Source: an uncultured Opitutales bacterium (GTDB lineage Bacteria > Verrucomicrobiota > Verrucomicrobiia > Opitutales > Seribacteraceae). From it: 64,000 nucleotides of DNA. Positions 1 to 64,000 of this stretch are shown piece after piece (position 1 is the stretch's first letter; each line of letters begins with the position of its first letter). The position numbers and the translations under genes were made by a program. A model generated the notes under the pieces. That model did not search any database. It was not told the DNA's origin and saw nothing but the letters and a program-made list of their open reading frames with translations. The stretch lies in assembly GCA_905612515.1 (NCBI GenBank), contig CAJQSI010000016.1, forward strand, positions 27,695-91,694, given 5' to 3'.

Positions 1-1
1 C

Positions 2-49
2 GGAAGCACGGTCCTCTTTCGCAACATACGCGTCAAGCGACTGCCCTAA
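2..49 (+). CDS. C-terminal end of a DUF1080 (3-keto-disaccharide hydrolase-like) protein, truncated by window edge
   Basis: Open frame from base 2 reads GSTVLFRNIRVKRLP* ; the (V)xFRNIxVKxL ending is typical of DUF1080 proteins (compare IWFRNLKVRELK at 6940). Confidence 0.6.
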   Translation, partial: GSTVLFRNIRVKRLP

Positions 50-77
50 CAATCGGGAAAAAAGCAATTCGCGGAAT

Positions 78-104
78 GTAGAAGGAGCGACCAAGGTCGC
101 TCCT
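78..104. repeat. REP-like intergenic palindrome
   Basis: GTAG at 78-81, then perfect 10-bp inverted repeat AGGAGCGACC-aa-GGTCGCTCCT (83-92/95-104), no T-tract. Confidence 0.4.
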
Positions 105-225
105 CCATCGGCTATCGCGTAATCACGTGAAATCGCCTCCATTTGCAATGGTGGGGTTATCGAGTTATTGTCGTATCCGTAAGAAACAAAGATGTTTCTC
201 CGATATACCTTGAAAGGATGAGAAA

Positions 226-1062
226 ATGAGTAAAACCGACATGATGGAAACCCATGCGATCTCCGCCGGAGAAGCAAAACCGATAGCGAAAACACCACGC
301 ACGGACCAACGCGACATCCAACCGGAAGACCGTGAATGGTTTCGCTACGTCACTTCTCTTTCCCCACAAGGCGAAAACGGTGCCTTCCTCACGCCGGACG
401 AATTGCTGGACGTGAACATAGCGTTTGATCGCCTGCAAAGTTCCAATGGCGGCACACCCCGGAAACCAAGTGACGGGAAAACAGTTGCCGATGACGATGA
501 CGAATTCATCAAGAAACAGATGTCCACCGCCTTTCGTCGAGCATTCGAGATGGTCAACCGCCAACAGCATGATTCTCCAAGCGAGGATGAGGACACACTC
601 CTTTCGGTTGCAGTTGCTTCTCAAACTCTTAGGAACGCTGTCCTATATAATATTAGCGAGGGAAGAAATCCTCTCGAGGGAGTCGAACGCAGCCCGACCG
701 CTCTCCAACTGGCTCGTCGTTATCTCAGCATGGTCGCATACGCGCCCCCAAGTTTCCTTCAAGGAATAAAGGTATTGAATTACGTTAGAGGAACAATCAC
801 GGGGGAATTCGTCGTGCTTCTTCCCCAAGGCAGAACGCATCGCGTTGATTTCAAGAACGAACGCGGATGGCAGGCGGATATTGAATTTGGAACGGGCAAT
901 GACGAAGAAACAAAGACGATTTACGGAAGAGGAGTGTGCATGAACGTCATCGCGGGAACAGCTTACAAATTGCAACACGGATTAGAATTTGATGAGTCCA
1001 AGATAATCTTCGAATCCGACGAAAAGGTGAAGCCTTGGTGGCAATTTTCGCAGGCCACCTAA
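226..1062 (+). CDS. hypothetical protein, 278 aa
   Basis: Single long ORF; no signal peptide and no family recognised. Confidence 0.6.
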   Translation: MSKTDMMETHAISAGEAKPIAKTPRTDQRDIQPEDREWFRYVTSLSPQGENGAFLTPDELLDVNIAFDRLQSSNGGTPRKPSDGKTVADDDDEFIKKQMSTAFRRAFEMVNRQQHDSPSEDEDTLLSVAVASQTLRNAVLYNISEGRNPLEGVERSPTALQLARRYLSMVAYAPPSFLQGIKVLNYVRGTITGEFVVLLPQGRTHRVDFKNERGWQADIEFGTGNDEETKTIYGRGVCMNVIAGTAYKLQHGLEFDESKIIFESDEKVKPWWQFSQAT

Positions 1063-1155
1063 GAACTCTCAAATTACAGATATAGATGATAGCCTATTGC
1101 CTTCGGAGAAAAAAGGTCGAATAATTGGCAGTTTAACTTTGCCACTTAATAGACA

Positions 1156-2496
1156 ATGAAAACCTCTCTTCTTCACACCAATGGATTTAGCCGAGTCGCC
1201 CTCCTGTTTGGCTACTTTCTTGCAAGCACAACTGCTTACCCGGGCACTTGGCCGCAATGGCGCGGACCCGATGCCTCGGGCCACTTTGAAGGGACGGGTT
1301 TCCCGACCGAATGGAATTCCAAAAAGAATGTTGTCTGGAAAGTGGAGATTCCCGGACGCGGGCACTCTTCACCAGTTGTAGAAGGCGATCTGGTCTGGCT
1401 CACCACCGCCTACGAAACACCCGCATCAAAGGAAGACGCCAAGAAACGCCTAAAGGTCAATACAGGCGGACAACCGCTAAACCTCCTCGCTAAAGTAAGT
1501 CTTAGAGCAGTACAGATAAACCCGGGAACTGGGAAAATCCTCCGTGACATTGAGGTCTTTAATAAGGAAAAGCCGCAATGGGTTCATAAGTTAAACAGCT
1601 ACTCCTCGTCTACGCCATGCCTTAAAGGCGGTAAACTTTACTGCCATTTCGGCGCCTATGGTAGTGCATGCCTTGACGCGAAATCCGGAAAAATTATCTG
1701 GAAAAACAATGATAAACGTCTCTGGGTCATGCACGAAAATGGTCCGGGAAGTTCCCCGGTCCTATGGGGCGACCTAATGATTTTTCACCTCGACGGTAGC
1801 GACAAGCAAAGCATAGCCGCTCTGAGGCAAGACACCGGGGAAATTGTGTGGCAAACCAAACGAAGCGGTAAGATGAACAGCAACCCACAGCTTAAGAAAA
1901 GTTATGCCACGCCTATTCTCGTTGAAAACAAAGGCTCCGAGCTCCTACTTTCTCCCGCCGCCGATTGGCTCTACTGCTACGAACCCGCTACGGGCAAAGA
2001 ACTTTGGAAACTACCCTACGGGCTACTTGGATTCTCAAATGTTTCGCGGCCCGTAGCCGGCAACGGCATGGTTTTTCTGTCCACTTGCTTCATGAAAGGA
2101 GAAATCCTCGGGATTCTTCTAAACGGGGACAAACTGCCGAAAATTAAATGGCGAGCTAGATCGGCGCCAAAGATGCCCTCTCCCATTCTGGTCGACGATG
2201 CACTATACCTAGTCAACGACGCCGGCATAGCCTCCTGTCTAGACGCGAAAACCGGGGAACTACATTGGCGAGAACGTCTTCATGCTGAGTTCAGCGCCTC
2301 TCCCACTTATGCCGATGGAAAGATCTACTTTTGCGACCGAAATGGCGTTACGCATGTCGTTAAGCCCGGAAAAAGCCTTAACGTGATAGCCAAAAATGAG
2401 CTCGACGGCACTGCCCACATGGCCAGTTTCGCTCCCTACGGAAAAGCATTTCTCATACGTACTAATGAGGCCCTTTATCGGGTGGAATCACAGTAA
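1156..2496 (+). CDS. exported PQQ-like beta-propeller repeat protein
   Basis: N-terminal hydrophobic segment then WPQWRGPDASGH; repeated YCYEPATGKELWK / CLDAKTGELHW motifs. Confidence 0.88.
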   Translation: MKTSLLHTNGFSRVALLFGYFLASTTAYPGTWPQWRGPDASGHFEGTGFPTEWNSKKNVVWKVEIPGRGHSSPVVEGDLVWLTTAYETPASKEDAKKRLKVNTGGQPLNLLAKVSLRAVQINPGTGKILRDIEVFNKEKPQWVHKLNSYSSSTPCLKGGKLYCHFGAYGSACLDAKSGKIIWKNNDKRLWVMHENGPGSSPVLWGDLMIFHLDGSDKQSIAALRQDTGEIVWQTKRSGKMNSNPQLKKSYATPILVENKGSELLLSPAADWLYCYEPATGKELWKLPYGLLGFSNVSRPVAGNGMVFLSTCFMKGEILGILLNGDKLPKIKWRARSAPKMPSPILVDDALYLVNDAGIASCLDAKTGELHWRERLHAEFSASPTYADGKIYFCDRNGVTHVVKPGKSLNVIAKNELDGTAHMASFAPYGKAFLIRTNEALYRVESQ

Positions 2497-2607
2497 CGCA
2501 AATAATTGTCTTCATAGAACGCTGACGCCTGCTCCTCTCGGAACAATAAAAGGTTAAAGGTCGGAACCCTTTTGACAGAGGGTGAAATTCGGAATAATTT
2601 TTAAACA

Positions 2608-3975
2608 ATGTTATCGATTTACGGCAAATCAGGCCGAAGATTTTGTGACGGCTTATCGCGTCGTTCCTTCCTGAACATCGGTGCTCTGGGTTTAGCGGGG
2701 ATGAACTTGCCTAATCTGCTCCGAGCCGAGCGGAAAGCTGGTCTGGGAAGATCACACAAAGCTATTATCAACGTTCTGTTGCCCGGCGGCCCACCCCATC
2801 AAGACATGGTGGACTTGAAACCTGATGCGCCATCCAACGTTCGGGGCGAATTCAAACCCATCGGTACCAATGTGCCTGGCATCCAAATTTCCGAATACAT
2901 GCCGAGGATGGCAAAGATGATGGACAAGTTCGCCATCATCCGTTCACTCGCGGACTCTCAAAGCGGACATGACCTCTACCAATGTCTCACCGCACTTCCG
3001 CGTAACACTCGCGGAATGACGGGTGGCATAGCCTCTATTGGCGCATGGGTCTCTCGTTTATATGGCAGCGGAAGGAGCGGTATCCCTGCCCACCTTTCTC
3101 TCATGCACCCTACAGGTCACATGCAATGGGGCGATCCTGGGGAAGGTGGTTTTCTGGGAAGACAACATGGACCCTTCCGCCTAGCCAAAGGAAATGGAGA
3201 CAATACGGGACTAGATACCGTAGAGAATATGACTCTGAGCGACCTTTCTCTCGAACGCCTTCAAGACAGGCGAGCTCTTCGCGGTTCTTTTGATGAATTC
3301 AGAAGAGACTTGAACGACGCTGGCGACTTTGGCTCACTCGACGAATTCGAGCAGCAGGCTCTCGGCATTTTGTCCTCTTCCAAAATGGCCGAGGCACTCG
3401 ACCTCTCTAAAGAAGATCCGAAAGTGCTGGAACGCTACGGCAAGCCGGATCCCGAGTGGAGATCCGACGGTGCTCCCAAAATGACGACCAACTTCCTCCT
3501 CGCTCGACGACTGGTAGAAGTCGGTGCCCGATATGTTTCATTGAACTTCAGCAGGTGGGATTGGCACAGCAATAATTTCGATCGTGGTCGCGTTGACATT
3601 CCAATGCTGGACCAAGCACTATGTGCCCTTGTTCAAGATATTCACGACCGCGGCATGGACAAGGACGTGAGCGTCGTGTGCTGGGGCGAATTCGGCCGCA
3701 CGCCGAAAATCAATGCAAAAGGCGGACGTGATCACTGGCCAAAGGCCAACTTTTGCCTCTTGGCGGGAGGCGGGATGCGTACGGGACAAGTCATTGGTTC
3801 CACCGACAAACAAGGAGCCGAACCCAACGATCGCCCCGTTAAGTTCAAAGAAGTCTTTGCAACACTCTTCAACAACATGGGCATTCCTTCAAACAAGGAC
3901 CGCATCTTTGACCTAGGCGGTCGCCCACAGTATCCGGTGGAACCAGAGGTCAAACCCCTTCGCGAATTAATTTAG
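2608..3975 (+). CDS. DUF1501 family protein
   Basis: LSRRSFLNIGALGLAGM Tat-like signal; LLPGGPPHQDMVDLKPDAPSNVRGEF; WGEFGRTPKIN..GGRDHWP. Confidence 0.92.
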   Translation: MLSIYGKSGRRFCDGLSRRSFLNIGALGLAGMNLPNLLRAERKAGLGRSHKAIINVLLPGGPPHQDMVDLKPDAPSNVRGEFKPIGTNVPGIQISEYMPRMAKMMDKFAIIRSLADSQSGHDLYQCLTALPRNTRGMTGGIASIGAWVSRLYGSGRSGIPAHLSLMHPTGHMQWGDPGEGGFLGRQHGPFRLAKGNGDNTGLDTVENMTLSDLSLERLQDRRALRGSFDEFRRDLNDAGDFGSLDEFEQQALGILSSSKMAEALDLSKEDPKVLERYGKPDPEWRSDGAPKMTTNFLLARRLVEVGARYVSLNFSRWDWHSNNFDRGRVDIPMLDQALCALVQDIHDRGMDKDVSVVCWGEFGRTPKINAKGGRDHWPKANFCLLAGGGMRTGQVIGSTDKQGAEPNDRPVKFKEVFATLFNNMGIPSNKDRIFDLGGRPQYPVEPEVKPLRELI

Positions 3976-3983
3976 TTCTGGAA

Positions 3984-4005
3984 ACAGCCTACTCGAGCAG
4001 GTTGT
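3984..4005. terminator. possible bidirectional hairpin between convergent genes
   Basis: ACAGCCT-actcgagc-AGGTTGT (one G-U) between the (+) DUF1501 stop and the (-) protease stop; no strong T-tract. Confidence 0.3.
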
Positions 4006-4006
4006 C

Positions 4007-4858
4007 TCAGCGAAGCAAACGATGGATGGCATCCACGGGGACGCAGGACTTTACGACCATCTGCAAGTTCTCGTTATGACCTTTAACCTTCGAATAGTAA
4101 ATCGAGTTAGTCGCTGAAACCATCCCCACGACAGCTCCGGTCGAATCTAGTACGGGAGCTCCGCTGGAACCTTTGGCATAGTCGGCCGTGATAGCCATTC
4201 TGTTCGCCTGCCCGGTCTTCGAGCGGGCCACGAAATATCGCGAGACGTCACCCTTGGTCATGGTGAAGTAGCGTCCGTCCGGATGACTGATCACGCTTAC
4301 GGAAGTGCCCACAGGTGCTCGAGCGGCAAGCGGCAGCGGCGTAAGTTTGGCGTCCCGCAACCGAAGAAGAGCCACGTCGGCCGACTTGTTCGCGGCCAAT
4401 ACTTCGCTCACGACAAAAGTTTTCCCATTGGAGTCCATAGCACCTAAAGCGACACCTTCCTTACTATCTACAACATGGTAGTTGGTCGCGATAACGCCGT
4501 CCTCGCTCAGTGCGAAACCGGAAGCAGACGAAACGTGCCACTTTGTGCATTTACCGCACTTGTAAAGCCTCCCGACGGCAAGTACGGAAGCCTTGCAACG
4601 AGAATAAAACTCATCGGGATGTATGCTTTCAAGCTTGGTTTCAGGAAGCTTAACGGTAGTTGTCCGCCTATTCAGTTGTCCACTTAAGGTATTTAGGGAA
4701 GTCCCTTTTTCGGTCTTGTGCAGCCCCTCCAGCCCTTTTTGGAAACGCAACTTGAGAGCCAAGTCGTCAATGACCCCGGTCTTCGACTGCTGGGCAACCG
4801 TAGACCCAGCAAGACAAGCGAACAGGATTAACGAATAGAGTGACTTTGGTAAATTCAT
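4007..4858 (-). CDS. exported trypsin-like serine protease (S1C/HtrA-like)
   Basis: ATNYHVVD (His), SADVALLRL (Asp), KGSSGAPVLD (Ser); start placed at MNLPKSLYSLILFACLAGSTVAQ rather than the longer ORF start at 4903. Confidence 0.8.
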   Translation of the reverse strand: MNLPKSLYSLILFACLAGSTVAQQSKTGVIDDLALKLRFQKGLEGLHKTEKGTSLNTLSGQLNRRTTTVKLPETKLESIHPDEFYSRCKASVLAVGRLYKCGKCTKWHVSSASGFALSEDGVIATNYHVVDSKEGVALGAMDSNGKTFVVSEVLAANKSADVALLRLRDAKLTPLPLAARAPVGTSVSVISHPDGRYFTMTKGDVSRYFVARSKTGQANRMAITADYAKGSSGAPVLDSTGAVVGMVSATNSIYYSKVKGHNENLQMVVKSCVPVDAIHRLLR

Positions 4859-4982
4859 TCCTAGATGGAATGCTAAACTTCGTGAACCGCAAGAGGAATA
4901 CAACTTCGCTCGTCATTAAAATGAGTCCCATGACAACTCCAAGGCTTGACTCGGTAATTCAGACTCATCTTGGTGTTTCGAG

Positions 4983-6095
4983 ATGGAAAAGCCAGTCGAA
5001 TACCTTAAGAACAAGCGTCTCGTTAAACATGCGTTTAAGGCGGTCGCCGTCTTGTTGTCTTTTACCGCAAGCATCGTTTCCGCAATTGAAAAGCGGTACG
5101 CTTTCCTTGTGTGTGGTGACCCGCAATACCATGCCGAAAAAACTGCGAACCCAAAGTCACTCGATCCGTATTCAGAGGAAGGGATGGACCGCTTCATTCG
5201 TTTGGCAGGAACCTTCGGGGGTGGAGAGATTCCTAAATCCTTAGGCGGCGGAAAAGTGCCCAACGAGTTTCTCGGTATGATCGTAACGGGTGACTTGATC
5301 GACAGCGCCGATAAAAATGGTGGCAACTATCCTGCCATGCAAAAGTTCGAGTGGAGACGATTCAAAATGGACTTTGGACTGACGGGCAAAGAGGGGAGAC
5401 TCCCCTACCCCGTATACGAACTACACGGCAACCACGACGGTCCTCAAGGCGACACCTTCATCATCGAAGACATTATTGCACGCAACAAGAACCGCCCTAA
5501 TGTAGGAATGGTATCGGCAAACGGGCTACATTACTCTTGGGATTGGGGTCCAATGCATCTTGTAAACCTGGGCATGTTCGCGGGATCGGGGGACAAACGA
5601 CGCGAAGGTCATCATTACGCTCCGAGATCCAGCCTCGAGTTTCTCAAAAAAGACTTAACGGCCAGAGTGGGTTCATCGGGAAGACCTGTCATCCTTTCCT
5701 TTCACCTGCACCCCTTCGGCCCTCATTACGACTGGCCGGAAGAGGACCTGAGGTCTTTCTGGAAGCTGATCGAACGCTACAACGTCATCGCCTTTTTTCA
5801 TGGTCACACCCACGGTTCACCACCCAGTCGGACCCGATGGGATGGTAAAAGTTTTAGCCGTGACCTAGAGAAAGGAGTTTGGGTCTTTAATCCCGATGAC
5901 GCAGGAGCTGCGAAAACGGATCCGAGAGATCCCTCCAAGGGAGTGGGTTTATATCACGGATTTCTTTATGTGGAATTGGTTGATCGCGCGGGCGATGATG
6001 CCGATGAATTCGTGGTGCGGTCCTATGCCTCCAAGGACAATTGGGAAACTCACAAATGGGGAACTCGCTGGTCATACAAGGTAAGCATTCCGTAA
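4983..6095 (+). CDS. calcineurin-like metallophosphoesterase
   Basis: VCGDPQYH, VTGDLIDS, ELHGNHDG, FHLHPFG, FFHGHTHG metal-ligand motifs. Confidence 0.85.
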   Translation: MEKPVEYLKNKRLVKHAFKAVAVLLSFTASIVSAIEKRYAFLVCGDPQYHAEKTANPKSLDPYSEEGMDRFIRLAGTFGGGEIPKSLGGGKVPNEFLGMIVTGDLIDSADKNGGNYPAMQKFEWRRFKMDFGLTGKEGRLPYPVYELHGNHDGPQGDTFIIEDIIARNKNRPNVGMVSANGLHYSWDWGPMHLVNLGMFAGSGDKRREGHHYAPRSSLEFLKKDLTARVGSSGRPVILSFHLHPFGPHYDWPEEDLRSFWKLIERYNVIAFFHGHTHGSPPSRTRWDGKSFSRDLEKGVWVFNPDDAGAAKTDPRDPSKGVGLYHGFLYVELVDRAGDDADEFVVRSYASKDNWETHKWGTRWSYKVSIP

Positions 6096-6170
6096 TCGTT
6101 TTGTAAGAAATTGAGCCAAATCCATTGCCTCAATCTCTGCCCCAAAGCTCGATTGCCAATTTACTATGAC

Positions 6171-6244
6171 TTACAACCTTCTTCTTGCGTTCGAGATGGT
6201 TTTGGTTCGCGATGGAGAAATAACCGACCCTGTTTACAACCTTC
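6171..6244 (+). promoter_or_regulatory. 11-bp direct repeat pair upstream of DUF1080 gene
   Basis: TTACAACCTTC at 6171-6181 and 6234-6244, 63-bp period. Confidence 0.25.
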
Positions 6245-6256
6245 ATCTCTAATAAA

Positions 6257-6940
6257 ATGAAACTTCAAGTAGCATCACTAGCCATTGCAACCTTACTTTG
6301 CTCCCCATCCGTTAACGCTAAAGCCGAAAAATCTTCTGGCTCCGCAAAAAAGGAAGATTGGAAAACCCTTTTTGACGGAAAGAGCCTTGATCACTTCAGA
6401 GGTTACAAGAAGGACAAGCCGGATCCGGGTTGGAAGGTTGATGACGGCATAATAAAATTTGCCGGCAAAGGCGGAGACTTAATGACCAAGGACAAGTACC
6501 AGTTTTTCGAGATGGCTCTGGAATGGAACCTCCCAAAGGGTGGAAACAGCGGGATTATCTACAGGGTCGCAGAAACAAAAGGTCCGGCATATCATACGGG
6601 GCCCGAAATCCAGATTCTTTCTAGTATGAAAGTGGGGGGCAAAACGGATGCGGGTTCATGCTACGCTTTGTACGCTCCGAAGGTATCCAATCTCAAACCC
6701 AATGGCCAATGGAACTCGGTGCGACTCGTTATCAAGCCGGGCAATCACGTGGAACACCATATGAATGGGGAGAAAGTTTGCTCCTACCAAATAGGGAGTG
6801 ACGACTGGAATGCCCGCGTGGCAAAAAGTAAATTCTCCAAGTGGAAGGAATTCGCAACCGTGGACAAGGGTCACGTATGCCTGCAGTCTCACGGAGCCGC
6901 CATTTGGTTTCGCAACCTGAAGGTGCGTGAACTTAAGTAA
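6257..6940 (+). CDS. DUF1080 (3-keto-disaccharide hydrolase-like) protein
   Basis: WKTLFDGKSLDHFRGY, GGNSGIIYRV, GPEIQIL, IWFRNLKVREL. Confidence 0.9.
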   Translation: MKLQVASLAIATLLCSPSVNAKAEKSSGSAKKEDWKTLFDGKSLDHFRGYKKDKPDPGWKVDDGIIKFAGKGGDLMTKDKYQFFEMALEWNLPKGGNSGIIYRVAETKGPAYHTGPEIQILSSMKVGGKTDAGSCYALYAPKVSNLKPNGQWNSVRLVIKPGNHVEHHMNGEKVCSYQIGSDDWNARVAKSKFSKWKEFATVDKGHVCLQSHGAAIWFRNLKVRELK

Positions 6941-6982
6941 ACCTGATCGACGCCCTCACCATTCAAACGAGAGACAAACGTC

Positions 6983-8206
6983 ATGAACACTATATCCTTA
7001 ATCACTCTGGCTTCAATTGGGGCATCTGTAGGCTTCGCCGAAAACTGGCATCAGTTCAGGGGACCATCTGGGATTGGCTTGGCAGAAGGAGAAGTGCCCA
7101 CACGTTGGAGCAAGGATTCCGTTGCATGGCAGGTCAATCTTCCCGGTGAAGGTCAATCCTCCGCCGTTAACTGGGGAGCGAAGTTATTCGTTACCGCCGC
7201 CACAAAAGAGGGGGGTATGCGCACCCTACTTTGCCTCGACAAAGACACCGGAAAGACCATCTGGCGACGAGACGTCGAAAGCAATCACAAGGAATCCCAG
7301 CACAAGATGAACAGTTGGGCTACGCCAAGCGCAGCAACGGATGGAACTCGTGTCGTCGCCTTCTTCGGTCCGGCAGGCATTCACTGCTACGACATGGAGG
7401 GCGAAAAGCTTTGGTCTAAGGACTTGGGGCAATTCCCCGGAGACTGGGGTGTAGCCGCATCACCGGTAATTCTTGGCGACCAAGTCATACAAAACTGCGA
7501 TGCCATTGGCCCCTCACGCCTAGTCTCTCTCGACAAGGCAACGGGCAACATAATCTGGGAAACAAAACGTGAAGACAAACCACGCGGAGGTTGGAGTACA
7601 CCCGTTTTCATTGAAACAAAGGGACCACCTCAACTCGTCCTCAACGGTGAATTCGGTGCAAAGGGTTACGATCCCGCGAAGGGCAAGGAACTCTGGTTTT
7701 GCAAATCCTTCAACGGGCGCGGTTCTCCCGTCCCCTTCCATGCCAATGGCCTGATCTACGTCGTAAACGGGAAACCTGGTGATCTCTATGTAGTGGATCC
7801 GAATGGTTCCGGCGACATCACAAAAACCAACATGGCATGGCATGCAAAGCGGAACGGAGGACGAGACCTGCCATCCCCTGCCGTCATAGGCGACTTCGTA
7901 CTCGTTACGGCCATGGGAGGAGTGACCACCTGCTATGACGCGAAAACTGGCAAGACCCACTGGGTCGATCGACTGGAGGGAGCCTTTTCGGGATCCCCTC
8001 TCATATCCAACGGGCTTTACTACATTCAAAACGAAGCCGGTGTTGCTTATGTAGTTAGGCCAAACAAGAAAGCACTTGAAATCTTTTCACGAAACGATTT
8101 AGGAGCTTCAAAAGACGAAATATTTCGTGCCACACTGTCCCCTATAGACGGCAAAGTTTTCACTCGCTCACAAGCTACTCTTTATTGCCTTAAGGGAGAA
8201 AACTAA
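6983..8206 (+). CDS. exported PQQ-like beta-propeller repeat protein
   Basis: NWHQFRGPSGIGLAEG; LDKDTGKTIW, LDKATGNIIWET, CYDAKTGKTHW repeats. Confidence 0.9.
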   Translation: MNTISLITLASIGASVGFAENWHQFRGPSGIGLAEGEVPTRWSKDSVAWQVNLPGEGQSSAVNWGAKLFVTAATKEGGMRTLLCLDKDTGKTIWRRDVESNHKESQHKMNSWATPSAATDGTRVVAFFGPAGIHCYDMEGEKLWSKDLGQFPGDWGVAASPVILGDQVIQNCDAIGPSRLVSLDKATGNIIWETKREDKPRGGWSTPVFIETKGPPQLVLNGEFGAKGYDPAKGKELWFCKSFNGRGSPVPFHANGLIYVVNGKPGDLYVVDPNGSGDITKTNMAWHAKRNGGRDLPSPAVIGDFVLVTAMGGVTTCYDAKTGKTHWVDRLEGAFSGSPLISNGLYYIQNEAGVAYVVRPNKKALEIFSRNDLGASKDEIFRATLSPIDGKVFTRSQATLYCLKGEN

Positions 8207-8207
8207 A

Positions 8208-8246
8208 GGAACCTCTGCCTTAGAAAAGGCGAGGTTTCTTCATTTT
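8208..8246 (+). terminator. candidate intrinsic terminator
   Basis: GGAACCT(c)TGCCTT-agaa-AAGGCGAGGTTTC stem with one bulged C, followed by TTCATTTT. Confidence 0.5.
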
Positions 8247-8282
8247 CCCCTCGCACGGCGATGCTTCGCCGCATAATTTCCT

Positions 8283-9770
8283 ATGGAGGAAACTGCAAAG
8301 ACGCAAATTAAGATGCTAACTGTCAATACTTCCCAGTTTGGAAATCGTGACTGCGAAGGCACTTCGAGACGCGACTTCCTTCGCGTAGGAAGTCTTGGGC
8401 TCGGTGCAATGTCACTGACGGACTTGCTCGCAAACAAGGCATACGCCACTCGAGCTAAAGCGGACTACGTACGAGACAAGGCGGTGGTTATGCTTTATTT
8501 GTCCGGTGGGGCCAGTCACATCGAGACTTTCAACCCAAACATGGAGGCACCTTCTCCCTACAATAGCATGACGGGTGAAGTGAAAACCTCCCTCTCAGGC
8601 GTTACCTTCGGGGGCACTTTCCCATCTCTCGGCAAGTGGGCCCACAAAATGGCCATCGTACGCTCCTTCACTCATCCGATCGGCGGACACGAACAGGCTC
8701 ACGTCCATGTTTTATCGGGTGGCACCGACCCCAAGGGCCAAGCGATGGAGGGACGCAGCATCGGTTCGCTTTGTGCCCACATTCGCGGAGCCAACCACCC
8801 CAAGACCGGATTCCCCTCCTACGCTCTTCTCACACATCCTGAGAATGACGGCCAGTATCGCAAGGAACTGGGGCGCGTCGTGAAAGGGTCATGGTCGGGT
8901 GACCTCGGCTCTTCTTACGCCCCCTTCATCCGTCAAGACGAGGTGTCCGGCAACGGCAAGAATACGAACAAACCCTCCTCGTTTGGCAAAGGCACCGTGG
9001 CAGCCGACATGCAACTAAACCTATCGCGCGAAAGACTGGAAAACAGGAAAGCTCTCCTGTCATCGATCGATAGTTTACACCGCGAAGCAGATGCGTCCGG
9101 AGCATTGGCGGCCGCCGACGAATATGAGCAACGGGCCCTAGAGCTAATCCTTGGTTCCGCATCCGAGACCTTCGATCTCACTAAAGAAAACCCAAAAGTT
9201 CTGGAGGCCTACGACACCTCCGCCATGAAGATCGGGCACAAGATATTTCGTAAGTCCACCCTCGGTCACCAAATGTTGTTGGCTCGACGCATGGTGGAGT
9301 CAGGGGCTGGTTTCGTGACCGTTCACAGCGCTGGCTGGGACATGCATGCCGACGGCAACAATCCAGGTATGGTAAAGGGCATGAACATGTTGGGCTGGAC
9401 CGTGGACAAGGCGGTTTCCGCTTTTCTCCAAGACCTCGAGGACCGCGGCTTGTCCGACAAGGTTCTTCTTGTCCTCACGGGCGACTTTGGCCGCACTCCC
9501 ACCATCAACAAGAAAGGTGGGCGCGACCACTGGGCGAAGTTGGGCACCCTCGCATTTGCAGGAGGCGGTCTGCCCATGGGGCAAGTCATCGGCAAGGCCG
9601 ACCGGCGGAACGGCGAACCCGACGACAATCCCATTAGTCCCAACATGATGATGGGCACCATCCTCCACACCCTCTTCGATTTCGGAAAACTGCGCATCGC
9701 CCAAGGCATCCCAACTGAAATCGTGAAGCGAGTGGAGGACGCGCACCCCATTCCGGAATTGGCCGTCTAA
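8283..9770 (+). CDS. DUF1501 family protein
   Basis: TSRRDFLRVGSLGLGAMSL Tat-like signal; YLSGGASHIETFNPN; TGDFGRTPTINKKGGRDHW. Confidence 0.92.
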   Translation: MEETAKTQIKMLTVNTSQFGNRDCEGTSRRDFLRVGSLGLGAMSLTDLLANKAYATRAKADYVRDKAVVMLYLSGGASHIETFNPNMEAPSPYNSMTGEVKTSLSGVTFGGTFPSLGKWAHKMAIVRSFTHPIGGHEQAHVHVLSGGTDPKGQAMEGRSIGSLCAHIRGANHPKTGFPSYALLTHPENDGQYRKELGRVVKGSWSGDLGSSYAPFIRQDEVSGNGKNTNKPSSFGKGTVAADMQLNLSRERLENRKALLSSIDSLHREADASGALAAADEYEQRALELILGSASETFDLTKENPKVLEAYDTSAMKIGHKIFRKSTLGHQMLLARRMVESGAGFVTVHSAGWDMHADGNNPGMVKGMNMLGWTVDKAVSAFLQDLEDRGLSDKVLLVLTGDFGRTPTINKKGGRDHWAKLGTLAFAGGGLPMGQVIGKADRRNGEPDDNPISPNMMMGTILHTLFDFGKLRIAQGIPTEIVKRVEDAHPIPELAV

Positions 9771-9877
9771 GCTTCACGAAAGCCAGTACGCAACCGTGAA
9801 AAGCATTGCCCCAGTTGCCCTTATCCATACTCCATCTTCTCGGTCTCAATCACCAACCCACTCCATCCTCATCCATT

Positions 9878-10999
9878 ATGAAACGAACGCTACTCCATGC
9901 CCTCTTCCTGTTGGCTCTTTCTGCCGCATACGCCCTCGCCAAGCCGCCGCAAGTCCTCAGCAAAACGACCAAAGGGAACCCGGATCTCAAAGCCATTGAC
10001 GTGATCGGTTTCGCTCCCCAAGGGGTGCTCCTGATCGGCGATGGACAAGGTGCCCAAATCGTGGCAGTGCGGACGGGCGACCTTGCGCTCGCCCAATCAT
10101 TGACGAAGGCCATCCCGTCCATAGACGCGAAACTTGCAGGCGTAATCGGAGCCAAAGCCGACGGCATAGAGATCCTCGACCTCGCGGTGAACCCCGCATC
10201 GGGCAAAGCCTACTTCGCAATCCGCAAGCAAGACGACAAGAGCCATCTCATCCTGACTGTCGACGGCAAAGGAAAGATCTCCGAGTTCTCCTTGGAGAAA
10301 GTGGACTACGCCCGTATCAGCTTGGCTGGTGGAAAGAACAGCATCAGCCGGGTGACCGACGTGGCTTGGGCCGACACGCAACTGGTCGCGGCTGGTCGCA
10401 GTGCCGACCAATTCGCCTCCAAGATATTCGCCATCAACACCCCGTTGTCCCATGACGCCAAGGGAAACGTCTACAGCGCCGAAACTTATCACGTCCAACA
10501 TCGACGCTGGGAAACGAAAGCTCCCATGAGCGTCCTCGTCCCCTACCGTGAAAATGACCGCCAATACGTGATCGGAGCATTCAGTTGCACCCCCGTGGTC
10601 AAGTATCCCCTGGACGCCCTGAAACCGGACGCCAAGGTGAAAGGCTCTAGCGTGTTGGAGCTAGGATCCGGCAATCGACCGCTCGACATGTTTACCTACG
10701 AAAAAAACGGCAAACCTTATGTTCTGACCAATACTTTTCGCTTTCACCACAAGCGAAAGGCCTTTGGTCCCAGCCCCTATTGGACGGTCAAGTTCGAGCA
10801 AGGCATCCTGGCAGAGAAAGAGAAGGTCAACGAGAAGGCCCTCTGGCGTCTCAAAGGCTACGACCCCGCGACCGATCGCGTACAAATGGTCGAGGCCTTC
10901 CATGGCGTGCGGCAAATGGACAAACTGGGCGACGGCCATGCCCTCGTCCTCAAGGAGGAAAAGAACGGCCTGACACTGACGGCTCTCGCCCTGCCCTGA
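9878..10999 (+). CDS. exported hypothetical protein (possible beta-propeller)
   Basis: Signal-like MKRTLLHALFLLALSAAYALA at ATG 9878; no family recognised. Confidence 0.6.
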   Translation: MKRTLLHALFLLALSAAYALAKPPQVLSKTTKGNPDLKAIDVIGFAPQGVLLIGDGQGAQIVAVRTGDLALAQSLTKAIPSIDAKLAGVIGAKADGIEILDLAVNPASGKAYFAIRKQDDKSHLILTVDGKGKISEFSLEKVDYARISLAGGKNSISRVTDVAWADTQLVAAGRSADQFASKIFAINTPLSHDAKGNVYSAETYHVQHRRWETKAPMSVLVPYRENDRQYVIGAFSCTPVVKYPLDALKPDAKVKGSSVLELGSGNRPLDMFTYEKNGKPYVLTNTFRFHHKRKAFGPSPYWTVKFEQGILAEKEKVNEKALWRLKGYDPATDRVQMVEAFHGVRQMDKLGDGHALVLKEEKNGLTLTALALP

Positions 11000-11018
11000 A
11001 CCTCCAAAGGCCAATTTC

Positions 11019-12083
11019 GTGCTACGCTTCGCCTTGTTGTTGGTCACCGCCTCGTTGGCGGCAAAACAGCCTCTGCCAATTCTCGAAATTCGTCCGATGG
11101 CGGATGATCCCACACTGGTCGAAGTAGTGGTGCAGACCAAGGAGGGTCGGCTCAGCTTGGTCTTGCTCGACGAGGAAGGACACGATGGCCCACCCATCCT
11201 CGGAAAAGTCCGGCATCGGGGTAAAAGCATGGCATTCATCCCGAAGTACGGCTTGGGTCGAGGTCTCCGTTATCGAGCGACGCTGCTGGGTCCAAACGGT
11301 TCGCGGAACACCGCCACCTACAGCGTGCCGAATCTTCCTAGAAGTGAACCCGCAGTCGTGAAGCAAGTCTATCCCAGCGCCTCCACTCTTCCCGCCAACA
11401 ACCTGAAGTTCTATCTTCATTTCTCCAAGCCCATGCGGGAAGGAAAGGCCATCTTTGACCAAATACAAATCCTCGACAACGGTGGCGATCCGATCCCTCA
11501 CCCTTGGCGCCGCGTCGAATTATGGTCCCACGACGCCACCCGACTGACCCTTTGGATCCACCCCGGTCGCATTAAGAAGGGGGTGAATCTCCGCGAGGAC
11601 GAAGGACCCGTCTTGCACCCGAATCATCGTTATGTCCTGCTGGTCTCACGGAAAGTACGAAACGCCGAAGGCCAACCGTTGGGTCACTCGTACCGCAAGG
11701 AATTCGTCACCTGCAATCCGGACTACGAACGCCCCCTGCCATCAAAATGGCAAATCAGTAATCCCGGAGCCGGAACGCTTGAACCACTACGCATTCGCTT
11801 CCCGGAATCCTTGGATCACTCCCTGCTTCACCGGATGCTGACGATCCATGACGATCAAGCCAAAACAGTTGCAGGTGAGCTCCTAATCGGCCCCAGCGAA
11901 ACAAGTTGGTCTTTCACGCCCAAGGCGCCATGGCGCCCATCCCCTCACCTCCTGCGCATTGATCACGAACTGGAGGATCTTGCAGGCAACACCCCCACCC
12001 GTCTCTTCGACCTTGACCTTAAAGCTGGCAATTTGGCGAACCCTGTCCTTAGTTTGGACTTTTCTCCCCGACAAAACAAATGA
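11019..12083 (+). CDS. hypothetical exported protein with bacterial Ig-like (SbsA-type) segments
   Basis: GTG start; NNLKFYLHFSKPMREGKAIFDQIQILDN resembles SbsA Ig-like domain. Confidence 0.55.
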   Translation: MLRFALLLVTASLAAKQPLPILEIRPMADDPTLVEVVVQTKEGRLSLVLLDEEGHDGPPILGKVRHRGKSMAFIPKYGLGRGLRYRATLLGPNGSRNTATYSVPNLPRSEPAVVKQVYPSASTLPANNLKFYLHFSKPMREGKAIFDQIQILDNGGDPIPHPWRRVELWSHDATRLTLWIHPGRIKKGVNLREDEGPVLHPNHRYVLLVSRKVRNAEGQPLGHSYRKEFVTCNPDYERPLPSKWQISNPGAGTLEPLRIRFPESLDHSLLHRMLTIHDDQAKTVAGELLIGPSETSWSFTPKAPWRPSPHLLRIDHELEDLAGNTPTRLFDLDLKAGNLANPVLSLDFSPRQNK

Positions 12084-12148
12084 TCGTCCAAGTAATATGG
12101 ATCCCCACGAACTCGACCCACAATTGGATACGCAAGGAGCTTTGAGCC

Positions 12149-13495
12149 ATGCATAGACAATTGATCCTCGGGTTGACCATCCTCACGCTAGGACCCTTGC
12201 TCCTTTCAGCGGCGGACGAAAGCAACTGGCCTCAGTTTCGTGGGTTTAAAGCCCTCGGTGTATCGGACAATCCAGATCTACCCAACAAATGGGGTCCGAC
12301 AGAGAACGTTCTATGGAAACATGATATCGCCGGGCGCGGTTGGTCCTCTCCCGTTGTATGGGGCAATCGTGTGTTCCTAACCACGGCCATCAACGAGGAG
12401 AAAACCGAGGAACCGAAAAAAGGTCTCTATTTCGGGGGCAATCGCGCCGCTGCAAAGACCATCCATCGCTGGAAGGTACTCTGCTTGGATCTTAATACCG
12501 GTGAAGTGTTGTGGGAGAAATTGGCCCGCAAGGGAAAACCGCAAGGCAGCATACACATCAAGAATAGTTATGCCACCGAGACCCCCGTCACCGATGGGGA
12601 GCGGATCTACGCCTACTTCGGCAACCATGGCCTGTACTGCTACTCCGTCGAGGGCGAGTTGACCTGGAGCAAGCGATGGCCGGCTCACAAGACGCGATAT
12701 GGTTGGGGATTGGCCGCATCACCCATCCTCCACGAAGGCAAACTGTATGTGGTTAACGACAACGAGGAGCATTCCTATCTCGTGGCGCTCGACGCCAAGA
12801 CCGGCAAGGAACTGTGGCGAACGAAACGCGATGAAAAGAGCAATTGGGCAACGCCTTACCTATGGGAAAACGAACTGCGAACCGAGATCATCACCTCGGG
12901 CACCCAGAAAGTGCGATCCTATGGCTTGAATGGAAAACTACTCTACCAATTCGGGGGAAATTCATCCATCACCATCGCTACTCCGTACTCCAAGTTCGAC
13001 CTATTGTACATCACCTCCGGATATGTGGGAGACCGCAAGAAGCCGATCTTCGCCATTCGTCCAGGGGCCACTGGGGATATCTCTCTTCGCTCAGACCAAG
13101 ATAGCAGCGAGTACGTCGCCTGGCACCAACCCCGAGCCGGCCCCTACAATCCGTCTACCATAGTTTACGGCGACCTGCTCTACGTACTACTTGATCGCGG
13201 AATAGTTGCGTGCTACGAGGCCAAGACCGGCAAACAGGTCTACGGTCCCGTCCGCCTACCCGAAGGTCGGGCCTTCACCAGCTCCCCTTGGGCTTACAAT
13301 GGAAAAATCTTTTACCTCAACGAATTCGGAGAAACTTATGTTCTACAAGCGGGTCGCAAATATAAACTCCTTCATACAAACAAACTCCTCGAGGAGGACA
13401 TGTGCATGGCAACTCCCGCCATATCCGGAAACAAGTTGATCATTCGCACGGACGCCCACGTCTACTGCTTTAAGAATAGAGGGAGGGGGAAGTAA
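12149..13495 (+). CDS. exported PQQ-like beta-propeller repeat protein
   Basis: NWPQFRGFKALGVSDN; LDLNTGEVLWEK, LDAKTGKELWRT, CYEAKTGKQVY. Confidence 0.9.
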   Translation: MHRQLILGLTILTLGPLLLSAADESNWPQFRGFKALGVSDNPDLPNKWGPTENVLWKHDIAGRGWSSPVVWGNRVFLTTAINEEKTEEPKKGLYFGGNRAAAKTIHRWKVLCLDLNTGEVLWEKLARKGKPQGSIHIKNSYATETPVTDGERIYAYFGNHGLYCYSVEGELTWSKRWPAHKTRYGWGLAASPILHEGKLYVVNDNEEHSYLVALDAKTGKELWRTKRDEKSNWATPYLWENELRTEIITSGTQKVRSYGLNGKLLYQFGGNSSITIATPYSKFDLLYITSGYVGDRKKPIFAIRPGATGDISLRSDQDSSEYVAWHQPRAGPYNPSTIVYGDLLYVLLDRGIVACYEAKTGKQVYGPVRLPEGRAFTSSPWAYNGKIFYLNEFGETYVLQAGRKYKLLHTNKLLEEDMCMATPAISGNKLIIRTDAHVYCFKNRGRGK

Positions 13496-13601
13496 GGGGG
13501 CCTCACCGAACAACCGCCAGAGAATTACATTTACAAATAAAACACAAAAAAATGAGAAATGTCACAGAACGAATAAAGCAATCCCCTGAACCCTGCGAAT
13601 C

Positions 13602-16289
13602 ATGAACAGCTCACCGTTCAACAGAATATCCCCGTGGCTTTCCGTCTTGCTCACATCGAGCCTTTGGATCAGTGGCATGGCGGTCCACGGGATTATCTTG
13701 GATGCGGCTGAGTGGAGCCAATTGCAAGGAGACGCAAAACGGTCGGGCAATGCGCCAACCGAGACATTGACCGGATCGCTGGGCTTGGCGGCGGCTATAC
13801 CCTTGACGGATGGCGTCTATGCCTCGCCGGTGGTGAGTGGTGGCAGGGTATTTGTGATTGATGGATCGGGCGTCGTGTTTGCCATCGACACGAAGAGCTT
13901 CAAAGTTAAATGGCGGTTCGCGACCAAGGGCGGTTCGGGAAATTGCAACAATGTGGCGGCTCCCGCGGTAATTGGTAATTATCTGCACGTCGGCACGATG
14001 GCAGGATATTACTACGTGCTCGATTGCGAGAGTGGGGCATTGGTGAATACAATCGATTGCGCCGAGCCGATTTTTTCCGCCCCGGCAGTAGGGAATGGTC
14101 GCATCTATTTCGCAACACTTGGGGCACGAATTTACGCGGTGTCTCCAAAGGGTGAGGTGGCGTGGACTTGGGATTTCGTCAAGGAAGTCGTGAAGTTCGA
14201 CGGCGACCGATGGAGCGGTGCGGACTGGGTGAAGTTCCGAGGCGATCGCGTGACTTGGAAAGACCATTTCGTGTGCTCCCGCGACATCTGTCTCGTGGAC
14301 AAGACGGTTGTCATGCCGGCGGGTGGGAGGACTGTCTTTGTCGAGGATACCGGCGACAAACCGCATTTGCGCGTAGTGGGCGAAATCCCGAAATACGCAG
14401 GCTCCGAATATCCGGCCACCCTCGGCCAAAGCGCGGACGCGGCAGGCAACGTATACGTCCAATGGCATCGCCGGGACAACTCCGGTCGGGTCGAGAAAAT
14501 GAAATTAGCGGGCGACAAATTGGAAATGGGTTTCGTCAAGGGCACCGAGACGACCATCCGCCTACCCGGCTTGCTAAGCTTTGCCCCAATGAGCATTCGC
14601 GGAGAGGATGTATATCGCGTGCGACCCGAGCACGGACGGGGCCTGTGCAGGCACAGCGAGGGAAAGGACAAGCCCGAAATCCTGTCTGCAGAGGGCTCGA
14701 TCTGCCCACCGGTGCTAACCCGTGATCATGCCGTTTACGGAGGCCTCGACGGCAAGTTGCGCATAGTGCCTCTGAAAGGTGGAAAAACGACCGTGATCGA
14801 GACTGCGTTCGGTTCGCCTATCACAGCCCCCGTGGCAGTGGCGAACGGACGAATTTACGCAGGCTGTGAGGATGGCTACCTCTATGTCATCGAATCCAAC
14901 GGCAAGCTGCCGCTGCCGACGAAGGATCTGCAGATCTGGAAAATTCGCAGTCCGCTCAAAGGTCCCCTCGCCGCCTCTAAGTACAACTGGTACACTAACT
15001 ACGGTGACTTCGCCGGCTCCAACGCGAATGACCAAGGCTTGGAACCTCCTCTGCGCATGCGCTGGGCTCGCCGCCTCGAGGGCACCGTGAAGCACCTGCC
15101 GGTTTGTGGTGGCGGGCGCCTCTACACGCATACCGCCGAAGGACAAATCATCGCGGTGGAGCAGGATACCGGGCGCCTGCTTTGGCGACGGCATTGGCCT
15201 GACGTCTATCTGTCCTTCACCTCACCGCTTTACGTGGACGGAAAATTGCTCATACCGCAAGGCGGTATCAAACGTTCCCTCATACGTTGTTTGGATGCAT
15301 CCACGGGCAAGCTGCTTTGGGAGCAACCCTTCACCGGTTCGCCGGGCTGGAGTCGACAGTTTCCGCCTGTCGTTCACGACAACATCGCTATCTATGCTTC
15401 CGGTTCAGGCGAATATGCCTACCAAGGCACGGAGAAATATTTCACCTTCGGCGGCGAACCAGTTGAGGCGAGCGGGCGTGAGGTGATGAGCTGGATCTAC
15501 TCGAACACCAACCCCTACTACCCAAAAAATCATCGCCCGAGGATCTGGGCCTGGAACCTAAAAACAGGCAAGCTGCTCTGGGAAAAGGATTTTACAAAAT
15601 ACGGGCGCGGCGGCAATGACTGTGGCATAAGCATCCTCGACGGCAAACTCTACTACTCGGTCTTCTTCGGCTACGCGACCAGCCAGAAGAAGCGAAGGGG
15701 CCTGCCCGTTGAAAACAACGGCCTGACCGCCTGTATCGAACCCAAGACTGGCAAGGTCGTGTGGCTCACTACAGATTATTACGTGACCGCGAAATGCACC
15801 CTCAGCGCCCGCGATGGTCGTATATACATTGGCGGCTACAATCGGGCCAAAGAGGGCACGAACGAACGTTTCGTATGGTGCCTGGACGGCAAGGACGGTT
15901 CGCTCGTCTGGAAGTCCGATCCCGTGACCTCGGCCCTAAACGTCGTCACCGTAGGGGATCGATTCATCTTCTCCAACGCCCTGCGCGGTAAGGGCAATTT
16001 GTTTGATCGCAAAACCGGCAAGGTGATTGGCAGCATAGGCCACAACTACGCTTGCTGCCGTTTCACCATGTCGGAACCATATGTCCTCGGAGCAAACATG
16101 GACATGATCGACCTCTCCAAGGATGGGAAACTCGTCTCCACCGGTCCCGCCATCGACTCACGCGAATGCCTCGGTGCGGTGGTCTCCAACGGACGCATAT
16201 TCTACACCTCGCAAGCAAGCGGTTTCGTCGTCTCCCAAACCTTCGGGCCGCCATCGAAGAAACTGCCGGCCGTTTGGGAACGTCCATGA
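13602..16289 (+). CDS. large exported PQQ-like beta-propeller protein (895 aa)
   Basis: WSQLQGDAKRSGNAPTETL; many propeller motifs (VEQDTGRLLWR, LDASTGKLLWE, WNLKTGKLLWEKD, CLDGKDGSLVWKS). Confidence 0.88.
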   Translation: MNSSPFNRISPWLSVLLTSSLWISGMAVHGIILDAAEWSQLQGDAKRSGNAPTETLTGSLGLAAAIPLTDGVYASPVVSGGRVFVIDGSGVVFAIDTKSFKVKWRFATKGGSGNCNNVAAPAVIGNYLHVGTMAGYYYVLDCESGALVNTIDCAEPIFSAPAVGNGRIYFATLGARIYAVSPKGEVAWTWDFVKEVVKFDGDRWSGADWVKFRGDRVTWKDHFVCSRDICLVDKTVVMPAGGRTVFVEDTGDKPHLRVVGEIPKYAGSEYPATLGQSADAAGNVYVQWHRRDNSGRVEKMKLAGDKLEMGFVKGTETTIRLPGLLSFAPMSIRGEDVYRVRPEHGRGLCRHSEGKDKPEILSAEGSICPPVLTRDHAVYGGLDGKLRIVPLKGGKTTVIETAFGSPITAPVAVANGRIYAGCEDGYLYVIESNGKLPLPTKDLQIWKIRSPLKGPLAASKYNWYTNYGDFAGSNANDQGLEPPLRMRWARRLEGTVKHLPVCGGGRLYTHTAEGQIIAVEQDTGRLLWRRHWPDVYLSFTSPLYVDGKLLIPQGGIKRSLIRCLDASTGKLLWEQPFTGSPGWSRQFPPVVHDNIAIYASGSGEYAYQGTEKYFTFGGEPVEASGREVMSWIYSNTNPYYPKNHRPRIWAWNLKTGKLLWEKDFTKYGRGGNDCGISILDGKLYYSVFFGYATSQKKRRGLPVENNGLTACIEPKTGKVVWLTTDYYVTAKCTLSARDGRIYIGGYNRAKEGTNERFVWCLDGKDGSLVWKSDPVTSALNVVTVGDRFIFSNALRGKGNLFDRKTGKVIGSIGHNYACCRFTMSEPYVLGANMDMIDLSKDGKLVSTGPAIDSRECLGAVVSNGRIFYTSQASGFVVSQTFGPPSKKLPAVWERP

Positions 16290-17392
16290 ACCGTCGCGCC
16301 TTCACTCAACGCACCGCGACGCTGGCGAGTTCCATGCTCGGGCTCGCTTCCGAACTAACCGGACAAACTCCGAAACGACTCGTCGACGCCGATATTGGAG
16401 CGGCCTTGGAGAACGCCCGACTCTCCATGTTGTTCCAAGGGAAAACCGCGGAAGGATGCAGACGTTGGCAAAAGGAATTCAAGACCAAGCTGACCGAATT
16501 GCTGGGCGACTCTACTCCCCCGAAGAATTGGAAGGTAACTGTCGAGAAAGTCGTAAAGCTCAATGACCACGTAAGGCATCAGATCTTGCTCGAAGCGAAA
16601 GGCATTCCCTCCGTCCCGGTCTACCTGCTGATCCCGAGGGACCTTGCCAAAGGAAAGAAGGCCCCGGGAGTCCTGTGCGTCCATGGCCATGGCGAGTTCG
16701 GCAACGATCCGATCGTTGGGCGGAATGACCTCCCGGGAGTGGAGGAAGTCATCCAAAAAAGCCACTACGATTACGGTCTGCAATTCGTTCGAAAAGGATA
16801 TGTCGTGGCCGCACCCTGCATGGTGCCATTCGGCCGCCGTGTAAACCGAAGGAAATACGGAGGACAAGACCCCTGCGCCGTTACCCTAGTACGCATGCAG
16901 GCTCTTGGCCAGTTGCCCATCACGTCGAACCTGCGCGACCTGCGCTGGTGCCTCGACCTACTGCAAAGTCGTCCCGAGATCCAGGAGGACAAACTCGGTT
17001 GCGCCGGGCTGTCCTACGGCGGCCGCATGACGATGATGGTCGCCGCCATGGATCCCCGCATCAAGGTGGCCTCTGTGAGCGGAGCGCTGAACCTGCTCCA
17101 GGAAAGGCTTTCTCTACGCTATAGTTGCGGTTCTCAAATAATACCCAAACTCTTGAATTATGGGGATTATTCAGAAATTGGTTCACTGATTGCCCCGCGA
17201 CCTTGCGTTTGGGAAACGGGTTCCATGGATTCTCTCATCGTGAAACCCTGGGATGAGCTCTTTCGCAAGCGGCTGAAGAACGCCTACCATGTCCTCGGGG
17301 CGAAACAAAACCTCGTTTTCGACCGGTTCGAGGGAGCACATCGATGGAACGGAGCAGTCGCTTACCCCCTCTTTGAAAAGGTATTGAAATAA
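16286..17392 (+). CDS. exported alpha/beta hydrolase (acetylxylan esterase / dienelactone hydrolase-like)
   Basis: ATG overlaps preceding TGA; MNRRAFTQRTATLASSM Tat-like; GVLCVHGHGEFG, GCAGLSYGGRMTMMVAAMD (GxSxGG). Confidence 0.8.
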   Translation: MNRRAFTQRTATLASSMLGLASELTGQTPKRLVDADIGAALENARLSMLFQGKTAEGCRRWQKEFKTKLTELLGDSTPPKNWKVTVEKVVKLNDHVRHQILLEAKGIPSVPVYLLIPRDLAKGKKAPGVLCVHGHGEFGNDPIVGRNDLPGVEEVIQKSHYDYGLQFVRKGYVVAAPCMVPFGRRVNRRKYGGQDPCAVTLVRMQALGQLPITSNLRDLRWCLDLLQSRPEIQEDKLGCAGLSYGGRMTMMVAAMDPRIKVASVSGALNLLQERLSLRYSCGSQIIPKLLNYGDYSEIGSLIAPRPCVWETGSMDSLIVKPWDELFRKRLKNAYHVLGAKQNLVFDRFEGAHRWNGAVAYPLFEKVLK

Positions 17393-17412
17393 AGACCCTC
17401 CATGACCGCTTA

Positions 17413-18825
17413 ATGAACAAAGCAATTCTCATCCCGGGCCTGTTGCTCTCCTGCTTCTCCCTTCTCGTCGCCGACGAACCCCGCCCTCTCTTTATCGAAG
17501 GCTATTCCAGCCAACTTAGTTATGCTCCCGGTGAGGAACTCAAGCTGCACACCTCGACCAGCGCCAGACAGTTTGGAATTCAAATCACGAGACGTGGAGC
17601 CAAGAAGGAAACCGTTTTCTCCAAGACTGGTATCCGCGGCGCAGAGCATCCGATTCCCGAGAATGCTTCCTCCCATGGATGCAAGTGGCCTGTCGGGTTC
17701 AAGATGGTCATACCGACCGATTGGAAGAGCGGTTACTACGAAGTTTCGTTGAGGGTTGAGGACGGAGGCGGAAAATTCATCCACCGCAACCGCCGAACCG
17801 CCGAAGGGAGTTGCCATTTCATCCTGCGGACCGCCAACCCGGGCAAGAAATCGAAAATCCTTCTCCAGTTTTCCGTGAACACCTACAATGCCTACAACAA
17901 CTGGGGCGGTTCCAGCCTCTATGGCTACCATGGCCGGGCCAAGCTACAAGGAAACCAGGTATCCTTCAATCGCCCGCCTCGTACCATCTTCAACAATTGG
18001 GAAGCACCCTTCGTGACTTGGGCGGAAAGCAATGGTTACGAGTTGGAATACGCCAGCAACATGGATCTCGAGCTCCGTCCCGAAATATTAAAGAACTACC
18101 GACTCATCCTCAGTGTCGGCCATGACGAATACTGGTCGGCCCCGATGAGGGACAGTCTCGAGAAATTCATCGCTGACGGCGGTAACGCAGCTTTTTTCAG
18201 CGGCAATTCCGTCTGTTGGCAAGTCCGCTGGGAAGCCGGGGGTCGAGCCCTTACCTGCTGGAAACAATGGTTCAACCAAGACCCCTTGTATTCCCAAGAT
18301 CACCGCTTGCTCTCCACCCTCTGGAGCCACCACCTGGTCAAGCGCCCGGAGAATGAGCTTACGGGAGTCGGTTTTCTTCATGGCGGATACCATCGCAGTC
18401 ATGGCCAGTTCATGGACGGCAAAGGTTCGTACACCGTCCATCGCCCGGACCACTGGGTATTCGCCGGTACCAACCTAAAGCGAAAAGATGAGTTCGGCGG
18501 AAAAGACACCATCGTTGGCTACGAATGCGATGGTTGCGAAATCGAATGGCGTGATGGACTGCCATTCCCCACGCACAAGGATGGCACACCGAAAAGTTTC
18601 ACGATCCTAGCGACCTGTCCCGCTCGTTGGGCTCCGGGAGATAGCCTTTGGTATGACAAATGGCCTTCCCGGGATCATTCCGGAAATGCCGTTCTCGGGG
18701 TATACCAAAATGGCGGCACTGTCTTCACCTGTGGCAGTACGGATTGGTCCCACGGCCTGCGTGGAAAAGATCCAAAGGTGATCCAAATAACCAAGAATGT
18801 GCTCGACCGCCTATCCAAACCGTGA
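17413..18825 (+). CDS. N,N-dimethylformamidase beta-subunit-like protein
   Basis: NTYNAYNNWGGSSLYGY..., LILSVGHDEYWSAPMRDSLEKFIADGGNAAFFSGNSVCWQVR. Confidence 0.75.
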   Translation: MNKAILIPGLLLSCFSLLVADEPRPLFIEGYSSQLSYAPGEELKLHTSTSARQFGIQITRRGAKKETVFSKTGIRGAEHPIPENASSHGCKWPVGFKMVIPTDWKSGYYEVSLRVEDGGGKFIHRNRRTAEGSCHFILRTANPGKKSKILLQFSVNTYNAYNNWGGSSLYGYHGRAKLQGNQVSFNRPPRTIFNNWEAPFVTWAESNGYELEYASNMDLELRPEILKNYRLILSVGHDEYWSAPMRDSLEKFIADGGNAAFFSGNSVCWQVRWEAGGRALTCWKQWFNQDPLYSQDHRLLSTLWSHHLVKRPENELTGVGFLHGGYHRSHGQFMDGKGSYTVHRPDHWVFAGTNLKRKDEFGGKDTIVGYECDGCEIEWRDGLPFPTHKDGTPKSFTILATCPARWAPGDSLWYDKWPSRDHSGNAVLGVYQNGGTVFTCGSTDWSHGLRGKDPKVIQITKNVLDRLSKP

Positions 18826-18912
18826 TTCTCGATTTCGAGAGTTCGGGATGGACGCAATAAGATGAACGGTTTTATTTCGCCTTACCATTCATGAGGTAAC
18901 CCGGTCCAATTA

Positions 18913-18922
18913 AAGTATACTT
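18913..18922. promoter_or_regulatory. 10-bp perfect palindrome, possible operator
   Basis: AAGTATACTT 52 bp upstream of the Gfo/Idh/MocA start. Confidence 0.2.
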
Positions 18923-18973
18923 AAACGAATAATCGTGGGACATTGTTATTTCCCATCACAAAAGAAGAAAATT

Positions 18974-20377
18974 ATGGAAAAGAAAATCGACGACTCGTCC
19001 CTTTCACGCCGCAGCTTCATGGGAAACAGCGGCAAAATCGCCGGAGTAGGTGCGCTTGCTGGCGTAACCCTGCCAATGGTTCACGGAAAAACTGACGACA
19101 CGACGAAGATCGCCTTGGTCGGATGCGGCGGGCGCGGCACAGGCGCAGCCAGCAACGCCCTCTCCGTCTCCCTTGCCAATGGCCCGACAAAACTTGTGGC
19201 GATGGCCGATGTGTTCCAGCACAGGCTGGATAGCAGCTACAACGGACTCAAAAAAAAGCACAAGGAAAAGGTGGACGTATCGCCCGACAACAAACACATT
19301 GGCTTTGACGCCTACAAGAAGGCCATGGACGCCCTAGACAAAGGCGACGTGGCGATATTCACTACCCCCTGCGCATTTCGTTGGGTGCATTACGAGTATG
19401 CCATCAAGAAGGGTCTCAATGTCTTCATGGAAAAACCTGTCACGCCGGACGGTTTTTCCTCCCGAAAAATGCTTGAATTAAACCAAGAAGCTAAGAAGAA
19501 AAACCTCAAGGTCGGTGTTGGTCTGATGTGTCGTCACAGTAAAGCTCGTCGAGAACTGTTTTCCCGTATCAAAGACGGAGAAATCGGAGAAATCCTTGCC
19601 CTTCGCGCCTATCGCATGCAAGGCCCCATCGCCTCCTGCTTCTCCGGCAAAAAACCAGCCGACGAACAGGAACTGATGTTTCAAATACGACGCTTTCACA
19701 GTTTCCTCTGGCTGAGCGGCGGTTCCTTCAGCGACTTCTTCATTCACAACATCGACGAGTGTTGCTGGATGAAGGACGCATGGCCGGTCAAGGCCCAGGC
19801 CCAGGGTGGTCGCCATTATCGAGGTGACAGCATCGACCAGAATTTCGATAACTATACCGTCGAGTACACCTTTCCGGACGGAACCAAACTTTACCTGCAC
19901 GGCCGCAACATGGCGGGTTGCAAAGACGAGTTCTCCAGCAACGCCCATGGCACCAAGGGGTGTGCCCTGATATCAGGACCTGGCGGGCATCGTTCGCAAG
20001 CTCGCATCCACAAGGGCCAAGGCCCCGACAGCGAGATCGCCTGGATGTTCGGCCAACGCGATGGCCAACGCCCGATCACCGAGACCAATCCCTACCAAGA
20101 CGAATGGGAGCACCTCATGGACGCGATTCGCAACAACAAGAAATACAACGAAGTCGATCGCGGTGTAGCCGCCAGCACAACGACCTCAATGGGTCGTATG
20201 GCCGCTCACACTGGACAGGAAATAACCTACGACCAAATGCTCAATTCAAAACACCAGTTCGGCCCAGGGGTAGAAAAGCTTACTCTGGAATCGGATTCTC
20301 CCCTTTTAGCCAACGCCGAAGGCATATATCCTATCCCCGAACCAGGCATCAATAAATCGCAAGAATATTCGGACTAA
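18974..20377 (+). CDS. Gfo/Idh/MocA family oxidoreductase, Tat-like signal
   Basis: LSRRSFMGNSGKIAGVGALAG; KIALVGCGGRGTGAA; NVFMEKPVTPDG; start placed at ATG 18974. Confidence 0.88.
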   Translation: MEKKIDDSSLSRRSFMGNSGKIAGVGALAGVTLPMVHGKTDDTTKIALVGCGGRGTGAASNALSVSLANGPTKLVAMADVFQHRLDSSYNGLKKKHKEKVDVSPDNKHIGFDAYKKAMDALDKGDVAIFTTPCAFRWVHYEYAIKKGLNVFMEKPVTPDGFSSRKMLELNQEAKKKNLKVGVGLMCRHSKARRELFSRIKDGEIGEILALRAYRMQGPIASCFSGKKPADEQELMFQIRRFHSFLWLSGGSFSDFFIHNIDECCWMKDAWPVKAQAQGGRHYRGDSIDQNFDNYTVEYTFPDGTKLYLHGRNMAGCKDEFSSNAHGTKGCALISGPGGHRSQARIHKGQGPDSEIAWMFGQRDGQRPITETNPYQDEWEHLMDAIRNNKKYNEVDRGVAASTTTSMGRMAAHTGQEITYDQMLNSKHQFGPGVEKLTLESDSPLLANAEGIYPIPEPGINKSQEYSD

Positions 20378-20543
20378 ACTTGTGCTCGAAAGCTCATTCG
20401 AAAAACGAGACGAGATCGAGAAACTCTTTCGAAAAGCGAAGAGTTAAAAAAAAATCGGGCATTTTTTTCGAGGGAAATTACAGAGGAACAAGGGTTTCTG
20501 AAAACACCTCAACTCCGACACCGAAAGATTTTTTCAATGGGAG

Positions 20544-20573
20544 TTGACGAGCTCTCTTTCACTCTCCTATAGT
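20544..20573 (+). promoter_or_regulatory. sigma70-like promoter for short transcript
   Basis: TTGACG (20544-20549), 18-bp spacer, TATAGT (20568-20573). Confidence 0.6.
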
Positions 20574-20579
20574 GAAGGC

Positions 20580-20653
20580 TTCCAAGAGAGTTTTGGGGTA
20601 GGCTTTCTTGGTTTTAGGCCCGCCCTTGGTTGCAACCGGGGCGGGCCGTTTTT
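20580..20653 (+). ncRNA. candidate ~70-nt structured small RNA or terminated leader
   Basis: Promoter-like element upstream; hairpin CCAAGAGAG-(12 nt)-CTTTCTTGG at 20582-20611; ends in a GC-rich terminator with T5. Confidence 0.5.
20617..20653 (+). terminator. intrinsic terminator
   Basis: GGCCCGCCC-(13 nt)-GGGCGGGCC perfect 9-bp stem (20617-20625/20639-20647) followed by GTTTTT. Confidence 0.8.
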
Positions 20654-20834
20654 ATGTACCGATTTAGTGCCATTCCCAATCCGGTGTGGTTTTACTAGAG
20701 GTAAAAACCCCGCCCGAACATACCCGCAAGGTGCTCATTTTCAGGATCTTGCGACAAGAGATGTTTTTTCATGAAGCTAAAGATTCGCCCTTGATATCTT
20801 GACGAAAGGATAATCAATGCTCTTTCTGTCCGTT

Positions 20835-22358
20835 ATGAAAATATTCTCTGTTATCCTTCTGGTAATCAGTATCCAAATCAACTCGATCCATGCTGCCGAT
20901 AAAAAGCCCAATATCCTCTGGTTGATCACCGACAACTGCAACTTGGACTTTGGCTGTTTTGGCATGCAGGGGGTTCACACTCCACACCTCGATCAATTGG
21001 CCTCACAAGGAGTTCGCTACACCAGAGTTTTTTCCACCGCTCCGGTTTGTGCACCCAGTCGTTCTGCCTTCATGACCGGCATGTACCAAACCTCTGTCAA
21101 TTTACACCACTTTCCCGACCATCGCGACGATGGTTTTAGACTGCCCGAGGGCGTGAGGCCCCTCACGCATCGACTCAAAGATGCAGGCTACACCACCGGT
21201 TCCATCAAAAAAATCGGGGAGCAGGTGGTAGGCTCAGGTAAACTCGACCTCAATTTTGTTAATGAAGGGAAAATTTTCGAAAGCACGGATTGGGATAACA
21301 TTAAGAAGAGCCAGCCCTTCTTTTTACAAGTGAACACCCCGGAAGCGGAGTATGACATATACGATTTCAGAACCAATCGCCCCGAGCGCATCAAATGGTG
21401 GGGGGAAGAAGAACATGTCCAGTATGCCAAACCCGATTCGGTGGTGCCCCCGGCCTATTTCCCCAAACACAAAACTTCCAATGAGGAATGGGCTCGATAT
21501 TTGAACTCGGTTTCCAACATGGACCGACGCGTCGGCATCGTTTTAAAGGAGCTCAAAAAAGAAAATCTTCTCGATGATACGATCATCATTGTTTTTGGCG
21601 ACAATGGCCGGGTCGATCATCGTAGTATTCACTGGGTCTATGACACTGGTCTACACGTGCCCATGATCATCAAATGGCCTAAAAACTTTCCTATGCCGGA
21701 AGGTTTCAAGCCCGGCGCGGTTAATGAAGAGGTGATCAGCCTGCTTGATTTGACAGCCACGACCCTGTCCCTAGCCGGCATATCCCGCCCCTTGGGCATG
21801 CAAAGCCGCGTTTTCCTCGGGAAAAATCGGGATCCGCAAAGAAGATACGCTTTCAGCGCCAGAGACCGTGTCGACGACGTTCCCTTTCGCCTGAGATCAG
21901 TTCGTGGCAAGCGCTACCACTATATTCGCAATTACCAACCCGAGCTCAACTTTGGCACCTATGTTAACTTTTACAAAGAGAAGTGCTTCCCGGTTCAGCA
22001 AGTGATGCGGGATCTTTACAAAAAAGGAAAACTCGACCCACACCTGATGCCCCTCTTCACCGAATTCAGGCGTGAATACCTCTTCGATACCGCAGCCGAC
22101 CCCAATGAACTGAAAAACCTTGTCGACTCAAACCATCCGGATCACCTCAAAGCCCTCACGGAAATGCGGGCCGCGCTGGACACTTGGGTTAGTGCAACGG
22201 GCGACTTGGGGTGGCAAAAAGAGCCTCCTGAAAAGATAGAAAAGTTTCGAGCCGTGATGTACGACTGGTTCGGTGCCCCCGAGTGGTACCCTTACAAACC
22301 TAAAAAATCCTCTTCCGCCTTGGAGAAGATCAATCAAGGCAGAATCATCGAGGACTGA
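20835..22358 (+). CDS. sulfatase (formylglycine-dependent type I arylsulfatase family)
   Basis: PNILWLITDNCNLDFGCFG; APVCAPSRSAFMTGMYQT (CxPSR); GDNGRVDHRSIHW. Confidence 0.92.
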   Translation: MKIFSVILLVISIQINSIHAADKKPNILWLITDNCNLDFGCFGMQGVHTPHLDQLASQGVRYTRVFSTAPVCAPSRSAFMTGMYQTSVNLHHFPDHRDDGFRLPEGVRPLTHRLKDAGYTTGSIKKIGEQVVGSGKLDLNFVNEGKIFESTDWDNIKKSQPFFLQVNTPEAEYDIYDFRTNRPERIKWWGEEEHVQYAKPDSVVPPAYFPKHKTSNEEWARYLNSVSNMDRRVGIVLKELKKENLLDDTIIIVFGDNGRVDHRSIHWVYDTGLHVPMIIKWPKNFPMPEGFKPGAVNEEVISLLDLTATTLSLAGISRPLGMQSRVFLGKNRDPQRRYAFSARDRVDDVPFRLRSVRGKRYHYIRNYQPELNFGTYVNFYKEKCFPVQQVMRDLYKKGKLDPHLMPLFTEFRREYLFDTAADPNELKNLVDSNHPDHLKALTEMRAALDTWVSATGDLGWQKEPPEKIEKFRAVMYDWFGAPEWYPYKPKKSSSALEKINQGRIIED

Positions 22359-22630
22359 TTCGAATGGCTTGGAACACTTTATCAAAGGCCCGCCGACACG
22401 TCTGAGAAGTCATCAACGACGAGTACACCCGTACCCATGACTAGATACCGCTCAAGAAAGCCGAGTGGATGCCCAATATGAAACTAATCCTGTCATAATG
22501 TGATGATCTCCTTGGCCAGTCCGAAAACCAAAAAGATTAATTTGCATATTATAAGGCATGCGTTCTTGCCGAGCATGCAAAACTTGCCCACACTTTCAGT
22601 TTCCCCCAAGAAAATCCTAACCTCCCACTC

Positions 22631-24061
22631 ATGAAAAAATCATACTCTTTTCTTTTACGTGCCGGCTTGGCCTTTTTCGCAGTCGCTTCCGTTGCCTCGG
22701 CCGCAGTCAAGTTGCCCTCCATCCTCGGTAGCCACATGGTTCTCCAGCAAGGGGAACCCGTCCCCGTCTGGGGTTGGGCCGATCCCGGCGAGGAAGTCAC
22801 CGTCACCTTCCACGATGCCAAGGTTTCCGCCAAAGCAGGCAAGGACGGTAAATGGCAAGTCAACCTGCCCGCCTCTAAAGCCAATGCAAAAGGAGCCGAC
22901 CTCGTGGTCAAAGGTTCCAACGAAATCAAGTTGACCGATGTCCTCGTCGGCGAGGTCTGGCTTTGCTCGGGACAGTCGAACATGGAGTGGACCGTCTCGC
23001 GGTCCGCCAATGCCAAGGAGGAAATCGCAAACGCCAAGCATCCGCTCATCCGGCACGTAAAGGTGCCGCACAAATTGAGCCTTACGCCGCAAGACGACGT
23101 GCAGACCGGCGGATGGCAGGTCTGCAGCCCCACCACTGTGGCGAACTTCACCGCAGTCGGTTATTTCTTTGGACGCCACCTCCATCAGGAAATCAAAGTG
23201 CCCATCGGATTGATCGGTTCGAACTGGGGTGGCACACGCATCGAGCCATGGACCCCGGCGGAAGGCTTCAAGGCCGTGCCAGCGCTCAAGGCAAGCCATG
23301 CTGACAAATTGAATCAGTTTGCGCAGGGTAAGCTCGGACGCGGAACACCCACGCACATGCACAATGCCATGATCTCCCCCTTGCTGCCCTACGCCATAAA
23401 AGGAGCCATCTGGTACCAAGGCGAATCCAACAACGGCGAAGGCATGCTTTACCATGAAAAGATGAAAGCTCTCATCGCGGGCTGGCGCAATGTTTGGAAC
23501 AAACCCGACCTTCCCTTCTACTTCGTCCAACTCGCTCCCTACAAATACCGTGGCGACCCCAAAAGCTTGCCCGGCATTTGGCAAGCTCAGCTCGAAACCC
23601 TGAAGGTGCCACACACCGGCATGGCGGTGACCACCGACATCACAACCCTAACCAATATCCATCCCCCCAACAAACAGGACGTAGGCAAGCGCCTCGCTCT
23701 GTGGGCTCTGGCCAAGGACTACGGCAAAGACAAATTGGTCTACTCCGGCCCGATTTTCGACAAGGCAGACCACTCCGACGGTGGCAAGGGGAGCATCACC
23801 GTGCATTTCAAGAAGTTGGGTGGCAGGCATATCGGCCTCAAGACCACCGACAACAAGAATCCGACCCACTTCGAGGTAGCTGGCAAGGACGGTGCCTGGC
23901 ATCCGGCCGAGACCTTCACCGTATACGGAGACCATATCATCGCCAAGAGCAAGATGGTCAAGGAACCCGTCAACGTGCGCTTCGGCTGGGACCAACTCGC
24001 CACCCCCAACCTGGTGAACCGGGCCGGTCTTCCCGCCTCGCCCTTCACCTCCCAAAAGTAA
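22631..24061 (+). CDS. sialate O-acetylesterase-like SGNH hydrolase
   Basis: LPSILGSHMVLQQGEPVPVWGWADPGEEVTV; VWLCSGQSNMEW; IWYQGESN. Confidence 0.9.
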   Translation: MKKSYSFLLRAGLAFFAVASVASAAVKLPSILGSHMVLQQGEPVPVWGWADPGEEVTVTFHDAKVSAKAGKDGKWQVNLPASKANAKGADLVVKGSNEIKLTDVLVGEVWLCSGQSNMEWTVSRSANAKEEIANAKHPLIRHVKVPHKLSLTPQDDVQTGGWQVCSPTTVANFTAVGYFFGRHLHQEIKVPIGLIGSNWGGTRIEPWTPAEGFKAVPALKASHADKLNQFAQGKLGRGTPTHMHNAMISPLLPYAIKGAIWYQGESNNGEGMLYHEKMKALIAGWRNVWNKPDLPFYFVQLAPYKYRGDPKSLPGIWQAQLETLKVPHTGMAVTTDITTLTNIHPPNKQDVGKRLALWALAKDYGKDKLVYSGPIFDKADHSDGGKGSITVHFKKLGGRHIGLKTTDNKNPTHFEVAGKDGAWHPAETFTVYGDHIIAKSKMVKEPVNVRFGWDQLATPNLVNRAGLPASPFTSQK

Positions 24062-24074
24062 GGTAGTTCTCAAG

Positions 24075-24743
24075 ATGACCATCCCGGGACATAAGACCTG
24101 CTTGGCCTCGGCCTTGCTCTTTCTCACCGGGGCATCGGTAAGCCTTGCCCAAATAAAAGCGGAAGCCGCTCCGAAAACCACCGCCCCGAAGACCGAGACC
24201 TTCCACTGGGAAACCGATCCCGGTTGGTTCGGCGAACGCATCAAGCTGCCGCCCGGCTTCTCTCCCACCATGTCATGGAAGGGAATCGAGGAAATCAGGT
24301 TCGCCCCCGGCATGTTCAAGGCCGACCGACCCGACTTCTTCAGCTACGCCCTCGTATTCTCCCTCGCCGCCGACGCAGATGTTTCCCCCGCCGGCCTCCG
24401 CAAGCAAATCCTTCTTTACTACCAAGGCCTCTCCTCCCGCGTCTCCGCCGGCAAGGGCCGCAAGGTGGACGTCTCCAAGTTCACCATAGACCTCAAGCCC
24501 GCCAAGGATCTCCCCGGTTCCGCCCCCAAGCAGGCAAAGGCTCCCGCCGCCTACCTCGCCACCCTAAAGTGGATCGAGCCATTCGCGACCGGCAAACCGC
24601 AGGACCTCCACCTCGAAATCCACGCATGGAAAGACAAGATCCGCAAGCGAACCTACCTCTTCTTCTGTGCCTCCCCCCAAAGCTCCGAAGCACCCATACG
24701 AAAAAGCCTGCGAAAAATCCGCACCGCCTTCGTGGCAAAATGA
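24075..24743 (+). CDS. exported hypothetical protein
   Basis: Signal-like N-terminus (CLASALLFLTGASVSLAQ); no family recognised. Confidence 0.6.
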   Translation: MTIPGHKTCLASALLFLTGASVSLAQIKAEAAPKTTAPKTETFHWETDPGWFGERIKLPPGFSPTMSWKGIEEIRFAPGMFKADRPDFFSYALVFSLAADADVSPAGLRKQILLYYQGLSSRVSAGKGRKVDVSKFTIDLKPAKDLPGSAPKQAKAPAAYLATLKWIEPFATGKPQDLHLEIHAWKDKIRKRTYLFFCASPQSSEAPIRKSLRKIRTAFVAK

Positions 24744-24791
24744 CGGGCGAAAGCCCCCCTCGCGGGAATCCCACCGCAAATCTTTCCGCTT

Positions 24792-24831
24792 GTAGACACC
24801 AGTCGAGACACTGGCGTCCGCCTGCAATAAA
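24792..24831. repeat. REP-like intergenic palindrome
   Basis: GTAG + GACaCCAGT-cgagac-ACTGGcGTC, then CGCCTGCAATAAA, shared (12/13) with CGCCCGCAATAAA at 34153. Confidence 0.4.
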
Positions 24832-24992
24832 CTGACGCGACCAAAACTGAACGACCTGAACTATAAGAACGAGCCTTTTTTGCGAACCTCCGTCTTCGGG
24901 GCGCGTTCAAGAAACCGCATTCAGGTCACCTTTTGTAATTGCAGTCCGGACACGAGGTGACGGAATGGAGCAACCACGGATCAACACCCATT

Positions 24993-26216
24993 ATGAAAAA
25001 AACACAGTTCTCCATACTTCTCCTTACTTTGTCGACCTTTGCTCTGTCGGCCTTCGCCGCCGACTGGCCGCAATGGCGCGGGCCGAATCGCGACGGAGTC
25101 TCGACCGAGACCGGCATTCTCGACGAATGGCCGGAGGGTGGCCCAAAGTTGCTATGGAAAGCTACTGGCGTAGGAGCAGGTTTCTCCAGCGTGAGCGTAG
25201 CGAATGGACGAATCTACACCATGGGGGACGGCAAGGAATCAAGCAGTGTTCACTGCCTCAACCCAAAGGACGGAAAAATCATCTGGTCCTCCAAACCCGT
25301 GGGGGAGACGGGTGGCAGATACGAGGGAACGCGCTGCACTCCCACCTTCGATGATGGTCATCTCTATGCGCTGGGCCAGTTCGGCGACTTGGTCTGCCTG
25401 CGAGCCTCCGATGGTTCGGAGGTCTGGCGGAAGAGCCTGACCAAGGACTTCGGCGGACGCTCAGGTGGTTGGAACTACACCGAGAGCCCCTTGGTCGACG
25501 AAGGCAAGGTGATCGTCACTCCCGGGGGGAAACAAGGCGCGGTGGTCGCCCTCGACAAGAAAACCGGAGAACTGGTCTGGCAGAGCAAAGAATTCACCGA
25601 CGGAGCCCAATACAGTTCACTGATCGTCCGAGAGTTTGGGGGCAATAGACAGTACGTCCAGCTCACCGGGGCCAACGTAGTCGGACTTGAAGCCTCTACG
25701 GGGAAGGTGCTTTGGCAAGCTCCCCGCAAAGGGAAAACGGCTACGATCAGCACCCCGATTTTCCATGAAGGTCACGTTTTCGTCAGCAGTGCCTACGGCG
25801 TAGGTTGCAACGGTTTCAAGGTGACCCATTCGGGGGGGGATTTCTCGGCCAAGGAAATCTATGCCAACAAGACGATCTCAAACCACCATGGTGGCTGTAT
25901 CCGAGTGGGTGATTACGTCTACGCCTCAAGCAGCGGAACCCTCGCTTGCGTGGAGCTCAAGACGGGGGAGGAAATGTGGCGGCAGCGCAGCGCGGGCAAG
26001 GGCGCGATACTGATTATCGACGGCAAAATCATTTTGCGGGCTGAAAACGGTCCTCTCGCCCTCGTGGAGCTCAACCCGAAGGAATACCGCCAAATCAGCA
26101 AGTTCGACCAACCCGAACGCTCCAAAGCGAAAGCTTGGCCTCATCCGGTAGTGAGCAACGGTGTTCTATATGTCAGGGATCAGGATATCCTGCTGGCCTA
26201 CGACATTCGCAAGTAG
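24993..26216 (+). CDS. exported PQQ-like beta-propeller repeat protein
   Basis: ADWPQWRGPNRDGVSTETGIL; LDKKTGELVWQS; ELKTGEEMWR; start at ATG 24993 (MKKTQFSILLLTLSTFALSAFA). Confidence 0.9.
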   Translation: MKKTQFSILLLTLSTFALSAFAADWPQWRGPNRDGVSTETGILDEWPEGGPKLLWKATGVGAGFSSVSVANGRIYTMGDGKESSSVHCLNPKDGKIIWSSKPVGETGGRYEGTRCTPTFDDGHLYALGQFGDLVCLRASDGSEVWRKSLTKDFGGRSGGWNYTESPLVDEGKVIVTPGGKQGAVVALDKKTGELVWQSKEFTDGAQYSSLIVREFGGNRQYVQLTGANVVGLEASTGKVLWQAPRKGKTATISTPIFHEGHVFVSSAYGVGCNGFKVTHSGGDFSAKEIYANKTISNHHGGCIRVGDYVYASSSGTLACVELKTGEEMWRQRSAGKGAILIIDGKIILRAENGPLALVELNPKEYRQISKFDQPERSKAKAWPHPVVSNGVLYVRDQDILLAYDIRK

Positions 26217-26264
26217 AGAAAGCCAAACGTTACTTTGCTTTCTACAAATCAAACTCACTCAGCC

Positions 26265-27239
26265 ATGAATATCCCAAAGATAGTACTTCTCCTTCCTGTT
26301 CTAGCCGCACTTGCAACCGCCAAGCCTCCGACCGAAGAAAGCGTACAAGGTCTCTACGAGGGATCGTGGAAGGACGCCGCCGGCTCGGCCGACACAGAAG
26401 TTCGCGTGGTGGCCATGGGCAAGGGAACCTTCAAGTTGCTCGCCCGACGCAAACTGGACGGCAAGATCGTCCGAGCCGAGATCGACGGAAAAACGGATGC
26501 GAAATCGGGAGGCGTAACCTTTGGAGGTTCAATCGGTGGAGCCAATTGCAAGGCCAGTTACAAGGAAGGCGCAATATCGGGAACCATCGGGAAGAAGGGT
26601 TCCCTTTCAATCAAGCGCATCGAACGCACCCCACCCTCTCTCGGCAAGAAACCACCCGCCGGAGCCATCGTCCTCATCGACGGGAAAAATTTCGACAACA
26701 TGAAAGCCCGTTCGGGCGAATGGATTCATATAGACAAGAAAGACGGTTCCATCCAAGTCCCCAAGGGCGGAATGAACTCCGTCAAGAAGATCGAGGGCGA
26801 CTACGACGCTCACGTCGAGTTCAACTGCAACCTTCGTTCCACCGCCCGCAGTCAAGGGCGCGGCAACAGCGGATTCTATCTGGCCAATAGTCAAGAAATT
26901 CAAGTGCTCGACTCCTTCGGCGCCGTCACCTACCTCGGCGGCGGTTGCGGCGGACTCTACAAATACAAGAACCCCGACGTAATGGAACCGATCCCCAGCC
27001 TCGTGGGCAAAAAGGACGCCACCTTCAACTTCGCTTCTCTCCCTCCTCTGCAATGGCAAGCCTACGACGTCGAGTATCGTGTGCAGAAAGGCGGAAAGAA
27101 GGCCCTCATGACCGCCCACCACAACGGAATCAAGATTCACGACAAAGTAGAACTCAATCACAAGGCCGGCACCTTTCATTTTCAAGATCATGGTAACCCC
27201 GTCCGCTACCGCAACATCTGGGTGCTTGAAAAAGAATAA
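26265..27239 (+). CDS. DUF1080 family protein
   Basis: IVLIDGKNFDNMKARSGEW, NSGFYLANSQEIQVLDSFG, VRYRNIWVLE. Confidence 0.8.
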   Translation: MNIPKIVLLLPVLAALATAKPPTEESVQGLYEGSWKDAAGSADTEVRVVAMGKGTFKLLARRKLDGKIVRAEIDGKTDAKSGGVTFGGSIGGANCKASYKEGAISGTIGKKGSLSIKRIERTPPSLGKKPPAGAIVLIDGKNFDNMKARSGEWIHIDKKDGSIQVPKGGMNSVKKIEGDYDAHVEFNCNLRSTARSQGRGNSGFYLANSQEIQVLDSFGAVTYLGGGCGGLYKYKNPDVMEPIPSLVGKKDATFNFASLPPLQWQAYDVEYRVQKGGKKALMTAHHNGIKIHDKVELNHKAGTFHFQDHGNPVRYRNIWVLEKE

Positions 27240-27320
27240 ACTGCTGAATCCGCCAATGATTGGTGGAAACGTCACCCAGAAGGACGTAAGGTTATGCGAA
27301 CCCAGTCCTTTGGTTTTATA

Positions 27321-28964
27321 ATGAAAGCGTTTCTCCCACTCGTAATTTTCGCAACGGCCCAGCTCGCTTGTTTCGTCCATAGGACCAATGCCGCCGATTT
27401 GCTCGTTCCGAAAGACTACTCCTCGATACAATCGGCCATCGACAAGGCCGAACCGAACGACCGCGTCCTTGTGGAGGCAGGCACCTACCGCGAGCGCATA
27501 GTCCTGAAAGCAGCCGTAACCGTCAGGAGCGCAGGCGACGACGCCAAGGGCGCGCTCGGTCTAAAGCGGGCCGAGATCACTGTACTGAACCACCCAAAGG
27601 GGGAAGGTCCGGGTGTCACTATGGGAGCAGACGCGACCTTGGATGGCTTTACTGTAACGGGGGTCGGACTCTACGACGACGCCAAGTGGAAGAAGCATTA
27701 CTCCACGCAGGGGAACTTGCAGAGTCACGAGCACATCGGCGCATCCGGCACGGCAGGCATCGAAGTGCGGCACTCATGCGAAGTGAAGAACAACATCGTG
27801 CATCACGTCGGCTACACGGGCATCGGCATCACGGGATCCAAGGATCGGAAAGTATCGCCCAGCATCATCGGCAATGTCTGCTATCGCAACATGGGCGGCG
27901 GCATCGGTTCCATGGCCGGCTCCACCGCACTAATCGAAAACAACGTCTGCTTCGAAAACTTTTACGCAGGCATTGGACACAATGGAGCAAGTCCCATGGT
28001 GCGCGGGAATAAGTGCTACAACAACATCCGGGCGGGCATTGGCATAAGCGAGGGCAGTTCTCCCACCGTTACGAAAAACCGTTGTTATGAAAACCGCCGA
28101 GCGGGAATTGGCATACGGACGGGTAAGGACACGCAACCCGTGGTTGAAGACAACGACTGCTTCGAAAACGATATGGCCGGAATAGGAACCGAGGAGGAAG
28201 CCCGACCAATCATTCGCTCAAATCGTTGTCATAAAAATAAACTAGCGGGCATTGGTGCCCGTCACGAAGCGCATCCCGAAATAGTGGGCAACGAATGCAT
28301 CGGGAACGGTGCCGCCGGGATTGGAATCGAGCATGGAGTAGTGGCAAAAATCGCGGACAACCTCTGCAAGGACAATAAGGCATCGGGCATCGGGGTTCGC
28401 CATCAGGCGGAAGCACTCCTGATCAATAACCGCCTTATCGAAAATGCCCTCGTAGCCATCGGCATCCGAAATGGTTCCAGGCTGACCGCTAAAAAGAACG
28501 TCATGTCCCGCAAGGGAGGCATGGCTCCACTGGTAGCCATTCTGGAGAATTCGACCGCCACCCTAACCGACAACGACCTAAACGGCGGTGGCGTGGCCGG
28601 CGTTCTGCTCCAAGGGACCGCCCATATCGAGAAGAACCGCTTTCACGGCAATGGTCCCCGCAAAGGTGGGCCTCCAAACTTCGCCACTTGGGTAAGGGAA
28701 GGCTCTTCAGTTACTTTTTCAAACAACGAAGTGGACCACTGGCGACATGCCCTTTTCGCCTCGAAAGCCAAGCAAGTCTCAGCCAACGACAACAAAGTTT
28801 ACGCTTTTCTAGGCACCGCTCTTGTCATACGAAACAGCGAGAAACCAACCGAGGCTTCGGGCAACGTCGCCTTCTCGGACGACACCAATTCCCAAGCCAT
28901 TGAAATCATCGGACGCAAAGCCAAGGTCGATGGGAATCTGGTACAGAAAAAACCAAACAAATAA
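27321..28964 (+). CDS. exported right-handed parallel beta-helix protein with Cys/Asn-ladder repeats
   Basis: SSIQSAIDKAEPNDRVLVEAGTYRERI; ~23-aa repeats N.C..N..AGIG. Confidence 0.82.
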   Translation: MKAFLPLVIFATAQLACFVHRTNAADLLVPKDYSSIQSAIDKAEPNDRVLVEAGTYRERIVLKAAVTVRSAGDDAKGALGLKRAEITVLNHPKGEGPGVTMGADATLDGFTVTGVGLYDDAKWKKHYSTQGNLQSHEHIGASGTAGIEVRHSCEVKNNIVHHVGYTGIGITGSKDRKVSPSIIGNVCYRNMGGGIGSMAGSTALIENNVCFENFYAGIGHNGASPMVRGNKCYNNIRAGIGISEGSSPTVTKNRCYENRRAGIGIRTGKDTQPVVEDNDCFENDMAGIGTEEEARPIIRSNRCHKNKLAGIGARHEAHPEIVGNECIGNGAAGIGIEHGVVAKIADNLCKDNKASGIGVRHQAEALLINNRLIENALVAIGIRNGSRLTAKKNVMSRKGGMAPLVAILENSTATLTDNDLNGGGVAGVLLQGTAHIEKNRFHGNGPRKGGPPNFATWVREGSSVTFSNNEVDHWRHALFASKAKQVSANDNKVYAFLGTALVIRNSEKPTEASGNVAFSDDTNSQAIEIIGRKAKVDGNLVQKKPNK

Positions 28965-28972
28965 GGCACACC

Positions 28973-31306
28973 ATGAAGACCATTCTCTCGATCCTCCTGT
29001 TGGTCACCACCTTTACCGCCGTTCTTCCGGCACAGCGTGAGGCCGTTCAGTTTTCCGTTAAGTCGGTCGCCGATGGCGATTGGACAAACCCAAAGATCTG
29101 GCAACCACAACGCGTCCCAAAGACGGGAGACCGCGTGTTGATCAGTTCCCGCACCTCGGTTCGATTTGACGCAAAAACCACGCCCGTCATACGCCTTATT
29201 CAGGTTGCCGGAACACTCCGGTTCGCCCGGGACCGCAGTACCGAGCTCAACGTTTGTCTACTCAAGGTTCAAGCAGGCAACCATTGCACGGAACGCGGTT
29301 TCGCCTGTGACTTTAACAGCTTGAAAACAAACGGCGGACCAAACGACCATCCGGGGAAATCCTTGCCCACTCTCGAAGTAGGCACGCAACAAAACCCAAT
29401 CCCCGCAGTGCATACAGCTCGTATTCGCCTTCACTATTTGGAGGGCATGGACAAAAAAGATGCACCTGCGCTGGTTTGTTGCTCGGCCCGCATGGAATTG
29501 CACGGCTCCCCCCTTGAGAGACCATGGGTTAAACTAGGTGCGACCTGCCAACCGGGCGACGCAAAGATTGTCGTGAATGAGAACGTCTCCGACTGGCGCG
29601 TAGGTGACGAGATAATCGTGACCGCCTCCAAGAAAGTGCGAAACATGAGCACCTATCGCGACGAGGAAGTGGGTACGGAAGAGCGAATAGTAAAGGCCAT
29701 CGATGGGCACTCAATCACTCTCGACAAACCCTTGCGCTTGGAACACTCAGGGGAAGGCGAATTTCGTAGCGAGGTGGCAAATTTATCCCGAAACGTAATT
29801 GTCGAGAGCGCCGATCCGGATGGCATTCGCGGCCACACCATGTACCACCGCCACAGCAAGGGCGGCATCAGCTACGCCCGTTTCGCTCATCTTGGCAAGG
29901 AAGGTGAACTGGGAAGATACCCAATCCACTTCCACCTGGTCGGCGAAACCATGCGCGGCTCTGCTGTGCTCGGCGCCGCCGTAGTCGACTCGCACAACCG
30001 TTGGGTCACGATTCACGGCACGCAATACCTACTTGTGCGTGACTGCGTAGGCTACAAGTCGGTGGGACACGGCTATTTCCTAGAGAACGGGTCGGAAGTA
30101 TTCAACCTGCTCGACCGCAACCTCGGCGTACAGGCTTTCAATGGCCCTAGACTGAAGGATCAAGAGCTTCCCTTCGACCCAAACGACGGAGCCGCCTTCT
30201 GGTGGGCAAATGGACGAAACGTGCTCACTCGAAACGTAGCTGTGGAAAACGCAAAATACGGCTTTCGCTACGATTGCCAAAAGCGCAGCAATTTCGACAG
30301 CAACCTACGCATACTCATGCCGGACGGTTCCAGAAAAATCGTAGATATACGAACCCTCGCCATTAGCCGTTTCGAGAAAAACGAGTCACACAGCGAAGGA
30401 CTGTATTCCGTCGCCCTCTCCGGCACCGAGGGCGTAGGTCCTGACCTGCGACACCCGCACCTCATAAGAGACCTAAAAATCTGGCAAACCCATTATGCAT
30501 TCAGGGCCCAGTTACCCACTATGCTGGCGGAAAACATTCAAATCGACCACGCATCCTACGGGGTGTACCGACCTTGGTTCGAGAACCACGTCTACCGCGA
30601 TCTAAGCATTGCCGCAACCGGAAGCGAACCCTTCAATCGAGGTCTAGACGACAAGAGCATACAGCACGGAAGCATCACTGTCGACGGACTCACGTTCAGC
30701 AATATGGATTACGGCGGCAGCATGCCCCTCATCCAGATCAGCGCCAACAACGTAAATGGAGAGGCCGAATCACATTTCCGCAACGTGACGGTTCAAGGTC
30801 GCGACCCCAAGCGCCCGGAGCGCTGGCCACTCATGAACCTAGGCGGTGGACCTCGCCTCAAGCCATCCACACCCAAGGGCGTTCCCTATTTCATTCACGA
30901 CTACTTCGGTCCCGGCAAGCACGCCAAAGTAATTAGTTCTCGAGCCAAGGACTTGCTTGGCGACGGCAACAAGTATTCCAAGGAAAACGGTCTAACTGGT
31001 GACGAATCCCTCGCGACGAGAGTTAGTGGCATAGACTTTCCGGAACTCCTAAGCCCCGTGGACGACCTTCCGCCCTGTACCGTCATTACGCGCATCGACT
31101 CAACTGGCGACCGCCTCCTGGTTCGAGGCACTACCCACGACAACGGCGTCGTAAAAACCATTTCCGTGAACGGTAAATCCGCCAGCATTCTCAGCCAAGT
31201 CCACGGCGTCGCCGACTGGAGCATCGAACTACCCAAGTCCAAGAGCATCACCGCCACCGCCACCGACGCCACCGGCAACCGAGAATTAAACCCGCACAAA
31301 ATCTAG
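28973..31306 (+). CDS. exported G8-domain / CEMIP(TMEM2)-like right-handed beta-helix protein
   Basis: DGDWTNPKIWQPQRVPKTGDRVLISS...IRLIQVAGTLRFARD (G8-like); GRYPIHFHLVG...GSAVLGAAVVDSHNRWVTIHGTQYLLVRDCVGYKSVGHGYFLENGSE. Confidence 0.78.
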   Translation: MKTILSILLLVTTFTAVLPAQREAVQFSVKSVADGDWTNPKIWQPQRVPKTGDRVLISSRTSVRFDAKTTPVIRLIQVAGTLRFARDRSTELNVCLLKVQAGNHCTERGFACDFNSLKTNGGPNDHPGKSLPTLEVGTQQNPIPAVHTARIRLHYLEGMDKKDAPALVCCSARMELHGSPLERPWVKLGATCQPGDAKIVVNENVSDWRVGDEIIVTASKKVRNMSTYRDEEVGTEERIVKAIDGHSITLDKPLRLEHSGEGEFRSEVANLSRNVIVESADPDGIRGHTMYHRHSKGGISYARFAHLGKEGELGRYPIHFHLVGETMRGSAVLGAAVVDSHNRWVTIHGTQYLLVRDCVGYKSVGHGYFLENGSEVFNLLDRNLGVQAFNGPRLKDQELPFDPNDGAAFWWANGRNVLTRNVAVENAKYGFRYDCQKRSNFDSNLRILMPDGSRKIVDIRTLAISRFEKNESHSEGLYSVALSGTEGVGPDLRHPHLIRDLKIWQTHYAFRAQLPTMLAENIQIDHASYGVYRPWFENHVYRDLSIAATGSEPFNRGLDDKSIQHGSITVDGLTFSNMDYGGSMPLIQISANNVNGEAESHFRNVTVQGRDPKRPERWPLMNLGGGPRLKPSTPKGVPYFIHDYFGPGKHAKVISSRAKDLLGDGNKYSKENGLTGDESLATRVSGIDFPELLSPVDDLPPCTVITRIDSTGDRLLVRGTTHDNGVVKTISVNGKSASILSQVHGVADWSIELPKSKSITATATDATGNRELNPHKI

Positions 31307-31447
31307 TCCACCGACGTGCGACTGCTTCCAACTCCTCCTCACTCTCTTTGCCGCACTAATCAAAATACATTGACTGAGTCATGCCGATAAACAATTCTCT
31401 AACTAGAAAAACTTCACTTAATATTTCGACTTAAACGCATTGAGAAG

Positions 31448-32851
31448 ATGAAAGGACCAACTATCTCTCGCCGTCGCCTGCTGCAAGGAGGTGGAATCGG
31501 GGCCGTGAACTTGACCATGCCGGGCTTGGTCTTTGGTCGCGACAAAACGGATGACTCGGGCAACGCGGTGGCCTCCAAGAAGTCTTGTATATTCGTCCTG
31601 CTATGCGGTGGCCCAAGTCACGTCGACACTTGGGACATGAAGCCGAACGCTCCTTCCGAGTACCGAGGACCATACAAGCCCATACGCACAAAGGTGCCTG
31701 GAATGCAGCTCAACGAGATGCACACAAAGCTGGCCAAGATCACGGACCAGTTCTGCTTAATTCGCTCCGTCACCCATCCCGGAGGCATCAGCAACCACTT
31801 CGACGCCATGCACAACCTGCTCAGCGGACAGTCGGAGAAAAGAGTGAAGCAAGGAGTCCCCGATGATTCTCCCTACATTGGATCCGTCGTGGCAAAGCAT
31901 CTTCCAAGCAAGCGCAACTTGGTATCGAACGCATGGCTGATCAAGTGCGTCGGACCACCCGTCTTCTGCGCACCAAATCTTTCTACGGGCGGCTACCTCG
32001 GCTCCCCCTATTCCCCTGTCTTCGTGGGATCGGCCGACAACCATCCGGCCATGCCGAACTTCAAGCCCCCAACAATTTACGAGACCACCGATCCTGATCG
32101 CCTTCTGAATCGCCGAAGTCTGCTTGACGAAATTGAGTCCGACGCCCTTGACCAAGACCCTAAAGGCAAAGACTGGAAAAACCTTCGAGAAATGGCTTTC
32201 GACGGCATGACCCGCCCAGAAGGCCGCGAAGCCTTCGACCTGCAACAAGAGCCCACAAAAATCAGAGAGTTGTACGGTATGAATCCCCTCGGTCAAAACC
32301 TGTTGCTGGCTCGACGCATGGTGGAATCAGGTGTACGTTTTGTAACCGTCAACGGTTGGACCGGACAGGCACCGCACGACAAAAAAGGACCGCCTAGTTC
32401 GAGCTGGGACATGCATGGCGGCAATATGGGCATGGGAAATGCCTTTGGAAACGGTTCCTATGGCATGGGCTTCTGCCTGCCGCGGCTGGATCAAGCTTTG
32501 TACGGTTTATTCACCGACCTTAAGGCAAGCGGCATGATGGACGACACGCTCGTCGTGGTGATGGGAGAATTTGGTCGCACCCCAAAAGTTCTCACCCAAC
32601 AACCTCCGGGTCGTCAACACTGGCCGAAATGTTTCTCAGCCATCCTCGCAGGTTGCGGTATTCGCGGCGGCGCAGTCTACGGTAAGTCGGACAAGATCGG
32701 GGCCGCGCCCGAGAGCGATCCGGTTCACCCTCAAGACATCCATGCCACCGTCCTGCACGCAATGGGCATACCCCTGAACCCAGCTACAGAGAATTCTGGT
32801 GTTTCCCGACCCCTCACTGCCGGCAAGCCAGTTCTCGACATCTTCGGATAA
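31448..32851 (+). CDS. DUF1501 family protein
   Basis: ISRRRLLQGGGIGAVNL; LLCGGPSHVDTWDMKPNAPSEYRGPYKPI; GEFGRTPKV. Confidence 0.93.
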   Translation: MKGPTISRRRLLQGGGIGAVNLTMPGLVFGRDKTDDSGNAVASKKSCIFVLLCGGPSHVDTWDMKPNAPSEYRGPYKPIRTKVPGMQLNEMHTKLAKITDQFCLIRSVTHPGGISNHFDAMHNLLSGQSEKRVKQGVPDDSPYIGSVVAKHLPSKRNLVSNAWLIKCVGPPVFCAPNLSTGGYLGSPYSPVFVGSADNHPAMPNFKPPTIYETTDPDRLLNRRSLLDEIESDALDQDPKGKDWKNLREMAFDGMTRPEGREAFDLQQEPTKIRELYGMNPLGQNLLLARRMVESGVRFVTVNGWTGQAPHDKKGPPSSSWDMHGGNMGMGNAFGNGSYGMGFCLPRLDQALYGLFTDLKASGMMDDTLVVVMGEFGRTPKVLTQQPPGRQHWPKCFSAILAGCGIRGGAVYGKSDKIGAAPESDPVHPQDIHATVLHAMGIPLNPATENSGVSRPLTAGKPVLDIFG

Positions 32852-32858
32852 AATTTAA

Positions 32859-32882
32859 AAGCGGACTTCGGTGTTTCCGCTT
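32859..32882 (-). terminator. intrinsic terminator for the (-) DUF6172-like gene
   Basis: AAGCGGA-(10 nt)-TCCGCTT perfect 7-bp stem; on (-) followed by TTAAATTTTA. Confidence 0.5.
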
Positions 32883-32888
32883 CGAGAT

Positions 32889-33179
32889 TCATTTTGGCTT
32901 TTTTGTTCTGCGAGCTGCCTTGGCCAAAATTTCCACATAAAACGACTTCAACTGTTCCACTTCGGCGGCATCAATGAATTTTCCGATTTCAGCCACATGA
33001 ATGACTTTTGCCTCTTCGGCAGTCGGGCCGAATTTGCAGTCGAAATCCCAGAAATCGATTCCGTCCGGAAGCTCTTTTCTTCGCTCTCTCTTTAGGTATT
33101 TTTTAACATCGCCTCTCACTGCATCCACAAGCCTGGGGTATTTGATTTTTGGGTGTACGAGAGTGAATGTCTTTTTCAT
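32889..33179 (-). CDS. DUF6172-like small protein
   Basis: MKKTFTLVHPKIKYPRLVDAVRGDVKKYLKRERRKELPDGIDFWDFDCKFG; start at internal Met of the 127-aa ORF. Confidence 0.7.
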   Translation of the reverse strand: MKKTFTLVHPKIKYPRLVDAVRGDVKKYLKRERRKELPDGIDFWDFDCKFGPTAEEAKVIHVAEIGKFIDAAEVEQLKSFYVEILAKAARRTKKPK

Positions 33180-33382
33180 AGTTTTATGATGTGGGCTTTT
33201 GGAAAGGTTAGTGCGTGTTCTTAAGCAGTTTTTCTTCCACTGGAACAGGCCAAAAGATAAGGATCCGTTCACTCAATTATTACTCAAGAATACAGTTAGA
33301 TGCGATTGTTTTCGTAATAATTCAAGAAGAGAAATCAGCTTATTTCGATTGACTCGATCCCCACAGAAGCGAGTTTCCTAGC

Positions 33383-34129
33383 ATGAAAAATAACTCCGAT
33401 TCAATTAGGGCAGGAATGAAGGCGTTGTGCCTCTGTGCAATAAGTTCGATTTTACTCGCATCGTCAGCTAACGCCGCCGAGGAGGAACCTCAACCGGATC
33501 AGAAGGTTTATGAAGCCATCGGCATGATGTTCGCACAAGGTTCGGGACTTTCACGCATGGAGTTTTCGGACAAGGAAATCGATTTGATTATTTCCGGAAT
33601 TGTAAAAGGAATGAAGCTCAAGGAAATCCCGCCGGAGGTACAAAGTCTCCAACCGAAAATAGAAGCAATTATGCGAGTGAAGATGGAAATCGCTCGCAAG
33701 GCCAAACAATCGGCAGGAGCAAAGGCGTCGACTGGAAACAAAGTTAAGGGAAAACAATTCCTTGCCGACCTACAAAAAAAGGAAGGCGTTTTGAAAGATC
33801 CTTCTGGATTCCTTTACGAAATCCTAAAAAAAGGAACAGGTCCTAATCCCACTATGAACGACACGGTGCGACTACACTACCACGGCACCTTGATCGATGG
33901 CACTGTCTTCGACAGTTCCGTAGAACGACAGCAACCTGCAAGCTTTCCCATGCGAGGTGTAATCAAGGGATTCTCCGGTGGACTCACCAAGACAAATGTA
34001 GGAGGCAAAGTCCGCATCTACATTCCAAGTGAGTTGGGTTACGGCGACAACCCTCGACCTGGCGGGGAAATCAAGCCGGGAGACACTTTGATCTTCGAAT
34101 GCGAACTCCTTGAGATCATAAAGAATTAA
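33383..34129 (+). CDS. FKBP-type peptidyl-prolyl cis-trans isomerase
   Basis: LKKGTGPNPTMNDTVRLHYHGTLIDGTVFDSSVERQQPASFPMRGVIKGFSGGL...VRIYIPSELGYGDNPRPGGEIKPGDTLIFECELLEI. Confidence 0.93.
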   Translation: MKNNSDSIRAGMKALCLCAISSILLASSANAAEEEPQPDQKVYEAIGMMFAQGSGLSRMEFSDKEIDLIISGIVKGMKLKEIPPEVQSLQPKIEAIMRVKMEIARKAKQSAGAKASTGNKVKGKQFLADLQKKEGVLKDPSGFLYEILKKGTGPNPTMNDTVRLHYHGTLIDGTVFDSSVERQQPASFPMRGVIKGFSGGLTKTNVGGKVRIYIPSELGYGDNPRPGGEIKPGDTLIFECELLEIIKN

Positions 34130-34143
34130 GGTACTCCTGAGTG

Positions 34144-34165
34144 TGCGGGACTCGCCCGCAATAAA
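34144..34165. repeat. intergenic palindrome related to the 24792 element
   Basis: TGCGGG-actcg-CCCGCA perfect stem; CGCCCGCAATAAA matches 12/13 to CGCCTGCAATAAA at 24819. Confidence 0.35.
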
Positions 34166-34399
34166 ACAGCCGGGCTACGACCATGCCTCCAACCTTGAGC
34201 GAGCTATCACTGCGGCACTCAAGTCAAAACGGTTAAGACTCTTTCCGAGTGCAGGTCTCGGGTAGAAGCTATCATTGAAACAAGTTTATCTACGAACACG
34301 CGGTGCACTACACTTGGATCGGCGCCATACTTAATGGCAAACGCCCGCGAAAAAGTCCTAAATCCTAGCGAGCATTAGCCACCACATCTAGGTCATGGA

Positions 34400-37300
34400 T
34401 TGGAGAATGGTGTCCTTACTCCCTTGATCATTTCTTCTAGTGACGATTCATTGCATAAGGTGATACTTGCTGCATTTGTCCTGATTTTCTTTCTCCCGGT
34501 TGTATTGACCGCCGGAGACTGGCCCACGCATGCCCACGACAACCAGCGTAGCAGCGTAACGGACGAGCAATTATCCCCTCCCCTTTCGCTCCAGTGGGCC
34601 TACGAACCCTCTTTTCCACCGGCCAAAGGTTGGCCACGCAACGTCGACGGCTACGGCGCCCACAAAAACTCCAGCAACGTGAACTACGACGACGCCTATC
34701 GGGTCGTCGCCGCAGGGAAGATCGCCATCTTCAGCGCCTCGGGAGAAAATCGGGTCTACGCCATAGACAGCGAGCGCGGCGAAACCCTTTGGACCCTCGA
34801 GCTCGAGGGCGCTCCACGGTTGGCACCCACCATATGGAAGAATCAAGTCTATCTGGGTGCCGACGACGGGCGAGTCCACTGCCTCGACTTGAAGACCGGT
34901 CAAACGATCTGGCGTTTCGAGGCCACTCCCGCTAAGCGGCGAATGCTGGGCTTGGGACGTTTTGGATCGGCTTGGCCCGTTCGAGCCGGGGTCATGATCG
35001 AGGAAGGCGTGGCCTATTTCACCGCCGGCCTCTTTCCCGGGGAGGGAATCTTTCTCTACGCGCTCGATGCCGAAACAGGCAAACTGAGTTATCGCAGGTC
35101 ACTGACGGGAACCGGAAACAATGGGCCCAGTCCGCAAGGCTACCCGCTCAGCGATGGCCACAGCCTCTATTTAACGAGCCGCATGGCCCCCACCCGCATC
35201 GACTTGGCGGAGGGTAAGGAGTTGCCCTTTGCGACACCTTTTCCCGAAGTCGAGAAATCACACCAGTACCGCTTCTACAATGGCGGTACCTATGCCCAGA
35301 TCTGGAAAGGACAAATCGTCTACGGCCAAGCCGCCCTGCTTGCCTACGACCCGCAAAAGACTTGGAAGGACAAATACGGGCGCGAACAGTTTGGCGAACT
35401 GACCTTCAACTGGTTCAACGCCCGCCGAGCCATATTTCGTGAGGACATGGCATGGATAGCCACCGACCATCATCTGTTGGCCGTCAAGCAGGACAAGTTG
35501 CCCGAATTGGCCAAGACCCTCTGCCGGGAATTTGAGGAAGCCTACAAGGAACATCGGGTCGCCTCGGTCGAGTCGAGCTTGGCCAAGATCAAGGAAGTCG
35601 GTGCCGACACGGCGCAAGCCAAGGCAATCCGGGAAGGCACTCTGCGCTGGTCTTTGGAAGGGTACCAAAAGAAGTGGCCTCCTGTCCGCGACGCCCTGTT
35701 CGAGAAGTTCGCCGCCCAGTGCAAATGGATGACGCTCCTGAAGGCCAACGAGGCGATGGCAATGGCCGGTGTGGTGGTGTACGTCGGCGGAGAGGACCGG
35801 GTGATCGCCTTGGATTCGAGCAACGGGAAGAAATTGTGGGAGGAAAAGACCGACAGCCGGGTACGTGGGCTGGCCATCGCCAACGGCAGGCTCTATGTCA
35901 GCACAATCGACGGCATGGTCCGCTGCTTTGGTGAAGGCAAGGGAAACGGAAAGATCCTAGCCAGTCACCCGCCGGCAAACTCCTTGGATCCCAAGACCGT
36001 GAAGCTTGCCGAAGCCATTTTGGCCACCACCCGAGCCGATCAAGGCTATTGCTTGGTCGTTGGCGGGGGAGACGGTCGCCTCGCCACCGCCTTGGCGGAG
36101 CGCTCGAGACTAATCGTCGAGGTCATCGACGAAGATGCCAAGAAAATCGCAGAAGGTCGACAGTTCCTGCTCGGACACAAGCTCCACGGCGGTCGCGTAA
36201 ACCTTGTGCAAGGAATAGCTCAACAACTGCCCTACCCTCCCTATAATTTCAACTTGGTGATCGACTTGCACTCCGGCACAGGGGCACAAGCCGCAAAGGC
36301 CTCCGAGCTAGCCCGTGTGACCCGACCCCTTGGAGGAGCCCTCGTTTTGGAAGAACAAGTCAAGAAGCCACCCAAGGAACTTCAGCAAATGATCCAGTCC
36401 AAGGAACTGGAGACGGTTTCGGCAAACGGTTTGTTGGTTCTGCGTCGGGGAAAGATACCGGGCAGCGCCAACTGGTCGCACAACTACGCGACCGCAGGCA
36501 ACACCTACTGCAGCGAGGACCAAGCGGTGAAAGGACCTTTCGGCATCCTCTGGTATGGTGAACCGGGGCCACGCCAACGGGTCGACCGGCACGCCCGCGG
36601 ACCCGTGCCACTGGTAATTGACGGAATCGTCTTTCTCACCGGGTACGACTTGGTTATGGCCTACGACGTCTACAACGGCACGAAGTATTGGGAACGTTGG
36701 ATTCCCGGCATCACCCGACTGGACCTGCCCGCAGGCACCTCCAATCTCGTCGCTGACTCCCAAAGCCTATTCGTCGTGGCCGACAACAAGCGCTGCCTCC
36801 GCCTCGACCGCTTAACGGGGAAAACCTTGCAAACCTACGAAGCTCCGCAGGTTGACGGGAAACCAGGAAACTGGGGCTGGATCGCCCGGTTCGGAGAGAT
36901 TCTGCTGGGCAGTCATTCCGCTTACGACACCAGGAGAAAACGGGCCATGACAAACCTCGCCGATGGACTCTTCGCGATCAATCCACAGACTAGCCAAACC
37001 CTGTGGACGTATCGCGGTAGCGGCATCGAGCACGACGGGATCGCAGTGGATGACGGTCGCGTTCTACTGGTCGACCGGGACATCGACGAAGAGGGAAAAA
37101 AGGCGGCCTTGGCCAACAGGATAGTCGATGACTCGGTGAAAGACCGCTCCCTCGACCGACGCGGCAAACCAGTGGAACCCGACTTGGGCAAACTGGTCTC
37201 CTTGAATCTCGAGACAGGCAAACCGCTATGGTCCAAGCCCTTTGATTTCTCCGACCTCACGGTGGACGACCGAGTGATTGGTCAACGCTCCGGTATCGCC

Positions 37301-38401
37301 TGCTTGCTCAAGGACGGGATCGTGGTGGTGGCAGGCATTGGCAGCATCGGTCATCCCTACCAACAGTACCGCAAGGGAGAATTCGCCCGGCGAGCCCTCT
37401 ACGCATTCCGCACTATAGACGGTAAACTGCTCTGGAGTGGACGACGCAACTACCGGAAGCGTCCGATCATCGTGGGCGATAAAGTGTTCGCCGAACCTCA
37501 TGCATGGAATCTACTCACCGGCAAAACAGTCAAATCCCAAAATCCCCTGACCGGCGAAACAACCCCCCTCAATTACCTGCGGGGCTACTCGGGTTGCGAT
37601 CACTTGCTGGCCTCCGCATCCAGCCTCTTCGGCAACGCGAACTCCGGTGGCTTCGCTCACTACAATTTGGATGAGCAGGCTGGGTACGTTCCCTTGGGCG
37701 GCATGGCCTTGGCCTGCAACACCGGAGCGGTCCCGGCCAACGGTGTATTCGTGGCCCCGGAGGGACGTTCGGGATGCACCTGCAGTTTCGATATCCAAAC
37801 CTCGGTAGTTCTCTACCCTTGGCCCAAGTCCCAAACTTGGGGATTCGGAGCCCGTGGGGTCCAGCCACAGAAAATGTTGCCGGTCAAGCAGGTCGCGGTG
37901 AACCTGGGTGCTCCGGGATTTCGTACCGACGGTGCGGGCCAATTATGGATACCTTATGCCGGGCAAACCAACATGGCCGGCGCCTTCAGCAAATGGATTC
38001 CCAAGTACAAGCATACCCCTGCCATGTTCTCCTATCTGAGACCTGAAACCGATCGAATCACAGGCACGGATAGGTCTTGGATATTCAGTTCCGCCTACCA
38101 TGGCGAAAAGGAACTGGAGTTTGAGATGCTAGGGACAGGCAGCGCGAAATATACGGTCAGGCTCTACTTCGTGGAACTCGACGACATCCAGTCGGGTGAC
38201 CGGGTATTCGACGTTTCCCTGCAAGGCAAACCGGTACTCGATGAATTCGACGTGATCGCCGAATCAGGAGGTCGGCGAAGGAGCTTGATCAAGACCTTCC
38301 CAAGCGTGACCGTTGACCGCAGAATCCGGATCGGGTTGAAGAGCCACGGGAAATTGCCCCCGACGCTAAGTGGGTTCAAGGCGAAGCGGCAACCCCAGTG
38401 A
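34400..38401 (+). CDS. 1333-aa exported protein: PQQ-like propeller, methyltransferase-like segment, second PQQ-like propeller, malectin-like C-terminus
   Basis: GDWPTHAHDNQRSSVTDEQL; propeller repeats; VVGGGDGRLATALAERSRLIVEVIDEDAKKIAEGR; C-terminal KYTVRLYFVELDDIQSGDRVFDVSLQGKPVLDEFD. Alternative TTG start at 34451. Confidence 0.82.
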   Translation: MENGVLTPLIISSSDDSLHKVILAAFVLIFFLPVVLTAGDWPTHAHDNQRSSVTDEQLSPPLSLQWAYEPSFPPAKGWPRNVDGYGAHKNSSNVNYDDAYRVVAAGKIAIFSASGENRVYAIDSERGETLWTLELEGAPRLAPTIWKNQVYLGADDGRVHCLDLKTGQTIWRFEATPAKRRMLGLGRFGSAWPVRAGVMIEEGVAYFTAGLFPGEGIFLYALDAETGKLSYRRSLTGTGNNGPSPQGYPLSDGHSLYLTSRMAPTRIDLAEGKELPFATPFPEVEKSHQYRFYNGGTYAQIWKGQIVYGQAALLAYDPQKTWKDKYGREQFGELTFNWFNARRAIFREDMAWIATDHHLLAVKQDKLPELAKTLCREFEEAYKEHRVASVESSLAKIKEVGADTAQAKAIREGTLRWSLEGYQKKWPPVRDALFEKFAAQCKWMTLLKANEAMAMAGVVVYVGGEDRVIALDSSNGKKLWEEKTDSRVRGLAIANGRLYVSTIDGMVRCFGEGKGNGKILASHPPANSLDPKTVKLAEAILATTRADQGYCLVVGGGDGRLATALAERSRLIVEVIDEDAKKIAEGRQFLLGHKLHGGRVNLVQGIAQQLPYPPYNFNLVIDLHSGTGAQAAKASELARVTRPLGGALVLEEQVKKPPKELQQMIQSKELETVSANGLLVLRRGKIPGSANWSHNYATAGNTYCSEDQAVKGPFGILWYGEPGPRQRVDRHARGPVPLVIDGIVFLTGYDLVMAYDVYNGTKYWERWIPGITRLDLPAGTSNLVADSQSLFVVADNKRCLRLDRLTGKTLQTYEAPQVDGKPGNWGWIARFGEILLGSHSAYDTRRKRAMTNLADGLFAINPQTSQTLWTYRGSGIEHDGIAVDDGRVLLVDRDIDEEGKKAALANRIVDDSVKDRSLDRRGKPVEPDLGKLVSLNLETGKPLWSKPFDFSDLTVDDRVIGQRSGIACLLKDGIVVVAGIGSIGHPYQQYRKGEFARRALYAFRTIDGKLLWSGRRNYRKRPIIVGDKVFAEPHAWNLLTGKTVKSQNPLTGETTPLNYLRGYSGCDHLLASASSLFGNANSGGFAHYNLDEQAGYVPLGGMALACNTGAVPANGVFVAPEGRSGCTCSFDIQTSVVLYPWPKSQTWGFGARGVQPQKMLPVKQVAVNLGAPGFRTDGAGQLWIPYAGQTNMAGAFSKWIPKYKHTPAMFSYLRPETDRITGTDRSWIFSSAYHGEKELEFEMLGTGSAKYTVRLYFVELDDIQSGDRVFDVSLQGKPVLDEFDVIAESGGRRRSLIKTFPSVTVDRRIRIGLKSHGKLPPTLSGFKAKRQPQ

Positions 38402-38421
38402 GTTCATTCCAATAAACACAG

Positions 38422-39096
38422 ATGAAGCAAACGGCAATTATTCTGACCCTCTTGTTCCCAGTCCTGTTAACCGCTGAAGACTGGCCTGGTTATCGCGGAT
38501 CGACCGGCATGGGCGTCATACAGGAAGAAACCAAGTTGCCCCTGCGCTGCAAGGCATCGACCCAAACAACGGCGAGGTGATTTGGTCCTGCAAATGGGGG
38601 CGTGGCATTTGGCCGGTTGCCTCCCCGGTGATGGCCAAGGGTTTGGTTTACTGCATGGGGGGGGTCGTGGCGGACATCCCGGCTTGATCGTCGATCCCGG
38701 AGGTACAGGCGACATCACGGCCACCCATCTGAAAACAAAGCTAGGACCGGCTCCGTCCGGACTCGGTTCGCCGGTGGCATACGGCGACCTGGTGTTTCGC
38801 ATGAACCAACCCGGAGTGTTGCTATGCGTCAGGATCACCAGCGGCGAGGAATTATTCAAGGAACGCCTGCCTCAGGGAATCGATCCGGCGATCAACCCGG
38901 CGATCACCTCGGACGGACTCATCTTCATTGCCTCAGCAGAGAAAACGCTGGTTGTTCGAGCGGCGGAGAAGTTCGAACTGCTCGCTGAATCGAATCTCGG
39001 TGATGCCTCTCACGCCTCGGCAGCCGTCTCCGAAGGGAAACTTATCTTGAAGGGCAAAAATACTTGTGGTGTGTCGGAAAAGGCAATGTTCGTTGA
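38422..39096 (+). pseudogene. decayed PQQ-like beta-propeller gene
   Basis: Coding similarity spread over three frames: MKQTAIILTLLFPVLLTAEDWPGYRGSTGMGVIQEETKLP / LQGIDPNNGEVIWSCKWGRGIWPVASPVMAKGLVYCMGG / GRGGHPGLIVDPGGTGDITATHLKTKLGPAPSG...LGDASHASAAVSEGKLILKGK / YLWCVGKGNVR*. Confidence 0.75.
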
Positions 39097-39163
39097 AAAT
39101 GTGAACTCATACTCGCAATCAGCTTGCCCTAGGCGGCGCCCAGAGTAAATTTCTTCCAAGAAA

Positions 39164-42100
39164 GTGAATCGTACGCAACTCCTGTTTCTTGTCCATGGTC
39201 TTCTTGGCTTTGCTCTGCATGGCATTGCTGAGGATGTGCTTCACCAGTGGACGGACCTCAAAGGGAGAACCATAACGGCTAGATTCGTCAAGACCGACGA
39301 CAATGCGGTCACGGTCAGGCTTCAGGGAACACAATCAATGATTCGATCGACGGATCTTAGTCCGCAGTCGCAGGCTAAACTTCGTACGATTCTTTTCATC
39401 GGGACACCCGATGACGTCCTCCTGTCCTTGCGTGCTGGACAGGGTGCAAAAAAGGAAGAACGAAACGACTTTTTCGACTGGACAGATAAAAAAGGCCGCG
39501 CCATTCGGGCAAGAATAGTCAAGTCCGTCGGGGACAACCTGACGGTCGAACTGGAAGGAGCCATACACGAGCTACCCCTTGCCCAGTTGAATGCAGAAAG
39601 TCAAAAACTGGCTCAGTCTCTTGCCGAAGAATCCAGCAGACCCGGACCACAGGCGGTGGTCGGAAAAGACGAACCGCAGGAATGGAAGGATGTGAACGGC
39701 AGAGCCATTCGAGCCCGCTTCATAAAGCTCGTGAGTGAAACCCTCACCATCGAGATGAATGGCCAACCCTTCGATCTTCCAATCGCCAGTCTAAGCCCCG
39801 ATTCGCAAGCATTGGCCAGGCAACTCGCCAGCGATGTAAAACCGCCGCCCGACAAGACCCCACAGGAAAAGCCCGTAGACGAGCAAATCGCCAAGGCGAT
39901 GAAAAACGGCCCGCCCGACCAAGCGGAAATCACTCTCGCACTGAACCAAGCCTTGGAATATTTCCGGACTTTGGCCGCCAAGGACGAGGAAGGATTGTTC
40001 TACCCGCCCATACGCCGGCGCAAGGTCATCGGCTACTCCGACAAGAAAGTGATGTACCGCAAAATCGTCGTGCAGATTCCCGTTCACGAATGGACAACGA
40101 TAACCAAAGAAGTCGTTCGTAACGTGAAGGTGGGTGATTCGGGTGCCGTAACCGTGAAAAAAAAGGTGAAAGTGCCGGTTCGGATACGCGGTAAACAAAC
40201 TGGCACGAGGCCCCAAAACCGGCTCGTCCGCGATAAAAATGGCACGATCGAAAGAATCCACAAGGTGGCGAAGTACGGCCCGGGCGGTACGGTTGAATGG
40301 AAGTCGGGGCAATTGGGACAAAACGCCTTGGTTATTTATGCCCTCATCAAGTCGGGTGTAGATCCATTCGACGAACTGATCTCCCGCCCCTTGGAGACCT
40401 TCAGTTACCTCTACAACACCTTTGGTCTTCCAGACTCAACCTGGGACCTTGCTTGGTCCATTTGCGCCTTCGCAAGCTCCGGACAGGAAGAGCATCGCGA
40501 ACTCGCCTCTCAAATGGCCGCCAAGTTGGCGGGTGCGCAGGTGAAGTCAGGACAAGCCGCCGGATTATGGGGCCCCGTGGGGTTGGACACCGAATTGCTC
40601 GGGGCCATTCTTTCGGCGAATGCCGACACTGGCGCCGAATACCTGCGTTTCAAAGAAAAGTTCGATGAGAAAAAGAAGGAGTACGACGAGAACAAGATGA
40701 AGGAAGCCCTCGAACTCATTCGCCGAACGAACAACCTCAAGGGCCGCTACACCATGATGGCGAAAGACAGCAGTGTCTATTTCAGTGTGATTTTGAAAGA
40801 CAAAGGGTTCTCGGAAACAGCCGGCCAAGTTTTCAACCTCATCGCCTTCCCGCTCTATCTCTACAACCAAACCACAGTGGACTTGGAAACCACTGCATTG
40901 GTCCTGCATGCCTTGAGCGTCGCTTCAACGAAGGGCGTCCTACCAGAGGAAACGACAACCCTTCGCCCCAAGGGAAGTCGCCAAACCTTGGGAAAATCTC
41001 GTACCCTTCCCCAAGTCCTCGTGAGCGCGGCGAACGCCATAGCCAAGGGCCAATTCAAGGACGGAAGCTTCCACCAATTGAACTTCCACCAACCCGTCAA
41101 TGATTTCGACAAAAGTCTCCTCATCCGAGGCGTCCCAGCCGATCCCTCCACCTTTCCGAAACTGGAGTCTCCCACCACCATTGCTGACACCGCCCATGGC
41201 TTTGCCGCCCTCCATGCCTTCGCCGCCATCGCCGGCGAACAAGCCGCTTCTCGTTATGCCCGAAACTTCCAAGCCGCAACCGCCCGGGTTGAGAAAGACC
41301 TGCCCACAGCACTATTCGTCGACCGAAAGCAAACCGCATCTTCTTCCACCTTCGGGCCCTACGACCTCGCCTTTAACGTGTTTGCCCAAAAGCCTTCCGA
41401 TGCCTTGGCCAAGCTAACCGCTCCCGTGACCCGCTTCCTCGTCGACGGGCAACGCCCGGACGGTTCTTGGCGGAACACAAACAAGGTCCAGTCTTTGCTC
41501 AGTTCTTCCATGCGGGCAAGAAGCAAAGTCATCCCCGCATACGGGAAAGGATTCGACTGGGCCCAAGCTTTCGCCCTGCCTGCCAGTTGGAACAATTCCT
41601 ACTATCGCATATGGCCAGGAATCGTACCTACTTCCTATGCCATGCTCGCGCTCAGCCAAGCCATGGAATACGCCCCGGAACCAAAAGAGGTCTCCACAAC
41701 CGAGGAATCCTTGCCCCAGGACGAAATTCCACCGACGGAAAAGCAAGATCCTCCCGACCCCAAACCCGCTCCTCAATCCTTTCTCAAGCCAGCCCCGAAC
41801 TCGCCCGACGAGCCTCTGGCTAAGCGGATGTCCGTGGCCAAGGGCGTAGACTTCATCGACCGTGCCTCGCTTCATTGGCAAAGCTCCCGCAAGTGTGTCA
41901 CCTGTCACACAAACTGCGCCTACCTCATGGTAAGGGCACGACTTGAAGCCGATCTCGCACCGTACAATTCCGTCCGCACGTTTTTCGAGCAATATGTCGA
42001 TGGCTGGTCGAAAGAGAAACCAGAGCCGCAAGGCATCGTTGTCACCGCCGCCGCCCTAGCTATAGACGACGCAAGTAAGGGCAAACTCACCCAAGTCACC

Positions 42101-42721
42101 CAAACCGCCTTCGATGAGGCTTGGGACATCCAGCGCGATGACGGCTCTTGGGATTGGCTCAAGTGCGGCTGGGGACCGTTCGAATCTGACGACCACTACG
42201 GAGTTACTCTCGCCGCTATCGCCGCCGCCAAGGCTCCAGACGACTACGCAAAAACCAACAAAGCCACTGCTGGCTTGGCCAAGCTGCGAAGCTGGCTCGA
42301 AAACCATCCGCCCCGCCTGCTACACCAAAAGGCCATGATGCTTTGGCTCGGCAAGGAGTTGCCTGAATGGGTGAAAAACGAGGACTGTCAGCGGTGGCAA
42401 AAAGAGCTGCTTGGCCTAGAGTTACCCGGAGGTGGATGGGCCACCGCTGGTTTGGGTGATTGGAAGCGGAAGGATGGTTCCGAGCAGACTCTCGACAAGG
42501 CGGACGGCTACGGTACGGGCTTCGTCATGTTTGCCCTACGGCAATCCGGCTTGCAGCCGAGCCATCCGGCGATCCGCCGAGGCATCGGTTGGCTGAAAAC
42601 CCACCAGCGTGAAAGTGGCCGGTGGTTTACTCGATCGCCCTACAAGGATGGCAGGCACTACATCAGTCACGCCGGGACGGCCTTTGCCCTGCTTGCGCTG
42701 GCCGAGTGCGGGGAACTGTAA
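39164..42721 (+). CDS. 1185-aa exported protein: three SHD1-like repeats + prenyltransferase/squalene-cyclase-like repeats + CxxCH motif
   Basis: GTG start; WTDLKGRTITARFVK, WTDKKGRAIRARIVK, WKDVNGRAIRARFIK; alpha-alpha-barrel-like repeats; CVTCH at 41894-41908; DGSWDWLKCGWGPFESDDHYGVTLAAIA. Confidence 0.75.
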   Translation: MNRTQLLFLVHGLLGFALHGIAEDVLHQWTDLKGRTITARFVKTDDNAVTVRLQGTQSMIRSTDLSPQSQAKLRTILFIGTPDDVLLSLRAGQGAKKEERNDFFDWTDKKGRAIRARIVKSVGDNLTVELEGAIHELPLAQLNAESQKLAQSLAEESSRPGPQAVVGKDEPQEWKDVNGRAIRARFIKLVSETLTIEMNGQPFDLPIASLSPDSQALARQLASDVKPPPDKTPQEKPVDEQIAKAMKNGPPDQAEITLALNQALEYFRTLAAKDEEGLFYPPIRRRKVIGYSDKKVMYRKIVVQIPVHEWTTITKEVVRNVKVGDSGAVTVKKKVKVPVRIRGKQTGTRPQNRLVRDKNGTIERIHKVAKYGPGGTVEWKSGQLGQNALVIYALIKSGVDPFDELISRPLETFSYLYNTFGLPDSTWDLAWSICAFASSGQEEHRELASQMAAKLAGAQVKSGQAAGLWGPVGLDTELLGAILSANADTGAEYLRFKEKFDEKKKEYDENKMKEALELIRRTNNLKGRYTMMAKDSSVYFSVILKDKGFSETAGQVFNLIAFPLYLYNQTTVDLETTALVLHALSVASTKGVLPEETTTLRPKGSRQTLGKSRTLPQVLVSAANAIAKGQFKDGSFHQLNFHQPVNDFDKSLLIRGVPADPSTFPKLESPTTIADTAHGFAALHAFAAIAGEQAASRYARNFQAATARVEKDLPTALFVDRKQTASSSTFGPYDLAFNVFAQKPSDALAKLTAPVTRFLVDGQRPDGSWRNTNKVQSLLSSSMRARSKVIPAYGKGFDWAQAFALPASWNNSYYRIWPGIVPTSYAMLALSQAMEYAPEPKEVSTTEESLPQDEIPPTEKQDPPDPKPAPQSFLKPAPNSPDEPLAKRMSVAKGVDFIDRASLHWQSSRKCVTCHTNCAYLMVRARLEADLAPYNSVRTFFEQYVDGWSKEKPEPQGIVVTAAALAIDDASKGKLTQVTQTAFDEAWDIQRDDGSWDWLKCGWGPFESDDHYGVTLAAIAAAKAPDDYAKTNKATAGLAKLRSWLENHPPRLLHQKAMMLWLGKELPEWVKNEDCQRWQKELLGLELPGGGWATAGLGDWKRKDGSEQTLDKADGYGTGFVMFALRQSGLQPSHPAIRRGIGWLKTHQRESGRWFTRSPYKDGRHYISHAGTAFALLALAECGEL

Positions 42722-42781
42722 AAAATTGAACGGGCACAACCTCATTTAAATGGCCTCTGCTGGAAAACTCTTGTCGGGCGT

Positions 42782-42904
42782 GCGGTTGAAAAATTCAAGG
42801 TGATACGTATGTCGCACCTCGGCGATGCCTCATGTGCCTAAACCGCCATCTTCAAAGGAAAACTCATCTTGAAGGGGAAAAGCATTTGTTGTGTATCGGC
42901 AAAT
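42782..42904 (+). pseudogene. C-terminal relic of a PQQ-like beta-propeller gene
   Basis: AVEKFKVIRMSHLGDASCA*TAIFKGKLILKGKSICCVS aligns ungapped with AAEKFELLAESNLGDASHASAAVSEGKLILKGKNTCGVS (38960-39082). Confidence 0.7.
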
Positions 42905-42953
42905 GGCAGTTGCCAACGAATTTAAACAGATGACACACTCTTAAACTTCCTCC

Positions 42954-45374
42954 ATGCCCGCATCTATATTTTATTCATTCCTTATTTGTCTGCCGCTCCT
43001 GTTGAACGGAAAGACGCACTGGTCGCTGATTCCACCGGAACGGCCTTCATCTGGAAAGAGCATTGATGATTTCATAACGAAAAAACTTTCGGAAAAAGGA
43101 TTGAAGAAGTCGAAAGAGGTGCCCAAACGCATACTGATTCGGCGGGTGTACCTAGACATGTTGGGCTTGGTGCCCACTCCCGGGGAAGTGGCCGCCTTCG
43201 TCTTGGACAAGAGAGAGCACGCATATGAGAGGGTAATAGAAAAGGTCCTCAAGAACCCGAGCTACGGGGAGCGTTGGGCACGGCACTGGCTCGACGTGGT
43301 GCGTTATGCCGACAGCGCAGGCTTCGAGACCAACCACGAGCGACCCAATGCCTATCATTACCGCGACTACGTCATTCGTGCCTTCAACGAGGACAAGCCC
43401 TACGACCAGTTCGTTTTTGAGCAGATTGCCGGGGACACGGTGGGCCAGGACGCCGCCACCGGATTCATCGTGGCTGGCCCCAAGGATATCGTAGGCGGAA
43501 AAGATCCTCTACTCAAGAAGCAGCAACGGGCCAACGAATTGGCCGATATGGTGGGCGTCACTGGTTCCGCCTTCCTTGGACTCACAGTTGGTTGCGCCCG
43601 CTGCCACGACCACAAGTTCGACCCCATTTCTCAAGTCGACTTCTATTCCATGCAGGCGATCTTCGAGGGTGTGCAGCACGGGGATCGCAACATACCTTTG
43701 ACGGCAAAACAAAAGCAGCGTCTCGACGAGATGACAACAGAAGAGAACGACCTTCGGGCGAGACTGAAGAAGTTCATTCCTGTGGTTGACGGCAAGAGAC
43801 TGGGGGTGCCCGTGAACTTTAAGCGAAACCTAGAGAACTTTGACCCCGTGGAAGTGCGATTCGTACGCTTCACCACAGAGGTCACCAACAACAACAGCGA
43901 ACCCTGCATCGACGAGCTGGAATTATGGACGCCGGGCAAGGATCCCAAGAACGCCGCCCTCGGCGCCAAATTAACTTCATCGGGAGACTACGCCAATAAC
44001 CCCAAGCACAAGCTCGCGCACCTCAACGACGGCAAGTACGGCAACGAACGAAGCTGGATTTCCGACCAAAAGGGCAAAGGATGGGCCCAACTGGAATTAC
44101 CCGAATCCACCACCATCGAACGTATTGAATGGGGACGCGATAGGACCGGTCGCTACAAGGATCGCCTTCCCACGAAGTATCGCATTGAGGTAGCCACGGA
44201 GCCAAACAAATGGAAAGTCGTGGCGGGTTCGCAAAATCGCAAGCCATTCGACAAAGGCGAAACCGAGGACCCCGTCTACGATTTCGCCAACCATCAGGAA
44301 GCCGAAGCCGAGCAGGGTCGGGCCTGGCAGGCGAAGCTTAAGGAACTCCAGACGAAACGGGCTGATCTGCAAAAGATGAACAAGGCCTATACCGGCACCT
44401 TTAATCAACCGGCCCCCACCCGGGTCATGTATCGCGGGAACCCGCTCGCCCCCCGTGACGTCGTCGCCCCTGAGGGACTGAGCGCCCTGAAGCCTTTGCT
44501 TAAACCCTTGGACTTGAAACCGGACGCCCCGGAACGCGAACGACGCATCGCCTTTGCCAGGTGGTTGACCCATCCGAAGAACCCCTTGACTGCCCGCGTC
44601 ATGGTAAATCGCATCTGGCACTATCATTTCGGCCGGGGCCTCGTCGCCACACCGTCCGATTTCGGTGACATGGGCTTTCGACCAACACATCCCGAATTGC
44701 TGGACTGGTTGGCTCTGGAATTCATGAAAAACGGTTGGTCGGTTAAGCATATGCACCGCCTGATCCTTCATTCCAAAACCTACCGGCAGGCTTCCCTTCC
44801 CCGCAAGGATGGTTTGGCCAAGGATGCGGGGAGCGAGTTGCTTTGGCGCTTCCCGCCCCGCCGCCTCGAGGCTGAGGCCATCCGCGACAACGCCCTATTG
44901 CTGGCAGGAGGCCTCGACCGGAAAATGTACGGGCCCGGCTTTCTGCTTTTCGTACCCAACTCCAATTATGCGCGCAACTGGGTAGCCAAGGACGACTTCA
45001 AACCCGAAGACATGCGCCGCATGATCTACACCATGCGAATCCGTATGGAGCAGGACTCTATCTTCGGAGCTTTCGACTGCCCCGACGGAGGACAGGCCGC
45101 CCCCAACCGGAGCCGCTCAACTACGCCCATCCAAGCCCTCAACCTCTACAATAGCGGATTCATGGCTGATCTATCCAAACGTTTCGCCAAGCGTATTGCC
45201 GAGGTAGCCGGAGAGGACCCCGGGAAACAAATTGGCCGAGCCTATGCCTGGACCTTCGGACGCTCTCCTCAGGGAGAAGAAACCAAGGAAACCTTGGCCT
45301 ACCTGGAGGAGCATGGCCTTCCCGCTCTTTGTCGCGTACTCCTTAACGCCAACGAATTCCTTTTCCTGCAATGA
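42954..45374 (+). CDS. DUF1549/DUF1553 family protein
   Basis: [114 protein letters not shown]. Confidence 0.93.
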
Positions 45375-46849
45375 TGTTGCCCCAACCCGAAAACCTGTCC
45401 CCCGCCGGGAGCTCGCTCCTCAACCGGCGCGATTTCCTGCGTCGTTCGGGAACCGCCTTCGGGGGCATGGCCTTGGCCGGTTTGCTTGCCGATGATCATT
45501 TATTGGGAAGCCCGATTCGGCCTGAGATCCATCCTGACCGCCCCTTTTCCGCCCGCAAGACCCATTTCCCCGCCCGGGCCAAACAGGTACTCGTCATCTA
45601 CTGCACGGGAGCCGTCAGTCACGTCGATACTTGGGAACACAAACCCGAACTCTTCCGGCGCCACGACACTCCGATGCCTGGGGCTATAAACACTTTTCAG
45701 GGCGAGAACGGCAACCTCATCAAGCCCATCCGGGACTTCAAAGCGAGAGGAACCTGCGGCAAGATGACAAGCGATCTTCTCCCCGAGTTAGGATCGCTTG
45801 CCGACGACATCGCCTTCATCCACTCCCTGACCAGCAAGACCAACACCCATGGTCCCGGCGAGACATTCATGTCCACCGGGTTCATCCTGGAGGGTTTCCC
45901 TTCCATGGGAGCCTGGAGCACCTACGCCCTCGGGACAGAGAACGAGGACCTGCCCGCATTTGTCTCAATACCGGACCCACGCGGAAACCCACAGGCCTCT
46001 ATAAACAATTGGTCCAACGCCTTCCTGCCCGCCCAGTTTCAAGGCACACCTTTCAGCGCCTCAAAAAAAATCCGGCATCTCTTTCCCCCGGATAAGTTTG
46101 CAGGTAAAACCGATTCCGATGGCCGTGACCTTCTCAAGCGTATCAACGAACGCCACCTGCAAAAGTATCCTGGAGACTCTGAGTTGGCCGCACGCATAGC
46201 AGGCTACGAGCTCGCCGCACGAATGCAAATGTCCATACCTGAGGTGACCGATCTCTCCAAGGAACCCGCTTCGATCCTCAAGGAATATGGGGCCGACGAC
46301 ACCAAGAACAAAGATCGGGCCGGTTTCGCACGTAATTGCATCCTCGCCCGGCGACTCCTGGAAAAAGGGGTCCGTTTCGTTCAGCTCTTCAACGGTTCCT
46401 ATGCCATGGGGGAAGGCGTGGGCAACTGGGACGGGCATAAATCGATCGAGGCCCAATACCCCGGACACGCCCATATTCTCGACCAGCCCGCCGCTGCCCT
46501 CATTCGTGACCTCAAGACTCGCGGCATGTTGGACGATGTTCTAGTTGTCTGGTGTACCGAGTTCGGGCGCATGCCCACCTTCCAGAAAGGAGCCAGCGGT
46601 CGGGATCACAACCCTGCAGGCTTCACCGGTTGGCTCGCCGGAGCTGGGGTCAACGCACCTTATTCCCACGGTGCCACCGACGCCTTCGGTTGGAAGGCCG
46701 AACAGGATATTGCCACCGTGCACGATTTCCATGCCACCATCCTCCACCTCCTCGGCCTCGACCACGAAAGGCTCTCCTATTACCACAACGGCATCAACCG
46801 TCGATTGACCGACGTGCACGGGCACGTCATCAAGGAAATTCTCGCTTGA
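45371..46849 (+). CDS. DUF1501 family protein
   Basis: ATG overlaps upstream [77 protein letters not shown]. Confidence 0.93.
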
Positions 46850-46863
46850 AGACCCACCTCCTC

Positions 46864-47697
46864 ATGAAAACAATTACTTCTCTCTTTCTGCTGCTTGCCA
46901 GCCTCACTCATCTCTCTGCAAAGTCCGATACTTGGCCCGTGTATGCCTTCCAGAACGGGGTGCACTTCAAGACTACCGAGGAACGCGTCAAGGTATTGAA
47001 GGAACTGGGCTACGACGGGATCGGTTCGGCCAAGCTGTCCCAAAGCGACCTTCCCCTTCCCCAACGCCTCAAGCTCTACGACGAGGTCGAGCTCAAGCTC
47101 TTCAGCTTCTACGTCGGCGGAAAACTGGGTTCAAAAGGGCACACTTACGGCAAGGAAATTAGCCAAGCGATCAAGGACCTCAAGGGGCGCGAAACCATCC
47201 TCGAGCTGTTCGTCCAAGGCAGCAAGAAGAGCAACACCGACGAACAGGCGGTGGCCTTCGTACGCGAGATCGCCGACCAGGCGAACGAGTCGGGCCTGCG
47301 CATCGTCCTCTATCCCCATGCTGGATTTTACGTCGATACCCTGAGTGCCGCCGTGCGCGTTGCTCGCAAATGCAAACGGGAAAACGTGGGCGTGATGTTC
47401 AACCTGTGTCACTACTTGAAAGTCGAGCCGAAGACCGACCTCAAGGCCGCCCTCACCGAGGCCAAGCCTCTCCTTTGGCAGATCAGTACTTGCGGGGCAG
47501 AAAAGGGAGGAAACAGTTGGGGGCAGCTCATTCAGACTTTGGACCGGGGCAGCTACGATCAAGCCGTCCTTTTCCAAATGCTTCGCGAGCTCGGCTTCAA
47601 GGGCAACGTCGGATTCCAGTGCTACGCCATAGGTGGTGATTCACGCGAAAACCTCAAGCGGTCAATCGGAGCATGGAACAAGCTGCATTCGAAATAA
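46864..47697 (+). CDS. exported sugar phosphate isomerase/epimerase-like TIM-barrel protein
   Basis: Signal-like MKTITSLFLLLASLTHLSA; VKVLKELGYDGIGS, LRIVLYPHAGFYVDT, GVMFNLCHYLK; long upstream extension to 46552 rejected. Confidence 0.8.
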   Translation: MKTITSLFLLLASLTHLSAKSDTWPVYAFQNGVHFKTTEERVKVLKELGYDGIGSAKLSQSDLPLPQRLKLYDEVELKLFSFYVGGKLGSKGHTYGKEISQAIKDLKGRETILELFVQGSKKSNTDEQAVAFVREIADQANESGLRIVLYPHAGFYVDTLSAAVRVARKCKRENVGVMFNLCHYLKVEPKTDLKAALTEAKPLLWQISTCGAEKGGNSWGQLIQTLDRGSYDQAVLFQMLRELGFKGNVGFQCYAIGGDSRENLKRSIGAWNKLHSK

Positions 47698-47704
47698 TCG
47701 TTCC

Positions 47705-48127
47705 ATGAAAATCTACTTTGCGGGAGCGATCCGCGGCGGGCGGCAGGACGTCTCGAACTACCACGCCATGATCGCCCATCTGCAGGCCCATGCCGAGGTG
47801 CTGACTGAGCATGTCGGCAACAAGGCCCTCAGCGACGGAGGCGAACAAGATCTCACAGACAAGGAAATCCATGCCCGAGACATCTCGTGGCTGGAAAAAT
47901 GCGATGCCGTGGTCGCGGAAGTCACCACACCCTCCCTCGGTGTTGGCTACGAACTGGGGATCGGGGAAAAACTGGGCAAGCCGGTCCTTTGCCTCTTCGA
48001 CGCCGGCAATCGCGACTACCGCCTCTCCGCCATGCTCTCGGGCAACCCAAGGGTGACCGTGGTCCGCTACCAGGAGTTGAAAGATGCCATGGAGGCTATT
48101 GATTTATTTATTGAACAAAACAGGTGA
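47705..48127 (+). CDS. nucleoside 2-deoxyribosyltransferase family, DNPH1/Rcl-like
   Basis: MKIYFAGAIRGGRQD; VLTEHVG; DLTDKEIHARDISWLEKCDAVVAEVTTPSLGVGYELGIGEKLGKPVLCLF. Confidence 0.88.
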   Translation: MKIYFAGAIRGGRQDVSNYHAMIAHLQAHAEVLTEHVGNKALSDGGEQDLTDKEIHARDISWLEKCDAVVAEVTTPSLGVGYELGIGEKLGKPVLCLFDAGNRDYRLSAMLSGNPRVTVVRYQELKDAMEAIDLFIEQNR

Positions 48128-48152
48128 TTCAATTCATTGCTCAGCAAACCCT

Positions 48153-49445
48153 ATGAGACAAGCATTAGCAACCGCCACCCGACTCCTTTTATTAGCCGAT
48201 GTTTTTCTTTCCCTTGAGGGGTGGGCGCACGATGAGCAAAATTCCGGCATCCACTTCAAGCATTCCGTAACGACCGAGAAAAAACCTTGGACATCCAAGA
48301 AGTTTCTCAACGATCCTGCAGACTTTCAATTCGCCATCGTTTCCGACCGTACGGGCAGGCCGAGGGAGGGGATCTTCCCGAAAGCGGTCGACAAGCTCAA
48401 CGAGCTGCGCCCGGAGTTCGTGATCACGGTCGGCGACATGATCAAGGGAGGAGCGGGCAACCGGGACGTGGCCAAATTGAAAGGCCAGTGGAAGGAATTC
48501 AATTCCTTCATCAAGGGATTCGATATGCCTTTCTTCTATCTGCCGGGCAACCATGACCTGGGCAACGAGGTTGCGGATCAAATCTGGGACGAACTGTATG
48601 GCGTGCGCTACTATTCCTTTATTTACAAGAACGTGCTTTTCCTTTGCTTGAACACTCAAGGCGGGCCGGGTTCCAAGCCGGCCCTTTTGCAGGACGAGCA
48701 AATCAATTGGGCCCTCGCCGAGCTCAATAAGAACGCGAAGGTCCGCTGGACGCTCGTCTTCATGCACCAACCGCTCTGGTTGATGGAGGAGGGAATACTC
48801 ATCCACAAGCAAGGGAAAAAAGAACTCCGCAAGACCAATACCGGCTGGCCCAAAATTGCGAAGGCATTGAAGGGGCGCAAGCACTCGGTGTTCGCCGGGC
48901 ATGTTCATCACTACGGAAAGTATCTGAGGAACGGAACCAGTTTCTACACCCTCGGAACGACGGGCGGAGGAAGCAAGCTCAGGGGGTTGGCTTTCGGCGA
49001 ATTCGATCACGGAACCTGGGTCACCATGACCGATCAAGGCCCGCGTATGGCCAACCTCTTGGTCGAAGGAATACTCCCCGACGACGTCACCACCGAAAGC
49101 CACCAAGTGTTCTGGCGTAGCCTCCTCTTCAAGGAATACTTTGAAAAAGGGACTTCTCTCAACGGAAAGACTCTCACCCTGCCCCTCCGCAACTCCTTTG
49201 CGTTCGATATAAAGGGGAAACTGTCCTGGAATCTAGCTCCTAATTCGAATTGGACAATCAATCCTGCTCAAACGGAAATCGTTCTCCAAACCGAGGAAGA
49301 AAAAACGCTTCGCTTCACGATCCACCGGGCGAAACCGGACAAGAAGCTGAGGAAGGCTCCACTCCCCAAGCTCGACATCCGCTTCAACGCCGAAGGCAAG
49401 AAACTCGATCTCGGTATGCTTTTGGAGATTGCCTTGGAAAGATAG
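48153..49445 (+). CDS. exported calcineurin-like metallophosphoesterase
   Basis: AIVSDRTGRPREG, VTVGDMIKGG, YLPGNHDLGN, VFAGHVHHYGKY. Confidence 0.88.
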   Translation: MRQALATATRLLLLADVFLSLEGWAHDEQNSGIHFKHSVTTEKKPWTSKKFLNDPADFQFAIVSDRTGRPREGIFPKAVDKLNELRPEFVITVGDMIKGGAGNRDVAKLKGQWKEFNSFIKGFDMPFFYLPGNHDLGNEVADQIWDELYGVRYYSFIYKNVLFLCLNTQGGPGSKPALLQDEQINWALAELNKNAKVRWTLVFMHQPLWLMEEGILIHKQGKKELRKTNTGWPKIAKALKGRKHSVFAGHVHHYGKYLRNGTSFYTLGTTGGGSKLRGLAFGEFDHGTWVTMTDQGPRMANLLVEGILPDDVTTESHQVFWRSLLFKEYFEKGTSLNGKTLTLPLRNSFAFDIKGKLSWNLAPNSNWTINPAQTEIVLQTEEEKTLRFTIHRAKPDKKLRKAPLPKLDIRFNAEGKKLDLGMLLEIALER

Positions 49446-49484
49446 AAGGGAAATTGTTTCATAGAAAAAGTAAACTTAAATAAA

Positions 49485-49571
49485 ATGAAGAAAGTACCCA
49501 TTATCGACGGCAACGGCTCGGAACCCCTGAATCGTTCCAACAGCACCTCAAACAAACTGAACAAAAACTAA
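49485..49571 (+). pseudogene. 5' relic of a DJ-1/PfpI-like gene
   Basis: MKKVPIIDGNGSEPLN... vs MKKVLIIVGDASETLD at 51015; 36 of first 48 nt identical. Confidence 0.5.
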
Positions 49572-49578
49572 TCTGGTA

Positions 49579-51018
49579 ATGAACAAGTGCTCTTCACTTC
49601 TTTCCTTTTTCCTTCTTTGCACCCTCTCCTGCCCCGCCCAAACGGATCTTTTACGAGTGGGCGCCGTCTGTGTGGACATGACCCCCACGGTTTTCCCCAT
49701 CCAGCTGCGCTCGGGCAAATCCAATTACGTACATGATCCCCTACACGTGCGGGCGGTGGCTTTCGAGCGGGGCGAAGGACGGGTCGTCATCTGCCTGATC
49801 GACGCCATCGGTATCGGGAGGGACATGTCCGACCTTGCCAAAGCGCGGGCGGCCGAAAAGACCGGATGGAAAACCGAAGAGATGCTGATTTGCGCCACCC
49901 ACACCCACACCGCCCCCAAAGGTGGCGAGGGGACGCCCGGCAAGGAGGCCTACGAGAAGCTCAAGCACGAGAAACTGGAGGAAGCCATTGTGAAAGCCAT
50001 TCAAGCCCTCCAGCCGGCCCGGGTCGGCTTTGGCTCTGACGAGGAGCCGAGCGAAGTGCGCAACCGGCGTTGGTTCCTCGAACCCGGTACCATGACCCCC
50101 AACCCGCTCGGGGAACAGGACAAAGTCAAGACCAACGCAGGTCGCAACGACTTAATCAAGCCCGCCGGTCCGACCGATCCCGAAATATGCGTCATCGACG
50201 TCCGGACCACACGCAACAAGCCACTCGCCCTCATTGCCAACTACGCCCTCCATTACGTCGGGGGCATCCCCAAGGTGAAGGAGGAAAACGAACGATTGGT
50301 AGGAATGGCATCAGCCGACTACTTCGGCGAGTTCTCCCGGGTCATGCCCTACCGGATCGGGGGGACCAATCCACCTGAGGATTTTGTCGCCCTCATGACC
50401 AACGGGGCCAGTGGGGACATTAACAACCTCGTCTTTACCGGGACCCGGGCACCTCGCTCGCCGTTCGAGCAAGTGCGCATCGTCGCCTCCAAGGCGGCCG
50501 ACACCGCGTGGCGGGCGGTCAAGAAGATCGAGAGCTACGACGACAAGCCCATCGTCGCCGTTCTCCAACGCGAAGTCGACCTGCCTTACCGCAAGCCGGC
50601 CAAGAGGGAAATCATTCTCGCCGAGGGTCTGCTCAAGAAAAGCTCCAAGGAGAGAGGAGAGATCAACAAACGGACCACTTCCGTGGCCAACCGGGTGATC
50701 GAGTATTCGGGCCCAGAACACCCCGAAACCGAACCCGTCCTCATTCAGGCAGTCAGGATCGGGGAACAAGCCATCGTCAGTATGCCCTTTGAGGTCCTCG
50801 TGGAAATCGGACTCGAGATCAAGGAGAAGAGCGCCTTCGAACGGACCTTTCTGATCGGGCTGGCCAACGGTGGCTACGGATACCTTCCTCCTCCCAACCA
50901 GCACAAGCTGGGAGGCTACGAGACCTGGTTGGGTACCTCCCGCTTTCAGCCTCAGTCTTCCGACTTACTCATCAAGCACCTCTTGGAGATGCTCGAAGAT
51001 CTTAACAAATTGAAATGA
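49579..51018 (+). CDS. neutral/alkaline non-lysosomal ceramidase-like protein, exported
   Basis: LRVGAVCVDMTPTVFPIQLRSG; MLICATHTHTAPKG; ALIANYALHYVGGIP; GASGDINNL. Confidence 0.82.
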   Translation: MNKCSSLLSFFLLCTLSCPAQTDLLRVGAVCVDMTPTVFPIQLRSGKSNYVHDPLHVRAVAFERGEGRVVICLIDAIGIGRDMSDLAKARAAEKTGWKTEEMLICATHTHTAPKGGEGTPGKEAYEKLKHEKLEEAIVKAIQALQPARVGFGSDEEPSEVRNRRWFLEPGTMTPNPLGEQDKVKTNAGRNDLIKPAGPTDPEICVIDVRTTRNKPLALIANYALHYVGGIPKVKEENERLVGMASADYFGEFSRVMPYRIGGTNPPEDFVALMTNGASGDINNLVFTGTRAPRSPFEQVRIVASKAADTAWRAVKKIESYDDKPIVAVLQREVDLPYRKPAKREIILAEGLLKKSSKERGEINKRTTSVANRVIEYSGPEHPETEPVLIQAVRIGEQAIVSMPFEVLVEIGLEIKEKSAFERTFLIGLANGGYGYLPPPNQHKLGGYETWLGTSRFQPQSSDLLIKHLLEMLEDLNKLK

Positions 51019-51158
51019 AGAAAGTACTCATCATCGTGGGGGACGCATCGGAAACCCTCGACACCCTCTATCCCTTTTACCGTCTCCAGGAAGCGGGCAT
51101 CGAGACCGATTCCTTCTCCAGCGGGATCGGATCCTTGCCAGGTCTTGACTCCGCCTAA
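51015..51158 (+). pseudogene. truncated DJ-1/PfpI family gene
   Basis: MKKVLIIVGDASETLDTLYPFYRLQEAGIETDSFSSGIGSLPGLDSA*; N-terminal strand/helix of the DJ-1/PfpI fold only; ATG overlaps upstream TGA. Confidence 0.65.
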
Positions 51159-51189
51159 CCAGATTTTTCTACTCTAAACCAAATAAGGT

Positions 51190-51369
51190 GAACCCTGGAT
51201 CTCCACTGCTATTCATTCACTATCTTGGCATCGCCCTCTGTCTGGGGCCGTATTCTCCTTCACCGGAAAATCCCATCGCGTCTACGACTCCCTGATCTAC
51301 TACGAGGAAAGAGCCTTCCAAGTGAACAAGGAAGTTGATTTCGAGGAGAAGAGAAACAGGATTAAGTAA
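51190..51369 (+). pseudogene. fragmentary ORF remnant (signal-like head and charged tail in different frames)
   Basis: GTG frame: MNPGSPLLFIHYLGIALCLG; other frame 51250-51369: VFSFTGKSHRVYDSLIYYEERAFQVNKEVDFEEKRNRIK*. Confidence 0.35.
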
Positions 51370-51371
51370 TT

Positions 51372-54008
51372 GTGATTAAAGGTTTCAATTTGGCATGGGT
51401 AATCCTGCTCTTGGTCTTCCCGGCTCAAGGAGAGACCAAGGACATTTGGTCGCTGCAACCGGTGAAACGCCCAGAGGTTCCGAACCCGGATGCTTCACTG
51501 ACCGAAATCCGCAACCCCATCGATGCCTTCGTGCAAAAGCGGTTGGGCTCCAGCAAACTGAAACCTTCCACCGAGGCCGACCGGCGCACGTTGATCCGCA
51601 GGTTGTCCTTTGACTTGCACGGCCTACCGCCCAAACCGGAGGCGGTCGAGGCATTCGTCGCAAGCAAGGACCCGAAGGCATACGAAAAACTGGTCGATCA
51701 ACTGCTCGACTCGTCCCACTACGGTGAACGCTTCGCCCGCCACTGGTTGGACATCGCGCATTACGCGGACACCCACGGCTTCGAACGCGACAAGTTGCGG
51801 CCCAACGCCTGGCACTACCGGGACTACGTCATCCAGTCCTTCAACGAGGACAAGCCCTACGACCGCTTCCTGCAGGAGCAAATCGCAGGCGACGCCCTCT
51901 GGCCGGACGACAAGGATGCCATTGTGGCGACGGGGTTTCTCGCCGCCGGCCCATGGGATTTCGTTGGCCAGGTGGAGACCAAGAGTCCCATCCTCAGGAA
52001 AAGCGCCCGGGCCCTCGACCTGGATGACATGTTGACGCAGGTCATGACCGCCGCCACCGCCATGACGATCAACTGCGCAAGGTGTCACGACCACAAACTT
52101 GATGGCATCCCCCAGGAGGATTACTATCGCCTGACGGCGGTGTTCGCCGGACTGAAGCGCGAGAAACGCAAAATTAGCGAGCCTGCCCTCAAGAAATTCA
52201 CTGCGGAAAAGAAACGGCTTGGCAATGGCATCGACAAGGCCCAGTTCGCCATCGGTGAACTGCAGGGGCAAGGAGTGGACCTGGCCGACCTGGTGGGCGG
52301 AGGCAACGGCTTTGGCTCCGGTCGCAAGGGAATTGGTCTGGATGCCCGCACGGGCAAGATGCAGGAACGCAACTTCGGCGACCTGGGCAATGTCAAGCCG
52401 GGCAACTACGCAAAGTGCTCCTACGCTTTCATCGACGGTGTGTTCGTGCCGGCCGAAGGCGAGACCAGGATCAGCTCGACCAACCTCAAGGCAACCGGCC
52501 TTCCGACCAATGGTGGCAAGGCATGGGACATGATACGGAACGGCCCCGTGGCCAGCCAGTTCTCCACCAAATGGGGCGGCGTGGATTACAACAAGCCGGG
52601 ACGTTCCATGATCGGCCTCCATGCCAACGCCGGCATTACCTTCGATCTCAGCGCCATTCGTGAGGCAACTGGCATCAAGGAACTTCGCTTCAACTCCGTC
52701 GCCGGCTACGGCGGGCGCACGACCACACCCAGCGCCGAGTTCCGGGTATTGCTGGACAGCAAACTCATGGCTCACAAGCGGCTTGGCCGCAAGGATGCCG
52801 CCCCGATCGACTTCGAGATACCTCAGGACGCCCGCTTCCTCACCTTGATCTCCACCGATGGCGGCAACGGTTACAGTCACGATCAAATCAGCTTCGGCGA
52901 CCCCCGCCTCGTCCCAGCCAACCCGCCAAGTTTGGGGGCCACTGACCGCAAGCGCTTCGAGGAACTTCGCAAGGAAAAGGCCCGTCTAGAGAAACAGCTC
53001 GCCGCCTTGGGCGAACCACCCGAGTTCTACGGCGTGGTTTCCCAATCGCCGCCAGTCGTCAAAGTACTCTACCGCGGCAATCCGGAAGCCCCCAAGGATG
53101 AGGTCACCCCCGGGACCCTGAGTTGGGTCAACGTGCTCGAAGCAGACCTCGGGACAAACGAGACTCCGGAACACGATCGCCGAGCCGCCCTCGCCCGCTG
53201 GATCACCAACCCGAAAAACCCTCTCACTCGCCGGGTCATCGTCAATCGCCTCTGGCAATGGCATTTCGGCCAGGGCATCGTCGATACCCCGAGCGACTTC
53301 GGTTTCGGTGGAAGCACACCCTCCCACCCCGAATTGCTAGACTGGCTGGCGGAGGAACTGCTCACCCAAAAGTGGTCGCTCAAGGCCATCCAGCGCATCA
53401 TCCTCAACAGCTCTGTTTACCGACAAATTTCCAACACCACCCATGGGTCAAAGGAGGATGCCGACAACCGCCTGCTGTGGCGGCAGAACCCTCGGCGCCT
53501 CGACGCCGAGTCCCTTCGCGACGCCGTCCTCGCCACCTCCGGTAAACTCAATCTACAAGCCGGCGGCCCCGGTTTTCGCGACTTCAAATACATCGAAGCC
53601 TACGCACCGATCTACAAGTACGTCACACCGGATATCCCGGAACTGTGGCGACGAAGCATCTACCGCTTTGTGGTTCGCACCACCCCGCACGAGTTCCTCA
53701 CAACCCTGGATTGTCCCGACCCGGCCAACCTCACGCCCAAGCGCTTGGTTACCACCACGCCCCTGCAGGCGCTTACCCTGAGCAACAACCCCTTCATGCT
53801 GAAGCAGACCAACTACTTCGCCGAACGCCTCAAGCAGGAAGTCGGCGAAAAACCCGCCGATCAGGTCCGCCTCGGCTTCGCCCTCGCCTTTGGGAGGCCT
53901 CCTTCCAAAGAGGAACAACGGGCCGCCGAGATCACCATCCGCAAGAAAGGTGTTTTCGCCCTCTGTCATGTCCTACTCAACGCAAATGAGTTCGTTTACC
54001 TTGACTAG
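51372..54008 (+). CDS. DUF1549/DUF1553 family protein
   Basis: GTG start; [109 protein letters not shown]. Confidence 0.93.
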   Translation: MIKGFNLAWVILLLVFPAQGETKDIWSLQPVKRPEVPNPDASLTEIRNPIDAFVQKRLGSSKLKPSTEADRRTLIRRLSFDLHGLPPKPEAVEAFVASKDPKAYEKLVDQLLDSSHYGERFARHWLDIAHYADTHGFERDKLRPNAWHYRDYVIQSFNEDKPYDRFLQEQIAGDALWPDDKDAIVATGFLAAGPWDFVGQVETKSPILRKSARALDLDDMLTQVMTAATAMTINCARCHDHKLDGIPQEDYYRLTAVFAGLKREKRKISEPALKKFTAEKKRLGNGIDKAQFAIGELQGQGVDLADLVGGGNGFGSGRKGIGLDARTGKMQERNFGDLGNVKPGNYAKCSYAFIDGVFVPAEGETRISSTNLKATGLPTNGGKAWDMIRNGPVASQFSTKWGGVDYNKPGRSMIGLHANAGITFDLSAIREATGIKELRFNSVAGYGGRTTTPSAEFRVLLDSKLMAHKRLGRKDAAPIDFEIPQDARFLTLISTDGGNGYSHDQISFGDPRLVPANPPSLGATDRKRFEELRKEKARLEKQLAALGEPPEFYGVVSQSPPVVKVLYRGNPEAPKDEVTPGTLSWVNVLEADLGTNETPEHDRRAALARWITNPKNPLTRRVIVNRLWQWHFGQGIVDTPSDFGFGGSTPSHPELLDWLAEELLTQKWSLKAIQRIILNSSVYRQISNTTHGSKEDADNRLLWRQNPRRLDAESLRDAVLATSGKLNLQAGGPGFRDFKYIEAYAPIYKYVTPDIPELWRRSIYRFVVRTTPHEFLTTLDCPDPANLTPKRLVTTTPLQALTLSNNPFMLKQTNYFAERLKQEVGEKPADQVRLGFALAFGRPPSKEEQRAAEITIRKKGVFALCHVLLNANEFVYLD

Positions 54009-54034
54009 CTTAGCCAAAGGAGTAACCCAAACCC

Positions 54035-55114
54035 ATGGAACTCTTTCCTGAAACCACTTGGAAGGAAACCCCCTGGGCTTGGGTCGGGGAGGAGTCGCTG
54101 GTCGACCATCGAACCTGTGCCCGCCTCTGCGTGGCCACCTTACTTCCCTTTGAAGACGGGCAACCCGACTGGACGGGTTTCGAACGTAGCATAAGATGGA
54201 TGATCGCCTGCGCCGAGCGCTTCGAGATCGAAATCGTCTTCGTACTCAATGCCGACACCGGCTATATCTTCAACCTCTCAACGAAGCTTTACCGCGAGGT
54301 CATCCAGCGCTTCCGGAACCTATTTCCCGACCACAAGATCATTTGTGGAACCACAGCCCATGGTGCCGACGGGGAGACCTTTCAGACGGACTGGTACCGC
54401 CCGCACTTGGAGATCGCTCAGGAATTTCAAAACGTCGAGGTCATGCTGATGACCTCCCGCCAGTTGAACGCCCTCGGGCCCGAAAAAAGGCGGGACGCCT
54501 ACTTCGCCATCCTCGAACACGTGGAAGTCCCCGCCATCGTACACGCCCTCGAACCATCGTTCGTTTCCTGGGCCACGCCGTTCGAGCCTTGGTTGCTGCG
54601 CGAATTGGCCAGCCACGAAAAAGTGACCGGCGGAAAGATCTCCACCTTGGAGGAACCCCACTTCCTCTACTGGACCGCCATGTGCCGCGACCTCGACCTG
54701 GACTTTGCTCCGCACAGTGGCGATGACTACGGCATCGCCTCCGCCATTCGTATGGGCCAGCCCAGCCTAATTGGAGCGGGCGTATCGGCCTGCCCGTTGA
54801 TTTGTGCCGCCAAGCGAATGTGGATCGAGGACGGGAACGGCCGATTCGACACTAGGGCATACAAGGTGTTCGAGGCCATCCAGTCGCTGGAGGACGCTGT
54901 ATTCCGGCTCGATGAAAACGGCAGCGTCGCGGCCTACAAGCAAAGCACGGCGGCCGTGCTCGAGTTGCTGGGCTTGATCGACTCCCACGAAATTCATCCT
55001 GATTGCTCGGACTGCCGACCCGCAGGTGAATTGTCCCGCATGAAGGAGGCCCTGTCACGACCCGTCCGCATGGCGGAAAGCCTCGGCATACCCGGTTTTG
55101 AAGGAATTAAATAA
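54035..55114 (+). CDS. dihydrodipicolinate synthase (DapA)-superfamily protein
   Basis: TIM-barrel pattern CVATLLPFEDGQPDWTGFERSIRWMI; EVMLMTSRQL; VTGGKIST (candidate Schiff-base Lys). Confidence 0.65.
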   Translation: MELFPETTWKETPWAWVGEESLVDHRTCARLCVATLLPFEDGQPDWTGFERSIRWMIACAERFEIEIVFVLNADTGYIFNLSTKLYREVIQRFRNLFPDHKIICGTTAHGADGETFQTDWYRPHLEIAQEFQNVEVMLMTSRQLNALGPEKRRDAYFAILEHVEVPAIVHALEPSFVSWATPFEPWLLRELASHEKVTGGKISTLEEPHFLYWTAMCRDLDLDFAPHSGDDYGIASAIRMGQPSLIGAGVSACPLICAAKRMWIEDGNGRFDTRAYKVFEAIQSLEDAVFRLDENGSVAAYKQSTAAVLELLGLIDSHEIHPDCSDCRPAGELSRMKEALSRPVRMAESLGIPGFEGIK

Positions 55115-55118
55115 TCCC

Positions 55119-56009
55119 ATGAAAGAAATGAAAAGCACCCTCCTCCTATCACTGGCCTTCATCATCCTTCCCTGCCTCCACGCGGCACCCAAGCCGGAAC
55201 GCCTTGCGTTGTGGGACAATCACGCCCCGATTGGGGAAGGCAAGTTCAAGGAAGAGGACGCTTGGATCCATGTCCATCGCCCGGCCAAGCCCAACGGCGC
55301 AGCGGTCGTCATCTGCCCAGGAGGAGGCTACGGCATGCAGGTAATGGGGGCCGAAGGCCACGGCATCGCCCTGTGGTTCAACGATCACGGCGTAACCGGC
55401 GTGGTGCTCCAGTACCGTTTGCCGAGGGGGCGCTCCTTCGTGCCGTTGCTGGATGCCCAACGGGCCATTCGCACTGTGCGCTCCAACGCCAAGAAGTGGA
55501 ATCTCGACCCCAAGCGAATAGGCATCATGGGCTTCTCCGCGGGTGGGCACTTGGCCTCCACCGCGGCCACTCATTTCGACAAGGGCGATCCCAAGGCGAA
55601 GGACCCCGTCGATCGCCTCTCCTGCCGTCCCGACTTCTCCATCCTCGTCTACCCCGTCGTGTCTATGGGCAAGCACACCCACCGCGGATCAAAGCGCAAC
55701 CTGCTGGGCAACAACCCCACCGAGAAAATGGTGGAGCTCTTTTCCAATGAGAAACAAGTGACCAAGGAAACGCCACCCATCTACCTCGCCCACGCGGTGG
55801 ACGACCGGCCCGTGCCTCCCGAAAACAGCCGTGCCCTCTATGCCGCCCTGCAAAAGAACAAGGTGCCCTCGGAATACCTCGAGCTCCCCAATGGCGGCCA
55901 CGGCCTCAACGGCTACAAGGGGCCGAGTTGGGACGCCTGGCAAAAGAATTCCCTGCTTTGGCTGGCCAAGCTCAAGGTGATCACTGCCCCAACCAAATCC
56001 AAAGAATGA
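55119..56009 (+). CDS. exported alpha/beta hydrolase (acetyl esterase / xylanase-associated type)
   Basis: PNGAAVVICPGGGYGMQVMGAEGHGIALWFNDHGVTGVVLQYRLP; IGIMGFSAGGHLAST; AHAVDDRPVPPENS; NGGHGLNGYK. Confidence 0.88.
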   Translation: MKEMKSTLLLSLAFIILPCLHAAPKPERLALWDNHAPIGEGKFKEEDAWIHVHRPAKPNGAAVVICPGGGYGMQVMGAEGHGIALWFNDHGVTGVVLQYRLPRGRSFVPLLDAQRAIRTVRSNAKKWNLDPKRIGIMGFSAGGHLASTAATHFDKGDPKAKDPVDRLSCRPDFSILVYPVVSMGKHTHRGSKRNLLGNNPTEKMVELFSNEKQVTKETPPIYLAHAVDDRPVPPENSRALYAALQKNKVPSEYLELPNGGHGLNGYKGPSWDAWQKNSLLWLAKLKVITAPTKSKE

Positions 56010-56056
56010 TTCCTCAGCTCCAATGATTTCCACCCAGCTAAACATCTGGTAACGCC

Positions 56057-57343
56057 ATGAAAAAAATCCAACCCACTCGTCGATCCTTCCTCAAGACCAC
56101 CTTGGCCGCTGGTGTGGGTCCGACCATTCTGCCTTCCGGCCTGTTTGGGGCTGATGCCCCCAGCAATAAGATAACGGTGGGTTGCATAGGTGTCGGCGGA
56201 CACGGGACGGGACACAATCTCCGGGCGTACCTCAAGCAAGCCGACGCCCGGGTGGTAATGGTTTGCGACGTGGACGGCAAACGAATGGAAAGGGCCAAGA
56301 AGATGGTCGATTCCTTCTACCGTGACTCGGGGGCAGGCTGTGCTATAACCAAAGATTTCAGGGAAATGTTGGCCCGCCCGGACATCGATGCGGTGATGAT
56401 CTCGACCCCCGATCACTGGCATACCCTGATGAGCGTACTGGCGCTCCGAAGCGGCAAGGACGTGCAGTGCGAGAAACCCACGCTGACGATCGACGAAGGC
56501 AAAATCCTGATCCGTGAAGTGCGGAAGCGAAATAAGGTCTTCCAAACCAGCACAGAGGATCGCGCCATCCCGGTCTACCACCGCATGGCCGAACTGGTGC
56601 GCAACGGCCGCATCGGGAAACTGGAGAAGATCGAGGTCATTCTCCCGAAGCAACCCAAGGGACCCGGCAATCCCACGCCGCATCCAGTTCCAAATGAGTT
56701 GGATTACGACATGTGGCTGGGCCCTGCCCCCGAGGCCCCCTACACGAAGGATCGCGTCCATTTCAACTTCCGATGGATTTGGGATTACTCGGGCGGCATC
56801 ATCTGTGACTGGGGCGCTCACTTGTTCGACACCGCCCAATGGGCGAACGACACCGAACGGTCCGGGCCAGTTGAAATCGACGGGAAAGGAACGCACTGGG
56901 AAGGTGGACTCTACGACACGGTGAAGAACTACGACGTGACCTATCGCTACGAGAATGGGGTGGTCATGACCTGCAGATCCGGCAACCCCAGCCTGAAATT
57001 CATTGGAACCAAGGGTTGGGTGGGCAACTTCGGGTGGCGAGCCGAACTCAAAGCCAGTTCCGACAAGATCCTGAATTCGGTGATCGAGAAGGGGGAGACC
57101 CCTCTGTTCACCAATCCGGCAGGAGAGCATCGCAACTTCCTCGATTGCGTGAAATCTCGAAAAGACCCGTATTTCCCAGTCGATATCGGTCATCGCGTGT
57201 CCACCGTCTGTCACCTCGCAAATCTATCCATCAAGTTGGGTCGCCCCCTGAAGTGGAATCCCGTCAAGGAACACTTCGTCAAGGACGACGAAGCAAATGG
57301 CCTGCGTAGCCGGGAGATGCGGAAACCGTGGTCCCTTACCTAA
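56057..57343 (+). CDS. Gfo/Idh/MocA family oxidoreductase, Tat-like signal
   Basis: TRRSFLKTTLAAGVGPTILPSGLFG; ITVGCIGVGGHGTGHN; DVQCEKPTLTIDEG. Confidence 0.9.
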   Translation: MKKIQPTRRSFLKTTLAAGVGPTILPSGLFGADAPSNKITVGCIGVGGHGTGHNLRAYLKQADARVVMVCDVDGKRMERAKKMVDSFYRDSGAGCAITKDFREMLARPDIDAVMISTPDHWHTLMSVLALRSGKDVQCEKPTLTIDEGKILIREVRKRNKVFQTSTEDRAIPVYHRMAELVRNGRIGKLEKIEVILPKQPKGPGNPTPHPVPNELDYDMWLGPAPEAPYTKDRVHFNFRWIWDYSGGIICDWGAHLFDTAQWANDTERSGPVEIDGKGTHWEGGLYDTVKNYDVTYRYENGVVMTCRSGNPSLKFIGTKGWVGNFGWRAELKASSDKILNSVIEKGETPLFTNPAGEHRNFLDCVKSRKDPYFPVDIGHRVSTVCHLANLSIKLGRPLKWNPVKEHFVKDDEANGLRSREMRKPWSLT

Positions 57344-57355
57344 AAAAGCCAAGCC

Positions 57356-58783
57356 TTGCCGAAAGTGAAAACCGACGCCTTCTCGCCATCCCGACGAAAC
57401 TTTCTCCAGTCATTGGGCTGCGGGTTCGGAACAATGGCCTTGGGCGGCCTGTGGGCCAAGGAAGCCTCGGGAAACCAGGCGACGATGCACCAGCCAGCCA
57501 AGGCCAAGGCAGTCATTCAGATCTTTTGCCCCGGCGGGGTCAGTCAAGTGGACACTTGGGACTACAAACCCGAACTGGCAAAACGAAACGGCACCCCTTT
57601 CGACCCCGACGGCAAGCTCCAGTTCTTCGCCTCCAAGCCGGGCAATTGCCAAGGGAGCTTCTGGAAGTTTCGCCAACACGGCACCTGCGGGCGCTGGATG
57701 AGCGACCTCTTTCCCCGCCTTGCCACCTGCGTCGACGACATGGCCTTCGTCCACTCCATGCACAGCAAGTCCGCCCTTCATGGACCCGCCATGTTCATGA
57801 TGAACAGCGGGTTCATCCTGCCCGGATTTCCCAGCATGGGGGCATGGGTCACCTATGGACTGGGAAGCGAGGCGGACAACCTGCCGGCTTACGTGGTACT
57901 TCCGGATCCCCGCGGACTCCCCCCTGGCGGCGTGCTCAACTGGGGAGCTGGCTTCCTGCCCGCCAAGCAACAAGGCACCACCATGGAGGCCGGAGCGGGC
58001 AAGGAACCGATGGCCGACCTCTTTCCACCACAGGACTTCAAGGGCAAGACAGGCGATGCCAAGTTGCTCAGTCTGCTAAACAAACGCCACGCTAGGGAAC
58101 GTCCTGCCAACAGTGAACTGGAGGCCCGCATCAAGGCCTACGAAATGGCTGCCAAGCTCCAGCTCAGCGCCCCCGAGGCCACCGCTATCGAGGGTGAATC
58201 AGAAGCAACCCAGAAACTTTACCGACTGGAGGACGAGGACATTGGTCCCTTCGGTCGCCAATGCCTCCTGGCCCGGCGCTTGGTGGAACGCGGGGTGCGC
58301 TTCGTGCAGATTTTTTGCGGTGCGGAAAACACCACCGCCAGGAAGATACGCCCAAACTGGGACAGCCACGAGGACCTTCCCCGCGACCATGGCTACTGGG
58401 GACGTGTCCTCGACGGCGGAGCCTCCGCCCTGCTGAAGGACCTCAAGTCCCATGGCCTGCTCGACGAGACCCTCGTCATCTGCACCTCCGAGTTCGGGCG
58501 CCAACCCGCCGCGCAAGGCAATCGTGCCCTCGGTCGCGATCACAACGCAGGTGCCTTCACCGCCTGGCTGGCAGGCGGTGGCATCAAGGGTGGCATCAGC
58601 TATGGAACCACCGACGAGCTCGGCTGGAAAGCGGCCGAGCACCCCACTTACTCCTACGACTTCCACGCCACCGCCCTCCACCTCCTCGGCATAGACCACG
58701 AGCGACTCTCCTTTTACCACAATGGCATTCAGCGCCGCCTCACCGACGTTCACGGGCATGTAATCGGCGAATTGATTGACTAA
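57356..58783 (+). CDS. DUF1501 family protein
   Basis: TTG start (GTG at 57365 also possible); SPSRRNFLQSLGCGFGTMALGGLWAKEA; FCPGGVSQVDTWDYKPEL; SEFGRQPAAQGNRALGRDHNAGAFTAWLAGGGI. Confidence 0.92.
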   Translation: MPKVKTDAFSPSRRNFLQSLGCGFGTMALGGLWAKEASGNQATMHQPAKAKAVIQIFCPGGVSQVDTWDYKPELAKRNGTPFDPDGKLQFFASKPGNCQGSFWKFRQHGTCGRWMSDLFPRLATCVDDMAFVHSMHSKSALHGPAMFMMNSGFILPGFPSMGAWVTYGLGSEADNLPAYVVLPDPRGLPPGGVLNWGAGFLPAKQQGTTMEAGAGKEPMADLFPPQDFKGKTGDAKLLSLLNKRHARERPANSELEARIKAYEMAAKLQLSAPEATAIEGESEATQKLYRLEDEDIGPFGRQCLLARRLVERGVRFVQIFCGAENTTARKIRPNWDSHEDLPRDHGYWGRVLDGGASALLKDLKSHGLLDETLVICTSEFGRQPAAQGNRALGRDHNAGAFTAWLAGGGIKGGISYGTTDELGWKAAEHPTYSYDFHATALHLLGIDHERLSFYHNGIQRRLTDVHGHVIGELID

Positions 58784-58853
58784 ATAATCTTTTAAGAAAG
58801 CACGCTTCGCTCTTGTTCCCTCTTGGGCGATTATTAGGGTAGAATCCTAAAGA

Positions 58854-61277
58854 ATGATACGGTTTTCACATTTCCTTTTGTTTGCCCTTGGTCCGGTCAC
58901 ATCCGGCACCGAGCCCTTTGAGACCTTTCTGACCAAGCATTGCGTGAGTTGCCACGGACCGAAGAAAGCCAAGGGCGACTTGCGACTGGATCAATTATCG
59001 CGTGACTTCAAGTCCGGCGAGGACGGGCAAATCTGGGCCGAAGTGGTCGAGAAAATCAATGCCGGCGAAATGCCGCCCGAGGATGAACCCCGGCCGACCA
59101 CCGAGGAGATCGGCAAGGTCATCACCGAGCTGGATCAGCGCATTCGCCAAGGACGAGCCGCCCGGATGGCGACACGACCCGCCGTGGCACACTACCGCCT
59201 GAGTCGAAAGGAATATCAGAACACGGTCTATGACCTCTTGGGAGTACGTTACGATCCGACCAAACCGGGCGAGTTGAATGAGGACACTCTGTGGCACGGC
59301 TACGAGCGCATCGGATCGCAACTCTCGCTCTCGCCTTCGCACGTGGACCGCTATTATCAGGCCGCGGAGGTCGTGCTCGAGCGGGCTTTCCCAGCCAAAT
59401 TCGTCGAGGTAAGCAAGGTACGCAAATCGGCGGCCGAGTTGAGGTATGGCGGGGGGAAAAAACAAATGGAAGCGCTGGACCGTTTCGGCATCAAACGCCC
59501 TCTGCGTTACCTCCTTTTCCCCGGTCGAAACCAGAACGCGCTCCAGCACTGGTGGTTTAAAAAGACGGGCCCGGAATACAGCGGTCTCTACAAACTTCGC
59601 CTCCAGGCCAGCGGTGCCCGCCCGCCCGGTGGCCAACCGGCCCACCTGAGCATCGGCAAGAAGACCAGTGAGGATTCCGTGGATGGCCTCATCGAATTCG
59701 ACGTCACGGCACCCGAAGACAGTCCCCAAGTCTATGAGTTCGAATTGTTCCTCGAGATGCCGGTTGGACTGCAATTCTCAGTAGTGGCCACCGATGTGAT
59801 CGACCGCAGACGGGGTGCCGCGTTCCGCAACGCCCTTGTCAGCCGGGATAGCTACCTATTTACGCACAGCAGTGAGACCTTCCTGTTGAACCCAAATGCT
59901 CCGCAAATGTTTGATGGTAAAGGAAACGGAATCTTCTCCACGGTAATTCTCGATTGGATCGAGTGGGAAGGTCCGCTCGTATCTAAGGAGGAAAAGACCA
60001 GAAGCGAAGGAATATTCCCGGATGAGAACGCCACGATTGAATCGGTAAACGATCACCTTCGAAGTTTTGCAGAACGGGCATGGCGCAGACAAGTTGGCAA
60101 AGGCGAGTTGGCGGGCTACCTGCAATCCTACCAAAGAGATCGCGAGGCGGGAGAAAACGTCGCCGATTCCTTTCTTACGAGCATGCTTCGAGTTCTGACC
60201 TCCCGAAACTTCATCTATCTAGTGGAAGGCGAGCCGGAACCGCGCGAAGTGCTCACCGACTTTGAACTTGCCTCCCGACTCTCCTACTTCCTCTGGAGTT
60301 CGATGCCAGACGAGAACCTCTTAGCCTCCGCCAAAGATGGCTCACTGAAAGGCGCAGTCTTGAAGAAGCAAATCGATCGGATGCTGGCCGACAAACGGAA
60401 CGACCGCTTCATCGACGACTTCTCCCGCCAATGGCTTCAACTGCACAAGGTTGGAATGTTTCCCCCGGATAAAAAACTCTACCCGACCTACGATGATTGG
60501 CTTGAGACGAGCATGCGCAACGAACCGGTTGAGTTCTTTCGCGAAATGCTTTCGAGCAACCTTCCCATCGAAACCCTGCTTGATTCCGACTGGACGATGG
60601 CCAACGCCCGCCTCTGCGACTTCTACGGATTGCCCGAACTGAAGACGGGCGATTTTCAGCGCGTTTCACTCAAACCCGAGGACAACCGAGGGGGACTGCT
60701 CACGATGGGCGCCGTGCTCGGACTGACCTCGGACGGCACGCGCCACCGCCCGGTCCACCGCGGGGTATGGCTGAGCGAAACCATCTTCAACAAGACACCA
60801 CCAGCACCGCCGGCAAACGTTGACCCGATCGAACCCGTCCCTCCGCAAGGGGATAAGATCACCATCCGTCAACGCATCGAGGCCCACACCAAAGATCCAA
60901 ATTGCGCCGCTTGCCACAAGACGATCGACCCCTTGGGTCTGGCATTTGATCAGTACGATGCTATTGGGCAATGGCGAACACGCGAACACGTACCCGCCGG
61001 AAAAGGAGAGAATCCTCCCGTCGATGCTTCCGGCTCGTTGTCCGACGGCCGAACCTTCAATGGCTCCGAAGAATTCAAGGACTTGCTGCTTGAGGACCGC
61101 GAAAAATTTGCCCGCGCTTTCATCGAACACCTTTGCACCTATGCCCTCCGCAGAGTTCTCACGGTGGACGATCGAGACGATCTTGATTTAATCGCTGCAG
61201 AAGCAAAGAAGAGCCAATACCGCGTTAAGGAAATCGTCCGGGCCGTGGCCCAATCGGATTTGATGAGAAAACGCTAA
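58854..61277 (+). CDS. DUF1592/DUF1588/DUF1585-type protein with two CxxCH motifs
   Basis: [116 protein letters not shown]. Confidence 0.93.
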
Positions 61278-61293
61278 ACCGAGAAAACCGACC

Positions 61294-62649
61294 ATGAGCA
61301 ACATTCAGACACAATCCTGGTTAATGGACCGCCGACACGCCCTCCGGGCAATGGGCACCTGTATCGCACTCCCCATGCTGGAATGCATGACCCCGCTTCG
61401 GGCTGCCGAGAAAATCACCACTCCCAAACGCAGCGCTTTCATCTACCTAGCCAATGGGGTTCATTCCCTGAACTACCAGATCACCAAGCCCGGCAAAGAG
61501 TACGAATTCTCTCAGTCTCTCAAACCTTTGGAGAAACATCGTAACGCCATCACACCTTTCAGCGGTCTTCATCACCCGGGTAGTCTCGGTCATCACCACA
61601 ACTGCATCAACGTCTTCCTGACCGGTGGTAAAATCGGAGCCGCTCACCGCAACACCATATCGGTGGACCAGAAGATGGCCGAAATCACAGGGCAACACAC
61701 CCGCTATTCCTCAATGGAAATCGCCCTCACCCAAGGTTCTCTGGCCTGGACTGCAGACGGTGTTCAACTGCCTGCCATGCGCAAATGCAGTCAGATCTTC
61801 GCTTCCCTCTTCGAGGAACCGAAGGGGGGCATCGCCGCCCAACGAAAAGCGCTCCGCCGCAAGGCCAGCGTGCTGGACGACAACCTCGCCGAAGTCCGCC
61901 GTCTTGAGCAAAAGATGGGGACCGACGACAAAGGCCGCATGGATCAGTACCTCACCTCTGTGCGCGAAGCAGAAATCCGCACCCGACGGGCCGACGACTG
62001 GCTCGATACCCCTCTGCCAAAAATTTCCGATTCCGACCGCAAACGAGCCAACCGCGACGTTTCCAAGGCGCAGGCGGGAGATTACTTCCGTACCGTTTAC
62101 GATCTGATGGTCCTTGCCTTCCAGACGGACGTGACCCGCGTCGCCACCTTCAGTCTCGGAGGAGAAGGCGATGCCTTTGCCATTCCTGAGATCGGCATCA
62201 CCGAGTCGCGCCACCAACTCAGTCACCATGGGGGCGACGAGGGCTACATGGAGAAGCTCACCAAGTACGATACCTTTGCCATAGAGCAATACAGCTACTT
62301 TCTTTCCCGTTTGGAAGAGACCAAAGACTTGAATGGAAAATCTCTTCTTGGATCAACCATGTCTCTGTTCGGAAGTGGCATGTCTTATGGCCATAGCCAT
62401 GGCAACGCCAACCTGCCCCTCGTGCTTGCCGGTGGTTACGACCTCGGCTTGAAGCACGGAAGTCACGTTGATTTCAACGAGGGCCATTTCGACGGTTACA
62501 CCCTCGACAAGCCAGGCGACCATTATCGTCTCTGTAGCCGGCCGGCCAATTCCGATGCCCATATGAGCAACCTCCTTCTCCTCATGGCTCAGAAAATGGG
62601 CGTGGAGACAGACCGATTCGGCGACAGCAACAAGGTAATCACGATATGA
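61294..62649 (+). CDS. DUF1552 family protein
   Basis: [99 protein letters not shown]. Confidence 0.92.
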
Positions 62650-63911
62650 TCCCACTCAAGGCTGCCGGGCTTTTCGCTTTTCTCGGTCTGGGTGTCATCG
62701 CCTTGGTTTCAACCGCCACTGAAAAAGACGAACCGTTCCGGCCTGAGGCGGGAAAGTTTCCTCCCCTCGAAAAGGCTTATTCCTACCGGGGCGAACTGGT
62801 TTTCGTGGACCATGCCAATCGCAGGGGAAGCATACGGGTGCAAGGAGAAGGCATGTACTTCCGAAACAAGCCGCACCCGTTCGCCATGTTACCCTACGGG
62901 ATTATCCGTTATCTCGGTGCGCCGGCGCAACTCCGCGATATTCCTCTAGGTACCGTGCTGCATGTCCGGGCTTTCCTACCCCCGGACCCCAAGCTCTCTC
63001 CCGTACCCGTGTTGCCAATCAACAACCGAAACAAGAAGGCAGGCTACAGTGGAGTAGGCACGGCCCCGGCCGAAAACCACCTACTCCTTCTTGAAGACGA
63101 AGTCAGTCATTGTCAGCGTGAGGGTAAAGTATGGAAGTTGAAGGAAGTGAATATCAAAGACGGCACCGGCAAAATCACAGCCCGGCTCGAATCCAAGACC
63201 AGCGGAGACAAGAGCGAGGAAGAAACGATGACCTTCGACGCCGCCACCCACGTCTGGCGGGGCCGCGAGAAGCTTCAAGTGGCAGACCTCGTTAACGAAG
63301 GAACCTGGCCTGAGAGCGGAAAGAAATCGCTCGAAGACCAGGCGGTCCTGCTCGGCATCACCTGGAGACCCACTCCGGACGGTGTCTTTACCCGCTTTCA
63401 CGTCTCCGACGTCTGGCTGGATGACCTCTCGATCCAACGAGCCACTATCAACCAGACCGAGACGCACAAGGCGTTCATCCGGAGCCGATGGATGCCCGCC
63501 TTTGTTGATGCCATAGAGTATGGTAAATTTGGCACTGCCACCGTTACCGCCTCCCTCTTTGGCGGCATGGACGGTTCCCTCTACGCGGACTTCAAGAAGG
63601 GCGTTTCCGCCATGATGAATCCGGTCGAGAATACCTTGAAGCACACGCACGGCACCTATGGCCCCGGCCATATGGCCTGCAGGGGCCCAATCCTTGAGGT
63701 AACCAAGTTGAAAGGGGAAGCTCCCCTTGGCAGCAGCGGCATCCGAATTCGATTCAAGACCGACCTCATCCTCGAAGGCATCAGGCCCGGACGGGTTGTC
63801 CGTGTCTGTCCAGGAAGCTGGCCACAGGTACAAATACCACGTGAGGAATACCTCGGAGGAAACAAGCCCGAAGAGCGCTTTCCGACCCCAGCCATTTTCC
63901 CGAAATATTGA
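62646..63911 (+). CDS. exported hypothetical protein, translationally coupled to DUF1552
   Basis: ATG overlaps DUF1552 stop (ATGA); N-terminal hydrophobic segment; no family recognised. Confidence 0.65.
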
Positions 63912-63941
63912 TTCTCTCTAAACATCGCCATCGACCCCCGA

Positions 63942-64000
63942 GTGAAACCGTCTTCTCAAGAACCTTCTTCTTCCAGCAACTACTCATTTGCTGCACCCAA
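63942..64000 (+). CDS. possible start of next gene, truncated
   Basis: GTG-initiated open frame MKPSSQEPSSSSNYSFAAP... runs off the window. Confidence 0.25.
   Translation, partial: MKPSSQEPSSSSNYSFAAP

Follow-up and report, generated by a model that had tools for sequence, protein, structure and literature searches.

Small RNAs with loop-borne motifs

The CsrB/RsmY-type small RNAs (sRNAs) sequester the protein CsrA by means of a short G-rich motif, ANGGA, which they present in hairpin loops and in many copies. The Yfr1/Yfr2 and 6C-type sRNAs are lineage-wide, combine an invariant unpaired motif with changing stems, occur in several copies in some genomes, and carry loops that are thought to pair with mRNA. 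TwoAYGGAY, to judge by its name, is a short RNA in which a motif occurs twice. A published table lists that motif from the human gut, gamma-Proteobacteria and Clostridiales (PMC2864571). For the PVC group, a review counts 8 annotated sRNA families against 345 in Proteobacteria (PMC9029176), and in the open-licence literature we found nothing on sRNAs of the order considered here, or on a loop such as the one described below.

The RNA that we describe apparently represents a new class, although its kind, a small RNA with a loop-borne motif, is already known. It resembles the CsrB/RsmY RNAs in its G-rich motif borne by a loop, its variable stems, the repeats within the RNA, the terminator at its end and the action on a protein proposed for it, but its motif is WGGGGU instead of ANGGA and comes in one or two copies, not many. 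An invariant loop motif on changing stems is likewise shared with the Yfr1/Yfr2 and 6C-type RNAs, from which motif and phylum differ, and the twice-repeated motif with TwoAYGGAY, from which motif and taxa differ. Rfam 15 gave no family at the gathering cut-off in the window, and tRNAs only at 19 loci of the wider set. The best sub-threshold match, anti-hemB (RF02837), is a Burkholderia sRNA that, like the window RNA, has hairpins followed by a terminator; at 20.3 bits for the window region, against a gathering score of 49.5, the resemblance is at chance level. Sub-threshold matches to microRNA families were set aside, as they lie at positions outside the RNA.

The locus and its predicted fold

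The window is the whole stretch of DNA that was analysed, 64,000 nucleotides in length (C16:27695-91694), from the metagenome-assembled genome (MAG), 52% complete, of a marine member of the Verrucomicrobiota. Its relevant features, all on the forward strand, are as follows.

18977-20377, +, Gfo/Idh/MocA-family gene (PF22725 above cut-off, PF01408 borderline), upstream neighbour, not part of the RNA but always linked to it in this family (synteny and co-occurrence)
20544-20549, +, -35 box TTGACG, from the sequence and from TTGAC at a fixed distance in 30 of 30 homologues
20568-20573, +, -10 box TATAGT, conserved in position, with letters that differ among genera (CTAAAT-like in other genera of the family)
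20580-20653, +, predicted sRNA of ~74 nt, putatively starting near 20578-20582 and ending in the T-run (family-alignable block 20581-20653, match to model R1, fold z = -5.4)
20582-20611, +, hairpin 1, presenting the class loop (fold, near-invariance in the family, match to model R2)
20591-20602, +, conserved 12-nt loop UUUUGGGGUAGG, whose core UUWGGGGUAG is common to the order-wide class (class comparison)
20617-20653, +, intrinsic terminator hairpin (9-bp GC stem, loop UUGGUUGCAACCG) with T5 (sequence, fold, covariation in homologues)
20835-22358, +, sulfatase gene (PF00884), downstream but not a conserved neighbour, as relatives have other genes there

A first-pass annotation of this DNA had described a TTGACG-18 bp-TATAGT promoter, a 9-bp hairpin with one G-U pair and a 12-nt loop, and a 9-bp GC stem with T5, and the letters and places of these elements proved exact. 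The two hexamers, separated by an 18-nt spacer, match the consensus at 10 of 12 positions. By themselves they are not significant (3 such sites in 3 kb, where 2.0 are expected), and they carry weight because they are conserved in homologues, not from their letters alone. Hairpin 1 pairs CCAAGAGAG (20582-20590) with CUUUCUUGG (20603-20611). Its nine pairs stand as described, but its extent needs refinement: in the wider class the first and last loop positions (1 and 12) show covariation, pairing as C-G, U-G or U-A, so that the stem comprises at least 10 bp, and in the predicted fold it reaches 12 bp and closes a hexaloop, WGGGGU. The terminator stem pairs GGCCCGCCC (20617-20625) with GGGCGGGCC (20639-20647) and is followed by a G and then by T5 (20649-20653). 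For 20578-20655 the predicted fold has -41.5 kcal/mol and z = -5.4, which none of 200 shuffles equalled.

The annotation had also judged that no convincing reading frame is present, and this holds. A mechanical 76-aa frame opening with TTG (20544-20774) overlaps the RNA element and begins on the -35 box. We rejected it as a small protein, since, besides its start on the -35 box, the indels and the pairing pattern among homologues are not what a coding constraint would leave.

Conservation within the family

When the 441-bp intergenic region was compared with 92 relatives by BLASTN, long matches came from the four genomes of the same genus. In other genera of the family mostly query positions 202-274 alone were matched, that is, window positions 20581-20653, at ~80-85% identity, and beyond the genus the alignable part consists of the promoter and the RNA only. 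Of the homologues found by BLASTN, 17 were used to build a covariance model, R1. At 49 bits or more it detects the RNA in 31 of 42 family genomes, including one copy (G033) that is cut at a contig end. Carriers have one copy per genome, except G002, whose two copies on short contigs, L006 (G002:C48) and L050 (G002:C376), are diverged, both at contig ends, and have terminator or loop mismatches; a decayed copy or a strain mixture in the assembly has been suggested as the reading of this pair.

The first-pass annotation had named a test in advance, namely the conservation of promoter and stems in related genomes, and the relatives keep the -35 box, the position of the -10 box, hairpin 1 and a covarying terminator. 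The distance from TTGAC to the RNA is the same, within a base or two, in all 30 homologues, and the -10 box, which reads TATAGT in the window's genus and CTAAA(T)-like in other genera, stays at a constant position. The terminator helix covaries, with 7 of 13 pairs altered on both sides among homologues. Hairpin 1 and its loop are almost invariant, while the adjacent Gfo/Idh protein falls to 63-64% identity in one genus; because the hairpin hardly varies there, it says little on pairing within the family. In 10 of the 11 family genomes without the RNA no other copy of the class was found either, and since one of these genomes is 96% complete, the RNA must be dispensable in some species.

Taken with the variable downstream gene described next, the conservation of promoter and RNA across the family and the covariation of the terminator support the earlier suggestion of a stand-alone sRNA. 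Judged on sequence comparison, the window element is very probably a real, conserved RNA gene of its own.

Neighbouring genes

Wherever contigs of the family show it, the RNA follows the Gfo/Idh/MocA gene in the same orientation, mostly 170-210 bp past the stop (41 bp in G009). Moreover, none of the 11 family genomes that lack a strong RNA match has a Gfo/Idh orthologue at E <= 1e-150, and in the two RNA-carrying genomes without a full Gfo/Idh match the gene is broken or cut by a contig end. This association would suit a 3'-UTR RNA, made within the Gfo/Idh/MocA transcript or regulating it. Against this, the RNA keeps its own promoter at a fixed distance, and class members elsewhere in the order have different neighbours, some of them divergent, which makes such an origin quite improbable.

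On the 3' side the relatives show a sulfatase, a GH16-like hydrolase, an esterase-like gene or a convergent DNA-methyltransferase-like gene (the Pfam check covered the window's own genes, and neighbours in relatives were named by eye). The first-pass annotation had offered an attenuated leader of the sulfatase gene as an alternative, and in the window the two do share a strand, with the RNA 180 bp ahead of the gene. The alternative found no support, as the gene that follows varies in kind and in strand; in relatives the RNA precedes unrelated or even convergent genes, and neither in the family nor in the wider order is it followed by one kind of codirectional gene, as a cis-acting leader would be. 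In addition, folding gave no sign of a competing antiterminator structure, and the best structure includes a strong terminator. Synteny thus contradicts the leader reading, which we consider barely credible; the RNA either stands free or is a 3'-UTR sRNA that has its own promoter.

An order-wide class of loop-bearing RNAs

Weak R1 matches in G006 and G009 belong to another RNA, whose two stems, ATACATAG/CTATGTAT and GGCGCGCGG/CCGCGCGCC, are both capped by the same loop, UUUUGGGGUAG(G/A). These two-motif class RNAs of the window's family, in which both hairpins carry the loop, are:

L113, G006:C11:25837-25919
L114, G009:C11:20322-20400

About two thirds of the weak R1 matches inspected elsewhere in the order carry the same loop, and a good part of the order's weak matches are plain terminators, which were left out of the class. 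The typical member consists of a 5' hairpin, UUUUGGGGUAA, an A-rich linker, a terminator hairpin with the loop YUUWGGGGUAGR and a U-run, and is often preceded by a TTGAC or CTTGC box. It thus has the motif twice, the second copy being in the terminator loop; the window form has it once, its terminator loop UUGGUUGCAACCG lacking the second motif. In G051 the loop is borne by the 5' hairpin itself, as in the window.

A hairpin covariance model of 38 positions, R2, recovers window positions 20582-20619 at 45.6 bits (E 1.3e-10), where the loop core tops a stem of 8 bp or more. It matches 178 of 273 sampled genomes of the order, with 1-7 copies each; among the good genomes the count is 132 of 182, and among genera 70 of 88. 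In a phylum-wide sample 43 genomes of the order match, and the remaining phylum yields 17 weak matches. Eight matches outside the order were inspected, the best one included, and rejected as class members, being ordinary terminators with neither the loop nor GGGG.

In an alignment of 29 hairpins the core UUWGGGGUAG is invariant except at W and the stems differ completely. Both partners have changed in 80 pair cells, where shuffles give 19; the share of paired cells is inflated, since rows were chosen partly for having stems. Of the 12 pairs of the wider-class hairpin, 8 show changes on both sides. A pattern search, which is less biased, found 15 exact loop 14-mers outside the family. That number does not exceed the reversed control, but 5 of the 15 lie in perfect stems of 9-11 bp. 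A bulk count over 824 kb found three core 10-mers, two of which are the known RNAs.

Since the neighbours vary across the order, the class is not tied to a single operon: in many genomes of one family it lies by YgfZ-like (divergent) and DAHP-synthase-like genes, and elsewhere by DnaJ-like, PhoH-like and other genes, all named by eye. We are highly confident that this is a real RNA class, apparently undescribed, of one order of the Verrucomicrobiota, probably Opitutales, and the window RNA is its local member, a one-motif variant. At two loci, L291 (G247:C109) and L354 (G158:C1), two class copies lie within 170 and 840 nt of each other, respectively, which suggests tandem duplication.

The same hairpin in phages

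IMG/VR contigs were scanned for exact loop 14-mers. Among the matches listed, a stem of at least 8 bp surrounds GCTTAGGGGTAGGC in 35 of 123 places and GTTTAGGGGTAGGC in 24 of 107; each of the three other loop variants has a stem in a single place, and the reversed control in 1 of 120. Many of the loci come from one phage group, but stems differ between groups. The phages carry the loop itself, not its complement, on stems of their own. In the largest group an SU10-type major capsid gene stops 33-52 nt before the hairpin; in a second group the hairpin starts 75 nt past a Phage_capsid_4-type gene, and in a third 76 nt past a Mu-like gpT gene. A T-run mostly comes after the hairpin. These loci are:

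L424, L482, L439, L414, L444 and L504 (IMG/VR), UUWGGGGUAG-loop hairpins behind major-capsid genes of three unrelated families

No named phage with the loop-hairpin turned up in the phage collection searched. Two further settings were observed in IMG/VR: in L525, L539 and L701 the stem CTCTTGCGG and the loop lie between a small reading frame and a scaffold-like gene, which in this phage group precedes a capsid-like gene, and in the related contigs L210 and L830 a loop-hairpin terminator stands before a homologous frame of 410-420 aa that belongs to no known family.

The position of the phage copies behind capsid genes, mostly followed by a T-run, raises the question whether the loop-hairpin is chiefly a 3'-end element, that is, an efficient terminator or an mRNA-stabilising cap with no regulatory partner; in most class members, too, the loop caps the terminator hairpin. 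However, in the window and its family the loop sits in hairpin 1 and not in the terminator, typical members have a second copy of the motif outside the terminator, and most terminators of these genomes lack the loop, which occurs only 1-7 times per genome. We rank this reading third and regard it as improbable.

A putative loop-binding partner

The explanation that we favour is that the locus is a free-standing sRNA gene, with its own sigma-70-like promoter and intrinsic terminator, that would give a separate transcript of ~74 nt and act in trans through its loop. The loop may be the binding site of a protein other than Hfq or CsrA, which is the least certain step; the RNA would sequester or guide that protein, and phages would engage it too, through the hairpin that they carry at capsid-gene 3' ends. 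We give this explanation as a whole, from stand-alone class sRNA through loop-binding protein to phage engagement, a probability of roughly 0.45, and the protein-binding mechanism also stays somewhat short of even odds.

Neither Hfq nor CsrA can be the general partner, because an Hfq match occurs in 1 of 42 family genomes (a general absence, even allowing for incomplete MAGs) and CsrA in 13 of 50 genomes of the order. Dependence on Hfq thus finds no support in the family. Most class-carrying genomes of the order lack CsrA, although the window's own genome has one, and UUUUGGGGUAGG contains no GGA of the kind that CsrB/RsmY loops present; the Csr system was rejected on both counts, the wrong motif and the patchy protein.

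The main rival retains the same sRNA class but has its G-rich loop pair with C-rich CCUACCCC(A/U)AA sites in mRNAs, as a trans-acting antisense RNA independent of Hfq. An invariant unpaired loop on free stems also resembles a pairing seed, and the letters of hairpin 1 and its loop hardly vary in the family. Nevertheless, a count over parts of two genomes (~560 genes, crude start calls) showed no excess of loop-complementary words around start codons, and 13-mers nearly complementary to it are no commoner in the family than the reversed control. One near-complement, GCCTACCCCAATA, does recur, but in genomes without the RNA as well. It is found once in many family genomes, RNA-less ones included, for instance at L100 (G041:C2:43866-43878), and probably reflects coding constraint. 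Finally, the loop itself, not its complement, is what phages bear, and for this a shared protein is a simpler explanation than antisense pairing. We place a loop-binding protein first because Hfq and CsrA are sparse, because start regions show no excess of complementary words and because it is the loop that recurs in phages, not its complement. Antisense pairing we consider unlikely.

In its boldest form, the proposal is that an order-wide sRNA family uses a new loop-specific RNA-binding protein in place of Hfq and CsrA, and that phages of these bacteria copy the hairpin behind their capsid genes to capture or exploit it; this we hold to be a speculative and rather unlikely extension. The class model, with its matches in 178 of 273 genomes, gives direct access to regulation by RNA in bacteria in which no Hfq was found, and the loop can be used as bait for its putative partner. 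The sole Hfq match among the 42 family genomes, L112 (G024:C54:1775-1963), may be due to contamination or transfer.
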